Shown: in pieces, positions 1-64,000 of the stretch
Numbering within the stretch: the first letter of the stretch is position 1
How the letters are laid out: every line of letters begins with the position of its first letter
Origin: Actinocorallia herbida
Lineage (GTDB): Bacteria; Actinomycetota; Actinomycetes; Streptosporangiales; Streptosporangiaceae
Length of the DNA: 64,000 bases
NCBI RefSeq assembly: GCF_003751225.1
Contig: NZ_RJKE01000001.1
Span: 5,890,001 to 5,954,000 of the forward strand
Direction: 5' to 3'
Translations under genes and position numbers: made by a program
The notes under the pieces: generated by a model
The model's database searches: none
What the model was told of the DNA's origin: nothing
What the model saw: only the letters and a program-made list of their open reading frames with translations

Positions 1-323
1 TCCTTCATCATCACGCGGATGAGGTCGCGCCAGCCGTCCATGAGCATGAGCGAGCCGCGCGCCAGCAGCGTGAGCTCCGCCTCCAGGTCGTCCAGCGCGA
101 GCATGGGCGCCACGGCGAACCCGGCCTCGGCGATTTTGACGGCACCGTCCACGGCGGCGGCCATCACCTGCTCCTTCGACCCGAAGTGCGTATAGAGCGA
201 CCCCGAGTTCGGCGACAGCCCCGCCGCCTTCTCGATCGCCGCGACGGACGTCCCGGCGTACCCCCGTTCGGCGAACAACCTCAGTGACTCGGTGATGATC
301 CGCTCGCGTGTACCGTCGGCCAC
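1..323 (-). CDS. TetR/AcrR family transcriptional regulator (partial, C-terminus off window)
   Basis: Reading the minus strand from a GTG at 323 gives a TetR-type DNA-binding domain beginning MADGTRERIITESLRLFAER, followed by a helix-turn-helix with the usual TSVAAIEKAAGLSPNSGSLY and the YTHFGSKEQVM segment at about residues 45-55. The protein continues into the ligand-binding domain and leaves the window after about 107 residues, so its length and inducer class cannot be judged. These proteins repress nearby genes and release DNA when a small ligand binds. The target is unknown because the other flank is outside the window. Confidence 0.85.
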   Translation of the reverse strand, partial: MADGTRERIITESLRLFAERGYAGTSVAAIEKAAGLSPNSGSLYTHFGSKEQVMAAAVDGAVKIAEAGFAVAPMLALDDLEAELTLLARGSLMLMDGWRDLIRVMMK

Positions 324-597
324 GGCTACTCCAATCGATCACTTGGACAACCCGAACGTACGCTTGGTTCACCCAGCCGACAAGGCCCGCATCGCAGGCC
401 TGGGCCGCCCGGCGAACGCCCTTGACGGGAGCGCGGGGAGTCGCCGCCTCGGTCGAGGCGGCGGGTAGGGCCGACGGCATGCGGCACAAAGTCGAAGACG
501 CCGTGCGGGACTGGCTGGAGCACAACCGGGACCTGTCGTGGTGCCTCGACGTCGACCTTCGGCTACGCCACCGGGCGACCGAAGCGGAGCCCGCGGC

Positions 598-1026
598 TCC
601 AGCGAGGAGGACGTGGAGCGGCTGCTCGCCGACCGCCTGAAACGCCAGCAGCGCTTCCTGTCCGGCCAGCGCCAGTACCTGTGGGCGCTCATCGACGAAG
701 GCGTCCTTGACAGGTTCATCGCCCACCACGACATCATGCGCGGCCAGCTCGCCCACCTGCTGGAGCTGTCGGAGCTGGGCACCGTGGGCCTGCGCGTCGC
801 TCCGCGCGGACGATTCCACGCGGGCCTGGACGGATCGTTCGAGCTGATGCAGTTCGGCGACGGGTCCCCGCCGATGGCCTATACGGAGGCCGTGTTCGGC
901 TGGAGACTGGTCTCCGACGTCGCGGAAGTAGAATCGTTCGCGCTCCGCTACGACCGGCTGGGGAACCTCGCTCTGCCGGAAGACCAGACGCGAGACCTGG
1001 TCCGCAAGCTCCTGGAGACGATCTGA
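598..1026 (+). pseudogene. C-terminal fragment of an XRE-type regulator (DUF5753 domain), helix-turn-helix missing
   Basis: The reading frame encodes EEDVERLLADRLKRQQRFL, then an MRGQLAHLLELSEL segment and HAGLDGSFELMQFGDG, which is the ligand-binding DUF5753 domain normally found behind an N-terminal Cro/C1 helix-turn-helix in actinomycetes. A full protein has about 280 residues; here only about 140 remain and the upstream 270 bases hold no helix-turn-helix in any frame. The stop overlaps the ATG of the DUF397 gene (TGATG), the normal pairing for this family. I read it as a decayed regulator; a short functional protein starting near 538 cannot be excluded. Confidence 0.7.
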
Positions 1027-1211
1027 TGTCAGCCCCCGTCTGGCGGAAGGCCAGCCGCAGCAACTCCCAAGGCCAGAGCTGCGTCGAAGTCGCCGGACTC
1101 GGTCGCGCTACCGTCGGGCTCCGCGACTCCAAGCACGTCCACCGCGGCCACCTCACCGTGTCCGCGCCGCAGTTCCGCGCCCTCCTCGGCTCGATCAAGG
1201 CCACCCGCTAG
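1026..1211 (+). CDS. DUF397 domain protein
   Basis: This 61-residue protein starts WRKASRSNSQGQSCVEV and has the LRDSKH segment that defines DUF397. Such small proteins are typically encoded beside XRE/DUF5753 regulators in Streptomyces-like actinomycetes, as here, where the ATG overlaps the stop of the upstream fragment. The known example class acts together with the regulator, sometimes like an antitoxin or anti-regulator. Because the partner here has lost its DNA-binding half, this gene may be an orphan. Family is clear, role is inferred. Confidence 0.85.
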   Translation: MSAPVWRKASRSNSQGQSCVEVAGLGRATVGLRDSKHVHRGHLTVSAPQFRALLGSIKATR

Positions 1212-1315
1212 AGTCGCAGGGCCGCCGCGGCGGCCGGGCGCTCGACCGTCCGTGGTGGGTGCACGACCGGGGAGGGCCGGTGCTCGATGCTCTGCGGGCC
1301 CTTCGCTAGGCGGCG

Positions 1316-2212
1316 GTGGCGGCCTCCGATGACCGTCCCGCGACGTGGCGGGGCCGGGGCGTCTCGCCTGCGGAGATCCTGCGCTTCCACCGGCCGTACG
1401 GATATGACGAGGCCGTGCTGAACGACGGCGGCGCGCTGGTGGAGGCGCTGGAGATCCTCGTCCATGAGGGCCTGCTCGTTCGCGAAGGCTACGGGTACCG
1501 TGCGGTGCCCGATCCGGGCATCACCCAGGCGCATGCGGCGGTGCGCGTCGGCGCTCCTCCCTCCGCCGGAGTGATCGGTGCCGACGGGATGCTGACGGCC
1601 TGGAGGGACGGCGAGGCGGTCGAACTCGTCGACGCGCACGAGGACCCCGACTTCATGTTGTGCTGCCACGGCCCGAAAAGCGCCTGGGAGACACCGCACG
1701 GAATCGTCCTGCACCGGTACGGGCTCCACCTGGTGACCTGGAGCGGAGCGCGGCTGCCGCTCGGCGAAGGCTCCTACGAGAGCCCGGAGGCCGTCTCCGC
1801 GGACGGCCGCCGCCTCGCCGCCGTCAGCCGTGCCCCGCGACGGCGGGGTCGGGAGAGGGAACTCCACCTCATCGACCTGGTCGACGGAAGCCACGAGCAC
1901 ATCCGGACAGCGGAGGAATTGATACCGATCAGACCTGGTGTGCCCCCGTCAGGCACCCGGACCTTCGCCGTAGCGGAGGACGACCCCGCACGCGTCCTGA
2001 TCCGGGACAGCCTGAGCGGGCCGTCCCGGACCTTCCGGCTGCCCGAACCCGTCCTCGGGGAATCGGCCGTCTGGGAGGACGACGAGCACCTCCTGCTCGA
2101 CGGGAGTGCGCAACCGGGAATCGGGCATGCGGCCCGCGTCTACCGCCTGCGCAGCACCTCCGGGGCGTTCGAACGCGCGTCCTTCTGCGGCCCCGGCCAC
2201 AGCTGTCCGTAA
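1316..2212 (+). CDS. Hypothetical protein, possible beta-propeller-like
   Basis: The frame encodes 298 residues from a GTG with a weak ribosome-binding site. The N-terminal third (VSPAEILRFHRPYGYD, LVEALEILVHEGLLVREG) looks like a small helical domain. The remainder is rich in short strand-like blocks with repeated DG and D-rich turns (VSADGRRLAAVSR, ELHLIDLVDG, EHLLLDGS), as in WD40/TolB-type propellers. I do not recognise a family and see no signal peptide, membrane segment or catalytic motif. GC and codon use match neighbours. It stands alone between the DUF397 gene and the toxin-antitoxin pair. Confidence 0.6.
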   Translation: MAASDDRPATWRGRGVSPAEILRFHRPYGYDEAVLNDGGALVEALEILVHEGLLVREGYGYRAVPDPGITQAHAAVRVGAPPSAGVIGADGMLTAWRDGEAVELVDAHEDPDFMLCCHGPKSAWETPHGIVLHRYGLHLVTWSGARLPLGEGSYESPEAVSADGRRLAAVSRAPRRRGRERELHLIDLVDGSHEHIRTAEELIPIRPGVPPSGTRTFAVAEDDPARVLIRDSLSGPSRTFRLPEPVLGESAVWEDDEHLLLDGSAQPGIGHAARVYRLRSTSGAFERASFCGPGHSCP

Positions 2213-2295
2213 CCACGGGGGAAGCTCAATAGCCGCTTGCCTGGTTCTGGGTTCGGTGGTCACGGCCCAGCCGGTACTCTAGAGCTTCGGTCCGG

Positions 2296-2553
2296 TCACT
2301 CGTAGTGTGTGCGGCAGGCGACTATCTGGACGGTGTCGGCTTCGATGGCGTAGACGATGCGGTGTTCGACGGTGATGCGACGCGACCAGAAACCTGCCAG
2401 GTTCTGCCGGAGGGGCTCGGGTTTGCCGATACCTTCGTAACCGTTGCGGCAGATGTCTTCGATCAGCCGGTTCAGCCGTTTGAGGGTCGCACGGTCGTTG
2501 CGCTGCCACCAGAGGTAGTCTTCCCAGGCCTCGGGTGTGAAGAGGATCTTCAC
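2296..2553 (-). CDS. yoeB: YoeB-type mRNA interferase toxin
   Basis: The 85-residue product begins MKILFTPEAWEDYLWW and ends with ITVEHRIVYAIE...ACRTHYE, the full Txe/YoeB signature. The catalytic residues expected from the family (Glu and Arg/His of the EHRIVY block and the C-terminal His-Tyr) are present and the length is typical, so the toxin looks intact. YoeB enters the ribosomal A site and cleaves mRNA when its antitoxin is degraded. Its ATG overlaps the end of the antitoxin gene by four bases (ATGA), giving translational coupling. Confidence 0.93.
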   Translation of the reverse strand: MKILFTPEAWEDYLWWQRNDRATLKRLNRLIEDICRNGYEGIGKPEPLRQNLAGFWSRRITVEHRIVYAIEADTVQIVACRTHYE

Positions 2554-2822
2554 TCGGACTCCGGGTCCCCGTCTTCGATGAGCTCACGCGGCTCGGCCTG
2601 GCCGCCACGCAGACTCTGGATGGACGCGGCGAGATGGCGCGCATTAGCGGGAATGCCGAGCAAGAACGCCGTCTCCTTCAGGGATTCGTACTCACGCAAG
2701 CTGATCACGACGGCAGGGTCGCGGTTTGGCCGGGTCACGATGATCTCGTCGAGATCTTCGGTGACGCGGTCCAGAGCTGCAGCCAGGTTCGAACGAAACT
2801 CGCTCGCGGACATCGGGTGCAT
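2550..2822 (-). CDS. yefM: YefM-type antitoxin (Phd/YefM family)
   Basis: The 90-residue product carries MSASEFRSNLAAALDRV at its N-terminus, EIIVTRPNRDPAVVISLREY in the Phd-fold core and an acidic, likely disordered tail (EPRELIEDGDPESE) that would wrap the toxin. The ATG at 2822 has a GGAGGGG ribosome-binding site; an in-frame ATG nine bases downstream is possible. The N-terminal part dimerises and represses the operon, more strongly when YoeB is bound. A TGTAC-type palindrome lies just upstream. The pair is the first intact toxin-antitoxin unit in the window. Confidence 0.93.
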   Translation of the reverse strand: MHPMSASEFRSNLAAALDRVTEDLDEIIVTRPNRDPAVVISLREYESLKETAFLLGIPANARHLAASIQSLRGGQAEPRELIEDGDPESE

Positions 2823-2843
2823 CGTATCCCCTCCACCTAAGAG

Positions 2844-2861
2844 TGTACGTAATCACGTACA
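2844..2861 (-). promoter_or_regulatory. Probable YefM operator palindrome
   Basis: A perfect inverted repeat, TGTACGT-AATC-ACGTACA on the plus strand, lies 22 bases upstream of the antitoxin ATG. In E. coli, YefM binds palindromes with a TGTACA core, and both halves here contain GTAC. Position over the presumed promoter fits autoregulation. Assignment by motif and position only. Confidence 0.7.
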
Positions 2862-3460
2862 TCGGCTGCAAGCTTGTCGTCGAGCGGATGCGTCCAGTGC
2901 CCTCCACCCTGGGCCCCCCTGCCGCACCCCGGGCAGGGGGAAGCCGACGATCGGACGCGCGAGCGCACCCCCGATGGCCAGGACGCTCATCCGGCACCAT
3001 CCGAACCTGATCAACCTGGTGCCGGTGAGAGAACGGCCGAGCGGAACGACCAGGATGCCCGACTGCATCACGATCATTCAGCCCCAGCGTGGCGAAGCAT
3101 GCATGCGGCAGCGATTTGGACATCACCCTAGGCAGCAGGTAGAGGGCGTCACCCGCACCCCTCTCCCACCCTCAGACCCCAGCCTGAGCCCGCTCAGCTC
3201 TACCCGAAATCGCGAAACCCGACTTAACTGACACGACAGAAGCACCCAAAGGCGACAAGCTCGCCCCTTCGCCGACCGGGGAAGGAAAACCGCTTCCGCT
3301 TCCCCCTCCATTCCCTGACACGGCGACGAACACGCGGCTACACCCTGACACCCGATACTCCGCGCAGGAATCGCCCACCCGCCGCTAACATTTTCGCTAA
3401 CACAGGCGCCGCGCCAGTACACGCGATAAGGCCTCCACGAGACATGGATCCGCAGGTCAG
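2862..3460. other. Non-coding stretch before the IS30 element
   Basis: No convincing gene is seen. Short frames exist on both strands but lack family features. The part from about 3140 to 3420 resembles, at a diverged level, the non-coding sequence at about 42430-42690, sharing the CGCTAAC direct-repeat motif and a GCGAAACC-like block near 3220. The IS30 left end abuts the right edge. Confidence 0.5.
3382..3403 (+). repeat. CGCTAAC direct-repeat motif, copy 1
   Basis: The sequence CCGCTAAC-ATTTT-CGCTAACAC contains two CGCTAAC units separated by five bases. The same motif with one substitution occurs at 42658-42679. It is not part of the IS30 element. Function unknown; an element end or protein-binding site are possibilities. 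Confidence 0.6.
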
Positions 3461-4543
3461 CCTGCCCTCCATCGGTCGTAGCAATTGATCTTGTTGGCTG
3501 GTAGTTCTCTCGGCGAGCCGAGCCGGGGGGATCTGCTGTGGTGGTTGTGCGTCGAATGCCGACTTTGGAGGATCGGGAGGAGATTTCCCGGGGAATCGCC
3601 GAAGGGCTGGAGAACGGGCAGATCGCGGTACGGGTCGGCCGGTGCGCGAGCATCGTGTCGCGGGAGATCCGCCGGCACGGCGGCCGGGAGAAGTACCGGG
3701 CATAGCGGGCGGAGCGGGCCGCGGCGACGGACCGCGAACGGCCCAAGACGCGCAGAATGGATGCTGATCCGTACCTGCGGCTGGTGGTGGTCGAACTGCT
3801 CAAGCAGGGCTGGTCACCGCAGCAGATCGCCGGGCGCTTGCCGCTGGAGCACCCTGGCGAGGAGGCTGTTCGTGTGTCTCATGAAGCGGTCTACGCCTGG
3901 ATCTACGCGCTGCCCAAGGGGGAGCTCGCCCGCCAGGGCCTGGCCCTGCGCTCGGGCCGCACCCGCCGCAAGCCCGCCCACGGTCGTGTCGGCAAGGCTC
4001 CGCGGATCGCCGGGATGCGGTGGATCGAGGAACGCCCCGCAGACGCCGCAGGCCGGCAGGTGCCCGGACACTGGGAAGGCGACCTGGTCATCGGCAAGGA
4101 CGGCAAGAGCGCCGTGGGCACCCTGGTCGAGCGCGTCTCCCGGTTCGTCGTGCTCGTCCCGCTCGCCGCCCGCAACGCCACCACGGTCTCCGAGGCAGTC
4201 ATCAACTCCGTCCAGGGCCTGCCCGAGGTGCTGCGCAGGTCGCTGACCTGGGACTGCGGCTCCGAGATGGCCGCCCACGCATCCATCACCCTCAAAGCAG
4301 ACCTGCCGGTCTACTTCGCCCACCCCCACAGCCCCTGGGAGCGCGGCACGAACGAGAACACGAACCGATGGCTGCGGGAGTACTTCCCCAAAGGCACCAC
4401 GATCACCAATGACCCGGACTATCTGCAGGCCGTCGCCGACGAGTTGAACAACCGGCCCCGAGCTATCCTCGGCTACCTCAAACCCAAAGAAGTCTTCGCC
4501 GAGCTACTGACCAGCAGAAATGCTACGACCGGCTGAGGGCAGG
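3461..4543 (+). mobile_element. IS30-family insertion sequence (copy 1)
   Basis: The element is bounded by imperfect inverted repeats: CCTGCCCTCCATCGGTCGTA at the left and, on the opposite strand at the right, CCTGCCCTCAGCCGGTCGTA. It contains one transposase gene of the IS30 family that is interrupted by an amber codon. No target duplication is evident. It sits immediately upstream of a conservon that lacks its kinase gene, so it may have replaced or separated that gene. Confidence 0.8.
3541..4536 (+). pseudogene. IS30-family transposase interrupted by an in-frame amber codon
   Basis: From GTG 3541 the frame reads an N-terminal helix-turn-helix (MPTLEDREEISRGIAEGL, SIVSREIRRHGG), reaches a TAG at 3703-3705 (codon 55, within KYRA*RAERAA), and continues in the same frame from ATG 3757 to 4536. 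The second part holds the DDE catalytic core: HWEGDLVIG, LTWDCGSEMA and HSPWERGTNENTNRWLREYF. The sequence flows across the TAG, so this is a point nonsense change rather than a frameshift. The downstream 259-residue piece lacks the DNA-binding domain and is probably inactive alone. Readthrough cannot be excluded from sequence. Confidence 0.85.
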
Positions 4544-4610
4544 GGGAACACGCCGGGGTCGTTCACCTGAACTTCCCTGACCAACGCAGACGAACAGCCG
4601 GAGAAACATC

Positions 4611-5039
4611 ATGGACTACGCGGCCAAAGCCGAGACACTGGGCCTGAGCTGGATTCTCGACGACCTCATGAAAAGACTGATCGGCGCCCAGCACGGCGTC
4701 GTCCTGTCCGCCGACGGTCTGCTCATCGGCCGTTCGAGCAGCCTGGACCGGGAACGCGGGGAACATCTGGCCGCCATGGCCTCGGCGCTCCGGAGCCTGG
4801 CGCGCTCGGTGGGCAGCACCTTCGACAAGGGGCGTGTCCACCAGACCGTGATCGAGCTGGAGGGAGGCTACCTCGTGGTCACCGAGGCAGGTGAGGGCGC
4901 CTGCCTCGCGCTCCTTGCCTCGGCCACCGCCGACCTCGGCATGATGGCCTACGAGATGAATGTGATCGTTCAGCAGGTGGGGCCGGTCTTCTCGACCAGA
5001 CCTCGAAGCAGCATCGAGCAGCCCAGCCACAGCTCATGA
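4611..5039 (+). CDS. cvnB: Roadblock/LC7 domain protein (conservon CvnB type)
   Basis: The 142-residue product has the roadblock/LC7 pattern LSWILDDLMKRLIGAQHGVV, LSADGLLIGRSSSLDRERGE and GAGEGACLALLASATADLGMMAYEM-like strands. In Streptomyces conservons the B protein works with a membrane kinase (A), a DUF742 protein (C) and a small GTPase (D) in a complex likened to a eukaryotic G-protein module; MglB-type roadblock proteins act on such GTPases. Here the expected kinase gene is absent and an IS30 element lies 67 bases upstream. The stop overlaps the next ATG (ATGA). Confidence 0.9.
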   Translation: MDYAAKAETLGLSWILDDLMKRLIGAQHGVVLSADGLLIGRSSSLDRERGEHLAAMASALRSLARSVGSTFDKGRVHQTVIELEGGYLVVTEAGEGACLALLASATADLGMMAYEMNVIVQQVGPVFSTRPRSSIEQPSHSS

Positions 5040-5410
5040 CGCGACCGGATGATTACTGGGCCATCGGCGACCCAGGACCGCTCGTCAGGCCGTTCGCCAT
5101 GACCCGTGGAAGGGTCGGCAACAACACGCACAAACTCGACATCCTGACCCTCGTCACCGCCGTGCGCACGAAAGCCGACTTCTCCTCCTTCGACCGGGAA
5201 TACGAGGAGATCCTCCAACTCTGCCAGCGGAGCCCGATCTCGATCGCCGAGATCTCGGGCAAGCTCAACCTCCTCGTGGCCGTCACCAAGGTCCTCGTCG
5301 GCGACCTGATCAACTCAGGGCATCTCATCTTCCGATCGGCACCGCCCTCCACCGAGCGGCCCGACACCTCTCTGCTTCAGGCGGTACTCGATGGAATTCG
5401 CGAACTCTGA
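5036..5410 (+). CDS. cvnC: DUF742 protein (conservon CvnC type)
   Basis: The 124-residue product contains the N-terminal VRPFAMTRGRV motif and the winged-helix-like core ILQLCQRSPISIAEISGKLN with GDLINSGHLIF typical of DUF742. It is encoded with four-base overlap after the roadblock gene and overlaps the GTPase gene by 20 bases, so the three are translationally coupled. It would link kinase and GTPase within the conservon complex. Family certain, molecular role inferred. Confidence 0.9.
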   Translation: MTRPDDYWAIGDPGPLVRPFAMTRGRVGNNTHKLDILTLVTAVRTKADFSSFDREYEEILQLCQRSPISIAEISGKLNLLVAVTKVLVGDLINSGHLIFRSAPPSTERPDTSLLQAVLDGIREL

Positions 5411-5990
5411 GATCGGCATGGCCGACGGAGCACCCATTCGCGCGGTCAAGATCCTCGTCGCGGGCGGGTTCGGCGCCGGCAAGACGACCATGGTCGGCTC
5501 GCTCAGCGAGATCCGGCCGCTACGGACCGAGGAGCGCCTCTCCGAACTCGGGCTCGAGGTCGACGACATCGAAGGGGTGGAGGCCAAGTCCACGACCACC
5601 GTGGCGCTGGACTTCGGGCGCATCACCATCACTCCCTCGATCGTCCTCTACCTCTTCGGGACTCCCGGCCAGAACCGCTTCTGGTTCATGTGGCGGGAAC
5701 TGTCCCGAGGCGCCCTCGGCGCCGTGGTCCTCGCGGACACCCGCAGGCTGGAGGACTGCTTCAACGCCATCGACTTCTTCGAAGCCGAAGGCATCCCCTT
5801 CATCATCGGCGTCAACTGCTTCGACGGTGCCGACATGTATGACGAACTGGAGATCCGCACCGCCCTGGACATCGACGGCCACGTCCCGATCTTCCTGTGC
5901 GACGCGCGCAACCGCGAATCGAGCAAGCAGGTGATGGCGATCCTCCTCGAACACGCCATCGCCCGCTCGGCCTCCGCAGCGAGCAAGTGA
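5391..5990 (+). CDS. cvnD: Small GTPase-like protein (conservon CvnD type)
   Basis: The 199-residue product has a P-loop (GGFGAGKTTMVGS), the switch region EAKSTTTVALDFGRI, a DxxG-like LFGTPGQNRFWFMW and a VNCFDGAD base-recognition segment in place of NKxD, all usual for the CvnD/MglA-like family. It would act as the nucleotide-dependent switch of the conservon. The start ATG lies inside the end of the DUF742 gene. Without the A kinase in this operon it may respond to a kinase encoded elsewhere, or be a relic. Confidence 0.9.
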   Translation: MEFANSEIGMADGAPIRAVKILVAGGFGAGKTTMVGSLSEIRPLRTEERLSELGLEVDDIEGVEAKSTTTVALDFGRITITPSIVLYLFGTPGQNRFWFMWRELSRGALGAVVLADTRRLEDCFNAIDFFEAEGIPFIIGVNCFDGADMYDELEIRTALDIDGHVPIFLCDARNRESSKQVMAILLEHAIARSASAASK

Positions 5991-6368
5991 CCGCAGGAGC
6001 AACTGCCCGGGTCTCTTCAGCGAATGGCTCACCCTCATGACCGCACTCCAGCGGGCCCGTCGGCCGGCGCCGGGGCTGGAACGCGCGGGCTTGCGTCGCC
6101 GTGCATGACTTCACGAGAGTCACCGGTCCGTCCAGCCGGGAACCTCCACCACGTTCCCAGCTTCTCTTCGAAGCCGGCGCCGCCGACACGGAACCCACCA
6201 TGACAGGGGCCGTGATCCAATCGCGCAACGGAACCCTTAGCTCAACAGACCCTGGCGCGGGACTGTTCCGATGGGCGTAAGTTGCCTTTTCCTATCTCTT
6301 GCCGCTTTGGAACCGATCAGTATTCGGACGGATGGCCTGCGGCCTTCCACGACGCGGAAAGGGGTAGG
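5991..6368. other. Intergenic region without a supported gene
   Basis: About 380 bases between the GTPase gene and a degenerate gene on the other strand. Only short frames with no recognisable family are present, and no clear terminator hairpin was found. Confidence 0.5.
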
Positions 6369-6956
6369 TCAGGCGGGGGCTCCGTCGAAAAAGTCACGGA
6401 GGCCTCCCGGGGTGCAGCGGCCGATGACGAGTTGTTCCAGGACGCCCAGGCCTGTGCGGTCTCCCCAGGTCGCGCGAACGACCTGCTGGACATGGATCAA
6501 GTGGAGGGAGAGGTTGTCGAGGTCTGCGACGGGGAACTCCTCGGCGCCGACCGAGAGGTCGCCGTGCCAGCGGCCGTGCATCCAGTGCGGGTGGAGGTAG
6601 CCGGCGCCCCTCGTGCGGAACGTAAGAGGGGTACCAGTTCCACCGTGGGGTGTTCCTGTCCGGGGAGCATCAGGGTCGCGCCGTTCGAGCGGCGCAGGCC
6701 GGGGGCCCAGCGGATCGCGTACTCGGCGTGCGGCAGCTGCCGGATGCCGGCCTCCGGGCCGAGACGGGGTCGTCCGCTCCGATGACGGGGAGCAGGGCCG
6801 TAGTCCGGGACCAGGGACGGCCTTCGGTGTCCTCCATCGACATGAAGTACAGACGCTGATCGGCAAAGTTCAGGGGCGCCCAGAGAAAGAACACCTGGCC
6901 GGAGTGCACCAGGGGTGCGGCGGGTGCGGGGTCTCCGACGGCGACCTGACGGTCAC
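6369..6956 (-). pseudogene. Frameshifted DUF7064-type protein gene
   Basis: Three minus-strand frames in order give one continuous family pattern: WAPLNFADQRLYFMSMEDTEGRPW and ALLPVIGADDP (about 6780-6910), then IRQLPHAEYAIRWAPGLRRS (about 6680-6750), then YLHPHWMHGRWHGDL, VQQVVRATWGDRTGLGVLEQ and RDFFDGAPA to the stop. This resembles the C-terminal DUF7064 domain of proteins often found with lipid or steroid catabolism genes. At least two frameshifts separate the pieces and the N-terminal half is missing, so it is not functional. The gene order and shared wording across frames argue against chance. Confidence 0.75.
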
Positions 6957-6967
6957 CACACCGCAGC

Positions 6968-6999
6968 TGATGTTCCCCCGGTTTAACGGGGGAACATCA
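6968..6999. terminator. Strong perfect hairpin, possible terminator
   Basis: Thirteen-base perfect arms (TGATGTTCCCCCG and CGGGGGAACATCA) flank a six-base loop GTTTAA. There is no long T-run, so it may be a factor-independent-like terminator or a binding palindrome. It lies between the degenerate DUF7064 gene and the secreted-protein gene. Confidence 0.5.
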
Positions 7000-7152
7000 A
7001 GTTCATGTACGCCACGTAGCCCCTGGCCCGCGGTTCGACCGCCACGTCCTGAACGAACCCAGCCGCCGTTCAGGTCGCCGGCGTGTGAATCGGACGTGGG
7101 GGCGCCCGGGCCCGCCGTTGTGCGGTGGGTCCCGGGGCGCTGGTGTGGTGGG

Positions 7153-8007
7153 TCAGGTGCAGGTCACGATGAGGCCGGTCAGGACGGTGCAGGTCCAGGT
7201 GGCGGAGTTGTTGGTCGGGTCGGTGTCGCCGGGGGTGGCGAAGGTCATGGTGACGGTGTAGTTCCCCAGGGCGAGGAGGTTGACGGTCCGGGGGAAGGTG
7301 GTCGACAGCAGGCCGCCGGCCGGGACGTCGCTTTGCGGGCAGGTCTCGTTGTCGGCGCCGCCGGTGCATCCGGCGCCGATGGCGGACGTGAGGAGCCCGG
7401 AGGGGCTGACGGTCTTGGTCAGGGTGACGTTGGTGGCGGTGCCGGTGCCGATGTTGGACGCCCAGGCGTTGAAGTTCAGGGTCTGGGTGAGGGCCTTGTA
7501 GCCATAGCTGAGCTTGATGGCGCTCAGGTCGGGGGCGGCGGGGGTGACGGTGATGACGGGACCGTTGACCGCTCCGGTGGTGGAGCCGCCGGAGGTGTAG
7601 AACTGGGCACGGCTGGTGAACGTCCCCGCCGCCGTGGCGGAGTCGACGGTGACGGTCAGGTCATAGCTGAACGCCTGCCCGTTGGTCAGGTTCGGCAGGG
7701 CGAGCCGATCGACCGATCCGACCTCGGTGGCGGAGGTGAGGCCGCCGCTGAAGGAGGAGATGGAGGTGAAGGACGGCAGCGTCCCGGTGGTGCCGCCGGT
7801 CCCGCCGGTGGCGGAGACGTCGATGCGGGCGCCGGAGTAGTTGCCGTTGGAGGTCCCGCTGATGGTGATCGTGGTCGTGGTCGCCGCGGGGACGGTGGTC
7901 GGGCTCGCGGTCACGGTCAGGGTCGGATGGGCCGAGGCCGGGGCGGCGATCGCCACGATCAGGCCTCCGGCCAGCGCGAGCGCCGACAGCAGGGAACGCA
8001 GACGCAT
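7153..8007 (-). CDS. Secreted protein with CARDB/DUF11-like beta domains
   Basis: The 284-residue product starts with a signal peptide (MRLRSLLSALALAGGLIVAI, cleavage near ASA-HP). The mature part is Thr/Ser/Gly-rich with Ig-like strand patterns: LTVTASPTTVPAATTTTITI near the N-terminus and NIGTGTATNVTLTKTVSPSG, then TDPTNNSATWTC near the C-terminus, the hallmark of DUF11/CARDB folds. A few cysteines near the end (GCTGG, ETCP, WTC, VTCT) could form disulfides. It is probably an exported surface or matrix protein. A second secreted protein is encoded 170 bases upstream on the same strand. No enzyme motif is seen. Confidence 0.75.
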   Translation of the reverse strand: MRLRSLLSALALAGGLIVAIAAPASAHPTLTVTASPTTVPAATTTTITISGTSNGNYSGARIDVSATGGTGGTTGTLPSFTSISSFSGGLTSATEVGSVDRLALPNLTNGQAFSYDLTVTVDSATAAGTFTSRAQFYTSGGSTTGAVNGPVITVTPAAPDLSAIKLSYGYKALTQTLNFNAWASNIGTGTATNVTLTKTVSPSGLLTSAIGAGCTGGADNETCPQSDVPAGGLLSTTFPRTVNLLALGNYTVTMTFATPGDTDPTNNSATWTCTVLTGLIVTCT

Positions 8008-8178
8008 CAGGACTCCTTTTCTCGCCGGTTCGCGGACGGTCCGCGGGCCGGGATGCCGTGGGCGGTGGTGGACCGGCCCGCGCGACCGCGAGGCCGGGTC
8101 CGCGTATCACCGGCCGAAGCGTGCTCCGCGACGCGGCACCCGCCCGGTTCTTCGTTCGCGTTGCTCATCCGGGCACGT

Positions 8179-8745
8179 TCACAGGCCGGTGATCTGGAGG
8201 GCGGTGGTGCCGTCCTGGACGGTGAGGCCGCCGGGCAGCAGGCATTGCAGCGGGTTGACCAAGGGGTAGATCCAGGTGATGACGGCGGTGGCGCCGGTGA
8301 ACTCGCCCGCCGTCACGGTGCCGACGGCGGTGTTCTGCAGGATCCCCGCGGTGTTGGTGAGGGTGCCGATGAGGCCGGTGAGGGTGGAGGTCCGCCCGTT
8401 GTTCCAGGCGACGACGAGCGTGCCGCCCGCGGGGTTGAGCTGGACGGCGTTACAGGACGCGCCGGGGACGGGGTAGGAGTACGGGCCGCCGGTGATGACG
8501 CCGGTGATGGTGGGGTCGGTGGAGATGCAGGAGGTGATGGTGTCGGTCTCGGTCGCGGTGACGTTCTGCGGGGTGAGCGTCAGGCCGGGACTGTAGACGA
8601 CGTGGCTGGTACCGGTGCACGTGGTGGACGACGCCGCGTGGGCGGCCGACGCCGGCACCAACACCGCCGCGGCGACCGGCAGCAGCACCGCGGCCAGCGG
8701 CCCGCACCGATGCCTTCGGCGGGACGGAAGCGCAATGGGGGACAT
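8179..8745 (-). CDS. Small secreted protein of unknown function
   Basis: The ATG at 8745 is chosen because GGAGGAGA precedes it at good spacing; the 43 residues upstream look non-coding. The 188-residue product has a signal peptide (MSPIALPSRRRHRCGPLAAV followed by a hydrophobic stretch ending ASAAHA). The mature chain has spaced cysteines (TTCTGTSH, TSCIST, ASCNAV, LQCLLPGG) suggesting disulfides and a strand-rich fold resembling other actinomycete exported proteins of unknown role. It is followed by the CARDB-like secreted protein and may be coexpressed with it. Confidence 0.7.
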   Translation of the reverse strand: MSPIALPSRRRHRCGPLAAVLLPVAAAVLVPASAAHAASSTTCTGTSHVVYSPGLTLTPQNVTATETDTITSCISTDPTITGVITGGPYSYPVPGASCNAVQLNPAGGTLVVAWNNGRTSTLTGLIGTLTNTAGILQNTAVGTVTAGEFTGATAVITWIYPLVNPLQCLLPGGLTVQDGTTALQITGL

Positions 8746-9290
8746 GAGGGGGTCTCCTCCGGTCTGTCCTACCGCAGGGCCGTACCCGACGGGCCCACGA
8801 CCCTGACGATCATGGAAACAGACTGAAATTCTCACGCCCGCGGCCACTTGAACAGCAGCACACCCGCCAGACATCCCTTACCCGAACGGCCATGCCGCCG
8901 ACCTGCGGCCAGCTGGTTCGGCAGGGCGGGCACGGGCCGGCTGTCGCTGATGCACGAGAACGAGATCTCCTACGCGGCGGTCCAGGGCGGCGGCGCCCTG
9001 GCGACCCTCACGCCCGACTGCGATGAGGCGAACCCGGACAAGGCTGCGAACCTGAGCGCAGTCGCCATGCCCCAGGACTCCGGCCTCCTGCTGCCCGGGC
9101 CCGCGACGATGGTGCCCGCGTGCCGATCCCCGCCCACCACGTCCCCTGGGCACCCACCACCATTTCCTGGCGCCCACCCTCACTTTCAGCGGCCAGCAGC
9201 AGATGGCCTGGCTGGTAGATCGGCGGGTACTGGGAAGGATGGCGGCCGGGTGCGGCGACACTAGGGGGACACGACCAGGGGAGCGGCGGG
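8746..9290. other. Intergenic region without a supported gene
   Basis: About 545 bases between divergently oriented genes. Frames present lack recognisable features. It should contain promoters for the secreted-protein genes on the left and the acetyltransferase on the right. Confidence 0.5.
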
Positions 9291-9755
9291 ATGGCAGTGA
9301 AGGTGGGGCCGCTGGTGGCCGACGAGGCGCTGGTGGAGCTGTGGGATGCGCTGGACAGTGAGTCGACGTTCATGCTCGCGGCGCCCGGTGAGCGTGGCGC
9401 GGAGCTGCCGAGGTCGTCGTTCCGGGTGGTCGACTGGGACGGGCCGGTCGCGACCGGCCTGGCCGATGTGCAGGTGATGCCGTTCGCGCGGGTGCGGCAC
9501 CGCGGGCAGCTGCGCATGGGTGTGCGGGCCTCGCACCAGGGCCGCGGCGTCGGCCGCCGTCTCCTTGAGGCCGCGGTGGAGCACGCCCGGCACGCCGGGC
9601 TCCGGAAGGTCGAGCTGACCGTCCGCGTCGACAATGCTCGCGCGATCTCGCTCTACCGCAGCGTCGGCTTTCAGGTCGAAGGCCTGCGGCGTGCGTCCAT
9701 GGCCGTGGACGGAGACCTCGTCGACGAGCACTTCATGGCGTTGATCCTGCACTGA
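9291..9755 (+). CDS. GNAT family N-acetyltransferase
   Basis: The 154-residue product has the acetyl-CoA-binding GNAT core: LRMGVRASHQGRGVGRRLLE (motif A, Q-x-x-G-x-G/R) and LTVRVDNARAISLYRSVGFQ (motif B with the conserved N-x-x-A-x-x-L-Y-x-x-x-G-F). Length is typical for a stand-alone enzyme. It would transfer an acetyl group to an amine; the substrate cannot be told. The start ATG follows GGGAGCGGCGGG. Confidence 0.9.
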   Translation: MAVKVGPLVADEALVELWDALDSESTFMLAAPGERGAELPRSSFRVVDWDGPVATGLADVQVMPFARVRHRGQLRMGVRASHQGRGVGRRLLEAAVEHARHAGLRKVELTVRVDNARAISLYRSVGFQVEGLRRASMAVDGDLVDEHFMALILH

Positions 9756-9792
9756 CGGCGAGCCGACAGCGGCGTGGGCGGGGATGAGCCCG

Positions 9793-10422
9793 TCATGGCG
9801 AGGTGGGGGGCGGCTGGTGGCACACGTAGTGGTGGCGGTCGTCCAGGACCGCCAGGAGCTTGCCTCCGTTGTTCTCCACGACCCGCCGGGAGGCGAGGTT
9901 GCCCGACCGGCAGACGATGACGACCGGGTCGACGCCCAGCGCGAACGCCAGGGGCAGGGCCGCGGCCGGCATCCGGCTGGCGTGGCCCTGGCGGCGGCGG
10001 GTCGGCCGGATGGCGTACCCGATGTGGTTGTCGTGCATCTCGCCCGGGTTAAGGTCGGGCCGGATGGATATGCGGCCTATGTACTGGCCGTCGACCACCC
10101 ACCAGAACACGCGGATGTAGGAGCCGGCGTGGGTGCGCTGCCAGGGCAGCGTCCCGGCCGCCAGATCCGAGACATAGCGGGACAGAACCTCATCGGAGCG
10201 CAGGTCGCTGACGTCCAGGCCGTCGGCGGTCAGGCCGTAGGCGAGGCCGATCTGCACGTCATCGGTGAACACCCACCGCTGCGCGTGCTCCAGGACCTCG
10301 ATCCGGTGGACACCGCCGTCGACGGCCTCACCGAGGTACTGCGGCCCGCCGATGAACTCCAGCGAGCGCCATTGACCCGACCCGGAGTCCAGGCCCGTTT
10401 TGACAAGATCGTGGTAACGCAT
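9793..10422 (-). CDS. GNAT family N-acetyltransferase
   Basis: The 209-residue product has an N-terminal extension of about 100 residues followed by a GNAT fold: HIGYAIRPTRRRQGHASRM is the acetyl-CoA pyrophosphate-binding motif and VCRSGNLASRRVVENNGGKL is the substrate-side motif ending in the N-G-G variant of the family. It is convergent with the preceding acetyltransferase gene, with 37 bases between the ends. Substrate unknown. Confidence 0.85.
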   Translation of the reverse strand: MRYHDLVKTGLDSGSGQWRSLEFIGGPQYLGEAVDGGVHRIEVLEHAQRWVFTDDVQIGLAYGLTADGLDVSDLRSDEVLSRYVSDLAAGTLPWQRTHAGSYIRVFWWVVDGQYIGRISIRPDLNPGEMHDNHIGYAIRPTRRRQGHASRMPAAALPLAFALGVDPVVIVCRSGNLASRRVVENNGGKLLAVLDDRHHYVCHQPPPTSP

Positions 10423-10476
10423 CCGCCGGCTCTAATGCCTCCGCGCTGGCCGTCCGGCGCGGCGACCTGAGGCCTC

Positions 10477-11025
10477 CTACGGGCGTGGGGCCCTACTCGC
10501 CGCCTGCCGGGGGTGCGCGGGGTCACCAGCGCTCTTGTACAGGTCTTCTTCGAGCAGGCGACGAGTCACGTGCCTGAGCACGTCCTCGATCGCATCGGGC
10601 GCCAGGGGCCGCAGCAGCACCATGATCTGCTCCACTTCCTCGGCGGGCTCGGCCCTGTCGGCGAGCGGCAGGTGCGACGTTGCGGGTTTCGGTGTCCGTG
10701 CCTCGTCGGGAAGACCCAGCTCGACAGCGACCCGCAGCGCGATCTCCACGACCCACGCCTCCCTGTCCTTGCTCTGGTCGAAGAGGCCGGGCCATCGCTC
10801 CTCGACGCGGAGCTTCGCGGCGTCGCCGATCAGATGCATCTTCTCCCGGTAGAGGACATCGCGTGCCTGCCGCACGCTGGGCCGATCCCCTCCCGCGTTC
10901 GGGGGATGCACGAGCTGCGCCCACCGCGAAGCGAGGCGCACGGCCTCCTCGAACGCCTCGAAGCGGGACGTGCGGCGTTGGGAGGACTCGGCCTGCTCGG
11001 AGTACGGAACCTGGGAGGTAGGCAT
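10477..11025 (-). CDS. Hypothetical protein
   Basis: The 182-residue product is predicted mainly helical (FEAFEEAVRLASRWAQLV, VEERWPGLFDQ, EAWVVEIALRVAVELGL) with a charged C-terminus (LRHVTRRLLEEDLYKS). It has no signal peptide or membrane segment and I do not recognise a family. Codon use is typical of the genome. It lies 54 bases upstream of the second acetyltransferase gene on the same strand, so the two may be cotranscribed. Confidence 0.55.
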   Translation of the reverse strand: MPTSQVPYSEQAESSQRRTSRFEAFEEAVRLASRWAQLVHPPNAGGDRPSVRQARDVLYREKMHLIGDAAKLRVEERWPGLFDQSKDREAWVVEIALRVAVELGLPDEARTPKPATSHLPLADRAEPAEEVEQIMVLLRPLAPDAIEDVLRHVTRRLLEEDLYKSAGDPAHPRQAASRAPRP

Positions 11026-11494
11026 GCGCCCATCAAACCCTCCACCCCGGGCGAGCGGCAGGCGTTCCGCTCATCTGCGGTAGAGGCCCTGCCACGACAA
11101 GAGCCGAGGTTATCTGGGGTGCCGTAGGACCGTCTTTCATGTCTGCCATGTAGGGCTTGAGCGACGTAGGGGACAGAAGTCTCGGGGCTCGTCCACCATG
11201 TAGTTCATGTATGCCACGGAGGCCCTGATGCAGGGCCCGACCGGCCGTGTCCCTGAACAAACCACGGAAGTGTACGCAGCGGCTTTGGAGGAGTGGCAGG
11301 GCTTCCACGAACCAGATGAGGACAGGACCACCTCCCGCGGGGCTAGGGGCTTGAGGAATGTCGGAACGGAGTCCCGTTGCGGGCGGGGCCCGTTCACCGG
11401 GGACCGGTGCGGGTGGGGCGGGTGTGTCTCATGACCTTGTGTGTCGTGCTGCGGCGGACCATGATCGGGGCCATCTGGCCGCGATGGGGGTGCC
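11026..11494. other. Intergenic region with a short duplicated scrap
   Basis: No intact gene is supported. A segment near 11185-11250 resembles one near 7000-7060: both, on the minus strand, contain GTTCAGG and encode a VAYMN-M peptide (GYVAYMNLMF and ASVAYMNYMV). These look like remnants of one family. Confidence 0.4.
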
Positions 11495-12253
11495 ATGGCC
11501 GCGGGGAAGAAGCGTCGTAAGGGTGCGGCAGGGAGTGGACGAGCGCCTGGGCGGGGCGGTTCGGGCCGACGTCCTTCCCCTCCTTGGTGGAAGACCCGCG
11601 AGTTCGTCTTCATCGTGATGGGATCGCTCGTCGGCGGGCTGGTCAGCTTGGGCGCGACGGTCGGGCAGTCCTACATCAGCAGGGAGCTGCGCCTTAACGA
11701 GCCCTTGCCGGCAAGCCGTCCGGCGGGCGAGGCCCTGCGCGTGACCAAGGTGACCCAGCAGATCATCGACGGCCAGAGCTGGGCGTTCGCGGGACACATC
11801 GACCTCGCCGATCTGGCCGAACTCAACGGACTCGACGAGAACCCGAGCGTCGAGTTGCCCGGCAGGGAGTACATGCGCAAGCGCGGGGCCGTTGATGTCG
11901 GCAGATCCGAGATCGAGCTGGAGATCGAGGGCAACCGGCCGGGACCGGTTCGGGTCACCGGGATCACCGCGGTGCCCGAATGCCGGGAGCCGCTGTCCGG
12001 CACGCTGTTCGTGGACAAGAACCAGGGCGGCGACGCCGTCCTGCCCATGGGGTTCGACCTGGCACAGGAGCGGCCGGTCGCCCGGCTCGTCAAAGAGGGC
12101 CCCGATGGGTGGCCCCGCCTCGGAGACCCCTACTTCGAGAAGCAGAAGGTGACCCTGGACCAGGGCGAGCAGGAGACGCTCTGGATGAGCGTGCTGACCG
12201 ACACCGGCTTCTGCGAGTACCGGCCCATGCTGCGGTGCAGCTCCTGGCGGTAG
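11495..12253 (+). CDS. Single-pass membrane protein of unknown function
   Basis: The 252-residue product has a highly basic N-terminus (MAAGKKRRKG...), one hydrophobic segment at about residues 36-58 (FVFIVMGSLVGGLVSLGATV) and a large, probably extracytoplasmic, strand-rich domain with two late cysteines (EFC-like GFCEYRPMLRC) that could pair. The positive-inside rule places the C-terminal part outside. I do not recognise the family. The gene is isolated, with no obvious operon partner. Confidence 0.65.
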   Translation: MAAGKKRRKGAAGSGRAPGRGGSGRRPSPPWWKTREFVFIVMGSLVGGLVSLGATVGQSYISRELRLNEPLPASRPAGEALRVTKVTQQIIDGQSWAFAGHIDLADLAELNGLDENPSVELPGREYMRKRGAVDVGRSEIELEIEGNRPGPVRVTGITAVPECREPLSGTLFVDKNQGGDAVLPMGFDLAQERPVARLVKEGPDGWPRLGDPYFEKQKVTLDQGEQETLWMSVLTDTGFCEYRPMLRCSSWR

Positions 12254-12337
12254 CCGAAGGTACCGAGAACGGTCGCGTCGGCGGCGGGATCGACGGACGG
12301 CGGCGGTGCGGTGAGGGACATCGTGGCTCCCGGGGGC

Positions 12338-12413
12338 AATTCCTGTCGGTTGACAGATAGATATGAGCCGCTTGTTTCCGCCCGCGCGTCCCCTCCGTTC
12401 CCCACCCGGAACG
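12338..12413 (+). repeat. Dispersed ~75-base block with CTGTC/GACAG palindrome, copy 1
   Basis: AATTCCTGTCGGTTGACAGA begins a block that matches 40341-40416 with scattered differences. The core CTGTC-N4-GACAG is an inverted repeat. Here it lies about 180 bases upstream of a TetR-type gene. It could be an operator, a promoter with a TTGACA -35 element, or a small dispersed repeat. Confidence 0.6.
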
Positions 12414-12527
12414 CTCACCTCACCGGGCATGTGGATCGAGCACGCGCCCGCGCTGTGCCAGGATCATGGGACGGGCCGGGACGAGCAGGTGGGCCGGGCC
12501 GAGCGGGCGGGCCGGGACGAGGTGGCT

Positions 12528-13190
12528 ATGGAGAAGCGAGGGGTGGGCAGGCCGCGCGCGGTCGAGCGCGCCGTGACGGGGCTGTCGCCGCGCGAGGAGG
12601 TCCTGTCGGCGGCCGCCGAGCTGTTCACGGTGCGCGGCTACACCGCGACCACCACCCGCGAGGTCGCCGAGCGCGCCGGGATCCGGCAGGCGTCGATGTA
12701 CCACTACTTCAAGGGCAAGGAGGCGATCCTCGCGGAGCTGCTGGAGAGCACCGTCCGCCCGTCGCTCGAGGCCGCTCGCGCCCTCGCCGCCGCCGACGCC
12801 CCCGCCGGGGCCCGCCTGTGGGCGCTGTGCCGCAGCGACGTCGCCCTGCTGTGCTCCGGCCCGCACAACCTCGGCGCCCTCTACCTGCTGCCCGAGGCCG
12901 ACCGGATCGAGGGCTTCGCCGAGCTGCGGGCCGCGCTGAAGCACGCCTACGCCGATCTGCTGGCCCCGCTCACCACCGGCCTGCCCGACCGGGACGTCCG
13001 CGCCGACCTGGTGTTCGCGCTGGTCGAGGCCGTCATCCTGATCCGCCGCGACCGCCCGGACGCCGATGTCCTCGCCGAGGCCACCGCCGACGCCGCCCTC
13101 CGCGTCGCCGGCGTCCCCGAAGCCGACCTCCCCGCCCTCCGCACCACTGCCCTGGCCCTCCTGTCCGATTTCTCCTCACCCCCGATCTAG
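12528..13190 (+). CDS. TetR/AcrR family transcriptional regulator
   Basis: ATG 12528 is chosen over an upstream in-frame ATG at 12363 because the 55 extra residues are low-complexity and the family starts with a short basic lead (MEKRGVGRPRA). The DNA-binding domain follows: REEVLSAAAELFTVRGYTAT, REVAERAGIRQASMYHYFKG. The ligand domain is helical and ends DFSSPPI, 220 residues in all. Upstream DNA carries imperfect GGGCCGGGACGAG-type repeats at about 12470-12525 and the CTGTC/GACAG palindrome. Its target is unknown; the downstream XRE/ethylene-forming-enzyme pair is the nearest same-strand unit. Confidence 0.88.
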   Translation: MEKRGVGRPRAVERAVTGLSPREEVLSAAAELFTVRGYTATTTREVAERAGIRQASMYHYFKGKEAILAELLESTVRPSLEAARALAAADAPAGARLWALCRSDVALLCSGPHNLGALYLLPEADRIEGFAELRAALKHAYADLLAPLTTGLPDRDVRADLVFALVEAVILIRRDRPDADVLAEATADAALRVAGVPEADLPALRTTALALLSDFSSPPI

Positions 13191-13384
13191 ACCCGTTTCG
13201 TCGTCGCTTCACCACCGCCCCTCCGAGACGACGCGTGCTTCCGCCGGAGATCCCCCAGCGCGCTCCCGTCCCACCCGGCCCGCACCGCCGAAGCAGCCCT
13301 TCACCGCCCCCGCACGACCGCTCTATTCCGCGGCGGGCGGCGGGGTTACGCTCGCCGTACAGGCCGGAGCGGAAGGAGCCGCCG

Positions 13385-14311
13385 ATGGAGGACATCAGGT
13401 TCGCCTCCGTGCTGCGGCGCCTGCTAGACGAGCGGTACCGCGGCAACCGGCGCGAGTTCGCCCGGCGGCTGCACATCTCGGAGTCGGCCCTGTCGCAGTA
13501 CGTGCGCGGCAAGGCCACGCCGGGGCTGGCGATGCTCGTCGCGATCGCCCGCGAACTCGACGTCAGCCTCGACCTGCTCGTCCTCGGCGTCGACCGGGAA
13601 CCGGCCGCGCCCGACTACGGCGAGTTCGTCGCGCACCTGGAGTACGCGTTCAACCGCAGCCGCGCCGAGTCGGCCAGCACCCGCGACTACGTGGCCCGCG
13701 TGGGGGCCGCGCTCGCCGAGCAGATCGAGGGCGTCGTCAAGGCGACGCTCGCCGAGGCCGCCCCGCGCGGTCTCACCACCGCCGAGATCATCCGGCTGGA
13801 GGGACACAGCCGGACGACCCGGATCGCCACCGCCGACCTCGGCTCCGACATCGTGCTCCTCGGCTTCGACCCGGCCGCCCCCGACGGCGCCCAGTCCGCC
13901 GCCGGGCCGTTCACCGGGGTCGTCACCGGCAACATCAAGAAGGGCAGGACCTACACCTACGCCATTCCCGAGGGCGCGGAATGGCGGTTCAAGGCGACGA
14001 GGCTGCGGCAGGTCGTCGCGCTGGTGGGCGGGCTGAGCCTGGCCGCCGTCGACCGGCACCTGCGGTTCCACGAGTCGGCGCGCTCGCTCGTGCCCGGCTT
14101 CGTCATCTACGACACCGACCCCGCTTCGGCGGCCGACGACCCGCTGTTCGAGCGGATCGCCGACTTCACCGATCCCTCGACGGGACGCGTCGTCCTGTCG
14201 ACCAGCTACACCGACCAGATCTATGTCCCCGTCGAGCCGAAGTACCACCAGCGCGTGGTCGCGGACTACGAGGAGACCGTCAGGTCCGGCCCCCGGCTCA
14301 CCTTCGCCTGA
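13385..14311 (+). CDS. XRE family regulator with C-terminal sensory domain, beside the ethylene-forming enzyme gene
   Basis: The 308-residue protein starts after GGAAGGAGCC. Residues about 5-65 form a Cro/C1 helix-turn-helix (NRREFARRLHISESALSQYV, KATPGLAMLVAIARELDVSL). Residues about 90-308 form a domain I cannot name, with strand-rich stretches such as VVTGNIKKGRTYTYAIPEG and a C-terminal YVPVEPKYHQRVVADYEE. It is encoded 24 bases upstream of the ethylene-forming-enzyme-like gene in the same direction, so the two are very likely cotranscribed and the regulator probably controls or senses that pathway (inference). Confidence 0.8.
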   Translation: MEDIRFASVLRRLLDERYRGNRREFARRLHISESALSQYVRGKATPGLAMLVAIARELDVSLDLLVLGVDREPAAPDYGEFVAHLEYAFNRSRAESASTRDYVARVGAALAEQIEGVVKATLAEAAPRGLTTAEIIRLEGHSRTTRIATADLGSDIVLLGFDPAAPDGAQSAAGPFTGVVTGNIKKGRTYTYAIPEGAEWRFKATRLRQVVALVGGLSLAAVDRHLRFHESARSLVPGFVIYDTDPASAADDPLFERIADFTDPSTGRVVLSTSYTDQIYVPVEPKYHQRVVADYEETVRSGPRLTFA

Positions 14312-14335
14312 GCCCCATCCCACCGGAGAGATCCC

Positions 14336-15358
14336 ATGTTCGACCCGTGCGTGTTCACCCTGCCCGCGACCGTCACCGGCAGCGCCGCCGACCGTGCCCT
14401 CGGCCGGGAACTCCTCGCCGCCTGGCGCAGCGACGGCCTGTTCCTGCTCACCCTCGACCCGTCCGCCGCGCCCGCCGTCGACCACGCGCTGACCGCGGCC
14501 CGCAGCTTCTTCGCGCTCCCGGCGTCGTCGAAGCGGTGCTACACCGACGACCGCAGCTACAGCGGATACGCCGGCTCCGGCGAGGAGATGACGGCGGGCC
14601 AGGCCGACCACTGCGAGGTCTTCACCGTCTGCAAGGACGTCCCGGACGACGACCCGCGCGTCCTGGCCGGGCTCCCCTGCCACGGCCCCGTCCCCTGGCC
14701 GGGCCTGCACCACCGCCGGACGATCACCGCCCTGATGAGGGGCCTCGGGGACGTCGGCGACCGCGTGCTCGCCCTGGTCGCGCTGGGCCTGAGCCGGGAC
14801 CCGTCGGTCTTCCTCGACCTGACCCGCGACGGCTGGCACCACCTGCGCTCGCTCCGGTACCCCGCGACCTCCGAGGAGACCGGTCACGGCCTGGGCGTCC
14901 ACACCGACTACGGGATGCTCGTGCTGACCGTCCAGGACGACGCGGGCGGCCTCTACGTCCGGCCGCCGGTCCCGGGCGAGCCGCGCGGCCGCAACTGGCT
15001 GCCGGAGGAGTCCACGGCCGGGGTGTACGAGGACGTCGAGCCCTGGCACCACGTCACTCCCGTGCCCGGCACGATCACGGCCTTCCCCGGCGACATCCTG
15101 CAGTTCCTGACGGGCGGCGACCTGCTGTCGACCCCGCACCAGGCGAAGCTGTCGGCCCGCGAGCGCCACTCGATCGCCTACTTCCACGAGCCCTCCTTCG
15201 ACGCCGAGTTCACGCCGCTCGACGGCGGCGACCCGCTCCACTACGGCACCCACTTCACCCAGATGTTCCTGCGCTGCTACCCCGACCGGCCGACCACCCT
15301 CCGGATCCTGCGCGAGGACCGGACGGCCCTGCTCCGCCCGGTCCCCGCCCTCCCCTGA
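14336..15358 (+). CDS. efe: Ethylene-forming enzyme homologue (2-oxoglutarate/L-arginine-dependent Fe(II) oxygenase)
   Basis: The 340-residue product aligns without gaps to the Pseudomonas ethylene-forming enzyme (EFE) through about residue 283, so positions can be compared directly. Iron ligands H189, D191 and H268 are present (VHTDYG, STPHQ), as are R277 for 2-oxoglutarate (ARERHS), E84, T86, R171, Y192, F283 and the Arg corresponding to R316 (MFLRCYPD, here 313). Family-specific text such as EVFTVCKD, CHGPVPWP, LTRDGWHH, GDILQFLTGG and YFHEP is retained. Differences near the active site include M85 for V85 and T198 for A198. EFE converts 2-oxoglutarate to ethylene while hydroxylating L-arginine. 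A GGAGAG ribosome-binding site precedes the ATG. Confidence 0.9.
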   Translation: MFDPCVFTLPATVTGSAADRALGRELLAAWRSDGLFLLTLDPSAAPAVDHALTAARSFFALPASSKRCYTDDRSYSGYAGSGEEMTAGQADHCEVFTVCKDVPDDDPRVLAGLPCHGPVPWPGLHHRRTITALMRGLGDVGDRVLALVALGLSRDPSVFLDLTRDGWHHLRSLRYPATSEETGHGLGVHTDYGMLVLTVQDDAGGLYVRPPVPGEPRGRNWLPEESTAGVYEDVEPWHHVTPVPGTITAFPGDILQFLTGGDLLSTPHQAKLSARERHSIAYFHEPSFDAEFTPLDGGDPLHYGTHFTQMFLRCYPDRPTTLRILREDRTALLRPVPALP

Positions 15359-15372
15359 TCCCCCCGATAGAG

Positions 15373-15410
15373 GAGCGGGCCGCCACCTGCCCTGTGGTGG
15401 CGGCCCGCTC
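15373..15410. terminator. Bidirectional terminator hairpin
   Basis: Fifteen-base perfect arms, GAGCGGGCCGCCACC and GGTGGCGGCCCGCTC, surround an eight-base loop. It lies between the convergent ends of the ethylene-forming-enzyme gene and the small membrane protein gene, as expected for a shared terminator. Confidence 0.85.
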
Positions 15411-15433
15411 CCCCCGCATTCCTGAGCCGGATG

Positions 15434-15715
15434 TCAGAGCCGGATGTCGACGTCGCTCCAGCGGATCTGCTCGATGTCGGGTTCGGCGGAGAACAGCCGG
15501 CGGATCAGGCCGATGCCGGTGACGATCGCCCAGCTGCCTTCGAGCAGGAGGAAGCCCCATGCGCGGCCGTCCAGCGCCAGCAGCGCCAGAATCCCCGAGC
15601 CCACGACGTTGAGGACGAGATACGGATAGGAGTCCTGCCCGGTCAGCTTCACCTGTGCGGCGATGTAGGCGAGCAGCACGCACAGAGCACCGATGATCTG
15701 GATGGATTCGAGCAT
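15434..15715 (-). CDS. Small three-helix membrane protein (CBU_0592-like family)
   Basis: ATG 15715 is used because GAAGA precedes it and the longer upstream frame is non-coding in character. The 93-residue product has three hydrophobic segments (ESIQIIGALCVLLAYIAAQV, YLVLNVVGSGILALLALDG, FLLLEGSWAIVTGIGLI) and a charged C-tail. The SYPYLVLNVVGS pattern matches a widespread family of small membrane proteins of unknown role (CBU_0592 type). It is convergent with the ethylene-forming-enzyme gene. Confidence 0.75.
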   Translation of the reverse strand: MLESIQIIGALCVLLAYIAAQVKLTGQDSYPYLVLNVVGSGILALLALDGRAWGFLLLEGSWAIVTGIGLIRRLFSAEPDIEQIRWSDVDIRL

Positions 15716-15955
15716 GGGGGGTCTTCTTTCGCGCTGCGGTTCCCGCTGGGACCCGGGCCGGCCGGTTGTCGGCGGCTGACACAAGGTTGCTCCCGAACGA
15801 GGTTCGGGGCATCGGACGCCTGACCGAACCCGGCCGCGCAATCGGGGAACCCCGCGATGGCCGTTCCGGCGACCCCGCTACGTCAAATGACGTAGCTCTG
15901 ATGATCACGCGGTGTTCCCTCTTGAGAACAGCGGCCCCCAGATTTACCGTGAATC

Positions 15956-16165
15956 ATGGAAAATCGCCGGGACGACCGCCTTTCCTCGCGTCTCGTGGCC
16001 CTCGCGGTGCTCGGCTTCCTTCTCTTCTCTCCCCCGCTCCTCATGATCTTCGATCACGGGCGCCTCTTCCTCGGCGTCCCGCTCGTCTGGGCCTACCTGT
16101 TGACCTGCTGGGCCGTCCTCATCGTGTCGATCGCGCTCCTCACGTCGCGCCGAAGTCAGGGGTAG
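15956..16165 (+). CDS. Small membrane protein, probable partner subunit of the symporter-kinase
   Basis: The 69-residue product has two membrane segments (LVALAVLGFLLFSPPLLMIF, VWAYLLTCWAVLIVSIALL) with the F-x-P-P-L and W-A-Y-L-L spacing of the small subunits encoded in front of SSS-type sodium/solute symporters. It ends three bases before the ATG of the symporter-kinase, so translation is coupled. Likely role is assembly or function of the transporter domain. Confidence 0.8.
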   Translation: MENRRDDRLSSRLVALAVLGFLLFSPPLLMIFDHGRLFLGVPLVWAYLLTCWAVLIVSIALLTSRRSQG

Positions 16166-16167
16166 GC

Positions 16168-18759
16168 ATGCTGGGAGACACCTTCGTCACCGTCGTCGCC
16201 GGGGTCTACCTGCTGTCGCTCTTCGTCGTCGCCTACTACGTCGACCGGCGCGCGGCCGCCGGCCGGAGCATCATCAAGAGCGGCACCGTCTACGCGCTCT
16301 CGCTGGCCGTCTACGCCACCTCGTGGACCTACTACGGCGGCGTCGGGCAGGCCGCCACCTCGGGCCTCGGCTTCCTGCCGATCTACATCGGCCCTACCCT
16401 CATGTTCGCGCTCGGGTGGGCCGTCATCCGGAAGATCATCCGGATCAGCAAGCGGCACCGCATCACCTCGCTCGCCGACTTCATCTCCGCCCGCTACGGC
16501 AGCAGCACCACGCTGGGCGCGCTGGTGACGGTGCTGACCGTGGTGGGGCTGCTGCCGTTCATCGCGCTCCAGCTGAAGACCGTCTCCAACAGCTGCGAGA
16601 TCATCCGGCTGCATCCGCGGGTGCCCACCAAGTACGAGCTGGCGCACGTCTCGTTCGTCCAGGACACCGGCCTCTACCTGACGTTCCTGCTGGCGGCGTT
16701 CGCGATCTGGTTCGGCACCCGCCGCCTGGACGCCTCCGAGCGGCACGAGGGCATGGTCGCAACGATCGCGATGGAGTCCGTGCTCAAGCTGATCATCTTC
16801 CTGATCGCGGGCGCGTACGTCGTGTTCGGGGTGTTCGGCGGCTTCGGCGACCTGTTCGAGCTCGCCGAGGCCACGCCCCGCACCGCCGCGATGCTCACCG
16901 CGGGCGGCAACGGCGGCTCCTACGGCACCTGGGTCTGGCTGATCCTGCTGTCGATGCTCGCGGTGATCCTGCTGCCCCGGCAGTGGCAGGTGACGTTCGT
17001 GGAGAACACCGACGAGCGGCACCTGCTGCGGGCGATGTGGCTGTTCCCGCTCTACCTGCTGGTCATCAACCTGTTCGTGCTGCCGATCGCGCTCGGCGGG
17101 CTGCTGCGCTTCGGCTCGCACAGCGCGGTCGACCCCGACACGTTCCTGCTGGCCATCCCGCTGTCGGCGGGCTCGGACCTGGTGACGCTGCTGGTGTTCG
17201 TCGGCGGCCTCAGCACCGCCACCGGCATGATCATCGTGGAGACCGTCGCGCTCAGCACGATGATCTCCAACTACCTGGTCCTGCCCCTGCTGCTGCGCAC
17301 CCGCTCCCGCGAGCGCGCCGACCTGACGCCGACGATCCTCGGCGTCCGGCGGGCCGCGATCATTGTGATCATGGTGGCCAGCTACGTCTACTTCCGGACG
17401 TTCGGCAGCGGCCTCCCCCTGGTGAGTTTCGGCCTGCTGTCGTTCGCCGCGGTCGCCCAGTTCGCGCCCGCGGTGCTCGGCGGGCTGTTCTGGCGGTACG
17501 GCACCCGGCACGGCGCGCTCGCCGGGCTCTCCGCCGGGTTCGCGGTCTGGGTGTACACGCTGCTGCTGCCGACCTTCGACAAGGCGGGCTGGCTGCCGGG
17601 CGCGCTCACCGACCAGGGCCTGTTCGAGCAGGACTGGCTGCGCCCGCAGGCGCTGTTCGGGCTGTCGGGCATGGACGAGATCAGCCACGCGATGTTCTGG
17701 AGCATGTTCGTCAACGTCGGGCTGTACGTCGCGGTGTCGCTGGCCGAGCGGCCGAGTGCCGCCGTCCTGGCCGACGCCGCGGTGTTCGTCGACGCCCTGG
17801 ACGACACCACCGGCACGCGCCGCTGGTACGGCCGGGTCACGGTCGGCGACCTGCGGATTCTGGCGGAGCGGTTCCTCGGCCCGGCCGGGACGGCACGGGC
17901 GTTCACCGAGCACGGCGTCCCGCCGAACCGGGACTCCGAGGCCGATCCCGAGCTGGTCCAGCACGTCGAGACGCTGATGGCCGGGGCGGTCGGCCCGGCG
18001 TGCGCCCGGTTCGTCATCGCGTCGGTGACCCGCGAGGATCCGATGCCCGCCGAGACCATCAAGGAGATCCTGGACGAGGCGTCCCAGGTGGCGGCGCTGG
18101 AAGAGCGGCACCGGCTCGCCCGCGAGCTGCACGACTCGGTCTCGCAGGCGCTGTTCTCGATGAACCTGCACACGCGGGCGCTGGAGCTGGCCGTCCAGCG
18201 GTCGGACTGGGAGCGCAAGGACGCCGTCGCGCCGACCCTGTCGGAGCTGCGGGCGCTCACCCAGAGCGCGCTGTCGGAGATGCGGGCGCTGATCTTCCAG
18301 CTGCGTCCCGGCACGCTCCACGAGGAGGGCCTGTCGGCGGCGGTGAAGCGGCACGTCGCCACGGTCGCGGCCCGCGAGGGCATCGCGATCGAGGTGGACG
18401 CCCCGCCCGACCGGCTTCCGCTGGCGGAACGGCCCGAGCAGGACCTGTTCCGCATCGTGCAGGAGGCCGTGCACAACTCGATCAAGCACGCCTCGCCGAG
18501 CCGGATCACGGTCCGGCTGCGAGAGGAGGACACCGCGCTGACGGTCGAGGTCGGCGACGACGGGGTCGGATTCGATCCGGGGGCGCCGCATCCGGGCCAT
18601 CTGGGCCTGGACGGCATGCGGGAGCGCGCCGAGCGGCTGGGCGGCCGGCTCGACATCGCCAGCTCCGCCGGAGGGTCCACCGTCCGGGCCGTTATCCCGG
18701 GGTGCTTGCACCCGCCCGAACCGGGCCGAGACGATGTGGGAACCGCAGCCCTGGAGTGA
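16168..18759 (+). CDS. Sodium/solute symporter-histidine kinase fusion
   Basis: This 863-residue protein starts at ATG 16168. Residues 1 to about 520 form an SLC5/SSS-type symporter with about 13 membrane segments (YATSWTYYGGVGQAATSGLG near the N-terminus, ADFISARYG, LSTATGMIIVETVALSTMIS). A linker leads to a NarL-class HisKA_3 dimerisation helix with phosphoacceptor H655 (RLARELHDSVSQALF) and a HATPase_c domain (EAVHNSIKHASP as N-box, GDDGVGFDP, HLGLDGMRERAERLGG). It resembles CbrA/PutP-like sensor kinases that use a transporter as a sensor, but with a NarL-type kinase core. The LuxR-type regulator next door is the presumed partner. Confidence 0.92.
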   Translation: MLGDTFVTVVAGVYLLSLFVVAYYVDRRAAAGRSIIKSGTVYALSLAVYATSWTYYGGVGQAATSGLGFLPIYIGPTLMFALGWAVIRKIIRISKRHRITSLADFISARYGSSTTLGALVTVLTVVGLLPFIALQLKTVSNSCEIIRLHPRVPTKYELAHVSFVQDTGLYLTFLLAAFAIWFGTRRLDASERHEGMVATIAMESVLKLIIFLIAGAYVVFGVFGGFGDLFELAEATPRTAAMLTAGGNGGSYGTWVWLILLSMLAVILLPRQWQVTFVENTDERHLLRAMWLFPLYLLVINLFVLPIALGGLLRFGSHSAVDPDTFLLAIPLSAGSDLVTLLVFVGGLSTATGMIIVETVALSTMISNYLVLPLLLRTRSRERADLTPTILGVRRAAIIVIMVASYVYFRTFGSGLPLVSFGLLSFAAVAQFAPAVLGGLFWRYGTRHGALAGLSAGFAVWVYTLLLPTFDKAGWLPGALTDQGLFEQDWLRPQALFGLSGMDEISHAMFWSMFVNVGLYVAVSLAERPSAAVLADAAVFVDALDDTTGTRRWYGRVTVGDLRILAERFLGPAGTARAFTEHGVPPNRDSEADPELVQHVETLMAGAVGPACARFVIASVTREDPMPAETIKEILDEASQVAALEERHRLARELHDSVSQALFSMNLHTRALELAVQRSDWERKDAVAPTLSELRALTQSALSEMRALIFQLRPGTLHEEGLSAAVKRHVATVAAREGIAIEVDAPPDRLPLAERPEQDLFRIVQEAVHNSIKHASPSRITVRLREEDTALTVEVGDDGVGFDPGAPHPGHLGLDGMRERAERLGGRLDIASSAGGSTVRAVIPGCLHPPEPGRDDVGTAALE

Positions 18760-18769
18760 TGAACAAGCC

Positions 18770-19450
18770 ATGCACAAAGATGTGATGAGCGGTCCCGACG
18801 AGCCGATCCGCGTCGTCGTCGTCGACGACCACAACGTCGTCCGCAAGGGACTCCAGCTCTTCTTCGGGATGCTCGACGACATCGAGGTCGTGGGCGAGGC
18901 CGCCGACGGCAGGCACGCCCTGGACCTCCTGGGCTTCCTGTCCGCCGAGGAGGCGCTGCCCGACGTCGTCCTGATGGATCTGGAGATGCCGCGGATGGAC
19001 GGCATCGCCGCCACCGCGGAGATCAAGAAGCTGTACCCGGCGGTGGAGGTGGTCGCGCTGACCAGCTTCAGCGAGGCCGAGCGCGTCCATCTGGCGCTGG
19101 AGGTCGGCGCGGCCGGCTACCTGCTCAAGGACGCCGACGCCGACGAGGTCGGGGTCGCGGTCCGGGCGGCGCACCGGGGCGAGATCCACCTGGACGCCGC
19201 CGTGGTCGGCAAGCTGACCAGGTCGCTGCGCCAGCCCGCCGAAACCGGAGCGGTCCTCACCCCGCGTGAACGCGAGATCCTGGAGCTGGTCGCCCGCGGC
19301 CACTCCAACCGCGACATCGCGAAGGCTCTGATGATCAGCGAACGGACCACCCGGACGCATGTCAGCAACATGCTGGGCAAGCTCGGCCTGGTCTCACGCA
19401 CCCAGGCCGCGCTGTGGGCGATCCGTGAGGGGATCGCCCCCGGACCGTAA
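18770..19450 (+). CDS. NarL/LuxR-type response regulator
   Basis: The 226-residue protein (from ATG 18770; an ATG at 18785 is possible) has a receiver domain with acidic pocket VVVVDDHNVVRKGLQLF, phosphoacceptor D70 in VVLMDLEMPRMDGI and K in GYLLKDADADE, followed by a GerE/LuxR helix-turn-helix (LTPREREILELVARGHSNRD, RTTRTHVSNMLGKLGLVSRT). It begins 10 bases after the symporter-kinase gene. The NarL-class kinase core and adjacency make it the cognate regulator. Target genes are unknown. Confidence 0.93.
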   Translation: MHKDVMSGPDEPIRVVVVDDHNVVRKGLQLFFGMLDDIEVVGEAADGRHALDLLGFLSAEEALPDVVLMDLEMPRMDGIAATAEIKKLYPAVEVVALTSFSEAERVHLALEVGAAGYLLKDADADEVGVAVRAAHRGEIHLDAAVVGKLTRSLRQPAETGAVLTPREREILELVARGHSNRDIAKALMISERTTRTHVSNMLGKLGLVSRTQAALWAIREGIAPGP

Positions 19451-19523
19451 CCAAACACTCCAATTCGGGACATTTGTCGCGGGAAGATTACGGCATTCAC
19501 CTCTCGACGCGAGAGGCCCGACA

Positions 19524-19967
19524 GTGTCGACTAGAGGTCTCGCCGTTCCGTTCCGGAACGCGTCGGCCGGGCTGGGAGGCGGCTTGCACAGCGACGACGA
19601 GACGACCGTCCGCGTCCTCATCGCGGACGACGACCCGCGCGTGCTCGGCGCGCTGCGCGCGTTCCTGTCCAGCAGCGCCGGCTTCTCGGTCGTCGCCGCC
19701 GAGCGCGGCGCCGCCCGAGCCGTCCAGCGCGCCCGCGAGCACTCCCCCACCGTCGCCCTCGTCGACGTCCTCCTCCCGGGCGAACGCGACGGCCTCCGGC
19801 TCCTGCGCACCCTCAGCGGCGAACTCCGGATCCCCACCGTCGCCATCAGCGTCCAGAGCGAACTCTGCGCCTACGCCCTGGCCGCCGGCGCCTACCGCTT
19901 CCTCGACAAGGACAGTTCCCCCGAGGTCCTTCTAGCGACCCTGAAGGCCGCCGCCGCGCAGCGTTAG
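19524..19967 (+). CDS. Stand-alone receiver domain protein
   Basis: GTG 19524 is preceded by GCGAGAGG at good spacing; a TTG at 19584 is an alternative. The 147-residue product is a single receiver domain: VRVLIADDDPRVLGALRAFL, phosphoacceptor D81 (VALVDVLLPGERDGLRLL), Ser/Thr switch in PTVAISVQS and Lys in YRFLDKDSSPEVL. No output domain follows; the stop is at 19967, about 50 bases from the IS605 boundary. It may be a phosphate sink or a single-domain switch linked to the adjacent two-component pair. Loss of an output domain through the IS event is possible, but the helix at the end (LATLKAAAAQR) looks like a natural finish. Confidence 0.8.
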   Translation: MSTRGLAVPFRNASAGLGGGLHSDDETTVRVLIADDDPRVLGALRAFLSSSAGFSVVAAERGAARAVQRAREHSPTVALVDVLLPGERDGLRLLRTLSGELRIPTVAISVQSELCAYALAAGAYRFLDKDSSPEVLLATLKAAAAQR

Positions 19968-20017
19968 GACCTCGGGGAAAATCGGAGTGCTCAGGCGGGG
20001 GTCATGCGTTCCAAGCC

Positions 20018-20110
20018 TTGACCTCCTCCCCTCCCTGAAGGGAGGGGATTCTCCCCTGCTACACCGGTGAGGGTGTGAGCTTGGAGTGGGTTTCTGCTTC
20101 GTCACGCTGC
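20018..20110 (-). ncRNA. Probable omega-RNA (TnpB guide scaffold) 3' region
   Basis: In IS605-type elements TnpB uses an RNA that overlaps the tnpB 3' end and the right end of the element. Here the minus strand after tnpB shows a GC-rich stem-loop (CCCCTCCCTTCAGGGAGGGG) followed by AGGAGGTCAA and then flanking DNA. If cleavage is after TCAA at 20018, the guide would be the next 20 bases on the minus strand, 20017 down to 19998. The 5' limit of the RNA is not known. Confidence 0.55.
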
Positions 20111-21261
20111 GCCGGGATCACTCCCGGTCTTACCTGCGCTCCACAGGCCGAAACCGCCAGCCCGGCGGCCTTCGCGACGTTCACCGCCGCGTTGACGTCC
20201 CGGTCCAGGACCGTCCCGCAGTGCGGGCACTCCCATTCACGGACGTTCAACGGCTTCGGTCCGTCCTTGACCCCGCACATCGAGCAGACTTGCGAGGTGG
20301 CCTCGAACCGGCCGATCTTCACCACGGTCCGTCCGTACAGGGCGGCCTTGTACTCCAGCATCGTCACGAATCGCGACCATGCGGCGTCGTGCACGGATTT
20401 CGCCAGCCGGGTGCGGGCCAGGCCCTTCACCGCCAGGTCTTCCACGGCGATCGCTTGGTTGTCGCGAATCAGCAGGGTGGAGAGCCGGTGGTGGAAATCC
20501 CGGCGGGCGTCGGTGACTTTCGCGTGAGCGCGGGCGACCTTCACCCGTGCTCTCGCCCGGTTCTTCGAACCCTTCTGTTTGCGGGAGAGATCCCGCTGGG
20601 CCTTCTTCAGTTTCTTCTCGGCCCGCCGCAGGAAACGCGGGCTTTCGATCTTCGTACCGTCCGACAGAATCACGAAGTGGGTGAGTCCCAGATCCAGACC
20701 GACCACCGCATCGGTCTCCGGCAAGGGTTCCGGCGAGGCGTCGATCACGAACGACGCGAAGTACCGGCCCGCCGAATCCTTGATCACCGTGACCGACGAC
20801 GGAACCGACGGCAGACGACGCGACCAGCGAACAGGCACGTCTCCGACCTTCGGCAGCCGCAACCTCCCGCCTGTCGTGATCTGCCAGCGGGCGTTGGCGG
20901 TGAACCGGACCGTCTGCCGCGTGTCCTTCCGCGACCGGTACCCAGGCGCACCCATGCGGGGGCGCTTGCCCGACAGACCATCGAAGAAGTTCCGGTAGGC
21001 GGTATCGAGGTCCCGCAACGCCTGCTGAAGAACCACCGATGAGACTTCGGCCAGCCACGAACGCTCCGGCGTGGCCTTCGCCTGGGTGATGAGCGTCCTG
21101 GACAGGTCGCCGGTCTTGGGGAACGGCAGTCCGTCCCGGCGTGCGGTCTCCCGTGCACGCAACGCGTCGTTGTAGACGACGCGCGCGCACCCGAACGCCC
21201 GAGCCAACGCCTCGCGTTGACCGACCGTCGGGTAGAGCCGGAAGTTGTACCGCAACCGCAC
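20059..21261 (-). CDS. tnpB: TnpB RNA-guided nuclease (IS605 family)
   Basis: The 400-residue protein starts MRLRYNFRLYPTVGQREALA, the usual N-terminal domain. The RuvC catalytic residues are all present: D190 (VVGLDLGLTHF), E274 (AVEDLAVKGL) and D354 (DRDVNAAVN). A zinc finger is formed by C326, C329, C345 and C348 (CSMCG, CPHCG). The gene therefore appears intact and could make an active RNA-guided endonuclease that protects the element by cutting donor sites. It diverges from a tnpA remnant 22 bases away. Confidence 0.95.
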   Translation of the reverse strand: MRLRYNFRLYPTVGQREALARAFGCARVVYNDALRARETARRDGLPFPKTGDLSRTLITQAKATPERSWLAEVSSVVLQQALRDLDTAYRNFFDGLSGKRPRMGAPGYRSRKDTRQTVRFTANARWQITTGGRLRLPKVGDVPVRWSRRLPSVPSSVTVIKDSAGRYFASFVIDASPEPLPETDAVVGLDLGLTHFVILSDGTKIESPRFLRRAEKKLKKAQRDLSRKQKGSKNRARARVKVARAHAKVTDARRDFHHRLSTLLIRDNQAIAVEDLAVKGLARTRLAKSVHDAAWSRFVTMLEYKAALYGRTVVKIGRFEATSQVCSMCGVKDGPKPLNVREWECPHCGTVLDRDVNAAVNVAKAAGLAVSACGAQVRPGVIPAQRDEAETHSKLTPSPV

Positions 21262-21283
21262 ACCCCGATCTTAACCTTGGGCC

Positions 21284-21475
21284 ATGGACGGCCACAGCGA
21301 CATCAGAACAGGCAGGCACGGTGTTTTCGTGCTTGGACAGGAATTCCCCGAACTGACCGCCCACTACTGGCGGGCGAACAAACCGTGGTCGGCTTCCTAC
21401 CTCGCCGGCACTGTCGGCGGCGCGCCCCTCACCCTGCTCCGCCAGTACATCGAGCAGCAGAACCGGCCAGGTTAG
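21284..21475 (+). pseudogene. tnpA: C-terminal remnant of TnpA Y1 transposase
   Basis: The 63-codon frame ends QEFPELTAHYWRANKPWSAS, YLAGTVGGAPLTLLRQYIEQ and QNRPG, matching the C-terminus of IS200/IS605 TnpA, including the catalytic tyrosine of RQYIEQQ. The N-terminal two thirds with the HUH metal-binding motif are missing, so no active transposase is encoded. Sequence before residue 17 does not match the family, marking the deletion point near 21330. Confidence 0.85.
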
Positions 21476-21484
21476 AGCAGGTGC

Positions 21485-23113
21485 TCACCGGGGGCCTGGA
21501 CGGCCCCGACCTCGCGGCGGCCCTTCACCCCCGGCCTGAAGGCCGGAGCACCGGGCCGCGTCTTGGTAGCCCGCCTCCATGAGCATCGTGCGGAGTTCGA
21601 GGCGCTTGACCTTCCAGGTGGCGGTGGTGGGGAGGTCGGTCCAGTGGGCTTGGAGGGGTTTGGCCATGGGGGGCTGGTCGGCGACGGCCTCGCGCCAGCG
21701 GGGAAGGTCCAGCGGCTTGTCGTGGCGGGTGCAGACGACCGGCTGGAGGAAGCCGTCGAGGGGGACGACGATCGCCTCGGTGAGTTCCGGCATGCGGCTG
21801 ATGACGATGTCCTCGACCTTGAGGACGCTCTCCAGGAGTTCCGCGCGGTCGACCTCGCGGTCGAGCAGGTGGACGCAGCCCAGGCGGCCGCGGTGGCCGA
21901 CGTCCGTCATGTCCCACCAGCCGTCGGGGGTGAAGTTGCGGCGCCAGCGGTCGTTCTGGCCGACGTAGGTGCGGGCCTGGCCGCGGGAGCGGACCTCGAT
22001 CGGGCCGATGCGGCCGTCGGACTTCTCGCCGATGCGGGCCCGGGTGACGCCGGGGATCGGGTGGCCGACGCAGCGGCCCTCGGAACGGGTCCACAGCCAG
22101 CGGGAGTACGGCTTGACGGTGACGGGGCCCGTCTCGGACTGGCCGTACGCCTGGAAGTACATGGCGCGCCGCCGGTTCGAGGCGCCCAGCAGGATCTTGA
22201 CCGTCCGGGGGTGGATCGCGTCGAACGTGCCGATGTAGAACTTGACCTGCGAGAGCGGGCCGTTCGGCTCCTCGGCCAGCTCCTCCCACTGGATGTAGGT
22301 GTTGGGGTGCGTCTCCACCAGGCCCGGCCGGAAGCCCTCGAACATCCGCCGGACGCTGCCCACCGAGGAGTCGGTGAGGAACGCGAACGGCAGCCCCCGT
22401 TCCAAGCCCATCGCGAGCGCCGAGTACGTGCGGGCGTGCACGAAGGAGATGCACAGCGCGTACGGCTCGCGGACCCGCAGCACCCGCGCGATCCGGCGCT
22501 GGATCGTCACGTGCGCCTGCATCCCGCTGCGGGACTGGGCGACGAGCTTCGGCAGCCCCGTCGTCCCCGACGTGTGCGTGATGATCATGACGTCGGACGG
22601 TTCGGTCTCGGGGTAGGCGGGCGGCCGCCCGTAGCGTTCGCGCAGCAGCGGCAGCCCGTTGAAGGCCCGCCCCACCAGCAGCACGGACGGCGCGAGCGTC
22701 CAGGTGCTGCGGTCCAGGTCGCTGTCGATCAGCTTGGCCGCGTCGGAGATCAGGTGCTCGGGCCGCAGGAACTCGGCCATCTCCGCGACGGTCCCGCCGT
22801 CCAGGGCGGGCGCGAGCATCGCCGGGACGGCGCCGACCCGGGCGATCGCGCAGGCCAGCAGCATGATGTCGGCGTTCTGGCTCTTGTAGACCGCGACCTT
22901 CTGACCGGGCAGGACGCCGTGCGCCCGCAGGCTGGCCGCGGTGCTCTCCACCAGGAACGCCAGGTCCTCGTACTTGAGGAAGGTGCCCAGCTCGGGTGCG
23001 AGATCGAGCGGCTTGTCGAGGCGGATCGCGGTGCCGGGGTAGCGGTAGGCGGCCCGCTGGAACATCAGCCCCGGGTGGAACATCTTGTCGCGCCCCGTGA
23101 TCGTGAGTGTCAT
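21485..23113 (-). CDS. AMP-dependent synthetase/ligase with an IS-derived tail
   Basis: ATG 23113 overlaps the stop of the preceding gene (ATGA). The 542-residue protein is an ANL-superfamily adenylating enzyme: P-loop-like IITHTSGTTGLPKLVAQS, AYGQSETGPVTV, and a C-terminal domain with DLPTTATWKVKRLELRTML including the catalytic lysine region. It would activate a fatty or other carboxylic acid as an acyl-AMP for transfer to CoA or a carrier protein. The last roughly 20 residues (CSGLQAGGEGPPRG...) are read from the end of the IS605 element, so the native terminus after QDAAR is lost; activity may survive because the lysine region is intact. It is the last gene of the minus-strand arm of the locus. 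Confidence 0.88.
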   Translation of the reverse strand: MTLTITGRDKMFHPGLMFQRAAYRYPGTAIRLDKPLDLAPELGTFLKYEDLAFLVESTAASLRAHGVLPGQKVAVYKSQNADIMLLACAIARVGAVPAMLAPALDGGTVAEMAEFLRPEHLISDAAKLIDSDLDRSTWTLAPSVLLVGRAFNGLPLLRERYGRPPAYPETEPSDVMIITHTSGTTGLPKLVAQSRSGMQAHVTIQRRIARVLRVREPYALCISFVHARTYSALAMGLERGLPFAFLTDSSVGSVRRMFEGFRPGLVETHPNTYIQWEELAEEPNGPLSQVKFYIGTFDAIHPRTVKILLGASNRRRAMYFQAYGQSETGPVTVKPYSRWLWTRSEGRCVGHPIPGVTRARIGEKSDGRIGPIEVRSRGQARTYVGQNDRWRRNFTPDGWWDMTDVGHRGRLGCVHLLDREVDRAELLESVLKVEDIVISRMPELTEAIVVPLDGFLQPVVCTRHDKPLDLPRWREAVADQPPMAKPLQAHWTDLPTTATWKVKRLELRTMLMEAGYQDAARCSGLQAGGEGPPRGRGRPGPR

Positions 23114-24267
23114 CGTCGTCCCGTTCTGTAGGCGAAGAGCTGGCGGGCGGGGGCGGAGACCCGGCCGTCGGCGCGGATCAGCTCGAGGTACCAGTCGGCG
23201 AACCGCCGGACGGTGCCGGGCGGCATCGGGAACTCCGCGTCCGTGCGGACAACGGCGGCCGCCGCGGCGGCGTCGGTGTTGGCCCGGTCGAAGGTCTTGG
23301 CGTAGGCGAGATAGGAGGAGTAGAACTCCACGGCGTCGTCGAGCTTGCGGTCCATCGAGGTGAACTGGCCGTCGCCGGTGACGTAGCGCGGCGGCCGCAG
23401 CCCGGTGGACTCGAAGAGCTCGGCGATCGCGCCGCCGACGAACGGCGCGGCCGGGTTGGTGAGGTGGTAGACCGTCTCGGACGGGCCGTGCAGGCCCACC
23501 GTGACGGAGTCCCGGGCGACCAGGTCCACGGGGACGAAGTCGAGCGGGGCGTCCGGGTCGGCGATGAGCGGGATCGCCTTGAAGCGCAGCAGATGCCCGA
23601 AGTTCCGCTCCACGGTCCGGCGGAACACCAGCAGCGCGCTCAGGAACCCGTACATGCCGCTGTAGGAGGTGACGGCGAGGGTCCGGGAGTGGCCGATGAC
23701 GATGCTGGGCCGCAGGATCCGCCAGTCGAGACCCGAGCGGGCGACGATCAGCTCGCCCTCGATCTTGGTGCGCTCGTAGTGGTTGTGGGTGCGGACGGCC
23801 GGGTCGGCGACCGTCTCGGTGACGGTGCCGGTCCGCGCGCCCGCGACGTAGGCGGTGCTGACGTGGTTGAGCGGCGGCCCGCCGAGCGCCTTCGCGAGGT
23901 CGACGACGTTGCCCGCGCCGACGACGTTCATGGTGTGGATCTCGGCGGCGTAGCGGTCCTCGAAGCGCAGGGACGCCGCGGCGTGCCACACCGCGGTGAC
24001 GGGCGGCAGAGCGGAGGGGTCGACGCCGCAGCCCGGCTCGGTCACGTCGCCGGCGACGGCACGGGTCCGGCCGGCGATAGCGGGGATCAGGTCGGCGCGG
24101 TCGTACAGGCGGGCGGCGTGGCTGAGCGCGTTGTGCAGGCGCAGCGTGGCGGCGGCGGCGTCGGGGCCGCGGACCAGGCAGCGCAGGTCGTCCGGGGTGC
24201 GGTCGAGGAGTTCCAGGGCCATCGCCGCGCCGACGAAACCGGTGGCGCCGGTGAGCAGGTGGGTCAC
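23110..24267 (-). CDS. Thioester-reductase-like extended SDR (NAD(P)-dependent)
   Basis: GTG 24267 overlaps the end of the upstream gene. The 385-residue product has the nucleotide-binding LLTGATGFVGAAMALELLDR, the strand-end VWHAAASLRF, STAYVAG and the catalytic pair Y164/K168 (HYERTKIEGE). The arrangement is that of the fatty acyl-CoA/carrier-protein reductase (NAD_binding_4) group, which reduces an acyl thioester to an aldehyde or alcohol. Set between an AMP ligase and a hydrolase-ACP fusion, it plausibly acts on a carrier-bound acyl chain (inference). An epimerase role is less likely given the neighbours. Confidence 0.82.
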   Translation of the reverse strand: MTHLLTGATGFVGAAMALELLDRTPDDLRCLVRGPDAAAATLRLHNALSHAARLYDRADLIPAIAGRTRAVAGDVTEPGCGVDPSALPPVTAVWHAAASLRFEDRYAAEIHTMNVVGAGNVVDLAKALGGPPLNHVSTAYVAGARTGTVTETVADPAVRTHNHYERTKIEGELIVARSGLDWRILRPSIVIGHSRTLAVTSYSGMYGFLSALLVFRRTVERNFGHLLRFKAIPLIADPDAPLDFVPVDLVARDSVTVGLHGPSETVYHLTNPAAPFVGGAIAELFESTGLRPPRYVTGDGQFTSMDRKLDDAVEFYSSYLAYAKTFDRANTDAAAAAAVVRTDAEFPMPPGTVRRFADWYLELIRADGRVSAPARQLFAYRTGRR

Positions 24268-25364
24268 GGCCGCTCCCCCAGGTGCCCGGCGATCGCGGCG
24301 AGGGAGCCGAGGGCGCTCATCGGGACGTCCGGATCCCACGCGACGCCCAGTTCCCGCTCGATCGACGACAGCAGCGCGACATAGCCCCACGAGTCCAGCC
24401 CGAGGGAGGCCAGGGCGGCGGTGTCGAGGTCGGGGTCGGCGAGGTCCGCCGCGCCGGGGGCGACCGCCCGCAGCAGGCGCCGCAGCACCGGGACCGTTCC
24501 CCGCTCGCCGCGCGCCTCCACGGAGTCGATGAACTCCTGGACGTCCCGCTCGAAGACCTCGGGCGCCTCCATGTAGGGCAGGTGGCCGATGCCGCTCAGC
24601 CAGATCGTCCTGACGTCCTTGATCAGCTGCTCGGTCTCGGCCAGCGCGCCCGGGCTCCACAGCGGGTCCTCCTCCCCCGCGATCACCAGGACGGGGCAGG
24701 TCAGCTCGCCCAGCAGCGCGGGGTCGTCGGAGGCGTCCAGGGAGGACCGCAGGTTCGGCGCGACGAGGTCGGCCGCGTGCAGCGCCGTGAACGCCTCCCG
24801 CAGCCCCAGGTAGCCGGCGGTGCCGAGGGCGCGCATCATCGGTTCGCCGAAGACCATCGAGTACAGGTGGTCCCAGAGCGCGGCGGTGCCGCCGTGCTCC
24901 ATCGAGTTCGCCCAGGACCGGGTGATCGCCCGCCGCCGCAGCCCCCCCGACGGCGTGCAGACGGGTCCGGCGAGGATCAGCCCGGCGACCCGGTCGGGGT
25001 GCGCGAGCGCGTAGTCGCGGCAGATCAGCGCCGAGATCGACGTCCCCACCAGGTAGGTGCGGTCCGCTCCGGCGGCGGAGAGGACCGCGCCGAGGTCGGC
25101 CACGTGGTCGGTCCAGGCGATCACGCCGGGGTCGGCGGTCGACGCGCCCTGGTTGCGCAGGTCGTAGGTGACGACCCGGTTCCGCTCGGCGAGCCGGCCA
25201 GTGTAGTTCCGCCACATCGGCGCGGTCAGGAAGAAGTTGTTGACGACCGTGACGTGCGGTCCGGCGGTGCCGTTGATCTCGTAGTAGGTCTCGCGGCCGT
25301 CCCCCGTGCGCAGCGGCGCGAGGTCGCGGTACCGCAGTTCCAGTTCCATCGGCTCGTCGGCCAT
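24264..25364 (-). CDS. Alpha/beta hydrolase fused to an acyl carrier domain
   Basis: The 366-residue protein has an alpha/beta hydrolase fold at residues about 20-285 with a plausible triad: S109 (LVGTSISAL), D233 (GEEDPLW) and H261 (GIGHLP). Residues about 290-366 form a phosphopantetheine carrier domain with attachment serine S325 (LGLDSWGYVALLSSIERELG). The order is unusual: thioesterase-type domains normally follow the carrier. Fusion implies the hydrolase works on, or loads, the chain carried by its own domain. The gene is coupled to the SDR gene by four bases and 21 bases from the transglutaminase-like gene. Confidence 0.85.
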   Translation of the reverse strand: MADEPMELELRYRDLAPLRTGDGRETYYEINGTAGPHVTVVNNFFLTAPMWRNYTGRLAERNRVVTYDLRNQGASTADPGVIAWTDHVADLGAVLSAAGADRTYLVGTSISALICRDYALAHPDRVAGLILAGPVCTPSGGLRRRAITRSWANSMEHGGTAALWDHLYSMVFGEPMMRALGTAGYLGLREAFTALHAADLVAPNLRSSLDASDDPALLGELTCPVLVIAGEEDPLWSPGALAETEQLIKDVRTIWLSGIGHLPYMEAPEVFERDVQEFIDSVEARGERGTVPVLRRLLRAVAPGAADLADPDLDTAALASLGLDSWGYVALLSSIERELGVAWDPDVPMSALGSLAAIAGHLGERP

Positions 25365-25385
25365 GAGATCCCCCTGTGGTGTCGG

Positions 25386-26369
25386 TCAGGCCGGTGAGGC
25401 CAGGAACGTCTCGGTCCACGCGCCGCAGGAGTGCTCGGCCAGCGGGGCGCCCGCGGCGACGTCCCACGGCAGGAACCGTCCGGGGACGGAGCCCGCGCAG
25501 AACGCGGCGAAGGCGGCGGCGGCCGGGCCGGTCCTGCCGGTGCCGCCCAGCAGCGCGAAGACCGGGTCGAGCGGCAGCCAGCGGCCGTCGTCGTCGCGGA
25601 TCTCGGCCCAGGCGTGGTCGACGGCGATCATGCCGAGCATCCGGCCGCGCCGGGTCCGGGTCGAAAGGCCCCGTTCGCGGCCGCGTTCGGCGAGCAGCAG
25701 GGCGGCGGCGACGCAGTCGAGGGTGCCGTTGGCGACGGCGCCGGGCAGGTCGGCGCCGAGGTCGGCGGGCAGCCACTGGTAGCGGAGCCGGCCGGTCTCC
25801 AGTTCGGTCAGCACCTCGTCGAACAGGGCGCGGGCGACCGGGGAGCGGACCTCGGCGCGGTGCCCCGCGGTGACCGCCCCGGTGGTGATCCGGACGGACG
25901 GTCCGGTCGTCTCCAGGGGGTCGGGGCCGGGCGGGTCGGTGAGGGAGCCGCCGAACAGTTCCGGCGTCGGGAGCCGGACCCGCCACTTGCCCTCGCAGGT
26001 CTGGTCGGCGCAGCGCAGCAGCCAGCGGAGCGTCCAGCGCCGCGGTTCGGTCCACGAATCGGGACGCCCGTCGGCGTACCGGAGCACGTACCGCTGGGCG
26101 GCCTCCGGGACACTCCGCCCGGCCCCGCCGTAGATCGCGACGTTGATCAGGTCGAACCGGTCGAAGCGGGCGGCGTCGCCGGTGCCGGAGCTGGGCAGCC
26201 CGGCTTCGAGGAGCAGGTCGAGGGTGGCGTCGTCGCAGCCGAGGAGGGAGCGCGCGGCGTCCCGGCCGACGTCGGCGCGCCGGTGGGCGGCGGGGGTCGG
26301 GATCAGCCGCCGGACGGCCGAGCGCCAGGAGCGGGCCGTCACGGCGTCGAGCGGATAGTGGAGGGTCAT
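25386..26369 (-). CDS. Transglutaminase-like protein
   Basis: The 327-residue product has a C-terminal papain/transglutaminase-like region with a C-H-D series: C219 (ANGTLDCVAAALLLAERG), H252 (MIAVDHAWAEI) and D268 (WLPLDPVFALL). The N-terminal 200 residues are unassigned. Transglutaminase-like proteins in biosynthetic loci can form amide bonds from carrier-bound acyl groups or act as proteases; which applies is unknown. The ATG overlaps the MMPL gene stop (ATGA). Confidence 0.75.
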   Translation of the reverse strand: MTLHYPLDAVTARSWRSAVRRLIPTPAAHRRADVGRDAARSLLGCDDATLDLLLEAGLPSSGTGDAARFDRFDLINVAIYGGAGRSVPEAAQRYVLRYADGRPDSWTEPRRWTLRWLLRCADQTCEGKWRVRLPTPELFGGSLTDPPGPDPLETTGPSVRITTGAVTAGHRAEVRSPVARALFDEVLTELETGRLRYQWLPADLGADLPGAVANGTLDCVAAALLLAERGRERGLSTRTRRGRMLGMIAVDHAWAEIRDDDGRWLPLDPVFALLGGTGRTGPAAAAFAAFCAGSVPGRFLPWDVAAGAPLAEHSCGAWTETFLASPA

Positions 26370-28537
26370 CGGAGCTGCACCACCTCGGTGTTCTTCGGAT
26401 CGGGCGAGAGGACGACGAGGGGGATCGGCTCGGCGCGGCGTGCGTGCAGCCGCCGCAGCGGTCCGGGCGCCCACCAGTTGAGCCCGCCCATGATCGCCAT
26501 GAGGGACGGGACGAGGACCGCACGGACGATCGTGGCGTCGATGAGGACGGCGACGGCCGCGCCGAGCCCGAGTTCCTTGATGAACGCCAGCCGGGACAGG
26601 GCGAGGGCGCCGACCGCGATCGCCAGGAGCACGGCGGCCATCGTCACGATCCGGCCGGTCCGCTCCAGCCCGACGGCGACGGCCTCCCGGGTGGGGAGCC
26701 CGGCGTCGTGGTGCTCCTTGATCCGGCTGAGCAGGAACACGGTGTAGTCGGTGGACAGGCCGAACACGAGCGCGAACAGGATGATCGGCGCGGTCGACTC
26801 CAGGGCGCCCTGGCCGGTGAAGCCCAGCAGGTCCTCGAAGCGGCCGTCCTGGAAGACGAGGACGAGCAGGCCGAGCGCCGCCGACAGCGACAGCCCGTTC
26901 ATGATCAGCGCCTTGACGGGGAGGAGCAGCGAGCCGGTCAGCGCGAACAGCAGGACGAGGGTGGTCGCGATGAGCAGGGCCAGCGCGCCGGGGAGGTGGG
27001 CGCCGAGGCTGTCCTGCATGGCGGCGAACCAGGCGGTCTGTCCGGTCGCCCGGACGGGGTAGGGGGCGGGCAGCGCCGCCACCCGGTCCAGCGCCGAGAG
27101 CGCGGCGGCCTTCAGCGGCGGCCCGTCCGGGACGGCCTCGAGCTGCCAGAGTCCCGGCGCCAGGCGTTCGGGCGCGCCCACGGCGGTGATCCCGGTGACG
27201 CCGCGGACCCGCGTCGCGTAGTCGGTGAGGGCGGGCCCGGCGTCGTCGGGCGCGGTGACGACCAGGCGGATCGGGCTGCCGGGCGCGTCGGGGAAGGCCG
27301 CCGCCAGCTCCCGGCTGACCTGCCCGGCCGACTCGCTCGACGGCAGCACGGTCGCGTCGACGCCGGTGAAGGCGATCCTGGTGAACGGCACGCCGCAGGC
27401 GAGCAGGAGCGCGGCGGCCGCCAGCCCGAACACCACCGGACGGCGCATGACGGCGTGCGCGAAGGCGTACCAGCGGCCGCGCGGCGGCAGCCCATGGCGG
27501 CGAGGCGCCCAGCGGTCCACCCGGTGGCCGAGCAGGGCGAGCAGGGCGGGCAGCAGCACCAGCGCGAACGCGGCGGCCGCGGCCGTGCACAGCACTCCGG
27601 CCAGGCCCATCGAGTAAAGGAACCGCTGCGGGAACAGCAGCAGCGTCGCCAGGGCCGCGGCGACGGTGAGCGCGCTGAACAGGACGGTCCGCCCCGCGGT
27701 CGCGACGGTGGCGCGCACGGCCTCCGGGACGTCGCGTCCGGCGGCCAGCTCCTCCCGGAACCGGGACACCATCAGCAGGCTGAAGTCGACCGCCAGCCCG
27801 ACGCCGAGCGCCAGCAGCAGGTTCAGCGCGAAGATCGAGAGCTTGAGAAACGGCATGACGGCGGCCAGCCCGAGCATCGCGATCGCGATCGCGCAGACCG
27901 CGCCGATCAGCGGCAGCACGGCCGCGACGACGCCGCGGAAGACGAACAGCAGCAGGATCAGCAGGATCGGGAACGCGGCGGTCTCGGCGATCGCCAGATC
28001 GATCGTGGAGACGGCGCTGACCTGGACGTTCGCGGTCGTCGGCCCGCCCAGCCAGGTCTTTCCCGCCAGCAGCGGGTCGGCCTTCAGCGCGTCCTGGACG
28101 GCGGCGACGGCGTCCCGCTCGTGGTTCCCGGTGAAGGAGCCGACGGCCGCGGCCACGAACGTGGACCGCCGGTCCGCCGCGACCATCCGGGGGTCGTGGG
28201 CGGAGGCGTAGGTGAGCACGGAGCGGACCTCGGGACGTGCCGCGAGGAGCCCTTCGACCCTGGTGACCTCGGCGGGCGGCGGCCCGGCCGGGTCGAGGGC
28301 GCGGTCGAGCCGGATCAGCACCAGATACCCCTGTTCGGGGTCTATGCCGGTGGCGGCGAGCACGTCGCGGCGCGCGGCGGAGCTCGGCGACGCCGGGTCG
28401 TCGTAGTCGCCCAGGCCCATGGTCATCGCGAGCGACGCCACGGTGCCGGCCAGCAGACCGGCGACGACCAGCAGGACGGCCGCCCACAGGAACCGCCGGG
28501 GATGCCGCGTTGTGAGATCGGTCAGTTGAGACAGCAC
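26366..28537 (-). CDS. MMPL/RND-family exporter
   Basis: The 723-residue membrane protein has the two-fold RND layout: a helix at residues about 14-38 (FLWAAVLLVVAGLLAGTVAS), an external loop, a block of about five helices (FPILLILLLFVFRGVVAAVL, LNLLLALGVGLAVDFSLLMV), then the same again in the second half (LFALVFGLSTDYTVFLLSRI). The GLxxDYxxFLLSRxxE motifs carry the proton-relay Asp/Tyr of MMPL proteins, which export lipids. In this locus it is the likely exporter of the product. It is the second gene after the ECF sigma factor. Confidence 0.92.
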   Translation of the reverse strand: MLSQLTDLTTRHPRRFLWAAVLLVVAGLLAGTVASLAMTMGLGDYDDPASPSSAARRDVLAATGIDPEQGYLVLIRLDRALDPAGPPPAEVTRVEGLLAARPEVRSVLTYASAHDPRMVAADRRSTFVAAAVGSFTGNHERDAVAAVQDALKADPLLAGKTWLGGPTTANVQVSAVSTIDLAIAETAAFPILLILLLFVFRGVVAAVLPLIGAVCAIAIAMLGLAAVMPFLKLSIFALNLLLALGVGLAVDFSLLMVSRFREELAAGRDVPEAVRATVATAGRTVLFSALTVAAALATLLLFPQRFLYSMGLAGVLCTAAAAAFALVLLPALLALLGHRVDRWAPRRHGLPPRGRWYAFAHAVMRRPVVFGLAAAALLLACGVPFTRIAFTGVDATVLPSSESAGQVSRELAAAFPDAPGSPIRLVVTAPDDAGPALTDYATRVRGVTGITAVGAPERLAPGLWQLEAVPDGPPLKAAALSALDRVAALPAPYPVRATGQTAWFAAMQDSLGAHLPGALALLIATTLVLLFALTGSLLLPVKALIMNGLSLSAALGLLVLVFQDGRFEDLLGFTGQGALESTAPIILFALVFGLSTDYTVFLLSRIKEHHDAGLPTREAVAVGLERTGRIVTMAAVLLAIAVGALALSRLAFIKELGLGAAVAVLIDATIVRAVLVPSLMAIMGGLNWWAPGPLRRLHARRAEPIPLVVLSPDPKNTEVVQLR

Positions 28538-28589
28538 GACATAACAGAGGCCGGTTCAGTGGATTACATTCCCACCAATACCGAATTTG

Positions 28590-29123
28590 TTATCCCGCGG
28601 CCGCTTCTCCTTCCCATGCGTCGCGAAATGCCCGACGGGCTCGGAACAGCCGTGACCGGACAGTTCCCAGCGGAAGATCAAGCGATTTCGCCACCGTCTG
28701 CTCGTCCAACTCCTGAACGTGACGGAGAGTCAACATCGTCCGGTGCTCTGGAGTCAGCCGGCCGAGGACGTCACGGATCTCGGTGCCGAGCTGGGGCGAG
28801 TTCGAGCCGACGATCTCGATCACGTCGGTGGCGATCACTCGTCCCGCGATCCGCGCGACGCGGATCGCCTCTCGCAGCGCGATGATCCTTACCCATGAGT
28901 AGATCGCCGCCGGTTTCTCGAGGGCACCGAGATTCTGGTAGATCACGATCAGGGATTCCTGGACCGCGTCCGGGGTGTCCTGGCTCGCGATCGGACGGCA
29001 AATGCGTTCGATGAACGGGGTGATTTGTTGCAGCAGAGTGGCCAGAGCGGTGAGATCTCCACGCTGTGCACGGCGTACGAGAAACGTCGGGTCGTCGTGG
29101 TGTGCGGTTACCGGGTTGTTCAT
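28590..29123 (-). CDS. ECF-type RNA polymerase sigma factor
   Basis: ATG 29123 (MNNPVTAHHDD) is preceded by GGGAG. The 177-residue protein shows sigma region 2 (DLTALATLLQQITPFIERIC, DAVQESLIVIYQNL) and region 4 (LTPEHRTMLTLRHVQELDEQ, VAKSLDLPLGTVRSRLFRAR). No anti-sigma gene is adjacent. It is transcribed divergently from the ACP-ligase-DUF3050 arm, with about 290 bases between, and heads the MMPL-to-ligase arm, so it probably controls both arms (inference). Confidence 0.92.
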   Translation of the reverse strand: MNNPVTAHHDDPTFLVRRAQRGDLTALATLLQQITPFIERICRPIASQDTPDAVQESLIVIYQNLGALEKPAAIYSWVRIIALREAIRVARIAGRVIATDVIEIVGSNSPQLGTEIRDVLGRLTPEHRTMLTLRHVQELDEQTVAKSLDLPLGTVRSRLFRARRAFRDAWEGEAAAG

Positions 29124-29415
29124 CCGCGCTCCCGTTAGAACGGACACTGATTCGCCTGGAGCACTGCGCACCAAACCACACGTGGCCGGAATGCGGCAAC
29201 ATCCGGCCAGGAACGTTTACCGCCCTGAAACAGTCGGTCAACCACCATAAATGCCACAGAACCGGACACGGGGGCATGGCTCGGGCGCGATCTGGGGGAA
29301 TCTGCAAAAAAGTTGGGGTTCGTACGGATTGCCGGAACTCCCACACGCCTCTTCACTAACGGCTCGGTCGCACCAGCCCCTCCCCGAGCCTCCCCCCTCC
29401 AAGAAGGTGATCTCC

Positions 29416-29658
29416 GTGTCATCCTCCGAGTCGAGATCCGCGGCCCGTGCGCTGATCGAGAACAGCGTCGATCTGGCGGCCGTCGTCGACCGGCTGTCCG
29501 ACGACGACGACCTGGCGTTCGGCGGCGTCGACTCCGGCGAGATCGTGCGGGTCGGGCTGCGCTGCGAGGACGTCCTCGGCCGGCCGCTGACCGGCGACGA
29601 GTTGGCGGGCCTGACGTCCGTGCGCGCGGTCGCCGACCTGCTCGAGGGGGCGAGGTGA
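29416..29658 (+). CDS. Acyl carrier protein
   Basis: GTG 29416 follows AAGAAGG at suitable spacing. The 80-residue product is a discrete carrier protein with phosphopantetheine site S40 (FGGVDSGEIVRVGLRCEDVL) and the helix-3/4 pattern LTGDELAGLTSVRAVADLLE. The DSG variant, in place of DSL, also occurs in stand-alone carriers. It overlaps closely with the following ligase gene (one base between stop and ATG) and is presumably the acceptor of that ligase. Confidence 0.85.
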   Translation: MSSSESRSAARALIENSVDLAAVVDRLSDDDDLAFGGVDSGEIVRVGLRCEDVLGRPLTGDELAGLTSVRAVADLLEGAR

Positions 29659-29659
29659 G

Positions 29660-31141
29660 ATGTGGCTCGGATCACTCATCGAACGGCACCGCGCTCGCAG
29701 GCCCGACGCGCTGGCGCTGCGTGACGTCCGGCGCGACGTCTCGTGGCGCGAGTTCGAACGGGACGTCCACGCGCTGGCCGCGCTGCTGGCCGAGCGGGCC
29801 GCGCCCGGCGACCGGATCGCGGTGATCGGCGCCAACCGCGTCGAGATCCTGGAGACCTACTTCGCCTGCGCCGTCGCCGGGGTGGTCGCCGCGCCGGTCA
29901 ACCCGGCGCTCACCGACCCCGAGATCGCGGCGGTGCTGGCCCCGCTGGACCCGGTGCTGCTGATCGGCGACGACGCCGCCCGCACGCGGCTCGCCGCGCT
30001 GCTGCCCGGCCTGCCCGCCGTCGCGCTGGAGGAGATCGAGCGGCTGCCCGACGCGGCCGCTCCGGCCTGCGGCTCGACGCTCGACGCGCCGGCCGCGATC
30101 CTGCACACCTCCGCGACCACCGGACGCCCCAAGGGCGTGGTGGTCGACCAGCGGTCGTTCGCGGCCAACGCCCACGCGTGGCTCGCCGACGTCGGATCCG
30201 GCCCCTCGGCCATCTACCTCAACGCCTGCCCGCTGTTCCACGGCAGCATGGTGATCGCGCTGGACTACCTGGCCGCGGGCGCGACCGTGTGCGTCCTGGA
30301 CCGCTTCACCCCGCAGGGCTGCCTGACCGCGATGAGCGCCTGGCAGGTCACCCAGACCTTCCTCGTCCCGTCGATGATCCGCCTGATCCTCGAGACCAGG
30401 GCGCTGGCCGAGACCGACCTCGGCGCCCTCGATCTGGTGCTGCACGGGGCCGCGCCGATGCCGTCCGACCTGGCAGAAGAGGCCGCGGAACGGTTCTGCG
30501 GCCGGCTCCAGACGATCTACGGGATCACCGAGGGCGGCGGGCCCGCGCTCACCCTGCGCCCCGACGACAAGCCGTCGGCGCCGCCCGTCCCCGGCGCGGC
30601 CTGCGCGGGACGCCCGATGCTCGGCACCGTCGCCCGCGTGGCCGGACCCGACGGCGCGACCCTCCCCGACGGGGAGATCGGCGAGCTGCGGCTGAGCGGC
30701 GATGGGGTGATGAAGGGCTACTGGAAGAATCCCTCCGCCACGTCCGAAACCCTCCCCGGCGGCGAGCTCAACACGCGCGATCTGTGCTGCGTCGACCCGG
30801 CGGGCCTGCTCTGGGTCGTCGACCGGCGCAACGACCTGATCCTGCGCGGCGGCCAGAACGTCTACCCCGCCGAGATCGAGCACGCGCTGCGGACGTCGCC
30901 GCACGTCGCGGACGTCGCCGTGGTGCCCGCGCCGTCGGCCTACTGGGGACAGACGCCGGTCGCGTTCGTCCAGCCGTCCGGGCCGGAGGGCGTCGACGAG
31001 GCCGAGCTGGTGGGCCTGTGCGTGGAGCGGCTGGCCGCCTACAAGCGGCCCACCCGGTTCATCTTCGTCGAGGAGATCCCCCGCAACCCGGCCGGCAAGA
31101 TCCTGCGGTCGCGGCTGCGCGAACGCGCGGCGGAGGCGTGA
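29660..31141 (+). CDS. Acyl-CoA/acyl-ACP synthetase (ANL family)
   Basis: The 493-residue protein has [20 protein letters not shown] (a Gly-to-Ala variant of the usual SGTTG P-loop), [13 protein letters not shown], the [17 protein letters not shown] and [19 protein letters not shown] motifs and the C-terminal catalytic lysine ([11 protein letters not shown]). It is a complete class-I adenylate-forming enzyme. Immediate pairing with an acyl carrier protein suggests it loads an acid onto that carrier. The substrate is unknown. Its stop overlaps the next start (TGATG). Confidence 0.9.
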
Positions 31142-31950
31142 TGACGGCGCCGTCCCGCTACTCCTGGGCCGAGGACCCGCCGCGGATCACCGAGCTGCGC
31201 GGCCTGGTCGAGGCCGAGCGTAAGGCCGTCACGGGCCACCCCGTCTACCTGATGGTCGACGACCACGCGGCCGTCGCCACGTTCATGGCCCACCACGTGT
31301 TCGCCGTCTGGGACTTCATGTCGCTGCTGAAGTCGCTGCAGCGCGAGCTGACCTGTGTGGACGTCCCCTGGACGCCGCGGGCCGCGGGCGTCAGCACCCG
31401 GCTGGTCAACGAGATCGTGCTGGTGGAGGAGAGCGACGCTCTCGCCGGCGGGTACACGAGCCATTTCGAGCTTTATCTCGCCGCCATGGAGCGATCGGGC
31501 GCCGACACGAAACCGATCTTGGATCTGCTGCAACTCCTACGCACCGGTAACAATGTGCCGGACGCGCTCGCCATTGCGTCGGTCCCCACTCCTTCGGCCG
31601 AGTTCACGCTGGCGACTTTCCAGGTCATCGATAACGCGCCGCTGCACTGCAAGGCCGCCGCATTCGCGTTCGGCAGGGAAGATCTCATCCCCGAGATGTT
31701 CTCGCGGGTGGCCGCGATCGATGATCCGGACGGACGTCTGGAGCTGTTCCGCGATTACCTGTCCCGCCATATCGAGGTGGATGCGGGCGAGCACACTCCG
31801 ATGGCGATGCGGATGGTGGCGGATCTCTGCGGAGAGGACTCCGTGAAATGGCGTGAGTGCGCCTCCGTGGTCGCCGGGTCACTCCGTGCGAGAGAACGTT
31901 TCTGGGATGGGGTCGCGGCGGCGCTGCAAAGGAGCTCCGTTAACGACTGA
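31141..31950 (+). CDS. DUF3050 protein, possible haem-oxygenase-like metal oxidase
   Basis: The 269-residue product matches DUF3050 ([46 protein letters not shown]). Potential metal ligands are arranged as in haem-oxygenase-like diiron proteins: H51/H52, E91 and E97, H108, E110, H210, D214 and H218 ([18 protein letters not shown]). Members of that fold include fatty-acid decarboxylase/desaturase-type oxygenases. I infer, not observe, oxidase activity on the carrier-bound substrate. The gene is translationally coupled to the ligase and ends the plus-strand arm. Confidence 0.75.
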
Positions 31951-32177
31951 CGAAGCGAGAGAAGTCTACGGAGTCACTTCACTGAGCACGTCTGGCCATT
32001 TTGGCGTACCTTTCTTTCGAATTCCCGCATAACTGCCGTTATAAAGAGGTGTGAAAACTCGTCCGGATCGTTACTCTGGCTGGTGGTCGCCCAGTTAGAT
32101 TGGTGCACCAGAGCGACGGCCATTCAGGTCTTCACCGATTCGTGATTGTCGGTCCGAAACAAGATGGGATCCGGAAC

Positions 32178-34928
32178 ATGAATGGAGATGTGGCTCCGCC
32201 TGGCGAACGCCGCCGGAAGGGACGCTCATGGTTGCGGGGCGGGCGCACGATCCGCTCCCGGCTGGCGATCATCGTGCTGGTCCCCACCTCGCTGCTGGTG
32301 ACGGTCGCGAGCTTCGGCGTCGCCGACCAGGTCCGGATCTCCGGTGACGCCGACGCCGTCTCCCGCCTGGTCGGCCTCGAACTGTCCGCCCAGGACCTCA
32401 TCCACTCGCTGCAACGGGAACGGTCCCTGACCAGCTCTCTGCTCGGCGGCGCCGGGCAGTTCCGCTCCCAGGTCGACGCGCAGCGCCGGGCCACCGACGT
32501 CAACGAGCAGTCGCTCAAGCAGCAGATCGCGGGCGGCACCTCGCCGAGCGCCCGGGCCGTCTCCGACGCGCTCGCCGGGCTCAACACGCTCAGCTTCATC
32601 CGCGACTCCGCCGACTCCGGCCGGCTGAACCGCACCGAGATGCTGGACTTCTACACCTCGGCGATCGTCAAGCTGAACGGGTTCTCCACCGAGGGCGACC
32701 TCGGCCAGAGCGACCAGGCGCTCCGCCGCGACCTGCAGAGCCTTCACTCCCTCGGTGAGGCCAAGGAGGCCGTCGCCCTGGAGCGCAGCCAGCTCAGCGG
32801 CGTCTTCGCCCAGGGCTACTTCACCCAGAACGACTACCTGCGCTTCACCGAGGTCCGCGCCACCAAGATCGAGGCGCTGGACCGGTTCTGGCAGACGGCG
32901 TCCGAGCAGCGCAAGAGCGACCTGACCGCGGCGCTCAAGACGTCGCAGGCGGGCCTGGCGGAGAACTTCGAGCAGAAGGCGCTGCTCGGCGCCGACGGCA
33001 GCCCGCTGAAGCTCAGCTCGCCGCAGTGGTCGGCCGCGATGACGACCATCGGCAACGACCTGCGCGAGATCCAGCGGGACCTCGGCGACGACATCCGGCA
33101 GCGGGTCGCGGGCATCCACCGCGACGCCGACCGCGGCCTGTTCCTGTACTCGCTGCTCGCACTGGCCTGCCTGATCGTCGCGCTGCTGCTCTGGCTGTAC
33201 ACCTTCCGGTCGATCATGCGCCCGCTGACGATGCTGACCGGCGAGGCCCACGACGTCGCCGAGCGGCGGCTGCCCGAGGCCGTCGCCCGCGTCCAGGCGG
33301 CCGACGACCCCGGCGCCGTCATGCAGCACGTGATCGCCGGATCGGTCCTCGCCCAGCGGGACGACGAGTTCGCCGAGGTCGCGGTGGCGCTCGACCACCT
33401 GCAGAAGACGGCCGTCCGGCTGGCGGTCGAGCAGGCCGTCATGCGGTACAACACCTCGGAATCCCTCGCCAACCTCGGCCGACGCAACCAGAACCTGGTC
33501 CGCCGGCAGCTCGGCTTCATCTCCGCCCTGGAGAAGGAAGAAGCCGACCCCAACCAGCTGGCGAACCTCTTCGAGCTCGACCACCTCGCCACCCGCATGC
33601 GGCGGAACGCCGAATCGCTGCTGATCCTCACCGGGGAGCACAGCCCGCGGCGCTGGTCGACCGCGGTGTCGGTCGGCGACGTCCTGCGGTCGGCGTTCGC
33701 GGAGGTCGAGGACTACCGCCGGGTGACGCTGCGCCGGGCCGACAAGGCGATGGTGCAGGGCGCGGCCGCCGCCGAGATCGCCCACCTGCTCGCCGAACTC
33801 GTCGAGAACGCCCTGGCCTTCTCGCCGCCGGACCTCGCCGTCGAGGTGCAGGCCCGCTCGGCGGGGAACGAGTACCACATCGCGATCGTCGACCAGGGGC
33901 TCGGGATGGCGGCCGAGGCGATGGCCGTCGCGAACGCCCGGCTCGCCGGCGAGGAGAGCTTCCTGGTCAGCCCGACCCGCGACCTCGGCCACTACGTGGT
34001 CGGCCGGCTCGCGCAGCGGCTCAGCATCAAGGTCTGGCTGCACGACTCGCCGCTCAACGGCGTCACCGCCCGCGTGGTGATCCCGACGTCGCTGCTGGAG
34101 CAGCCCGGCAAGCCGTCGGCCGCGCCGCGGCAGCAGGTGCCGGTCAGCGCCGGGGTCGGGCCGCACACCTCGGGTGCCTACCTGAGCGCGCCGATCCCCG
34201 GCGACCGGACGTCCGGGCAGAACGGCAGCGGGCCCCACCCGTCGTCCAACGGCTCCGGGCCCGCGCACCCGGCGTCCCCCAACGGCGCGCAGCCGGGCGC
34301 CGCGAACCCCGGCACCGGACCGAACGGGATCTACCCGGGCGGCGCGCCGAACGGCGGTGCCAACCCGGGCACCGGACCGAACGGGGTCTATCCCGGCGAC
34401 TCCCAGACGGGCGGTGCGCAGCCCGGCACCGGGCCGAACGGGATCTACCCGGGAGCGGCGCAGAACGGCGGCAGCGGGGCGTACCCGGCCGTCCCCGGCG
34501 GCTCCCAGACGAGCGGGGCGTACTCGGCGTCCCACGGCAGCGGAGCCCATCCCGCGGTGCCGCCGGGAGCGCTGTCGGCGCAACCGCCGAACGGGCCGTA
34601 CTCCGGCGGGATGCCGCCGCAGCCGCCCGGCTCCACCGGCGGGACGCCGTTCGCGCCCGGTCCGCTCGCCGGACCGCTCGCCAAGGGCCAGCCCGGCGGC
34701 GGGCCCCGGCACGCCGCCCCCAAAACGACCCGCAACGGGCTGCTCAAGCGGCAGCCCCGCACCCCCGGCACCCGGCGGGCCGGGGCGGCGCAACGTCCCG
34801 CGACGCCGGAGCAGCCCCGTCCCCCGGCGCGTCCCGAACGGACGCCCGGCGAGGTCCGGCAGATGCTGGACAGCTTCAGGCTCGGCTACAACAACGCCGA
34901 CACCCGCACCGGCGATGAGCCGCAGTGA
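32178..34928 (+). CDS. cvnA: Conservon sensor kinase (CvnA type) with NIT domain
   Basis: ATG 32178 is preferred over 32100 because the extra 26 residues are unlike the family. The 916-residue protein has a membrane helix (LAIIVLVPTSLLVTVASFGV), an external nitrate/nitrite-sensing-like helical domain (LQRERSLTSSLLGG, LSGVFAQGYFTQNDYLRF), a second helix (YSLLALACLIVALLLWLY), a HAMP-like linker, a dimerisation region (FELDHLATRMRRNAESLLIL) and a HATPase domain (LLAELVENALAFSPPDLAVE, GLGMAAEAMA). The C-terminal 220 residues are Pro/Gly/Asn-rich with a tandem repeat. It heads a complete A-B-C-D conservon. Confidence 0.92.
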   Translation: MNGDVAPPGERRRKGRSWLRGGRTIRSRLAIIVLVPTSLLVTVASFGVADQVRISGDADAVSRLVGLELSAQDLIHSLQRERSLTSSLLGGAGQFRSQVDAQRRATDVNEQSLKQQIAGGTSPSARAVSDALAGLNTLSFIRDSADSGRLNRTEMLDFYTSAIVKLNGFSTEGDLGQSDQALRRDLQSLHSLGEAKEAVALERSQLSGVFAQGYFTQNDYLRFTEVRATKIEALDRFWQTASEQRKSDLTAALKTSQAGLAENFEQKALLGADGSPLKLSSPQWSAAMTTIGNDLREIQRDLGDDIRQRVAGIHRDADRGLFLYSLLALACLIVALLLWLYTFRSIMRPLTMLTGEAHDVAERRLPEAVARVQAADDPGAVMQHVIAGSVLAQRDDEFAEVAVALDHLQKTAVRLAVEQAVMRYNTSESLANLGRRNQNLVRRQLGFISALEKEEADPNQLANLFELDHLATRMRRNAESLLILTGEHSPRRWSTAVSVGDVLRSAFAEVEDYRRVTLRRADKAMVQGAAAAEIAHLLAELVENALAFSPPDLAVEVQARSAGNEYHIAIVDQGLGMAAEAMAVANARLAGEESFLVSPTRDLGHYVVGRLAQRLSIKVWLHDSPLNGVTARVVIPTSLLEQPGKPSAAPRQQVPVSAGVGPHTSGAYLSAPIPGDRTSGQNGSGPHPSSNGSGPAHPASPNGAQPGAANPGTGPNGIYPGGAPNGGANPGTGPNGVYPGDSQTGGAQPGTGPNGIYPGAAQNGGSGAYPAVPGGSQTSGAYSASHGSGAHPAVPPGALSAQPPNGPYSGGMPPQPPGSTGGTPFAPGPLAGPLAKGQPGGGPRHAAPKTTRNGLLKRQPRTPGTRRAGAAQRPATPEQPRPPARPERTPGEVRQMLDSFRLGYNNADTRTGDEPQ
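34302..34472 (+). repeat. Three tandem 57-base units inside cvnA
   Basis: Three 19-residue units of the type ANPGTGPNGIYPG plus six variable residues follow each other in frame. They lie in the disordered C-terminal extension of the kinase. Such extensions are common in CvnA proteins and vary in length. Confidence 0.8.
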
Positions 34929-34946
34929 TGGAGGAGAGCCCCCGCC

Positions 34947-35369
34947 ATGTCCCAAACCGCGCAGGACATCAGCAACGTCAACTGGCTGCTGGGCCGGTTC
35001 GTGAAGGAGACCGACGGGGTGGCCGACGCGGTCGCCGTCTCCTCCGACGGGCTGCTGATGGCGATGTCGGACGGTCTCGACCGGCCGACCGCCGAACCCC
35101 TGGCCGCGATCATCTCGGGGCTCGTCAGCCTCTCGCGGACGGCGTCCCACCGGTACCGGTTCGACGGCCTCAAGCTGGTGATGATCGAGATGCGGCGGGG
35201 CTTCCTGCTGGTCTCGTCGATCTCCGACGGGAGCTGCCTGGGCGTCGTCGCGACCACCGAATGCGATCTGGGCCTGGTCGGCCACGAGATCGCGGTGCTG
35301 TGCGAGCGGTTCGGCGCCCTCCTCACGCCCGAGATCGTCGCGGAGCTGAAGAACGAGGTTCTTCGGTGA
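34947..35369 (+). CDS. cvnB: Roadblock/LC7 domain protein (CvnB)
   Basis: The 140-residue product has INSNVNWLLG-type helix 1 (SNVNWLLGRFVKETDGVADA), AVSSDGLLMAMSDGLDR and SDGSCLGVVATTECDLGLVG, the roadblock/LC7 pattern. It starts 18 bases after the kinase gene with a GGAGGAGAG ribosome-binding site, and its TGA overlaps the GTG of the DUF742 gene. In the conservon it bridges kinase and GTPase. Confidence 0.93.
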   Translation: MSQTAQDISNVNWLLGRFVKETDGVADAVAVSSDGLLMAMSDGLDRPTAEPLAAIISGLVSLSRTASHRYRFDGLKLVMIEMRRGFLLVSSISDGSCLGVVATTECDLGLVGHEIAVLCERFGALLTPEIVAELKNEVLR

Positions 35370-35821
35370 ACGACGGCCGGCGCGACGAGCCGCCCTGGCC
35401 GCCGGGCACGGTCGAGCACCGCAAGGGGCCGGAGCCCGCCGTGCCGGGCACTCCCCCGACCGTGCCCGTCCCGACCGACGAGGGCCCCGGCGAGCAGTTC
35501 GTCCGGCCGTTCATCGTCACCGGCGGACGCACCCGGCCCGCCGACGACCGGCTCCGGGTGGAGACGCTGGTCACCGCCATCCCCGCGGCCCTGTCGGCGC
35601 CGCTCAGCTTCGAACGCCGGCGGATCGTCGAGGTCTGCCAGTGGCCCCTGTCGGTCGCCGAGATCGCCGCGAGCCTCGGGGTGCCGCTCGGCGTCACCCG
35701 GGTGCTGATCGCCGACCTGCTGGCCGAGCGTTACCTCACCGTCCATGAGCAGGCCGGCCTGAACGGCCACCTCTCGCTGGCCCTGCTGGAAAGGATCCGG
35801 GAAGGTGTTCGGTCACTCTGA
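35366..35821 (+). CDS. cvnC: DUF742 protein (CvnC)
   Basis: GTG 35366 overlaps the CvnB stop. The 151-residue product has a Pro-rich N-terminus, then VRPFIVTGGRTRPADDRLRV and the winged-helix part IVEVCQWPLSVAEIAASLGV with VLIADLLAERYLTV. This is the third protein of the complete conservon. Its C-terminus overlaps the GTPase gene by 17 bases. Confidence 0.92.
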   Translation: MNDGRRDEPPWPPGTVEHRKGPEPAVPGTPPTVPVPTDEGPGEQFVRPFIVTGGRTRPADDRLRVETLVTAIPAALSAPLSFERRRIVEVCQWPLSVAEIAASLGVPLGVTRVLIADLLAERYLTVHEQAGLNGHLSLALLERIREGVRSL

Positions 35822-36374
35822 AACCCTCACCTCCATCGTCTCGGCGAAGATCATCGTCTCGGGCGGTTTCGGAGTCGGGAAGACCACGTTCGTCGGCGCG
35901 ATCTCCGAGATCGAGCCGCTGACCACCGAGGCGGCGATGACGTCGATCTCGGCGGGCGTCGACGACACGACCGGTGTCGAGGCGAAGTCGACGACGACCG
36001 TCGCCTTCGACTTCGGCCGGATCACCGTCGACGAGCGCATCGTGCTGTACCTGTTCGGGACGCCCGGCCAGGAGCGGTTCGCGTTCCTCTGGGACGACCT
36101 GATCGAGGGCGCGATCGGCGCGATCGTGCTGGTCGACACGCGCCGCATCGACCAGGCGTATCCCGCGCTCGACTTCTTCGAGGAGGCGCAGATCCCGATC
36201 GCGATCGGCGTCAACTACTTCCCCGGCTCCGACCGGTTCGACCTGGACGAGATCCGCGAGGCGCTGGGCATCGCGGACCGCACCCCGGTCGTCCTGTGCG
36301 ACGCCCGGGACCGCGAATCGGTCAAACACGTCCTGATCGCGCTGCTGGACAGCGTGATCTTCAACGCCCGCTAG
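35805..36374 (+). CDS. cvnD: Small GTPase-like protein (CvnD)
   Basis: The 189-residue product starts at a GTG within the end of cvnC. It has the P-loop SGGFGVGKTTFVGAIS, VEAKSTTTVAFDFGRI, LFGTPGQERFAFLWDD and the VNYFPGSD segment. It is close to the CvnD encoded at 5391-5990, so the two operons are paralogues. Nine bases separate it from a binding-lipoprotein gene, which suggests cotranscription. Confidence 0.93.
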   Translation: MFGHSETLTSIVSAKIIVSGGFGVGKTTFVGAISEIEPLTTEAAMTSISAGVDDTTGVEAKSTTTVAFDFGRITVDERIVLYLFGTPGQERFAFLWDDLIEGAIGAIVLVDTRRIDQAYPALDFFEEAQIPIAIGVNYFPGSDRFDLDEIREALGIADRTPVVLCDARDRESVKHVLIALLDSVIFNAR

Positions 36375-36383
36375 GAGGCCAGG

Positions 36384-37391
36384 ATGCTCCGTTCCACCCG
36401 GTCGCTGACCGCCGCGGTCCTGCTGGCGGTGCTCCCCCTCGGCGGCTGCTCGATGCTCCCCGGCCAGACGCCGGAGGCCGAGGAGCGGCCGGTGACGCTC
36501 GGGTTCAGCGCCTGGCCCGGCTGGTTCCCCTGGCAGGTCGCCCAGGAGAAGGGCTTCTTCGCCGCGCACGGCCTGAAGCTCGAACTGCGCTGGTACGACA
36601 ACTACACCGACAGCCTGACCGCGCTCACCAACGGCGACATCGACGCCAACAGCCAGACCCTCAACGACACGCTCACCGCGGTGACGGACGGGGCGCGGCT
36701 CACGGCCGTCCTGGTCAACGACAACTCGACCGGCAACGACCAGATCATCGCCCGGCCCGGCATCACCAAGATCTCCGATCTGAAGGGCAAGCGGGTCGCG
36801 GCCGAGGCCGGCACCGTCGACCACTACCTGCTGACGCTCGCGCTGCGCAGGGCCGGGCTCAGCCTCAAGGACGTCAAGTTCGAGCCGATGGCGACCGACG
36901 CCGCCGCGGAGGCCTTCTACCAGGGCAAACTCGACGCCGTCGGGGTGTTCGCGCCGTTCACGACGACCGCCCTGCAGCTCGAGGACAGCAAGGCGATCGC
37001 GACGTCCAAGGAGTTCCCGGGGGCGATCCCCGACCTGCTCGTCGTCACCGGGGCGTTCCTGCGCAAGCACCCCGAGAAGGTGCAGGCGATGGTCTCGACC
37101 TGGTTCGACACGCTCGACTGGATCAAGACGCACCGGGCCGAGGCGCTGCGGATCATGGCGAAGCGGGCGGGCGTGTCGGAGGCCGACTACACCTCCTACG
37201 ACTCGGGCACCTCGATCTTCACGCTGCAGCAGAACGTCGAGGCATTCCGGTCGGACACCGCGACGGAGACGAGCCTGCCGTTCCAGGCGCGGTCGCTGTC
37301 GCAGTTCCTGGTCGACAACCAGCTCTCCCCCATGAAGGCGTCGCTGAACGACCTGTTCGATCCGCGGTTCATCCAGGCCGAACGGCACTGA
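36384..37391 (+). CDS. Substrate-binding lipoprotein (NitT/TauT/SsuA type)
   Basis: The 335-residue protein starts with a lipoprotein signal (LLAVLPLGGCSML; lipid-modified Cys at the GGC). The mature part matches aliphatic sulfonate/nitrate/taurine binding proteins: TLGFSAWPGWFPWQVAQEKG, TDSLTALTNGDIDANSQT, VNDNSTGNDQIIARPG. It is a clear paralogue of the protein encoded at 39095-40102. Because it follows cvnD by nine bases, it is probably expressed with the conservon, an unusual link between a ligand-binding protein and a G-protein-like module. Confidence 0.9.
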   Translation: MLRSTRSLTAAVLLAVLPLGGCSMLPGQTPEAEERPVTLGFSAWPGWFPWQVAQEKGFFAAHGLKLELRWYDNYTDSLTALTNGDIDANSQTLNDTLTAVTDGARLTAVLVNDNSTGNDQIIARPGITKISDLKGKRVAAEAGTVDHYLLTLALRRAGLSLKDVKFEPMATDAAAEAFYQGKLDAVGVFAPFTTTALQLEDSKAIATSKEFPGAIPDLLVVTGAFLRKHPEKVQAMVSTWFDTLDWIKTHRAEALRIMAKRAGVSEADYTSYDSGTSIFTLQQNVEAFRSDTATETSLPFQARSLSQFLVDNQLSPMKASLNDLFDPRFIQAERH

Positions 37392-37407
37392 CGTCCCGCG
37401 TTCGCGA

Positions 37408-37436
37408 AAGAGCCCGCCTCGGGGAGGCGGGCTCTT
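37408..37436. terminator. Bidirectional terminator hairpin
   Basis: Perfect 13-base arms, AAGAGCCCGCCTC and GAGGCGGGCTCTT, with a three-base loop. It lies between the convergent ends of the two transporter-related units. Confidence 0.92.
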
Positions 37437-37497
37437 CGTGCGTTCCGGCGGCGGGGGCACGGTTCCGTCCCGTGGAACGGTGGGCGCCGCCGGAGGG

Positions 37498-38259
37498 TCA
37501 GGCGTAGGAGGGCGAGCGGTGGTCGCGGACCAGGCTCTCGACCTTGGCGCGCAGGTCGAGGAAATGCGGGGCGAGCTTCAGCGGGAGGTCCCGCTGGTCG
37601 GGGAGGGTGATCGGGAGCTCGGCGGCGACCCGGCCCGGCGACGTCGCCAGGACCACGATCCGCTGCGACAGGAAGACCGCCTCCTCCACGTCGTGGGTGA
37701 CCATGACGATCGTGGTGCCGGTGTCCTGCCAGACCTTGCGGACGAAGACCTGCATGTCGTCCTTGGTCTGGCAGTCGAGCGCGCCGAACGGCTCGTCCAG
37801 GAGCAGCACCTCCGGTTCGCACGCCAGCGCGCGGGCGATCGCGACCCGCTGCCGCTGGCCGCCCGAGAGCTCCTTGGGCAGCCGCTTCTCCAGGCCGGTG
37901 AGGCCCAGCTCGGCCAGGTACCAGGCGACGCGTTCGCGCCGGTCGGCCTTGCTGATCCTGAGCGGTTCGAGGCCGAACGCCACGTTCTGCTCGACGGTCC
38001 GGAACGGGAACAGGGCGCCGGTCTGGAAGACCAGGCCGCGTTCCGGGCCGGGCCCTTCGACGGGCAGGCCGTCCAGGGTGATCGTCCCCCGGCTGGGGAC
38101 GTCGAGTCCGGCGATCAGCGACAGCAGCGTCGACTTGCCGGATCCGCTCGCGCCGACGATGCAGACGAACTCGCCCGCGGACACCTCCAGGGAGATGCCG
38201 TCGAGGGCGAGTGCTCCGCCGAAGTCACGGGAGACACCCGTGATGGCCAGGCGCTTCAT
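37498..38259 (-). CDS. ABC transporter ATP-binding protein (SsuB/TauB type)
   Basis: The 253-residue protein has Walker A (VGASGSGKSTLLSLIAGLD), the Q-loop (GLVFQTGALFPFRT), signature LSGGQRQRVAIARAL, Walker B (EVLLLDEPFGALDCQTKDD) and the H-loop (VTHDVEEAVFLSQRI). It is the ATPase of the sulfonate/taurine-type importer. The gene is last in the A-C-B operon and overlaps the permease stop by four bases. Confidence 0.93.
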   Translation of the reverse strand: MKRLAITGVSRDFGGALALDGISLEVSAGEFVCIVGASGSGKSTLLSLIAGLDVPSRGTITLDGLPVEGPGPERGLVFQTGALFPFRTVEQNVAFGLEPLRISKADRRERVAWYLAELGLTGLEKRLPKELSGGQRQRVAIARALACEPEVLLLDEPFGALDCQTKDDMQVFVRKVWQDTGTTIVMVTHDVEEAVFLSQRIVVLATSPGRVAAELPITLPDQRDLPLKLAPHFLDLRAKVESLVRDHRSPSYA

Positions 38260-39094
38260 GGCTGCCACCTTCCGATCCGGTCGCGGAGGAGTCTCAGCAG
38301 GACGTCGATCGCCAGCCCGATCATCCCGATGACGATCAGCACGGCGAAGATCTTGTCGGACTGGAGGAACCGGCCCGCGCGGGCGATGCGGTACCCGAGC
38401 CCCGACTCGGCCGCGATCAGCTCTGCGACGACGACGAGGTTCCAGGCCACCGCGAAGTTGACGCGCAGGGCGTCCAGGATGCCGGGGAGGGCGTAGGGCA
38501 CGATCACCCGGCGCAGGATCTCGTTCTGGCGGGCGCCGAGCGTCGCCGAGACCTGCCGCAGGTCGCGCGGGACGACCTTGACGACGTCGGCCGTCATCAG
38601 CGTGTTGAAGAAGACGACGCCGATGACCAGCAGCGCGATCTTCGAGCTCTCGCCGATGCCGAGCCAGATCACCAGCAGCGGGATGAACGCGCTGGCCGGC
38701 AGGTAGCGCAGGATGCCGATCACCGGTTCCAGCGCGGCGTGCGCCGACCGGTAGGCGCCCATGAGGATGCCGAGCGGGACGGAGATCAGCGTCGCGATCC
38801 CGAACCCCCACAGGATCCGGGACGAGCTGGCCCAGGCGTCGTCGGCGAGCTGCCCCGACTTGGCCATCTCCCAGCCCGCCGACCAGGTCGCGGACGGGGT
38901 GGGCAGGAACTCCGCCTGCACCCAGCCCGCTTCGCTGACCAGCAGCCAGAGCGTGAACGGCACGAGCACGGAGGCGGCCCGCAGCAGCCAGACCGCGCGC
39001 GGCGGGACCGGCGCGCCCAGGGTGAGCAGCGCCGGAAGGGGGCGGGCCGGACGCCGCCGGGGAAGCGGCGTCCGGTGCTGCCTGAGGGCGGTGG

Positions 39095-39098
<4 letters not shown>
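38256..39098 (-). CDS. ABC transporter permease (SsuC/TauC type)
   Basis: GTG 39098 overlaps the stop of the binding-protein gene. The 280-residue protein has six hydrophobic segments and the EAA-loop VVPRDLRQVSATLGARQNEI with VIVPYALPGILDALRVNFAV that contacts the ATPase. The arrangement is that of the NitT/TauT permeases. It completes the importer encoded by this operon. Confidence 0.92.
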
Positions 39099-40102
<1,004 letters not shown>

Positions 40103-40340
40103 GGTTCTTCGGGCCTTCTTCCACTGAGGGGGGTCGGGGGTGAGCTGGCCGAACGCCGGACAGGGGGCCAATCCGGCGGTGAACGAATTTCTCGATCTTA
40201 TCGGCTAATGGCTTGGAAGGCTCCATTACCGCCGGGCAATTCGACCGCGATAATGGACGTGGATTACGGCCGTGCACGAAATCGACCGCCGTTGTCTTTT
40301 TTCCGCCTTCTCGGAGAACACGGGGAAAAGGCACGTCGGC

Positions 40341-40416
40341 TAATTCCTGTCGCTTGACAGATATAGGTAGGCCGCGCGTGTTTCCTCGGCGTGTCCCGGC
40401 GGTTCCCCGTCCGTGA
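40341..40416 (-). repeat. Dispersed ~75-base block with CTGTC/GACAG palindrome, copy 2
   Basis: AATTCCTGTCGCTTGACAGA starts the block; it matches 12338-12413 including the downstream GCCG, GTTTCC and GTCCC pieces. It lies upstream of the sulfonate-type importer operon and downstream of the broken lysR gene. The 14-base core CTGTC-N4-GACAG is a plausible regulator site. Confidence 0.6.
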
Positions 40417-40427
40417 AAGCTGCGGGG

Positions 40428-41294
40428 CTAGCCGTACGTCAGGCGGTCGATGAAGCGGGCGAGGGCCGGGGTCTGGGCGTGGCGGGGGTCCCAGGCGAGG
40501 CCGATGGGGCGGTGGCGGGCCGGGAGCAGGGGGCGGTAGACGGTGCTGCCCACGCCGCCGGGCTCGGGGACGGGCAGCACGCCGACGCCGAGACCCGCGC
40601 CGATCAGGCCCCTGACCGTGGCGATCTCCTTGCTAACGAAGGCGATGACCGGCTCGAATCCGGCCTCGCGGCACATCTCGTCGAAGGTGCGGCGCAGGTC
40701 CGTGGTGGGGCCGAGGGCGATGAAGGGTTCCGCTCGCAGGTCCCTGAGGGAGAGGTCGGGCCGGGACGTCAGGGGGTGGTCGGCGGGGAGGGTGAGGAAC
40801 AGCGGCTGCTCGCGGAGGGAGAACCAGCGGGCGGACGCGTCGTCCGGGGGCGGGGTGACGAGCGCGGCGTCCGTCTCGCCGTGGCTCAGCCAGGCGTAGA
40901 GCTCGCGACCGAAACCCTGGCGGAGCTCGAACCTGATCCCCGGCGTGACGGCCCGGTGGTCGCGCAGCACCTCCGGCACCAGCCATCGCCCGGTGGAGTG
41001 CAGAAAACCGAGCCGGATCAGCCCGGTGTCGGGATCCGCGAGCGCTTCGACCCGCAGCCGCGCCCGCTCCAACTCGGCGACGGCCCGCGCCGCGTGATCG
41101 CGATAGAGCGCCCCGAACCGATTGACCCGCAGCCGCCGTCCATGCCGATCGAACAGCTCGACGCCCAGCTCGTCCTCGAGTCGCGCCAGCGCCCGCGACA
41201 GCGACTACTGGTTGACCCGCTCGGCCAGCGCCGTATCCCGCATGTTCTCCGTGTCACACAGCGACAGGAACCACCGCAGCGTCTTGAGCTCCAT
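40428..41294 (-). pseudogene. LysR-family regulator interrupted by an amber codon
   Basis: From ATG 41294 the frame gives MELKTLRWFLSLCDTENMRD and ALAERVNQ, then TAG at 41205-41207 (codon 30), then continues in frame SLSRALARLEDELGVELFDR and HGRRLRVNRFGALYR, followed by a full LysR ligand-binding domain (IRLGFLHSTGRWLVPEVLRD, GLGVGVLPVPEPGG) to 40428. The stop falls inside the helix-turn-helix, where LysR proteins read VNQ-x-x-LSRAL, so it is a point nonsense change. A product restarting after the TAG would lack the DNA-binding domain. Confidence 0.88.
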
Positions 41295-41706
41295 GCAGGC
41301 ATGATGCCTCATCCGCATCACCTGAAGCGAACATTGCATTTCGCGCATCAGCCCAGCTAGCGCAGAGTGTCCGCTATGGCGACGAACATCCGAGCCGCAG
41401 CATCCACACCCCACCGCCCCGCGCCCCCTCACACCGCGACCCACCACGCCACGAGCCCTCCCGGTCACCTCCCGAATCGAAGTCGCGCTCACCCAGAGGT
41501 CCCAGCGCGCCGAAGGAATCGGCGAACCGATACCGCGACACCGCCGGGAGGCTCGCGAACCGCATGCGGAACACGATCGAGTACTTGCGCACCGGAACCT
41601 GACTGAGCTTCCCCCAGCGCGACGACAGCTTGGTGTGGTTCTGTCTGAAGGGCCCGGCGATGCGCCTCGCGAGAGATGCCGCGTCGCGACTGGTGTGCTC
41701 GCGGCT
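41295..41706. other. Intergenic region without a supported gene
   Basis: About 410 bases. A minus-strand frame ending near 41374 begins MRKYSIVFRMRFASLPAV, superficially like the start of an ABC-2 permease, but no membrane segments follow, so it is not called. Confidence 0.4.
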
Positions 41707-41976
41707 TCAGCCGGTCCAGGTCATGGCGACGATGACGACACGTCGCTGATCGTCTTCTTCATGCTCAAGGATGAGGTACCAGGCCAGGCCCCGGCCATCG
41801 GCGAAGCTCATGGTCCTGGAATTGGCGGCCGCCGGATTGCTCCGGTTGTAAGGCTCACCGCCCCAGGGGGCGAGTTCCAGAGAGGCACGCAGCTCCAGGT
41901 AGCCCTCAAGGCCGTCGGTCGGCACATGGGCGAGCGCTTCGAGGACCGCGTCGGTCTCCTCGACGATGTAGGTCAC
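41707..41976 (-). CDS. Small protein partner of the DUF6247 gene (toxin-like)
   Basis: The 89-residue product starts at a GTG that overlaps the DUF6247 stop (GTGA). It has a compact alpha/beta pattern (YIVEETDAVLEALAHVPTDG, GLAWYLILEHEEDDQRRVVI) similar in size and layout to RelE/ParE-fold toxins, but the match is not strong enough to name. Two-gene coupling with a small helical protein upstream fits a toxin-antitoxin-like module. Confidence 0.6.
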   Translation of the reverse strand: MTYIVEETDAVLEALAHVPTDGLEGYLELRASLELAPWGGEPYNRSNPAAANSRTMSFADGRGLAWYLILEHEEDDQRRVVIVAMTWTG

Positions 41977-42302
41977 TTTTCGGCGGCGAGCCGTGCCCGG
42001 ATCATGTCCACCGCCGAACCGGTGGGAACCTGCTCACCACGGTCAAGGCGGGCAACGACGTCCAGTGCCGCACGATGGCGCTCGACGTCCATGGACAGCA
42101 CCGCGACCCGCCACCAACGCTCGATGAACTCAAGGACCGGAGCGAGATCGAGATCTTCAGTGGCAGCGGCCATGACCCCGCGGTACTCACGGTCGAAGTC
42201 ACCGCGCTCCTCAGGCAGCAGGGCAGCACGGATCGCTTTGGGGCTCTTGTCAGGCACCCGGCCCGACGGGCCCGAGGCCGATTCCGAAAGCGCAGCTGCC
42301 AT
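41973..42302 (-). CDS. DUF6247 family protein
   Basis: ATG 42302 is chosen because a TATACT -10 box lies seven bases upstream, implying a leaderless start. The 109-residue product has the DUF6247 pattern SPKAIRAALLPEERGDFDRE, VLEFIERWWRVAVLSMD and a C-terminal helix. Such proteins are encoded beside small toxin-like proteins in actinomycetes, as here. Proposed role: antitoxin-like partner of the downstream protein (inference). Confidence 0.75.
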   Translation of the reverse strand: MAAALSESASGPSGRVPDKSPKAIRAALLPEERGDFDREYRGVMAAATEDLDLAPVLEFIERWWRVAVLSMDVERHRAALDVVARLDRGEQVPTGSAVDMIRARLAAEK

Positions 42303-42309
42303 AGCCCGA

Positions 42310-42315
42310 AGTATA
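42310..42315 (-). promoter_or_regulatory. -10 element of a leaderless promoter
   Basis: TATACT on the minus strand lies seven bases before the DUF6247 ATG, the spacing at which transcription would start at or beside the start codon. No clear -35 box was found. Confidence 0.5.
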
Positions 42316-42738
42316 GCGAGCACACCCTTCCTGCGAGCAGCGCCAACCAGACAAGCCGATGAGCACGTCAGGCGCCCCTCGACCTGCCACACCCATGCAG
42401 ATGGAGGGGCCGAGCCGGCAGCCAAGGGCATCACCGCCGCCCGCCTTCAGATCACGACCCGAACCCGCTCGGCTCCACCGAACTCGCGAAACCGGACCCA
42501 GAAGGCACGACAAAAACGCCCAAGAACCAACAGAACGAACCCTGCGGTAGGCAGAGAAGGAGAGACCTTCATCGCGCTCCCCTTCCCCACCCTGGACAGC
42601 AGCGAACTCACTGCCACTCCCCAACACCCGGTGAGCCGCATCACCACCATGATCAGGCCGCTAACTTTTTCGCTAACACGGTTACCGCGGCGGCCCGCCG
42701 GGAAGAGACCCCAAAACAGACGAAGCCCCTGGCCAGAG
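42316..42738. other. Non-coding stretch related to 3140-3420
   Basis: No gene is supported. The segment from about 42430 shares blocks with the sequence left of the first IS30 element, including CTCGCGAAACC and the CGCTAAC direct repeat. Confidence 0.5.
42658..42679 (+). repeat. CGCTAAC direct-repeat motif, copy 2
   Basis: CCGCTAAC-TTTTT-CGCTAACAC differs from 3382-3403 by one base. It lies 60 bases from the end of the truncated acyl-CoA dehydrogenase gene. Confidence 0.6.
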
Positions 42739-42800
42739 CTACAATCCGAGGTCGCGGGAGATGATCATTTTCATGATCTCGTTGGAGCCGGCCCAAATGG
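42739..42800 (-). pseudogene. Cut-off 3' end of an acyl-CoA dehydrogenase gene
   Basis: The minus strand reads IWAGSNEIMKMIISRDLGL and a TAG stop, the conserved C-terminus of acyl-CoA dehydrogenases (substrate/FAD-site G-x-x-N-E-I-M-K). Reading upstream, an in-frame TGA and unrelated, more AT-rich DNA begin at about 42801. The rest of the gene is gone, marking a recombination or insertion edge. Confidence 0.85.
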
Positions 42801-43799
42801 ATCACGGACCTTCTGCCCTACACAAAAGTCCACGAAACAGCAGGTAGGCGACCCGGATCCTGCCGACCAGTGGAGCCTCCTCCGCTGCTTTGGTCTTGCT
42901 CCGTCTAACAAATGATCTTACAAGATAGACGCATCACAAGCGACGACCGTAACAAGCTTGACGATCGGAAGCGTGAGCGCAGAGCTCCGCAAACCATGAC
43001 GTTCAGTAGTTGCCACCGGCGTTCAGCGCTGCACCGGAGCCTGTTTAGCGGATGACTCTATCGTCCAAGGGCCTATAGCGTAATCCTAGGCTACAGAACA
43101 CGTGCGCTACAGATGTTCAATTCTCGAACCTTTGCGACCCTACAAGCGGCTCTCTCTGATAGATCGATCTTCGGACGCGGCTTCGTGGCTGATAGACGCG
43201 ACAAAGGCGTCCTCGCCTGCCTGCAGTTTGTGGCGCACGGCGTCGGCACTGCCGCTTAGGTAGGCCTTCGGATGCGATGCACTGGAATCCGCGCTCTTGT
43301 AGGCGCGGATCGCCCGTGTTTCCGAGGCCAGGAGAATGAGGACGTCCGCGATGTTTACCTCGACCGCGACTGGAAGGCCGCGCCGGGCATCGATGACGGC
43401 CGCCGCCGACTCGCTGGATCGACGACGCAACCTTTGCCCAGGAACTCAAGGCCGCCCGCAGCCAGAATCTCGCTGCGGACCCGCCCACACCACCGCCTCT
43501 CGAGCTCGGCGAAGCGATCCATCAGCAAGTCAGAGCATCGCCCCCACCAGGAGATCTCATTGCCACACGTAGGCCTCCTAACAGAAGGCGATGCTGGTCT
43601 GCTGTTGTCAAAGCCACCTGGATACATGGCCAACTTGATCATCCTCAGCCAGGGAGTCCCTGAGCGACAGCTCGAAAATTCGAACTTTAGGTCCGAAATG
43701 GGATTTCCCACCCGAGACGATCTCCTGTTTTCCCACCGTCCGCTGACGCGAACGACTAAGCTGCAGGATCTACATCATATTTAAGCATAGGAGCCAAAC
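42801..43799. other. Low-density, AT-richer region without a firm gene
   Basis: About 1 kb with lower GC than the chromosome. Two overlapping minus-strand frames (43140-43430, VAVEVNIADVLILLASETRA; 43355-43711, LLMDRFAELERRWCGRV) could be pieces of one frameshifted gene of unknown family. AGGAG at 43786-43790 belongs to the next gene. Confidence 0.4.
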
Positions 43800-45044
43800 G
43801 TGGATTTGATTGATGAATTCATTCGCAGATACACTAAAGAGTATGATTATTATGATAGAGCTGCCAGAATCGCAGCCCAGCTCCTTGAGGAAAATCTACA
43901 ATCGGCGGGAATTAGATCTATCGTTACTTTCCGGGCAAAGTCAATAGCCAGACTTAGAGAAAAATGCAGGCAACGCCACGAGGCAAACAATTATGAAACC
44001 ATCGAAGACATGTTCAACGACATCGTCGATTTGGCCGGAGTGCGCGTGGCCCTATATTTTCCTGCCGAGCGAGAGCAAGTCGGTGGGTCAATTAAGAAAA
44101 TATTCCACGTTCGCAAAGAAATTACATTTCCCAAGGAAGACTCAAAGAACCCCGGAAAGAAATTTACTGGATACTCTGCAACTCACTATCGAGTAACCCT
44201 CCGAGAGCAGGATCTTTCAAGCGAGATAGACAAGCGCTACTCCCAAGCTGGTATCGAGATCCAAGTCGCCTCAATCCTAATGCATGCATGGTCCGAGGTT
44301 GAGCACGACCTTATCTATAAGCCCCTCGCCGGAAATCTTTCTGAAGATGAGCACTCAATCCTCGATCAGCTCAATGGGCTAGTTCTATCTGGGGAAATTG
44401 CTCTTGAGGTACTCCAGCGAGCCGGCGAAGCCAGAGTGCAGGAAGAGAAAAGATTCACAAACCACTACGATCTAGCATCTCACTTGATCAAGACAGCACA
44501 TAATCGTCTTGGCCAATCGGTTAATGAATCGGGCCTCGGCCGTGTTGACGTCCTCTTCAATCTTCTTGCACGCGAGGAAATAAATACTCCAGAGGCGCTT
44601 TCCAAGTACATGGAGAACCTTCATGGCAACTTCGAAGACCGGCCCCTGGCTGAGCAGATTATTGATTCTCTGCTGTCTGAGGATGGAAGTCGATATCGGC
44701 TATATGAAGAATTCTACCCTAAATATGATGATTCACCGGAAATTCAACAGCAGGTAGGAAATTTTATCACCAAATGGATCAGCCTCGAGAAAGCAATCCG
44801 AACCGCTTTCGATATTCGCAACATTCGACGAGCACGAAACGGGCCGATCATTTCAAGTGAAGTTCGACGTGCTGAAATATTTCCGAAGCCGTTCATGGAA
44901 GAATACGAAAGCCTTCGGCGTTTCAGAAATGAAATCGTCCACGGAGTGATTCCACTGTCGCCAATTCAGATCGAACGGTCAAGAGAGGCAATAGATGACC
45001 TATTGTCATTCCTTCAAGATCCCGAAACGGGCCAAGCAAAATGA
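43800..45044 (+). CDS. RelA/SpoT-type (p)ppGpp synthetase domain fused to a HEPN domain
   Basis: GTG 43800 follows AGGAG. The 414-residue protein has an N-terminal RelA/SpoT synthetase domain with the expected motifs: FRAKSIARLREK (residues 44-55), DIVDLAGVRVALYF (D78, R82), GYSATHY (Y125, H129) and IEIQVASILMHAWSEVEHDL (E153, Q155). There is no HD hydrolase and no TGS/ACT region. Residues about 325-405 form a HEPN-like helical domain with the RNase motif R376-N-x3-H381 (RRFRNEIVHG). The gene is clearly AT-richer and uses AT-rich codons, unlike neighbours, and sits among insertion sequences. It is a candidate phage-defence or toxic alarmone protein (inference). Confidence 0.88.
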   Translation: MDLIDEFIRRYTKEYDYYDRAARIAAQLLEENLQSAGIRSIVTFRAKSIARLREKCRQRHEANNYETIEDMFNDIVDLAGVRVALYFPAEREQVGGSIKKIFHVRKEITFPKEDSKNPGKKFTGYSATHYRVTLREQDLSSEIDKRYSQAGIEIQVASILMHAWSEVEHDLIYKPLAGNLSEDEHSILDQLNGLVLSGEIALEVLQRAGEARVQEEKRFTNHYDLASHLIKTAHNRLGQSVNESGLGRVDVLFNLLAREEINTPEALSKYMENLHGNFEDRPLAEQIIDSLLSEDGSRYRLYEEFYPKYDDSPEIQQQVGNFITKWISLEKAIRTAFDIRNIRRARNGPIISSEVRRAEIFPKPFMEEYESLRRFRNEIVHGVIPLSPIQIERSREAIDDLLSFLQDPETGQAK

Positions 45045-45142
45045 TATTCTGCCCTATTTTCACTATAGAATCTAATGTTGACGACTTACGCTATCACTAT
45101 CACGGACGAGCTATGATATGCACCGCCCCTGGACGGCACAGT

Positions 45143-46064
45143 GAGCCTTTTTCACCACGCTGAGAGGGCAGCCTCGCGGTTTTGAAGGACGCTGATGGCT
45201 TTGGCGAGGTGGCCGGCTCGGTGGGGGCAGCAGCGGAGCCTTGCCAGGATGCTCCATGACTTGAGCTGCGCGTTTGCGCGTTCGCCGGGGCCGCGGAGCT
45301 TGGCGTGGGAGCGGTTGGCCTGCTTCTGTGCCTCGGGCTTGTTTCGGCCCTTGTAGGGCGTGAGGATGTGCGGGCCCGCGCCGGTGTATCCCTTGTCGGC
45401 CAGGACGAGCAGCCCGCAGCCGTCGAGTGCGCGGATCACGCCCCAGTTCCTGGCCGCCGTCAGGTCGTGGATCGAGCCGGGGACCGCGCCCGAGACCCAG
45501 ACGATCTGGCCTTCTGGACCGGCTATGACCTGCAGGTTCACGCCGTGTTTCCGGTGCTTTCCCGAGTAGAAGAGCCGGTCGGCGGCCAGCCGGTCGATCG
45601 CGATGAGCGTGCCGTCCAGCACCAGGTGGCCAAGCCCGTCCTTCTTCGCCTTGGCCAGCGCACGCTCCAGCTTGGGCGAGCGCGCCGACAGCAGCATCAC
45701 GGTCTCGTTGACGTAGCGCCACGCGGTCGTGGTTCCGACTCCGAAACCGGCCGCGAGCTGCTGATACGTCTCACCCTTCTTCAAGTAAGCGACGGTCATG
45801 AGCGCTTGGCGGCCGGGCGGCAGGGCCCGGCCCTTGCTCCGCACCTTCTGACGGTGCCGGCGCACCAGCCCGGTCACGTAATCCAGGGTCGAACGCGACA
45901 ACGGCAGCGAAGAACGATAGAAAAGCATGCGGAGCCTCTGGTCGGGGACGTGTGGAGGTCAGAGACCACCCGTCCTACCAGGGGCTTCTTCACGTCCCGC
46001 GCCAGCCACACCTCCCGCGACCATGCTGTGACCAGCAGCCGCGAAAGGTTACTGGAAAAGGTTC
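45143..46064 (-). mobile_element. IS5-family (ISL2-like) insertion sequence, copy A
   Basis: Ends are GAGCCTTTTTCACC on the left and, on the opposite strand at the right, GAACCTTTTCC, imperfect inverted repeats shared with copy B. Flanking triplets are AGT and ACT, both of the A-N-T type but not identical, so the original duplication may have been lost through recombination or mutation. The right end is eight bases from the second IS30 element. Confidence 0.8.
45152..45928 (-). CDS. IS5-family transposase (DDE_Tnp_4 type)
   Basis: The 258-residue protein has an N-terminal helix-turn-helix (GETYQQLAAGFGVGTTTAWR), then the DDE core: LVLDGTLIAIDRL (first Asp), LVLADKGYTGAG (second Asp) and PGERANAQLKSWSIL (Glu). 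It seems full length and intact. The closest relative in this window is the transposase of copy B. Confidence 0.9.
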   Translation of the reverse strand: MLFYRSSLPLSRSTLDYVTGLVRRHRQKVRSKGRALPPGRQALMTVAYLKKGETYQQLAAGFGVGTTTAWRYVNETVMLLSARSPKLERALAKAKKDGLGHLVLDGTLIAIDRLAADRLFYSGKHRKHGVNLQVIAGPEGQIVWVSGAVPGSIHDLTAARNWGVIRALDGCGLLVLADKGYTGAGPHILTPYKGRNKPEAQKQANRSHAKLRGPGERANAQLKSWSILARLRCCPHRAGHLAKAISVLQNREAALSAW

Positions 46065-46072
46065 ACTGGGTG

Positions 46073-47315
46073 GATTCAACTGGCCAGCGCAACACCGGGT
46101 GGATTGATCTCTGGGTCTGAGAGTAGCTGTTTGAGGGCTTCGGCGGGGCTGCGCCAGTCGAGGCGTTTGCGCGGCCGGTTGTTCAGCTCTGCGGCGACGA
46201 ATTCTAGGTAGTCCGGGTGGTATCCGGACAGGTCGGTGAATTTCGGAAAGTGCCGCAGAAGGCCGTTCGTGTTCTCGTTCGTCCCGCGCTGCCAGGGCGA
46301 ATGCGGATCGCAGAAGTAGATGTCCATGTCGGTCGCCGCTGCGATTTGGACGTGGTTGGCCATTTCCTGCCCTTGGTCCCAGGTCAGAGTGCGGCGCAAG
46401 GTCCGCGGTAGCCGGGTCATCGTCGCCGTCATCGCTTCCTGAACGTCGAGGGCCTTGTGGGTGTGCGGCAAATGCAACAGCATGACGAATCCGGTCGCCC
46501 TCTCGACGAGCGTTCCGATGGCGGAGCCGTTCCCGGCCCCGGTGATCAGATCGCCCTCCCAGTGGCCCGGGACTGCCCGGTCTTCGACTTCGACGGGCCG
46601 ATCTCTGATCGAGACGGCACCGGCATGCCGACTGCGGCGCTCATCGGCTTTGCGCCGGGGTTTGCGCAGGGCGCGACCTGTCCGCAAGCAGTGCGTCAGT
46701 TCGCGCTTCAGCGCGCCTCGTCCCTGAACGTAGAGCGACTGATAGATCGTCTCGCGAGACACGCGCATCTCCGGATCGTCGGGGAAGTCGATCAGCAGCC
46801 TCCGGCTGATCTGTTCGGGACTGTGCTTCAACAGCAACTGCCGCTCGACATGGGTACCCAGCCGGGTATTTCGACGCAGCAACGCGACCTTGGGGCGCCG
46901 AGAACGCTCGTCGGCCAGCGCCTGAGCAACGGTCGCCCGGTATCCGGTCTTCGGTCGGCGGGTCCCCCGGGCAAGCTCACGGCTGACAGTCGACGGCGAT
47001 CTCCCGATCGCCCTGGCGATCGCTCGTACGCCTTCGTCCGCCGCCTGGCGACAGGCGATCTCCTCCCGCTCCGCAAACGACAACCGAGCAGAACGAGTCG
47101 AGCATTCGCACCACTGTGGAGGCATCACGCCGCCAGCCTCACGAAACCATCGCCAGCCGACCGTCTTCGACACGCCGACCGCAGCGGCAGCGACGTCGAT
47201 GATCTCGCCTCTACGAATCCACGACCAGAACGAACGTTGAACCTCGACCGATATCGCCGGACGTCCCAACACAAAACCCCTCGCCATAGCGGGTGTTGCG
47301 TTGACTCCCTGAATC
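46073..47315 (-). mobile_element. IS30-family insertion sequence (copy 2)
   Basis: The left end GATTCAACTGGCCAGCGCAA and the right end, on the opposite strand GATTCAGGGAGTCAACGCAA, form imperfect inverted repeats. The element is not closely related to IS30 copy 1. It has been inserted into an IS256 transposase gene, whose C-terminal piece remains on the right. Confidence 0.85.
46076..47287 (-). CDS. IS30-family transposase
   Basis: The 403-residue protein has an N-terminal extension, two DNA-binding parts (ISVEVQRSFWSWIRRGEIID, REEIACRQAADEGVRAIARA) and the DDE core: HWEGDLITGAGN, LTWDQGQEMANH and HSPWQRGTNENTNGLLRHF. It is uninterrupted, in contrast to IS30 copy 1, and so may be active. Confidence 0.92.
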   Translation of the reverse strand: MARGFVLGRPAISVEVQRSFWSWIRRGEIIDVAAAAVGVSKTVGWRWFREAGGVMPPQWCECSTRSARLSFAEREEIACRQAADEGVRAIARAIGRSPSTVSRELARGTRRPKTGYRATVAQALADERSRRPKVALLRRNTRLGTHVERQLLLKHSPEQISRRLLIDFPDDPEMRVSRETIYQSLYVQGRGALKRELTHCLRTGRALRKPRRKADERRSRHAGAVSIRDRPVEVEDRAVPGHWEGDLITGAGNGSAIGTLVERATGFVMLLHLPHTHKALDVQEAMTATMTRLPRTLRRTLTWDQGQEMANHVQIAAATDMDIYFCDPHSPWQRGTNENTNGLLRHFPKFTDLSGYHPDYLEFVAAELNNRPRKRLDWRSPAEALKQLLSDPEINPPGVALAS

Positions 47316-47462
47316 TAAGCCGCCCTCAAATGCGTCTATCTCGCGCTGATGAGCCTCGACCCCACCCGCACCGGACAGGCCCGCTGGGGTCGGCGCTGGA
47401 AAGCCGCCCTGGGCGCCTTCGACCTCGCCTTCGACGGCCACCTCACCCGCAACCATCACTGA
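47316..47462 (+). pseudogene. C-terminal scrap of an IS256-family transposase
   Basis: The frame reads AALKCVYLALMSLDPTRTGQ, then ARWGRRWKAALGAFDLAFDG, matching the end of IS256/mutator-type transposases. It is cut on the left by IS30 copy 2, and its TGA is formed at the left edge of IS5 copy B. It therefore dates both insertions after this older element. Confidence 0.75.
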
Positions 47463-48373
47463 GCCTTTTTCATCGTGCTTCGCGGTTGGCGAGGACGGCG
47501 ATGGCTTTGACGAGGTGGCCGGCTTTGGAGGGGCTGCACCGGAGTCGGTGGAGTAGTTTCCATGACTTGAGCTGGGCGTTCGCCCGTTCGCCGGGTGCGC
47601 GCAGGCGGGCGTGGGAGCGGTTGGCCTGCTTCTGGGAGGCGGGTTTGCCGCGGCCCTTGTAGGGCGTGATCACCACGCGGGTCTCGGCGCCCTGGTAGCC
47701 CTTGTCGGCAAGGACAGTGATTCCGGTCTTGTGGAGCTCGCGCAGGATGCCCCAGATCCGTGCGGCCGTCAGGTCGTGCGTCCGGCCGGGCAGCGCGCCC
47801 GAGGTCCACAGGATCTCCCCGTCAGGGCCTGCGATGACCTGGATGTTCACGCCGTGGTGGCGGTGCTTGGCCGAGTAGTACGGGCGGTCTGCGGCGACGC
47901 GGTCGGTGCGGATGAGTGTCCCGTCCATGACCAGCAGGTGCAGCCCGTCCCGCACGGCCCGGCGCAGCACCTGTGTCAGCTTCGGCGACCGGGACGACAG
48001 CAGCGCGACGACCTCCTCGACATACCGCCAAGCCGTCGAGATCGACACCTCGAAACCAGCCCCCAACTGCGCGAACGTTTCTCCCTTGCGCAGGTGGACC
48101 AGCACCAGCAGCGCCTGCCGGCCTGGATTCAGCAGCCGCCAGGCCGAACCGATCGCCCTGCGATGCCGACGGATCAGCCCCGCGACGTAGTTCAGCGTTG
48201 AACGCGACAAATCGACGGCAGCACGATAGAACAGCACCGAAGCTCCTGGTCGAGACGGGTGTTGGTTGTGGTGATCAACCCATCTACCAGGGGCTTCTTA
48301 TCGTTTGAGGCCGTTCCGGGAACCCGCGGCCATGCTGTGATCAGCCCACCCGCACCCAGGATGAAAAAGGCTC
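47461..48373 (-). mobile_element. IS5-family (ISL2-like) insertion sequence, copy B
   Basis: Ends GAGCCTTTTTCATC and, on the right, GATGAAAAAGGCTC are perfect 14-base inverted repeats. The flanking triplet ACT occurs on both sides (47458-47460 and 48374-48376), a clean A-N-T target duplication typical of the ISL2 group. The element is thus a fairly recent insertion. It lies about 130 bases from the end of a conservon that lacks its C and D genes. Confidence 0.92.
47470..48237 (-). CDS. IS5-family transposase (DDE_Tnp_4 type)
   Basis: The 255-residue product parallels the copy-A transposase: helix-turn-helix GETFAQLGAGFEVSISTAWR, first Asp LVMDGTLIRTDRV, second Asp TVLADKGYQGAE and Glu PGERANAQLKSWKLL. 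Intact. The two proteins share the same layout but differ at many positions, so the copies are related elements rather than recent duplicates. Confidence 0.92.
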   Translation of the reverse strand: MLFYRAAVDLSRSTLNYVAGLIRRHRRAIGSAWRLLNPGRQALLVLVHLRKGETFAQLGAGFEVSISTAWRYVEEVVALLSSRSPKLTQVLRRAVRDGLHLLVMDGTLIRTDRVAADRPYYSAKHRHHGVNIQVIAGPDGEILWTSGALPGRTHDLTAARIWGILRELHKTGITVLADKGYQGAETRVVITPYKGRGKPASQKQANRSHARLRAPGERANAQLKSWKLLHRLRCSPSKAGHLVKAIAVLANREAR

Positions 48374-48504
48374 ACTGAACAGCAACAACAACCTGTCCCA
48401 CCATTCGCTAAACAGACCCGGCGCTGAGCGGGATGTCGGTTGATCTGGGTACCTCGACCCGCTGTCGATCGCTTGTGATCTCACTGCGGATGTGGCCAGC
48501 GGGA

Positions 48505-48915
48505 TCAGGTGTGGGGACGCGTGATCCGGGCGGCGACTCCCAGGTGCTTGTGGAGCCTCGTAGTCAAGGTGGCCATCTCGTAGCCGACCAGGCCGATGTT
48601 GCCTCCGGCGTCTGCGAGAACCCCGAGGCATGTTCCCTCTCCTGCGGCTGCCAGGAAGTAGAGGGAGTCGTCCAGCTCGACGATGGTCTGTTTGACTTCG
48701 GTCTTGCTGAAGTGCTCGCGTACACCGCCTGCCAGGCTGTGGAGGCCCGATGAGACTGCGGCGAGCCGGTCCGCGTCACCTTGGGGGATGCCGGTTGAAG
48801 CGCTGATGAGGAGACCGTCTCGGGAAACGAGGACCGCTTGTCTGATTTCGCCGATTCGGCGGACGAGGTCGTCAAGGAGCCAGTGAAGTTCCTGGGGGTA
48901 TCTGGTCTGCGTCAT
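48505..48915 (-). CDS. cvnB: Roadblock/LC7 domain protein (CvnB)
   Basis: The 136-residue product has LHWLLDDLVRRIGEIRQAVL, SRDGLLISASTGIPQGDADR and GEGTCLGVLADAGGNIGLVG, the roadblock pattern. The ATG overlaps the stop of the kinase gene (ATGA). No DUF742 or GTPase gene follows; about 130 bases of non-coding DNA lead to an IS5 element. Confidence 0.92.
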   Translation of the reverse strand: MTQTRYPQELHWLLDDLVRRIGEIRQAVLVSRDGLLISASTGIPQGDADRLAAVSSGLHSLAGGVREHFSKTEVKQTIVELDDSLYFLAAAGEGTCLGVLADAGGNIGLVGYEMATLTTRLHKHLGVAARITRPHT

Positions 48916-51140
48916 CTGTCCTCCTGGGGTGATGCGGTTCGGGGATCGTCCGTCCCATTGCTGCCGTTGGCCTGGCGGCCTGCCATCCAGCCGGCCTGGA
49001 GGGCCGTGAGCATCGAGCGGCTGGCTTCGGCGCGGCCGGGGTCGGACGCAGACGCCTGTGGCGCGGGTGGGATAACTGGCCTGGGTGGCGGAGGTGTACG
49101 GCGTGTTCGCCGAGGCAGCGTGCCACTCGATGCCGCTTTCTGCGATCTCGCGGGTGCAGGCTGGTCGGTCGGCGGCTCGATGGGCGCGCGTACAGGGGCT
49201 TCACGCGGAGGTACCTCGTTTCCGGCCTGAACGACGAGGGTGCCGGGGATGAGGACGACTGCGGTGATGCCTCCGTAGACCGAAGGGGTGAGGGTGACTT
49301 TGATGCCCTGGCGGGCGGCGATGCGGGCGACCACGAATATGCCGAGGCGGTTGCTTTCGGCCAAGTCGAACTCGGGTGCTTCGGCGAGCCTGCGGTTGAA
49401 CGCTTTGAGGTCGTCGGCGTCCATGCCCACGCCTCGGTCGACGACTTCGATGGCGAGCCCGTTGCCGACGAGGTCGGCACGGACTTCCACCGTGGTGCTC
49501 GGTGGTGAGAAGACCGTGGCGTTCTCGATGAGTTCGGCGAGCAGGTGGGTGACGTCGGCGACGGCGTTGCCCTCGAGTGAGGCCGAGGTCGTGCCGGTGA
49601 TCTCGACTCGCGCGTAGTCCTCGACCTCGCCGAGCGCCGCGCGCATGATGTCGTTCGAGGGAACGGGCGCGTCCCAGCCGCGCATGGCCGTGGCGCCGGA
49701 CAGGATGACGAGGCTTTCCGCGTGGCGGCGCATCCGGGTCGTCAGGTGATCGAGCTTGAACAGGTCGTCCAGCTCCGTGGCGTCGGTGGTGCGCCGCTCC
49801 ATGGCGTCGAGCATGCGCAGCTGGCGGTGGAGCAGCGATTGGCTGCGCCAGGCCAGGTTGGTGAACACGTGGTTGAGCCCGCCCCGGATGCGTGCTTCCG
49901 CGATCGCGGCGTCGATCGCGGTGCGCTGGACGATGGTGAAGGCATCGGCGACCTGGGCGACCTCGGTGATCTGCGAGGTGCCGAAGGTGGGGTGCTCGGT
50001 GGCGTCGGCCTTGTCTCCTCTTCTCAGCGCCGCGATGACGCTGGGCAGGCGTTTCTCTGCCAGGTGGCGTGCGTTGTCGCGAAGGGCCTGCAGTTCCGAC
50101 GTCAGATGCCTGGCGAAGCGGATCGACATGAAGAAGGACACGAGGACGGCGAGCAGGCCGACACCGCCGACGATCGCCAGCTGGACCACGGTCGAACGCC
50201 CGGCGCTCTCCGTCTGTTCGGCCAGCTCCGCGATGGCGGCGAGCTGTGCTCTCCACCATTGCTCGGCCAGCTCGGGCACCTGAGCGCGCCAGTGGGTGAT
50301 CACATCCGCGGTCACCGATCGATTCTCGCTGACCTCACCTTCCAGGGCCTCGTAAGCCGCATGTCCTGGGGAGTTGACGACCTCCTCCAGCATGCGCTGC
50401 ACCGTGGTGCTCGGCCCGGCCAACGCAGCTTCGGTGGCCTGCGCACGGTCGGCGACCGCCGTGGTGAACCGGAGATGCGCCTCGGCCGGCATACGCCCAC
50501 CTCGGGCCGGCAAGAGCGTGATCAGCAGGTCCTCGCGGAGAAGGTGGTCACGGGCTTCGTAGAGGGAGACCAGGGTCACCGTGATCTGGAGCACTCCCGC
50601 ATCGTTATGTGACGCAAGGTCTCGGAGAGCCCTGCTGGTGCCGTCGAACAGCGCGGAGTACCGGTCGAATACCGCGATCGGCGTGATCGCTGAGGACGCT
50701 ATGGAATCCCGGAGCTCCTGCAACCCGCCCAAGCGTGTCTCGAAGGTGCGCAAAGCCTCGAGTGCCGCCGGATCGAGGATGTCGCGTGCCGCGGGCAGCG
50801 TTGTCTTGCGGAACACCTCGAGCTGTTCGTCGGTCGCGGCCGCGGCTTGCTGCATGGACGCGGGTTCTTCGCCAGGGCCAATGGCGAGGGTGCGGGTCGC
50901 CGCCGCCCTTTCCTGCTGGAGTGCGACGCCGAGGATTCCGAGCGGCCGGGCGACGTCGTCGACCACCGAGGTGAAGCGGATCTCCTCGAGGGCCTGGTCA
51001 AGGCTCTGCTGTGCCGCGAAACCCCACAACGCGGCGAGAGAAATGAGGGGAAGGACCAGCAGCATGCTGATCCGCCGGCTCACGGAATGCTTGCGAACAC
51101 CCCCGCGCGAGGAACGCGTCGGTCCGGGGAAGGACATGGA
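48912..51140 (-). CDS. cvnA: Conservon sensor kinase (CvnA type)
   Basis: ATG 51140 (MSFPGPTRSSRGG) is preceded by GGAGGG. The 742-residue protein has a membrane helix (ISMLLVLPLISLAALWGFAA), an external helical sensing domain, a second helix (VVQLAIVGGVGLLAVLVSFF), a HAMP-like linker, the dimerisation block FKLDHLTTRMRRHAESLVIL and a HATPase domain (LLAELIENATVFSPPSTTVE, DRGVGMDADDLKAFN). The C-terminal tail is Pro/Arg-rich and shorter than in the 32178 kinase. It is the A gene of a truncated conservon. Confidence 0.92.
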   Translation of the reverse strand, partial: SMSFPGPTRSSRGGVRKHSVSRRISMLLVLPLISLAALWGFAAQQSLDQALEEIRFTSVVDDVARPLGILGVALQQERAAATRTLAIGPGEEPASMQQAAAATDEQLEVFRKTTLPAARDILDPAALEALRTFETRLGGLQELRDSIASSAITPIAVFDRYSALFDGTSRALRDLASHNDAGVLQITVTLVSLYEARDHLLREDLLITLLPARGGRMPAEAHLRFTTAVADRAQATEAALAGPSTTVQRMLEEVVNSPGHAAYEALEGEVSENRSVTADVITHWRAQVPELAEQWWRAQLAAIAELAEQTESAGRSTVVQLAIVGGVGLLAVLVSFFMSIRFARHLTSELQALRDNARHLAEKRLPSVIAALRRGDKADATEHPTFGTSQITEVAQVADAFTIVQRTAIDAAIAEARIRGGLNHVFTNLAWRSQSLLHRQLRMLDAMERRTTDATELDDLFKLDHLTTRMRRHAESLVILSGATAMRGWDAPVPSNDIMRAALGEVEDYARVEITGTTSASLEGNAVADVTHLLAELIENATVFSPPSTTVEVRADLVGNGLAIEVVDRGVGMDADDLKAFNRRLAEAPEFDLAESNRLGIFVVARIAARQGIKVTLTPSVYGGITAVVLIPGTLVVQAGNEVPPREAPVRAPIEPPTDQPAPARSQKAASSGTLPRRTRRTPPPPRPVIPPAPQASASDPGRAEASRSMLTALQAGWMAGRQANGSNGTDDPRTASPQEDR

Positions 51141-51299
51141 GGGGCCCTCCTGGGCGCCGTATGCGGCACCCGAAGATGCCGGGGGTGGGTGGCGGTGCGG
51201 CCGACCATCGAGCGGCCGCACCATGAAGGCCCGCCGACTCCAGGATCCGATCATGGACGCGAGAGACGACCATGCGATGGGATCGGCCCAGAACACGGC

Positions 51300-52259
51300 C
51301 TAGCGGACGGCGATCGCGATCTTTCCGACGACTCCGCCGGCTTCCAGGAGCTCGACGGCCGCTCGTCCCTCCGCAAGGGGGTAGGTCGCGGTCAGCACAG
51401 GACGCAGGCCGTCTTCGACCAATGCCTCGAGAGCCGCGGCGACCGTCGCGAGCGCACCAGGGGTCGCAAGGAAGTACGCTCCCCAGGCCGCGCCGATCGT
51501 CGAGACGTTCCGAAGAAGCAACCGGTTCGCGGCGATCGTCGGGATGGCTCCAGCGGCGAAGCCGACGACGACCAGGCGTCCGCCGACACGCAGCGATCTC
51601 AGACCTTCCTCCAGATGCGGCCCGCCGACCGGGTCGATCACGAGGTGCGCGCCGCCCGTGAGCTCGGTGACCTTTGCCGCCCAGCCGTCCTCGGCCCGCA
51701 CGACGTCGCCTGCCCCTAGCGAGCGGACGAACTCCTCGACGCCCTCGCGTTTCTCGACTGCGATGACGCGCGCACCGAGAGCCGCCGCGATCTGCACCGC
51801 GGCCGATCCGATACCGCCCGCGGCGCCGAGGACGACGACGGTTTCCCCTGCCTGCAGCCCGCCACGGATGACCAGCGAGAAATAGGCGGTCTGGTGGTTG
51901 ATCAAGAGACCGGTCGCCTCGGCATCGGTCAGTTGCCACGGCGTGGCGACGACAAGGCCCGGATCGACGGCGACCCGTTCGGCATAGCCGCCGACAGTGG
52001 TGAGCGCGGAGACTCGATCGCCCGGGGACCAGGCGGAGCCGACCGGCGCTCGGACCACGGTTCCGCAGACCTCGGAGCCAGGAATGAACGGCGGGTCAGC
52101 CTTCTGCTGGTACATGCCCTTCATCAGCAGGAGGTCTGGAAAGTTGACGCCTGCGACATGGACGTCGATGTGCACCAGGTCGTCTGCGGTCGGCTCCGGG
52201 GTGTCGACATAGTGAAGCCCGGCAGGGCCGACCAGTTCCTGGAGAACGAGGGCCTTCAT
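51300..52259 (-). CDS. Quinone-oxidoreductase-like MDR family enzyme
   Basis: The 319-residue protein matches NADPH:quinone reductase/zinc-free MDR enzymes: GVNFPDLLLMKGMYQQK, PFIPGSEVCGTV, the Rossmann motif VVVLGAAGGIGSAAVQIA and GGRLVVVGFAAG. The zinc-binding cysteines of true alcohol dehydrogenases are absent. It would reduce a quinone or an enoyl/enone substrate with NADPH. It is the last gene of the 51-63 kb minus-strand cluster. Confidence 0.9.
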   Translation of the reverse strand: MKALVLQELVGPAGLHYVDTPEPTADDLVHIDVHVAGVNFPDLLLMKGMYQQKADPPFIPGSEVCGTVVRAPVGSAWSPGDRVSALTTVGGYAERVAVDPGLVVATPWQLTDAEATGLLINHQTAYFSLVIRGGLQAGETVVVLGAAGGIGSAAVQIAAALGARVIAVEKREGVEEFVRSLGAGDVVRAEDGWAAKVTELTGGAHLVIDPVGGPHLEEGLRSLRVGGRLVVVGFAAGAIPTIAANRLLLRNVSTIGAAWGAYFLATPGALATVAAALEALVEDGLRPVLTATYPLAEGRAAVELLEAGGVVGKIAIAVR

Positions 52260-52304
52260 CGCTGGGTCTCCTTCTCGCTTGGTGCTTGGGCAACGTGGCT
52301 GCGC

Positions 52305-53108
52305 TCAGACGACATTGATGCCGTCCAGGACTCGGGCCGCCAGAGACTCGTCGCCGCCGAGCTCGACCTTGCCGTCCTTCCACGCCGTTCGCTTCGTCCC
52401 CCACGACACGAACGACTCGGCACCGGCAGTGATCGTCGCGGCGTGTGCCCAACTGGCCCCCGCCTTGAGCAGGCCGCCCGACGTGATGTGCATCGCCGCG
52501 CCTCCCGGGCCGGTCAGCTCGAGGTTGACCGGGCCCCCGACCCACGCCATGGGCGCCTTGCGCAGCTGGTTGGCCAGCACCGCGACCATCCATGCAACGG
52601 CGACCTCAAGTTGGTCGGTGCTGGGCCTCGGCGCCGTCTGGCCCACGGCCGGCGCGATGTCGTGGTGAAGATGGGTGAACTGGTCGAAGACCGGTGCACC
52701 CGCCATGAGGTGGCCGACCGGGTACGTCCCGATCTCGCCCACCGGGACCCTGGCATGCGCCATCGGCGTCAAAGACACGGCGTTTCCGAGGGTGATGGCG
52801 CGCCTGCTCCAGGTCTCGAACTCGTCGAGTACCTTCCATGACGGCCACTCCCTGCGCTGCGCCACCGCCTTCTCGTTCCAGTCCTCGATGTCGTCCGTCG
52901 TCATCATCGCGGCCGAGCCCGGCGAGAAGATGACACGGCAGCTCCCACCGAGGTGGGCTACGACGTCCTTGACGGACCAGCCCTCCGCCTTGCTCGGCTG
53001 AAGCCACTGATCCGCGTCCAGGGCGCGGCAGTATTCGATCAGGTTGTTCCGCGTGACGTCGAGCGCCGCCTTGCGTACGGATCGCCCTGGGAACGGCTTC
53101 GGACTCAT
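52305..53108 (-). CDS. Mycothiol-dependent maleylpyruvate isomerase family protein (DinB-like)
   Basis: ATG 53108 (MSPKPFPGRS) is preceded by AAAGCGAG. The 267-residue protein has the N-terminal DinB/mycothiol metal-binding domain (NLIEYCRALDADQWLQPSKA, EGWSVKDVVAHLGGS, FDQFTHLHHDIAPA) with histidines placed as metal ligands, and a C-terminal SCP2-like domain (NLELTGPGGAAMHITSGG). Family members isomerise maleylpyruvate or use mycothiol on other substrates. Substrate here is unknown. Confidence 0.82.
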   Translation of the reverse strand: MSPKPFPGRSVRKAALDVTRNNLIEYCRALDADQWLQPSKAEGWSVKDVVAHLGGSCRVIFSPGSAAMMTTDDIEDWNEKAVAQRREWPSWKVLDEFETWSRRAITLGNAVSLTPMAHARVPVGEIGTYPVGHLMAGAPVFDQFTHLHHDIAPAVGQTAPRPSTDQLEVAVAWMVAVLANQLRKAPMAWVGGPVNLELTGPGGAAMHITSGGLLKAGASWAHAATITAGAESFVSWGTKRTAWKDGKVELGGDESLAARVLDGINVV

Positions 53109-53156
53109 CGTGTCTCGCTTTCTTGGCACGTCTTCGAAGGGCCGGCCCGCCGCCGG

Positions 53157-54560
53157 TCAGAAGAGCTTGCGAAGCAGTCGGAGGTCGCTGCTGGAGTAGG
53201 GCGGATAGACGATCTGCGGATCGAGCTGCGTCCCCTTGCGCAGCACGGCCTTGCGGTGGCTGAACGTCTGGAAGCCCCATTCGCCGTGGTAGGCACCCAT
53301 GCCGCTGTTGCCGATGCCGCCGAACGGCAGCTGCGGCACCATGCAGTGCATCGCGACGTGGTTGACGACCACCCCGCCGGCAGGGATGCGGTCGATCAGC
53401 GCCTGCTCGACCGATGACGTCTCCGAGAACAGGTACATGGCGAGTGGCTTCGGCCGCGCGTTGACGAACGAGACCGCGTCGTCCAGGGTCCGGTACGACA
53501 GGACCGGGAGGATCGGGCCGAAGATCTCCTCGGTCATGACCGTGTCGGCCGGGTCAGGGTCGACGACGACGGACGGCGCCAGGCCAAGGGTCGGCCTGTC
53601 GTACTCACCACCGGCCACGACAGAGCCTGTTGTGGTGGCGAGGTAGTCACAAAGCCGGTCGAAGTGACGCTCGTTGACGATCCGCTGGAACGTCTCGCCA
53701 GGATCGCGCATCTCCTCCATCGCGTTGAGGAGCAGCGTGAGGAATTCGTCCTTGACCTTCTCGTGAACGAGGACGTAGTCGGGCGCAACGCACGTCTGAC
53801 CGGCGTTCATCATCTTCGTCCAGGCGATCCGGCGAGCGGTGACGCCGAGCTTGGCATCCGCCGCGACGATCACGGGACACTTGCCGCCGAGCTCCAGAGT
53901 CACGGGTGTCAGCTTCTCAGCCGCCGCGACCATCACCCGTCGTCCGACCTCTGTTCCCCCAGTGAAGAAGGCGTGGTCGAAGCCGAGTCCGAGAAGTTCC
54001 TGCGTCGTGGCGCCGTCGCCTTCGACGACGGTGACCGCTTCCGGGTCGACGTAGCGTCCGAGCAGCCCCTTCAGGAGGAGGGAGGTCGCCGGCGCGAGTT
54101 CCGACGGCTTCACCACCGCACAGTTGCCCGCCGCGATCGCCGAGATGAGCGGCGCGAGATTCAGCAGCACCGGGTAGTTCCAGGGTCCGATCACGAGCAC
54201 GACGCCCAACGGCTCGTGCTGAATCCAGCCCGATCCGGGCAGCTGGCTCATCGGGAGACTGACACGCCGGTTACGCGCCCAGCCGCGCAGATGCTTGATC
54301 GCGTACTCGGCCTCGGTCTTCGCGGGCGCGAGATCGCCCAGCCAGGCGTCGACCGCACCTCGCCCAAGGTCGGATGCGATGGCCTGTGCGAAGTCGGCCT
54401 CGTGGTCCGTGACGAGGCGGACGATGCCCTTCAACTGCTGGGTTCGCCAGGACAGGCTCCGCGTTCGTCCGGAGTCGAACACACGTCGCAGCCCGGACAT
54501 CGTCCGACCCAGGCCGGGCACACCGCTCTCGGGGTCCGAGGTTCTCGCCTTGGTCGTCAT
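53157..54560 (-). CDS. Aldehyde dehydrogenase
   Basis: The 467-residue protein has the catalytic Glu (TLELGGKCPVIVAADA) and nucleophile Cys (NAGQTCVAPDYVLVHE), the NAD-binding ITGGTEVGR-like FFTGGTEVGRRVMVAAAE and the C-terminal LPFGGIGNSGMGAYHGEWGF. The length and the coniferyl/fatty aldehyde dehydrogenase-like ending (YPPYSSSDLRLLRKLF) place it in the class-3 group without a large extension. It overlaps the acyl-CoA dehydrogenase gene by four bases. Confidence 0.92.
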   Translation of the reverse strand: MTTKARTSDPESGVPGLGRTMSGLRRVFDSGRTRSLSWRTQQLKGIVRLVTDHEADFAQAIASDLGRGAVDAWLGDLAPAKTEAEYAIKHLRGWARNRRVSLPMSQLPGSGWIQHEPLGVVLVIGPWNYPVLLNLAPLISAIAAGNCAVVKPSELAPATSLLLKGLLGRYVDPEAVTVVEGDGATTQELLGLGFDHAFFTGGTEVGRRVMVAAAEKLTPVTLELGGKCPVIVAADAKLGVTARRIAWTKMMNAGQTCVAPDYVLVHEKVKDEFLTLLLNAMEEMRDPGETFQRIVNERHFDRLCDYLATTTGSVVAGGEYDRPTLGLAPSVVVDPDPADTVMTEEIFGPILPVLSYRTLDDAVSFVNARPKPLAMYLFSETSSVEQALIDRIPAGGVVVNHVAMHCMVPQLPFGGIGNSGMGAYHGEWGFQTFSHRKAVLRKGTQLDPQIVYPPYSSSDLRLLRKLF

Positions 54561-55882
54561 CGGGACGCCTCCCCGTGCCCCTCGGGCCGGCCCGCGGCCG
54601 CGGCATGGCGAAGGAGCACGTCCTGATGCGCGGCCTCGGCCTGCTCGCGGAGCAGCGGCAGGTGGTACGGCGGGAAGACGTCTTCATCGGCCTTGTAGTT
54701 GCGCAGGACGGCCCTGGCGAGGACTCCTTCGTGCACCTCCGTGGGCCCGTCGACCAGGCCCATCGTGAACGCCTCGTAGATGTACTCGAGAAACGGCATT
54801 TCCGAGGACACCCCGATGGACCCGTGAAGGTGGAGCGCTCGCGACGCGACGTCGTTCAGCAACTTCGGCATCAGAGCCTTCACCGCAGAGATGTCGCCGC
54901 GGACCCGGCTGTAGTCCTGGTACCGGTCGATCTTCCAGGCGGTGCGCAGCACCAGCAACCGGAACGACTCCAGCTCGGCCCAAGAGTGCGCGATCGCGTG
55001 CTGAACGCTCTGCTTGTCCGCCAGGCGCTCGCCCTTCGTCACCCGGGAAAGCGCTCGCCTGCACAGCAGGTCCAGGCTCTTCTGGACCAGGCCGACCGTG
55101 CGCATCGCGTGGTGTATCCGTCCTCCGCCCAGCCGGGTCTGGGCGATGGCGAACGCCTCTCCCTCGCCGCCTAGGACGTGGTCGGCCGGCACGCGGACGT
55201 CGGTGTAGCGGACGTAGCCGTGGCTCCCGTCGACGCCCGGGGTGTGCCCGACGTGACGGATGATGTCGATTCCCGGGGTCTCGCTCGGCACGATGAACAT
55301 CGAGAACCGGCGGTGGTACTCGGCGTCGGGGCTGGTGATCGCCATGACGATCAGGAACGCGGCGTGGCGCGCGTTCGACGAGTACCACTTCTCGCCGTTG
55401 ATGACCCAGCAGTCGCCGTCCCGCGTGGCCTTGGTCGTGAACACCTCGGGGTCGGCTCCGCCCTGCGGCTCGGTCATCGAGAAGCACGACACGATCTGGC
55501 CGTCGAGCAGCGGGGCCAGATAGCGCTCCTTCTGGCCCTCTGTGCCGAAGTGCGCGAGGATCTCGGCGTTGCCGGTGTCGGGCGCCTGGGTACCGAAGAC
55601 GGTCGGGGCCGACCGGGACCGTCCGAGGATCTCGTTCAGCAGCGCGAGCTTGAGCTGACCGTAGCCGGGGCCTCCGAGCTCGGGCCCGAGGTGGCACGCC
55701 CAGAGCTTCCGGTCCTTGACCTCCTGCTGAAGCGGCTTGAACAGCTCGTTCCGCAGCGGGTCGGCGACATCATACGGGTCCGGCACCAACTGGTCGATCG
55801 GTTCGATCTTCTCGCGCACGAACCGGTCGACCCATTCCAGCTCTGCGGCGAACTCCGGATCGGTCTCGAAACTCCAAGTCAT
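54557..55882 (-). CDS. Acyl-CoA dehydrogenase
   Basis: The 441-residue protein has the family motifs CFSMTEPQGGADPEVFTT, WVINGEKWYSSNA, the RDYSRVR... helical region and GSIGVSSEMPFLEYIYEA, and it is somewhat longer than typical 380-residue members, with an N-terminal helical lead (EFAAELEWVDRFVREKIEPI). This is the ACAD10/11-like group. It is encoded with an aminoglycoside-phosphotransferase-fold protein three genes upstream, as in other ACAD10-type pathways. Confidence 0.92.
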   Translation of the reverse strand: MTWSFETDPEFAAELEWVDRFVREKIEPIDQLVPDPYDVADPLRNELFKPLQQEVKDRKLWACHLGPELGGPGYGQLKLALLNEILGRSRSAPTVFGTQAPDTGNAEILAHFGTEGQKERYLAPLLDGQIVSCFSMTEPQGGADPEVFTTKATRDGDCWVINGEKWYSSNARHAAFLIVMAITSPDAEYHRRFSMFIVPSETPGIDIIRHVGHTPGVDGSHGYVRYTDVRVPADHVLGGEGEAFAIAQTRLGGGRIHHAMRTVGLVQKSLDLLCRRALSRVTKGERLADKQSVQHAIAHSWAELESFRLLVLRTAWKIDRYQDYSRVRGDISAVKALMPKLLNDVASRALHLHGSIGVSSEMPFLEYIYEAFTMGLVDGPTEVHEGVLARAVLRNYKADEDVFPPYHLPLLREQAEAAHQDVLLRHAAAAGRPEGHGEASR

Positions 55883-55914
55883 GGGGTGCTCCTTGTTTCT
55901 TCAGTGTCGTTCGG

Positions 55915-56712
55915 TCATCCGAGCGTGCCGAAGACGCCGCCGTCGACGCGGATCGTCGCTCCGGTGGTGTAGCTGCTCGCGTCGGATGCCAGGTAGAGGG
56001 CCGCGCCGACGATCTCTCCGGGTTCCCCGGCACGACGCATCGAGATCGCCTGGTCGGCTGCGGCGTTGAACTTCGCCATGTCCCACGCCTTCGAGATGTC
56101 GGTGAGGAACGGTCCGGGACTGATGGTGTTGACCCGGACGTGCGGACCGAGTGCCCGGGACAACCCGATCGTGGTGTTGGCGAGAGCCGCTTTCGCGGCC
56201 GCGTAGGGCAGCGCGTACACCGATGGATGGTCACTCTCGATGGAGGTGACGTTGATGATCGACCCGCGCCCGCGGGCGACCATCGCTTCCCCGATCAAGG
56301 CGGCGAGGCGGAACGGTCCCTTGACGTTGATCCCGATCACCTTGTCGTACAGGGCCTCGGTGATCTCACCGAGGCTCGGGTAGAGGGGCGACAGGCCGGC
56401 GTTGTTCACGAGCACGTCAATGCCGCCGGTGACCTGCTCGGCTCGGTGGGCCAGCTCAGTGCACTGGTCCCATGAGCTCACGTTGCACGGCATCGCCCAC
56501 GCCTTCACGCCATGGTCGGCGCGCAGTTCCTCTGCCGTCGCCGTGCACGCGTCCTCCTTCCGGCTGGAAACGACGATGTCGGCGCCGGCGCCGGCGAACG
56601 CCCGGGCGATCGCGAGACCAAGACCGCGAGTCGCACCGGTGATCAGCGCGGTGCGGCCGGTCAGGTCGAAACCGCTGAACGGGGAGGTCCCCGCGTCCCT
56701 GTGGTCGCTCAT
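55915..56712 (-). CDS. Short-chain dehydrogenase/reductase
   Basis: ATG 56712 overlaps the previous stop. The 265-residue protein has TGATRGLGLAIARAFAGAGA, NNAGLSP, the catalytic Ser/Tyr/Lys (NVTSIESD, YALPYAAAKAALA) and the end DGGVFGTLG. It is a classical NAD(P)-dependent SDR, probably a 3-hydroxyacyl-CoA dehydrogenase-type step in this cluster (inference). Confidence 0.93.
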   Translation of the reverse strand: MSDHRDAGTSPFSGFDLTGRTALITGATRGLGLAIARAFAGAGADIVVSSRKEDACTATAEELRADHGVKAWAMPCNVSSWDQCTELAHRAEQVTGGIDVLVNNAGLSPLYPSLGEITEALYDKVIGINVKGPFRLAALIGEAMVARGRGSIINVTSIESDHPSVYALPYAAAKAALANTTIGLSRALGPHVRVNTISPGPFLTDISKAWDMAKFNAAADQAISMRRAGEPGEIVGAALYLASDASSYTTGATIRVDGGVFGTLG

Positions 56713-57755
56713 GCCGCCTCCTGCGCGATTCGGGTGGCGCGGTCGAAGAGATTGACGGCGGCACCGTGGAGCATGAGACCGACCTTCGTGTCGGCCTTCC
56801 CCGCCGAAGCACGGGCGTAAGTGCCTTCGAGGATGATGCCGAGCTTGAAGGCGCCCAGGACGACGTACCAGTCCAGGTCGGCGACCGAGCGGCCCACGCA
56901 TTCCTCGTACCGCAGCACGAGCTCTTCCTGTGACATCGCTCCGGCGACCATCGCGACTTCGGCGGAGGGAACGATCTCCCCGTGCTCGTCGGGAAGCATC
57001 GCGAGGTAGCGCCCCAGGTCCAGAAGCGGGTCGCCGATCGTGCTCATCTCCCAGTCGACCACCGCGGCCAGTCGACCACCGGGATCCTCGACGATCAGAT
57101 TCGCCAGGTGGTAGTCACCGTGCATGAGCCCGGCCTTGAACGTCGCGGGAACTCGGGTCGCGAGGTAGTCGCGTACATGGTCGAATCCGGGCAGCCGTGT
57201 CCCCCGGTACTCGGGGACGGCCAGGTAGGACGAGTACTCGGCCGCCCAGCGGTCGACCTGCCGGTGCAGGAACCCTTCTGGTCGCCCGAAGTCGCCGAGC
57301 CCGCATGCCTCGTAGTCGACCTTGGCTATCTCTGCGAGCGTCGTGATCCCTTGGTCGGCGATGGATCGCAGTCGGTCCGGGCTCTGGTACGCCTGCGGCA
57401 AGCACTCGCCGGGGTTGAACCCGTCCACCGCCCGCATGACGACGAAGGCGGCGGGGCCGGCCACCGACTCGTCTTCACCGACCGCGAGGAACTCCGGGTG
57501 CGGAACCGCGGTCGGCTGGAGAGCCCGCAGCACCCGGGCCTCACGCTGGATCAGCTTGTTGGCGTTCTGCCGCGGTCGGCGGCCGGGGCGTCGCAGGACC
57601 AGGTCGTCGTCGCCTCGACGGAAGCGGACGAGCAGGTTCTGGGTACCCCCGGTGAGAAGACGTGCGTCCGCCACCTCTCCTTCCCCGACGCCCTGGACGT
57701 CGAGCCAGCGCCGGAGGGCCGAGAGGTCGACGACGCCGTCGAGTTCCGCGGTCAC
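56709..57755 (-). CDS. Phosphotransferase family protein (ACAD10/APH fold)
   Basis: The 348-residue protein has the kinase-like motifs TGGTQNLLVRFRRGDDDLVL, GLMHGDYHLANLIVED (catalytic loop) and LAAVVDWEMSTIGDPLLDLG (metal-binding Asp). Relatives phosphorylate 4-hydroxyacyl-CoAs or hydroxy acids during catabolism of unusual fatty acids. Encoded with the acyl-CoA dehydrogenase and SDR, it fits such a pathway. ATGA overlaps on both sides. Confidence 0.88.
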   Translation of the reverse strand: MTAELDGVVDLSALRRWLDVQGVGEGEVADARLLTGGTQNLLVRFRRGDDDLVLRRPGRRPRQNANKLIQREARVLRALQPTAVPHPEFLAVGEDESVAGPAAFVVMRAVDGFNPGECLPQAYQSPDRLRSIADQGITTLAEIAKVDYEACGLGDFGRPEGFLHRQVDRWAAEYSSYLAVPEYRGTRLPGFDHVRDYLATRVPATFKAGLMHGDYHLANLIVEDPGGRLAAVVDWEMSTIGDPLLDLGRYLAMLPDEHGEIVPSAEVAMVAGAMSQEELVLRYEECVGRSVADLDWYVVLGAFKLGIILEGTYARASAGKADTKVGLMLHGAAVNLFDRATRIAQEAA

Positions 57756-59422
57756 CGGGCGCCGTCCCCGGGCTGCGAGCGGAGCACGTTCTTGCGGACC
57801 TTTCCGGTCTCCGTGCGTGGAAGGGCCTCGACGTAGTCGATCACCTTCGGGTAGGCGTGACGGCCCAACTGGGCCCGCACCACCTCCTGGATCTGGTCGC
57901 TGAGCGCATCCTTCGAGACGGTCCCGTCGACCACGATCACCGCTCGCACGACCGAGCCCCGCCGCTCGTCCGGCGCCGCCACGACCGCCACCTCGACGAT
58001 GCCCGGGAGGGTCTGGATGATGTTCTCGACCTCACCAGGGCCGACGTTGTACCCGGCGGTGACGATCAGGTCGTCGGCTCGGCCGACGACCACGTATCGA
58101 CCCTCGTCGTCCCGGACGGCGAGGTCACCCGTGGTCAGGTATGGGCCGACGAACCTGTCGGCCCATACCTCCGGAAGGCCCCTGTAACCGAGCAGCGGCC
58201 AGCGCATGTCGCGCAGGGCGATGGCACCGTCGGAGGTCGAGGGCTGTCCGGTTTCGTCGAGCAGGGAGACGTCGAAACCCGGAACCACGCTGAGGGTCGC
58301 GCCTGTGGACGACGGCTCGGTGAAGGCCAGGTCGGCGAGTACCATGCCGACCTCGCTCGAACCGTATCCGTCCTGAAGCCGCCCGCCCCCGATCTCTCGC
58401 CAACCGTCGGCGACGACGGGAAGGAGCTGCTCGCCGGCGCTGATGCCGCCGCGGACCGATGCGGGAAGCGGCCCGGTGGCCCGGGCCGCCTCGATGAGTC
58501 CCCGGAACGCGCTCGGCGCCGACGCCACGAAGGTGACCTGCTCTTCCTCCATGACGCGCAGCCACTGGGCAGGGTTGAAGGTGCCGGTGTAGACCACCCG
58601 CCGGATACCGAGCGACTGCACGATCAGGCCGGCGGTGTACAGGCCGTACGACCAGCCCGGGTTGGCTCCCGCGAAGATCACCTCGTCCTCGTTCGGGGCC
58701 ACGGTGTGCCGGAGGAAGCTCTGGAGCGGCAGCACCACCGAGTGCGACTGCATGCATCCCTTGGGCTCGCCTGTCGTCCCGCTACTGAAGACGAGCGATG
58801 CGCACTCGTCAGGCTGTGTCACGACCGTCTCAAAGATCGAGTCCGCGGCCTGAATGCTCTCCCAGAAGTCGACGTCCGACGCGTGACGGCCCGTGCTCTC
58901 CGCGGCCGCGACGGTCAGCACGAGCGGACTCTCGGAAAGCTGCTCGGACGCGCCGCGGTAGACGTCCCGGTATCGCACGTCGACGAAGACCGCGGAGACC
59001 TCCGCCGTGCCGATCCGCTGTGCCACCGCGTCGACCCCGAAACCGACGAACAGCGGCACGTAGACCAGCCCTGCCCGCCATGCCGCCAGGGCTCCGACAT
59101 AGGCCTCCACGCCTTGGTCGAGCAGCGCCGCGACCCGGTCGCCCCGCCGGAGTCCGGCGTCATGCAGCACATTGGCCAGCGCGCACGAGGCGTCCATGAG
59201 CTGCCGGTAGGTCCACGAGCGCGACGTCCGGTCGGGCCGGTGCACGGTCAGCGCCACCCGCTGAGGATCCGAAGCCCAGCGGTCGCAGCACTCATGGGCA
59301 AGGTTGAGCCCTTCGGCGATCGGCCAGTCGAGACGGGACTCGACCAGCCGCTGGTAGTCATCGGGCGCGAGTTCGCGCTCGGCCAGCAGCTCCTCCTGGA
59401 GCGAGGCACTGGGCTTGTTCAT
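57752..59422 (-). CDS. Acyl-CoA synthetase (AMP-binding)
   Basis: ATG 59422 (MNKPSASLQEELL) is selected because AAGGAAGG precedes it; an upstream ATG at 59452 is less likely. The 556-residue enzyme has ASLVFSSGTTGEPKGCMQSH, LQDGYGSSEVGMVLAD, VGRADDLIVTAGYNVGPGEV and the catalytic-lysine region PRTETGKVRKNVLRS. It activates a carboxylic acid to its CoA ester and probably opens the catabolic route. It overlaps the phosphotransferase gene by four bases. Confidence 0.93.
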   Translation of the reverse strand: MNKPSASLQEELLAERELAPDDYQRLVESRLDWPIAEGLNLAHECCDRWASDPQRVALTVHRPDRTSRSWTYRQLMDASCALANVLHDAGLRRGDRVAALLDQGVEAYVGALAAWRAGLVYVPLFVGFGVDAVAQRIGTAEVSAVFVDVRYRDVYRGASEQLSESPLVLTVAAAESTGRHASDVDFWESIQAADSIFETVVTQPDECASLVFSSGTTGEPKGCMQSHSVVLPLQSFLRHTVAPNEDEVIFAGANPGWSYGLYTAGLIVQSLGIRRVVYTGTFNPAQWLRVMEEEQVTFVASAPSAFRGLIEAARATGPLPASVRGGISAGEQLLPVVADGWREIGGGRLQDGYGSSEVGMVLADLAFTEPSSTGATLSVVPGFDVSLLDETGQPSTSDGAIALRDMRWPLLGYRGLPEVWADRFVGPYLTTGDLAVRDDEGRYVVVGRADDLIVTAGYNVGPGEVENIIQTLPGIVEVAVVAAPDERRGSVVRAVIVVDGTVSKDALSDQIQEVVRAQLGRHAYPKVIDYVEALPRTETGKVRKNVLRSQPGDGAR

Positions 59423-59464
59423 TTCGGACCTTCCTTTCGGGCTCGTCGTCATCTCGGTCTCCGA

Positions 59465-61351
59465 TCAGAGATCGAGGGTGAGGTGGGACGTGCGCGCCCA
59501 AGAGACACACGGGAGCATTCGGTCGTTCGGCTGAGAGCTGGTCAGGATCGCGTCGCGGTGCTCGGGAGTTCCGGCGAGTACGCTCACTTCGCAGCTCCCG
59601 CAGACGCCCGCCTGGCATGAGTAGTCGACGTCGACGCCCGCCTCGTGCAGCGCGGTCAGAACGCTCGTTCCTGCCGGCACTGTGAGGGACAGGCCGCTCG
59701 CCTCGAGCGTCAGCTCGATCGGGGCGTCACTGCCGCCGTCCGCGGGCAGCGACGAGAACCGTTCGAGACGCAACCCGAGCGAGGGGTGCCGCCGGATCTC
59801 TGCTTCGACCGCACGGAGCAGCGCCTCCGGCCCGCAGCAGTACACCAGGGTTCCCTTCGGGCAATCCGTCAGGATCGCCCGAATGTCGAGAAGTCCGTCG
59901 CGGTCCTCCGGCTGGAGCAGAACGCTCTCCTGGTACCGCTCGGCGAGCTCGTCGGCGAAGGCCATGCTCGCCTCGGATCGACCGCCGTAGAACAGCCGGA
60001 ACGAACGACCGCGATCATGCGCGACACCGACCATCGCCTTGATCGGTGTGATTCCGATACCGCCGGCGATGAACACGTAGTGCTCGGCATCCTCGAGCTC
60101 GAAGTGGTTGCGGGGACCCCGTGCGCGAACCTTCTCCCCGACATCGAGTCGGTCGTGAACCCGGACCGACCCTCCTCGGCCCTGGCGCTCAAGGAGCACG
60201 GCGATCTCGTAGTGCGGGTCGCCGGGGTTCCCGCAGAGCGAGTACTGGCGGACCATCTCATCGTCGAGCAGCAGATCGATGTGCGCGCCGGGACGCCAAG
60301 CGGGCAGTGGTGCTCCGTCAGGACCTCGGAGGGTGAGATGTACGACGCCCTCGGCAGGGAAGCGCCGCTTGGCGACGGTCAGGGTCAGGTAGTCGTCGGT
60401 CTCCCCCTTCTGCTGAGGAGATCCCGCCGCTGCGGGGAGGTCGGGTCGGATGACGTCTGGAAGATCACTGTGTGCTGAGTCCTGCCATGGGAAGTCGTTG
60501 CGCGCCCAACGGGTCCAGTAGGTCGCCGCGCCTGCGGCAATGCGGGTACCGGTGCCGAGGTCGCGCGACCCGATGGGGCCGGGTTGCCACATTGCTCCAG
60601 GAATCGAAGCGACCCTGTGGCGTCCTATGGGCACCGCCGCACTGATCACCCCTTCTTCGTGACCGAGCTCGGCCAGGACGGTTCCGTCCGGCGAACAGAT
60701 GCGTGACCCGAGCCCGGCGGCCGCGTGTCCGGTCATCACGGTCGAGACTCCGAGGCAACGGGAGAACTGGATCGCCGCCTCACGGGCGGCGCGACGTCCG
60801 CCCTTCCGCCTGCCCCGCCTCATCGGCAGGTCGAGTCCCCCGACGACCAGACCGACGCGATGTTCGTGAAGTGCCCTGGCCACAGCGCTAGAGGCCCATT
60901 CGGGTCCCGACACGAGTCCCAGGGGTTGCTGGGCTCCGAGCAGATCGCTGATCAGCACACCCGGTGCCGTGCCGGCGCGACACCACGCGTACTCGCTCGA
61001 AGCCAGCACGGACCTGTTGTGCAGGTAGATCACACCGTCCGGCTCGACGAGCATGTAGGTCTGGAACGTGTGGCCGCCGCGCACCGACAATGCTCCCCCG
61101 GTGATGGCGCACCCCAGGTCGGCGGCGAGTTGCCGCAGCAGGTTCAGCGGCGCCCCGTCGATGTGCCGCGGGACCCGGTCGACGTCGACTGTGCCACCCT
61201 GCGGTGACGTCATCGAGTCCGGGAGCACGATGAGGTCCGGCCGGTGCCGGCCGTGCGCGCCGCGCACGAGTTCCTCAACGCGCCGGAGGTTGCCTTCGAC
61301 GTCGCCTGGCACGAGGCGCGGCTGGACCGCTGCGATGATCAGCTCTGTCAT
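59465..61351 (-). CDS. Fusion of a degenerate nitrilase-like domain with a phthalate-dioxygenase-type reductase
   Basis: ATG 61351 overlaps the stop of the next gene upstream (ATGA). The 628-residue protein starts MTELIIAAVQPRLVPGDVEG and its residues 1 to about 285 follow the carbon-nitrogen hydrolase fold (LIVLPDSMTSPQGG, VEPDGVIYLHNRSVL, LGLVSGPEWASSA). The catalytic Glu, Lys and Cys positions hold Asp45, Arg113 and Ser148/Gly149, so hydrolase activity seems lost. Residues about 320-530 are an FAD/NAD reductase (RQYSLCGNPGD, FIAGGIGITPIKAM, YCCGPEALL). Residues about 545-628 are a plant-type 2Fe-2S ferredoxin (C579, C584, C587, C615). It should pass electrons from NAD(P)H to an oxygenase, which is not in the window. 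Confidence 0.88.
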   Translation of the reverse strand: MTELIIAAVQPRLVPGDVEGNLRRVEELVRGAHGRHRPDLIVLPDSMTSPQGGTVDVDRVPRHIDGAPLNLLRQLAADLGCAITGGALSVRGGHTFQTYMLVEPDGVIYLHNRSVLASSEYAWCRAGTAPGVLISDLLGAQQPLGLVSGPEWASSAVARALHEHRVGLVVGGLDLPMRRGRRKGGRRAAREAAIQFSRCLGVSTVMTGHAAAGLGSRICSPDGTVLAELGHEEGVISAAVPIGRHRVASIPGAMWQPGPIGSRDLGTGTRIAAGAATYWTRWARNDFPWQDSAHSDLPDVIRPDLPAAAGSPQQKGETDDYLTLTVAKRRFPAEGVVHLTLRGPDGAPLPAWRPGAHIDLLLDDEMVRQYSLCGNPGDPHYEIAVLLERQGRGGSVRVHDRLDVGEKVRARGPRNHFELEDAEHYVFIAGGIGITPIKAMVGVAHDRGRSFRLFYGGRSEASMAFADELAERYQESVLLQPEDRDGLLDIRAILTDCPKGTLVYCCGPEALLRAVEAEIRRHPSLGLRLERFSSLPADGGSDAPIELTLEASGLSLTVPAGTSVLTALHEAGVDVDYSCQAGVCGSCEVSVLAGTPEHRDAILTSSQPNDRMLPCVSWARTSHLTLDL

Positions 61352-62745
61352 GAGCCCGCTCCGTTCCAAGGCCGTTCGGCGGTCTCCATCTCGGTCACCT
61401 GCCGCGAGTCGCGGAACGCCCGGCGGCGCGTCGAAATCAGAATCTTCGCCCCCAGTCGCCCTTCTCGGACGAGGTCGCGCATGACGGCCCCACGGTCCGG
61501 CGCCCTCTGAAGTGCCGAGGCGACGGCAGCGAGAAGGCGGGTGAGCTCGATCGATCGGCCGAGTTCGCGGCCTCGCGCCCCCGCTGCGGCGACCAACGGG
61601 AGGCGCAGGTCGTGCAGGGCAGGGACCAGCGCGACGATCCCGGATGTCTCGCGCTGCACGCGGCCCTGGTGGATGCCCGCGAGGTAGGCGAACTTGCAGT
61701 CTTTCTCTCGCTCGTGCTCCCACCGCCGCATGGTGCGATCTAGGAGAAATGGGTCATCCAGGATCTTCGCCGTGTGCTCGGCGATCGTGCGACCCGCCCA
61801 CATGGCGTCCCGGATCCCTTGACCGAGCACGGGGTCCTTGAAGTGGCCGGAGTCGCCGATCAGGGCCCACCCGGGTCCGGTGGCTCGGCGAAAGTAGGAA
61901 GCGAGGTTCTCGGTGATCCGGGGCCTGGATCCTCCCGATGATCCGCGGAGCCGCTCCGCCGCGGCCGGGTGGTCGACGAGCTTGCGCCGCCAGAATTCCT
62001 CGGGGTCGCTTCGCGCGAGGGAGATCTCCCCTCGGTCGACGAGGAAGACGACGATCAGCTCGCGGGGCCGGGAGGTCGGGAAGATGAAGCAAAGTGAGGT
62101 GCCATCCCGCCAGTGGTACATCGTGGTGGTCTCCGGCCCGTCTGCCAGGGGGTCCTCGACGTACCTGTACACAGCGCCACGGTTGCTGTGGGCGAACCTG
62201 TACGGCCTCTCCGCGCCCACAAGCGAGGCCACGGTCGACTGCTGTCCGTCAGCGCCGAGGACCAATGGGGCTTCCAGTTCGCGCTGTCGCCCTTCGGCAT
62301 CTCGGTAGGTCACGCCGCTGGCGCGACCGCCTCGCCAGCGGACTCCCGTGACCGTGCACTGCTCGCGCACGTCGGCACCGGCCCGGCGAGCCGCCCGCAC
62401 CAGTGTCTCGTCGAGCTGGACGCGGGGCACGGAGATGGCGAGATAGCCGCTCGTGGAGGGGTCCGAGACCTCTTCGTATGTAGCCCGCCCGTCGGTTCCG
62501 TTGTCGAACTCGGCGATGGCGCGGGTGACGGCCGGCGGCCGGAGCGCCAGGACGTCATCAAGTGCTCCGATCCTCTCGAGCTCCTTCACCCCGGCTGTGA
62601 ACATCGTGTGGGTCGAGAGCACGTCCGAGGGGAACTTCGCCCGGTCGACCACGACGACTCGGCGGCCGGCCTTGGCGTAGGCGGCGGCCGCGGCTGAACC
62701 CGCACATCGGGCGCCTACGATGACGACGTCTGCTTGCTCGACCAT
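61348..62745 (-). CDS. FAD-dependent oxidoreductase (geranylgeranyl-reductase/monooxygenase-like)
   Basis: The 465-residue protein has the N-terminal dinucleotide-binding motif VVIVGARCAGSAAAAAYAKA, a VVVDRAKFPSD segment and the second FAD motif GWALIGDSGHFKDPVLGQGI with the DA following, as in class-A flavoprotein monooxygenases and geranylgeranyl reductases. VLGADGQQSTVASLVGAE is the DG motif. It would hydroxylate or reduce a substrate in the pathway. The first gene of the minus-strand cluster, it diverges from the PucR-type gene. Confidence 0.88.
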   Translation of the reverse strand: MVEQADVVIVGARCAGSAAAAAYAKAGRRVVVVDRAKFPSDVLSTHTMFTAGVKELERIGALDDVLALRPPAVTRAIAEFDNGTDGRATYEEVSDPSTSGYLAISVPRVQLDETLVRAARRAGADVREQCTVTGVRWRGGRASGVTYRDAEGRQRELEAPLVLGADGQQSTVASLVGAERPYRFAHSNRGAVYRYVEDPLADGPETTTMYHWRDGTSLCFIFPTSRPRELIVVFLVDRGEISLARSDPEEFWRRKLVDHPAAAERLRGSSGGSRPRITENLASYFRRATGPGWALIGDSGHFKDPVLGQGIRDAMWAGRTIAEHTAKILDDPFLLDRTMRRWEHEREKDCKFAYLAGIHQGRVQRETSGIVALVPALHDLRLPLVAAAGARGRELGRSIELTRLLAAVASALQRAPDRGAVMRDLVREGRLGAKILISTRRRAFRDSRQVTEMETAERPWNGAGS

Positions 62746-62934
62746 GTCTCAACTCCGTTCTGCGCTGCGACCTGCTGGGAGTCAGTAGTCGGCATCGGGT
62801 GCGGCGACGTGACTTCCGGACGCAACTCTGGCCGAGATGTGTGACCACAATCTCGTGCCTTGGAGCCAAGTTGCGGAACGATGTTGTGGTAAACACACAA
62901 CCCTCATGACCGTCCATTGCGAGACAATGGAAAC

Positions 62935-64000
62935 GTGACCGAAACAAGTGGCGAGCTGAGGGCTTGGCTGGCTAACTTCGTCAGCGCCGAACTGAGACAC
63001 GAGGCAACAGAAGCCAGCGTGAAGCGATTCGCGTCGGCGATTCTTGCGCGGTGCCCGGAACTCGGGTCGGACCCGCATTTGCATCAGCTGATGCGGAGTG
63101 CCGCGCAAGCGCACTGGACCCGCTTCCTGTCCGATCTTCTGGGTACGCCGCACGAGATTCACCTGGTCCAGCCGGCAGCGGAACTGGCGGCCGAGATCGC
63201 GCGTCGGAGGATCCCGCTGACGACGCTGTACACGATGTACCGCGTGGCTCTCGAATCAACGTGGGACTACATCACCCAGATGCTCGGGGACCTGCCTCCG
63301 GACGTCGAACCCTCAGAGTTCCTTGTGTTCTTCTGGAGCCGGGCGAGCGAGTGGCTCAACGGGTCGGTCGGACCTTCAGTCGAGGTCTACGAGGCCGAAC
63401 GGAAGCGTCTGGGCCAAGGATCGAAGGCTCGCCGCCTCGAGTTGATCCTCAATGTGCTGGACGGCCGGGCGCCGGAGGCAAGCCGGGTCTCGGCCGAACT
63501 CGGCGGCTTTCCGATCTCCGGGTTCAGCACGGCGTTGATCCTCTTCTCGGATACCCACGACTCGCTCTCCACGCTGGAGACCGCGGCACTGCGGCTGAGC
63601 CGCACCGTCGGCGCCCACCACCCGCTGACCGTGCCGCCCAGCGATCGCGAGTTGTGGTGCTGGCTCAGCTCCACGTCTCCGCTCGACCTCAAGGCGCTCT
63701 TGCGGAGCGAACCCCTGCTGAGTCGCCTGCGGGTTCGCGCGACCGTAGGTACTTCCGTATCCGGCCTGGCGGGATTCGTACGGTCGCATCACGAGGCCGT
63801 GGCCGCCCGAGCGCACTGCGAGCGGACAGGGTCGCCCGCTGCGGTGACGTGCTACGAGGACGTCGAGATCCTTGTCCTCCTGGACAAGGATCCCGAGGCA
63901 GCCATGGCGTTCGCGCGGCGGACGCTCGGGCCGCTCGCCGACGACACGGTCACCGCGGCACGCCTTCGCGAGACGGCGCTCAGCTTCCTTTCGCACGTCA
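62935..64000 (+). CDS. PucR-family transcriptional regulator (partial, C-terminus off window)
   Basis: From GTG 62935 the frame stays open to the window edge (355 residues). The N-terminal part (VTETSGELRAWLANFVSAEL, RIPLTTLYTMYRVALESTWD) is an RsbRD-like helical domain, followed by a GGDEF-like/CdaR middle region (ISGFSTALILFSDTHDSL, VRATVGTSVSGLAGFVRSHH, TCYEDVEILVLLDKDPEAAM). The PucR C-terminal helix-turn-helix should lie beyond the edge. It diverges from the catabolic cluster with about 190 bases between, so it probably controls it. Confidence 0.88.
   Translation, partial: MTETSGELRAWLANFVSAELRHEATEASVKRFASAILARCPELGSDPHLHQLMRSAAQAHWTRFLSDLLGTPHEIHLVQPAAELAAEIARRRIPLTTLYTMYRVALESTWDYITQMLGDLPPDVEPSEFLVFFWSRASEWLNGSVGPSVEVYEAERKRLGQGSKARRLELILNVLDGRAPEASRVSAELGGFPISGFSTALILFSDTHDSLSTLETAALRLSRTVGAHHPLTVPPSDRELWCWLSSTSPLDLKALLRSEPLLSRLRVRATVGTSVSGLAGFVRSHHEAVAARAHCERTGSPAAVTCYEDVEILVLLDKDPEAAMAFARRTLGPLADDTVTAARLRETALSFLSHV

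What the first reader, a model, noticed from the sequence alone, without database searches (positions are those of the whole stretch)
13385..15358. Ethylene-forming enzyme homologue paired with a dedicated XRE-type regulator
The enzyme matches Pseudomonas EFE position by position: iron ligands H189, D191, H268; 2-oxoglutarate Arg277; arginine-site E84, T86, R171, Y192 and R316-equivalent all kept. Two pocket changes (V85M, A198T) could alter the ethylene to hydroxylation ratio. Bacterial EFE is best known from plant-associated Pseudomonas; an actinomycete copy with its own regulator 24 bases upstream is unusual. The regulator's C-terminal domain is not one I can name and could sense a substrate or product such as 2-oxoglutarate, arginine or guanidine.
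Basis: partly seen in the sequence, partly recalled or inferred. Interest (0 to 1): 0.8.

Follow-up and report, generated by a model that had tools for sequence, protein, structure and literature searches.

The report
Ethylene-forming enzyme relative, probably ethylene-poor
This actinomycete carries a diverged relative of the bacterial ethylene-making enzyme beside a helix-turn-helix regulator gene; it keeps the iron and arginine sites but has lost much of the greasy pocket thought to be needed for making ethylene, so it probably does another reaction.

Summary
Two genes lie in tandem, 24 bases apart: an XRE-type regulator (13385-14311) and a 340-aa 2-oxoglutarate oxygenase (14336-15358), 54% identical to Pseudomonas EFE and inside the EFE clade.

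Metal, 2OG-carboxylate and arginine residues are intact (0 of 17 changed), but the nonpolar 2OG pocket is not: F175Y, A198T and A279S occur together, with further changes. All 12 other EFE-clade sequences compared keep F175 and A198. The reconstructed ancestor Anc124 has the same triple and made trace ethylene, no detectable P5C and much succinate; PsEFE A198V makes mainly 3-hydroxypropionate.

So this is more likely an EFE-derived arginine-site oxygenase with ethylene chemistry largely lost than a working EFE. The regulator's C-terminal domain matches no family; one distant relative was found in 345 genomes of the order, with no EFE seen near it, so 'dedicated' rests on adjacency alone.

In passing: one actinomycete has an EFE gene directly followed by a guanidine-hydrolase homologue.

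The parts
13385..14311 (+). XRE-family regulator gene, 308 aa; HTH_3 at residues 22-65, C-terminal ~234 aa domain of unknown family
   Evidence: ORF; Pfam HTH_3 41.1 bits over cut-off 23; C-terminal part no match in Pfam, NCBIfam or PDB
14336..15358 (+). EFE-clade 2OG/Fe(II) oxygenase gene, 340 aa
   Evidence: PDB phmmer 407 bits to PsEFE; 54% identity; DIOX_N and 2OG-FeII_Oxy over cut-off; tree; fold search tops with EFE (low-confidence model)
14858..14860 (+). codon of Y175 (F in all 12 other EFE-clade rows)
14927..14929 (+). codon of T198 (A in all 12 other EFE-clade rows)
15170..15172 (+). codon of S279 (A in 10 of 12, T in 2 of 12 other EFE-clade rows)
13191..13384 (+). 194-base gap between the TetR-type gene and the regulator; presumed promoter and operator of the pair (inferred)
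   Evidence: gene positions; four inverted repeats with arms 21-49 bases apart, none convincing as an operator; no sigma-70-type promoter found
14312..14335 (+). 24-base gap with GGAGAG at 14325-14330, consistent with one transcript (inferred)

Best explanation
The enzyme descends from the EFE lineage and still binds Fe(II), 2-oxoglutarate and an arginine-like co-substrate in the EFE manner, but its 2OG pocket has become more polar and reshaped (Y175, T198, S279, with S172, L186, V199, A270, H278). The off-line oxygen chemistry that fragments 2OG to ethylene is therefore expected to be weak or absent. The enzyme would act mainly as an ordinary 2OG oxygenase: 2OG to succinate plus CO2, coupled to C-H hydroxylation of arginine (giving guanidine and P5C) or of a close guanidino analogue, with some uncoupled decarboxylation. 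The upstream XRE protein, made from the same transcript, most likely represses its own promoter in the 13191-13384 gap until a small molecule binds its C-terminal domain. Shown: genes, homology, residues, clade, tandem layout. Inferred: substrate, product ratio, co-transcription, repression and ligand.
For: 0 of 17 arginine, metal and related positions changed against 4 of 10 family-invariant 2OG-pocket positions (Fisher p 0.012 between the two sets, chosen after seeing the alignment). None of the 12 other EFE-clade rows changes an otherwise invariant pocket position. The F175Y/A198T/A279S triple equals that of Anc124 (0.3 nmol ethylene, P5C not detected, 1230 nmol succinate from 2000 nmol 2OG; PMC12329707). 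A198V and other variants keep some arginine hydroxylation with ethylene essentially gone (PMC10467617, passages). Long tip branch, 0.92-1.23 against median end branches of 0.21-0.34, fits a change of function. Tandem layout with 24-base gap.
Against: Anc124 made no detectable P5C either, so the triple may also damage arginine hydroxylation, and an ancestor is not a natural enzyme. PsEFE A198V sends most 2OG to 3-hydroxypropionate rather than P5C (PMC12060275, passages). Changes are spread wider than the pocket (17 of 122 other invariant sites), and pocket versus rest gives only p 0.053. No close guanidine-hydrolase homologue was found in the genome (best 35% identity), giving no support for guanidine use. 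Nothing here tests the regulator's action; no clear operator or promoter was seen.
Confidence: 0.45

Rival explanations
1. It is a working EFE that makes ethylene, perhaps at a lower rate or altered ratio.
For: All metal, R277, R171 and arginine-site residues tested and E215 are kept. It is 54% identical to PsEFE, about as close as the P. digitatum enzyme, 55% to PsEFE, which makes ethylene (PMC4202696). V172T and F278Y alone did not significantly lower ethylene in PsEFE (same paper). Other residues at V85 (I, L) occur in homologues shown to make ethylene (PMC9101411, parts 1-2).
Against: F175Y, A198T and A279S together equal the Anc124 pocket; A198V and A198L nearly abolish or greatly reduce ethylene; A199, where A199G lowered ethylene, is V here; unlike all 12 other clade rows at 175 and 198.
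Confidence: 0.2
2. The substrate is no longer arginine: a 2OG oxygenase of a different amino acid or metabolite, with the arginine site kept by descent only.
For: Large divergence on one branch; V85M at the arginine lid; no arginine- or guanidine-linked gene among the 10 window neighbours scanned, and no guanidine-hydrolase match in the window. P. chrysogenum's EFE homologue makes no ethylene (PMC4202696).
Against: Arginine, metal and related residues are fully conserved (0 of 17 changed), which drift to another substrate would not predict.
Confidence: 0.25
3. It is a natural 3-hydroxypropionate-forming enzyme: T198 mimics the isosteric V198 of the PsEFE variant that turns most 2OG into 3-HP.
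For: A198V makes mostly 3-HP, and A198L 0.435 3-HP per 2OG consumed (PMC12060275).
Against: Anc124, with T at this position plus Y175 and S279, made only 0.5 nmol 3-HP.
Confidence: 0.1

Closest known systems
Pseudomonas savastanoi PK2 EFE (PDB 5V2Y, 6VP4)
   Same: 54% identity; iron, 2OG-carboxylate and arginine-site residues; E215 loop present
   Different: F175Y, A198T, A279S, V172S, I186L, A199V, V270A, F278H, V85M in the window enzyme, which also has an XRE gene upstream
Anc124, reconstructed EFE relative (PMC12329707)
   Same: the Tyr/Thr/Ser triple in the 2OG pocket
Actinomycete EFE homologues (S. scabiei efe; Frankia cluster-2 island lineage; L012-L019 here)
   Same: EFE-type enzymes in actinomycetes
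   Different: L012-L019 are 57-68% identical to PsEFE and keep F175 and A198, and no regulator homologue was found near them; the S. scabiei and Frankia sequences were not compared here
Penicillium chrysogenum EFE homologue (makes no ethylene, PMC4202696)
   Same: polar residue at 172; like it, differs from the ethylene makers at 199 and 278
   Different: different residues at those sites; the window keeps L22, V212, E235 and I254

Membership tests
Ethylene-forming enzyme (2OG-dependent) | 2-His-1-Asp facial triad H189, D191, H268 | tested here: met
Ethylene-forming enzyme (2OG-dependent) | R277 and R171 for the 2OG carboxylates | tested here: met
Ethylene-forming enzyme (2OG-dependent) | arginine site E84, T86, D91, Y192, M313, F314, R316, C317 | tested here: met
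   V85 is M, but V85 also varies in other rows (Q, R, E, L)
Ethylene-forming enzyme (2OG-dependent) | nonpolar 2OG pocket (L173, F175, I186, V196, A198, L206, F250, V270, A279, A281, F283) | tested here: not met
   F175Y, I186L, A198T, V270A, A279S; pocket residues taken from PMC11025135 (passages) and PMC12329707
Ethylene-forming enzyme (2OG-dependent) | long loop with E215 | tested here: met
Ethylene-forming enzyme (2OG-dependent) | groups with EFEs away from other 2OG oxygenases | tested here: met
   100/100 branch against three outgroup rows, but exact place in the clade unresolved
Ethylene-forming enzyme (2OG-dependent) | arginine-dependent ethylene formation | not testable with these tools
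   needs assay
XRE-type transcriptional regulator | Cro/C1-type HTH domain | tested here: met
   HTH_3 41.1 bits, cut-off 23
XRE-type transcriptional regulator | DNA binding and ligand sensing | not testable with these tools
   C-terminal domain matches nothing in Pfam, NCBIfam or PDB at E up to 10; structure model too poor to search (pLDDT 38.8)

The most novel reading that the evidence does not exclude
A natural EFE descendant in which evolution has switched off ethylene formation while keeping arginine-directed oxygenation, put under its own ligand-sensing regulator of a new XRE subfamily. This would be a living separation of two reactions that the ancestral-reconstruction study concluded to be inherent to one another.
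Probability: 0.3. Interest if true: 0.65.

Novelty: new variant of a known kind. Interest (0 to 1): 0.4.

Why it matters
Why EFE, among the 2OG oxygenases, makes ethylene is open; a review names the hydrophobic surroundings of 2OG as perhaps the most important factor (PMC10467617, passage). A natural enzyme that keeps the arginine site but has a more polar pocket is a direct test of that idea, with no need to rely on reconstructed ancestors. It also warns against annotating ethylene production from overall EFE similarity.

Tried and rejected
Rejected: membership of another 2OG-oxygenase clade. Rejected: actinomycete EFE as a new occurrence. Not supported: a conserved regulator-EFE pair. Not found: a guanidine riboswitch in the window or near nine EFE-type loci (no Rfam match at gathering score).

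Led nowhere: single-sequence AlphaFold of the regulator (pLDDT 38.8), so no fold search was made with it. Family searches of the regulator hit only its HTH, below curated cut-offs in NCBIfam, or HTH-centred models in PADLOC (best E 2.7e-6) and PHROGs. Viral-contig scans (6 matches, HTH region only; none), the plasmid search with the whole regulator (none) and the phage search with its C-terminal part (none) gave no relative. Promoter and inverted-repeat scans gave nothing usable. The enzyme model is weak (pLDDT 56.5; rmsd about 8 A to EFE), so the fold search adds little beyond sequence. The genome-contig scan returned only 3 loci, and large-sample genome searches scored only 5-14 candidates per genome, so sister sequences of the window enzyme or regulator may exist unseen. 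Fungal homologues were not compared. A tie of the window enzyme to the S. clavuligerus homologue was neither supported nor rejected (AU p 0.347). Weak matches of the C-terminal domain in G022, G039, G121 and G525 (E 0.002-0.009) were not followed; none reached E 0.001 with the two-row profile.

Full report
What is there. Two ORFs on the + strand, 13385-14311 and 14336-15358, are separated by 24 bases. Third-position GC is 0.961 and 0.982, so both look like real genes. The genome is a single 9.80 Mb contig. Upstream is a TetR-type gene, 12363-13190 (Pfam TetR_N), leaving a 194-base gap. Downstream is a small CBU_0592-type membrane protein on the other strand. The pair is a two-gene unit by layout; co-transcription is inferred.

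The enzyme. phmmer against the PDB puts PsEFE first (407 bits), then P. digitatum EFE (355 bits), the reconstructed Anc357 (115 bits) and PaIPNS (98 bits). Identity to PsEFE is 54%. In a tree of 17 rows the EFE-type proteins, window included, are split from three other 2OG oxygenases by a 100/100 branch, with a long-branch warning for those three. Its place inside is unresolved. In one search a 95/98 branch sets nine rows, PsEFE among them, apart from the window; two reruns with rows left out gave other arrangements, with no starred set around it. Its tip branch is 0.92, 1.23 and 1.14 changes per column against medians of 0.34, 0.22 and 0.21. Within the EFE group only the S. clavuligerus homologue is longer.

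The pocket. PsEFE numbering equals window numbering to residue 295; beyond that the window is 3 lower. The comparison set is 12 other EFE-clade rows: PsEFE; Pseudomonas lurida, P. californiensis and Scytonema loci; and 8 actinomycete genomes. F175 and A198 are kept in 12 of 12 and A279 in 10 of 12 (T in the other two); the window has Y, T and S. Of 132 positions invariant in those 12 rows, the window changes 21. These include 4 of the 10 invariant pocket positions (175, 186, 198, 270; 279 is not invariant) and 0 of 17 arginine, metal and related positions. Each of the 12 others, tested the same way against the other 11, changes 0 to 5 of 132-137 invariant positions and 0 of 10 in the pocket. 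Pocket versus arginine/metal set gives Fisher p 0.012; pocket versus all other invariant sites gives p 0.053, so the clustering is suggestive, not overwhelming. V172S, A199V and F278H are neighbours in sequence of pocket or 2OG-binding residues. The broken copy in G049 and the S. clavuligerus homologue were left out of the 12. The latter shares A198T, has P where H189 stands, and changes 7 of the 17 arginine/metal positions.

What the literature says of these residues. In PMC12329707 (parts 1 and 3-6 of 8 read) Anc124, 56% identical to PK2 EFE, carries Tyr, Thr and Ser at the positions of F175, A198 and A279. It made 0.3 nmol ethylene and no detectable P5C, but 1230 nmol succinate from 2000 nmol 2OG; the authors think the more hydrophilic, smaller 2OG site the likely cause. 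PMC10467617 (passages) lists A198V among variants with some arginine hydroxylation and essentially no ethylene. PMC12060275 (passages) says A198V turns most 2OG to 3-HP. PMC4202696 (parts 1-2 of 4) reports that A199G, I304N and V212Y/E213S lower ethylene while V172T and F278Y alone do not significantly. The window has V199, L304, V212/P213, S172 and H278. L304 and P213 also occur in other rows.

How it most likely works. Intact iron, R277, R171 and arginine site argue for 2OG binding and an arginine-like co-substrate. The more polar pocket argues against ethylene. I therefore favour an oxygenase that couples 2OG decarboxylation to hydroxylation of arginine or an analogue, with ethylene weak or absent (0.45). 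Anc124's lack of P5C is the main result against the arginine part.

Distribution. EFE-type proteins other than the window's were found in 8 of 394 genomes of the class, as a match in 1 of 150 genomes of the family that falls into three stretches and frames, and in 1 of 396 of the phylum, already seen in the class search; these samples overlap. Two congeners gave no match at E 1e-20. Actinomycete EFE genes are in print for S. scabiei (PMC8369830, passages) and for Frankia cluster-2, where expression in field nodules is reported (PMC9392346, passages).

The regulator. It has an HTH_3 domain and a C-terminal 234 aa with no match in Pfam, NCBIfam or the PDB even at E 10. No paralogue was found in its genome at E 0.001. 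The full-length search found none in the 394-genome class sample other than its own at E 1e-15, with at most 5 candidates scored per genome. The C-terminal part alone gave 5 matches besides its own in 200 family genomes at E 0.01, only G013 (E 5.8e-9) below 0.001. A profile of window and G013 found no third member among 345 genomes of the order at E 0.001, at most 8 candidates scored each. The G013 protein is 28% identical over 311 aa. It is followed by a tRNA_bind-domain protein, a response regulator and a chromate-transporter-like protein, and no EFE-type gene was seen in that 14 kb. tblastn of both regulators against 13 EFE-type loci (172 kb, including the degraded copy in L038) found nothing better than E 0.04. 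So the pairing is seen once, and 'dedicated' remains inference.

Guanidine link. No Rfam match at gathering score occurs in the window or in nine EFE-type loci. The best ureohydrolases in the genome are only 33-35% identical to the guanidine-hydrolase homologue.

Passing find. In G308 the EFE gene (7514-8536 of L033, minus strand) is followed 57 bases on, same strand, by a 396-aa arginase-family protein. It scores 530 and 498 bits to PDB 9FEK and 7ESR/7OI1 against 163 bits to guanidinobutyrase. That these entries are guanidine hydrolases is recalled; the PDB names say 'agmatinase 2', and PMC8390497 (start of abstract in a listing, and passages) reports Sll1077 as guanidine-degrading. It is present in 1 of the 13 loci searched; the other EFE-bearing genome of that genus, G165, lacks it in the 12 kb held. 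The listings and the passages read mention no natural EFE-guanidinase pair; most papers in the listings were not opened.

Noticed in passing
L033 (G308:C52), 6266-7456 and 7514-8536, minus strand: EFE homologue (67.6% to PsEFE) followed 57 bases downstream by a guanidine-hydrolase (Sll1077-type) homologue: a natural EFE-guanidinase tandem, in 1 of the 13 EFE-type loci searched.
   Followed up: partly
L022, 9986-11110 (Streptomyces clavuligerus plasmid pF1D35B): EFE-like protein with P in place of the metal ligand H189 and 7 of 17 arginine/metal positions changed, near Rrf2, globin and universal-stress genes; possibly a catalytically altered or dead EFE relative.
   Followed up: partly
L038 / L008 (G049:C151): EFE homologue whose matches fall in three separate stretches and frames; decayed gene or assembly error. 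Described only.
   Followed up: no
G000:C1:3855521-3856237 and 3860695-3861654: In the window's own genome another 2OG oxygenase (PF03171 match) lies about 4.5 kb from an arginase-family-like gene.
   Followed up: no
window 15766-18759 and 18734-19450: Large ORF with a C-terminal histidine kinase overlapping a LuxR-type response regulator; the N-terminal part reads like a sodium:solute symporter (recalled; no Pfam match to that part at 1e-4).
   Followed up: no
window 20059-21261: OrfB/IS605-type transposon protein with a Cas12f1-like TNB domain.
   Followed up: no
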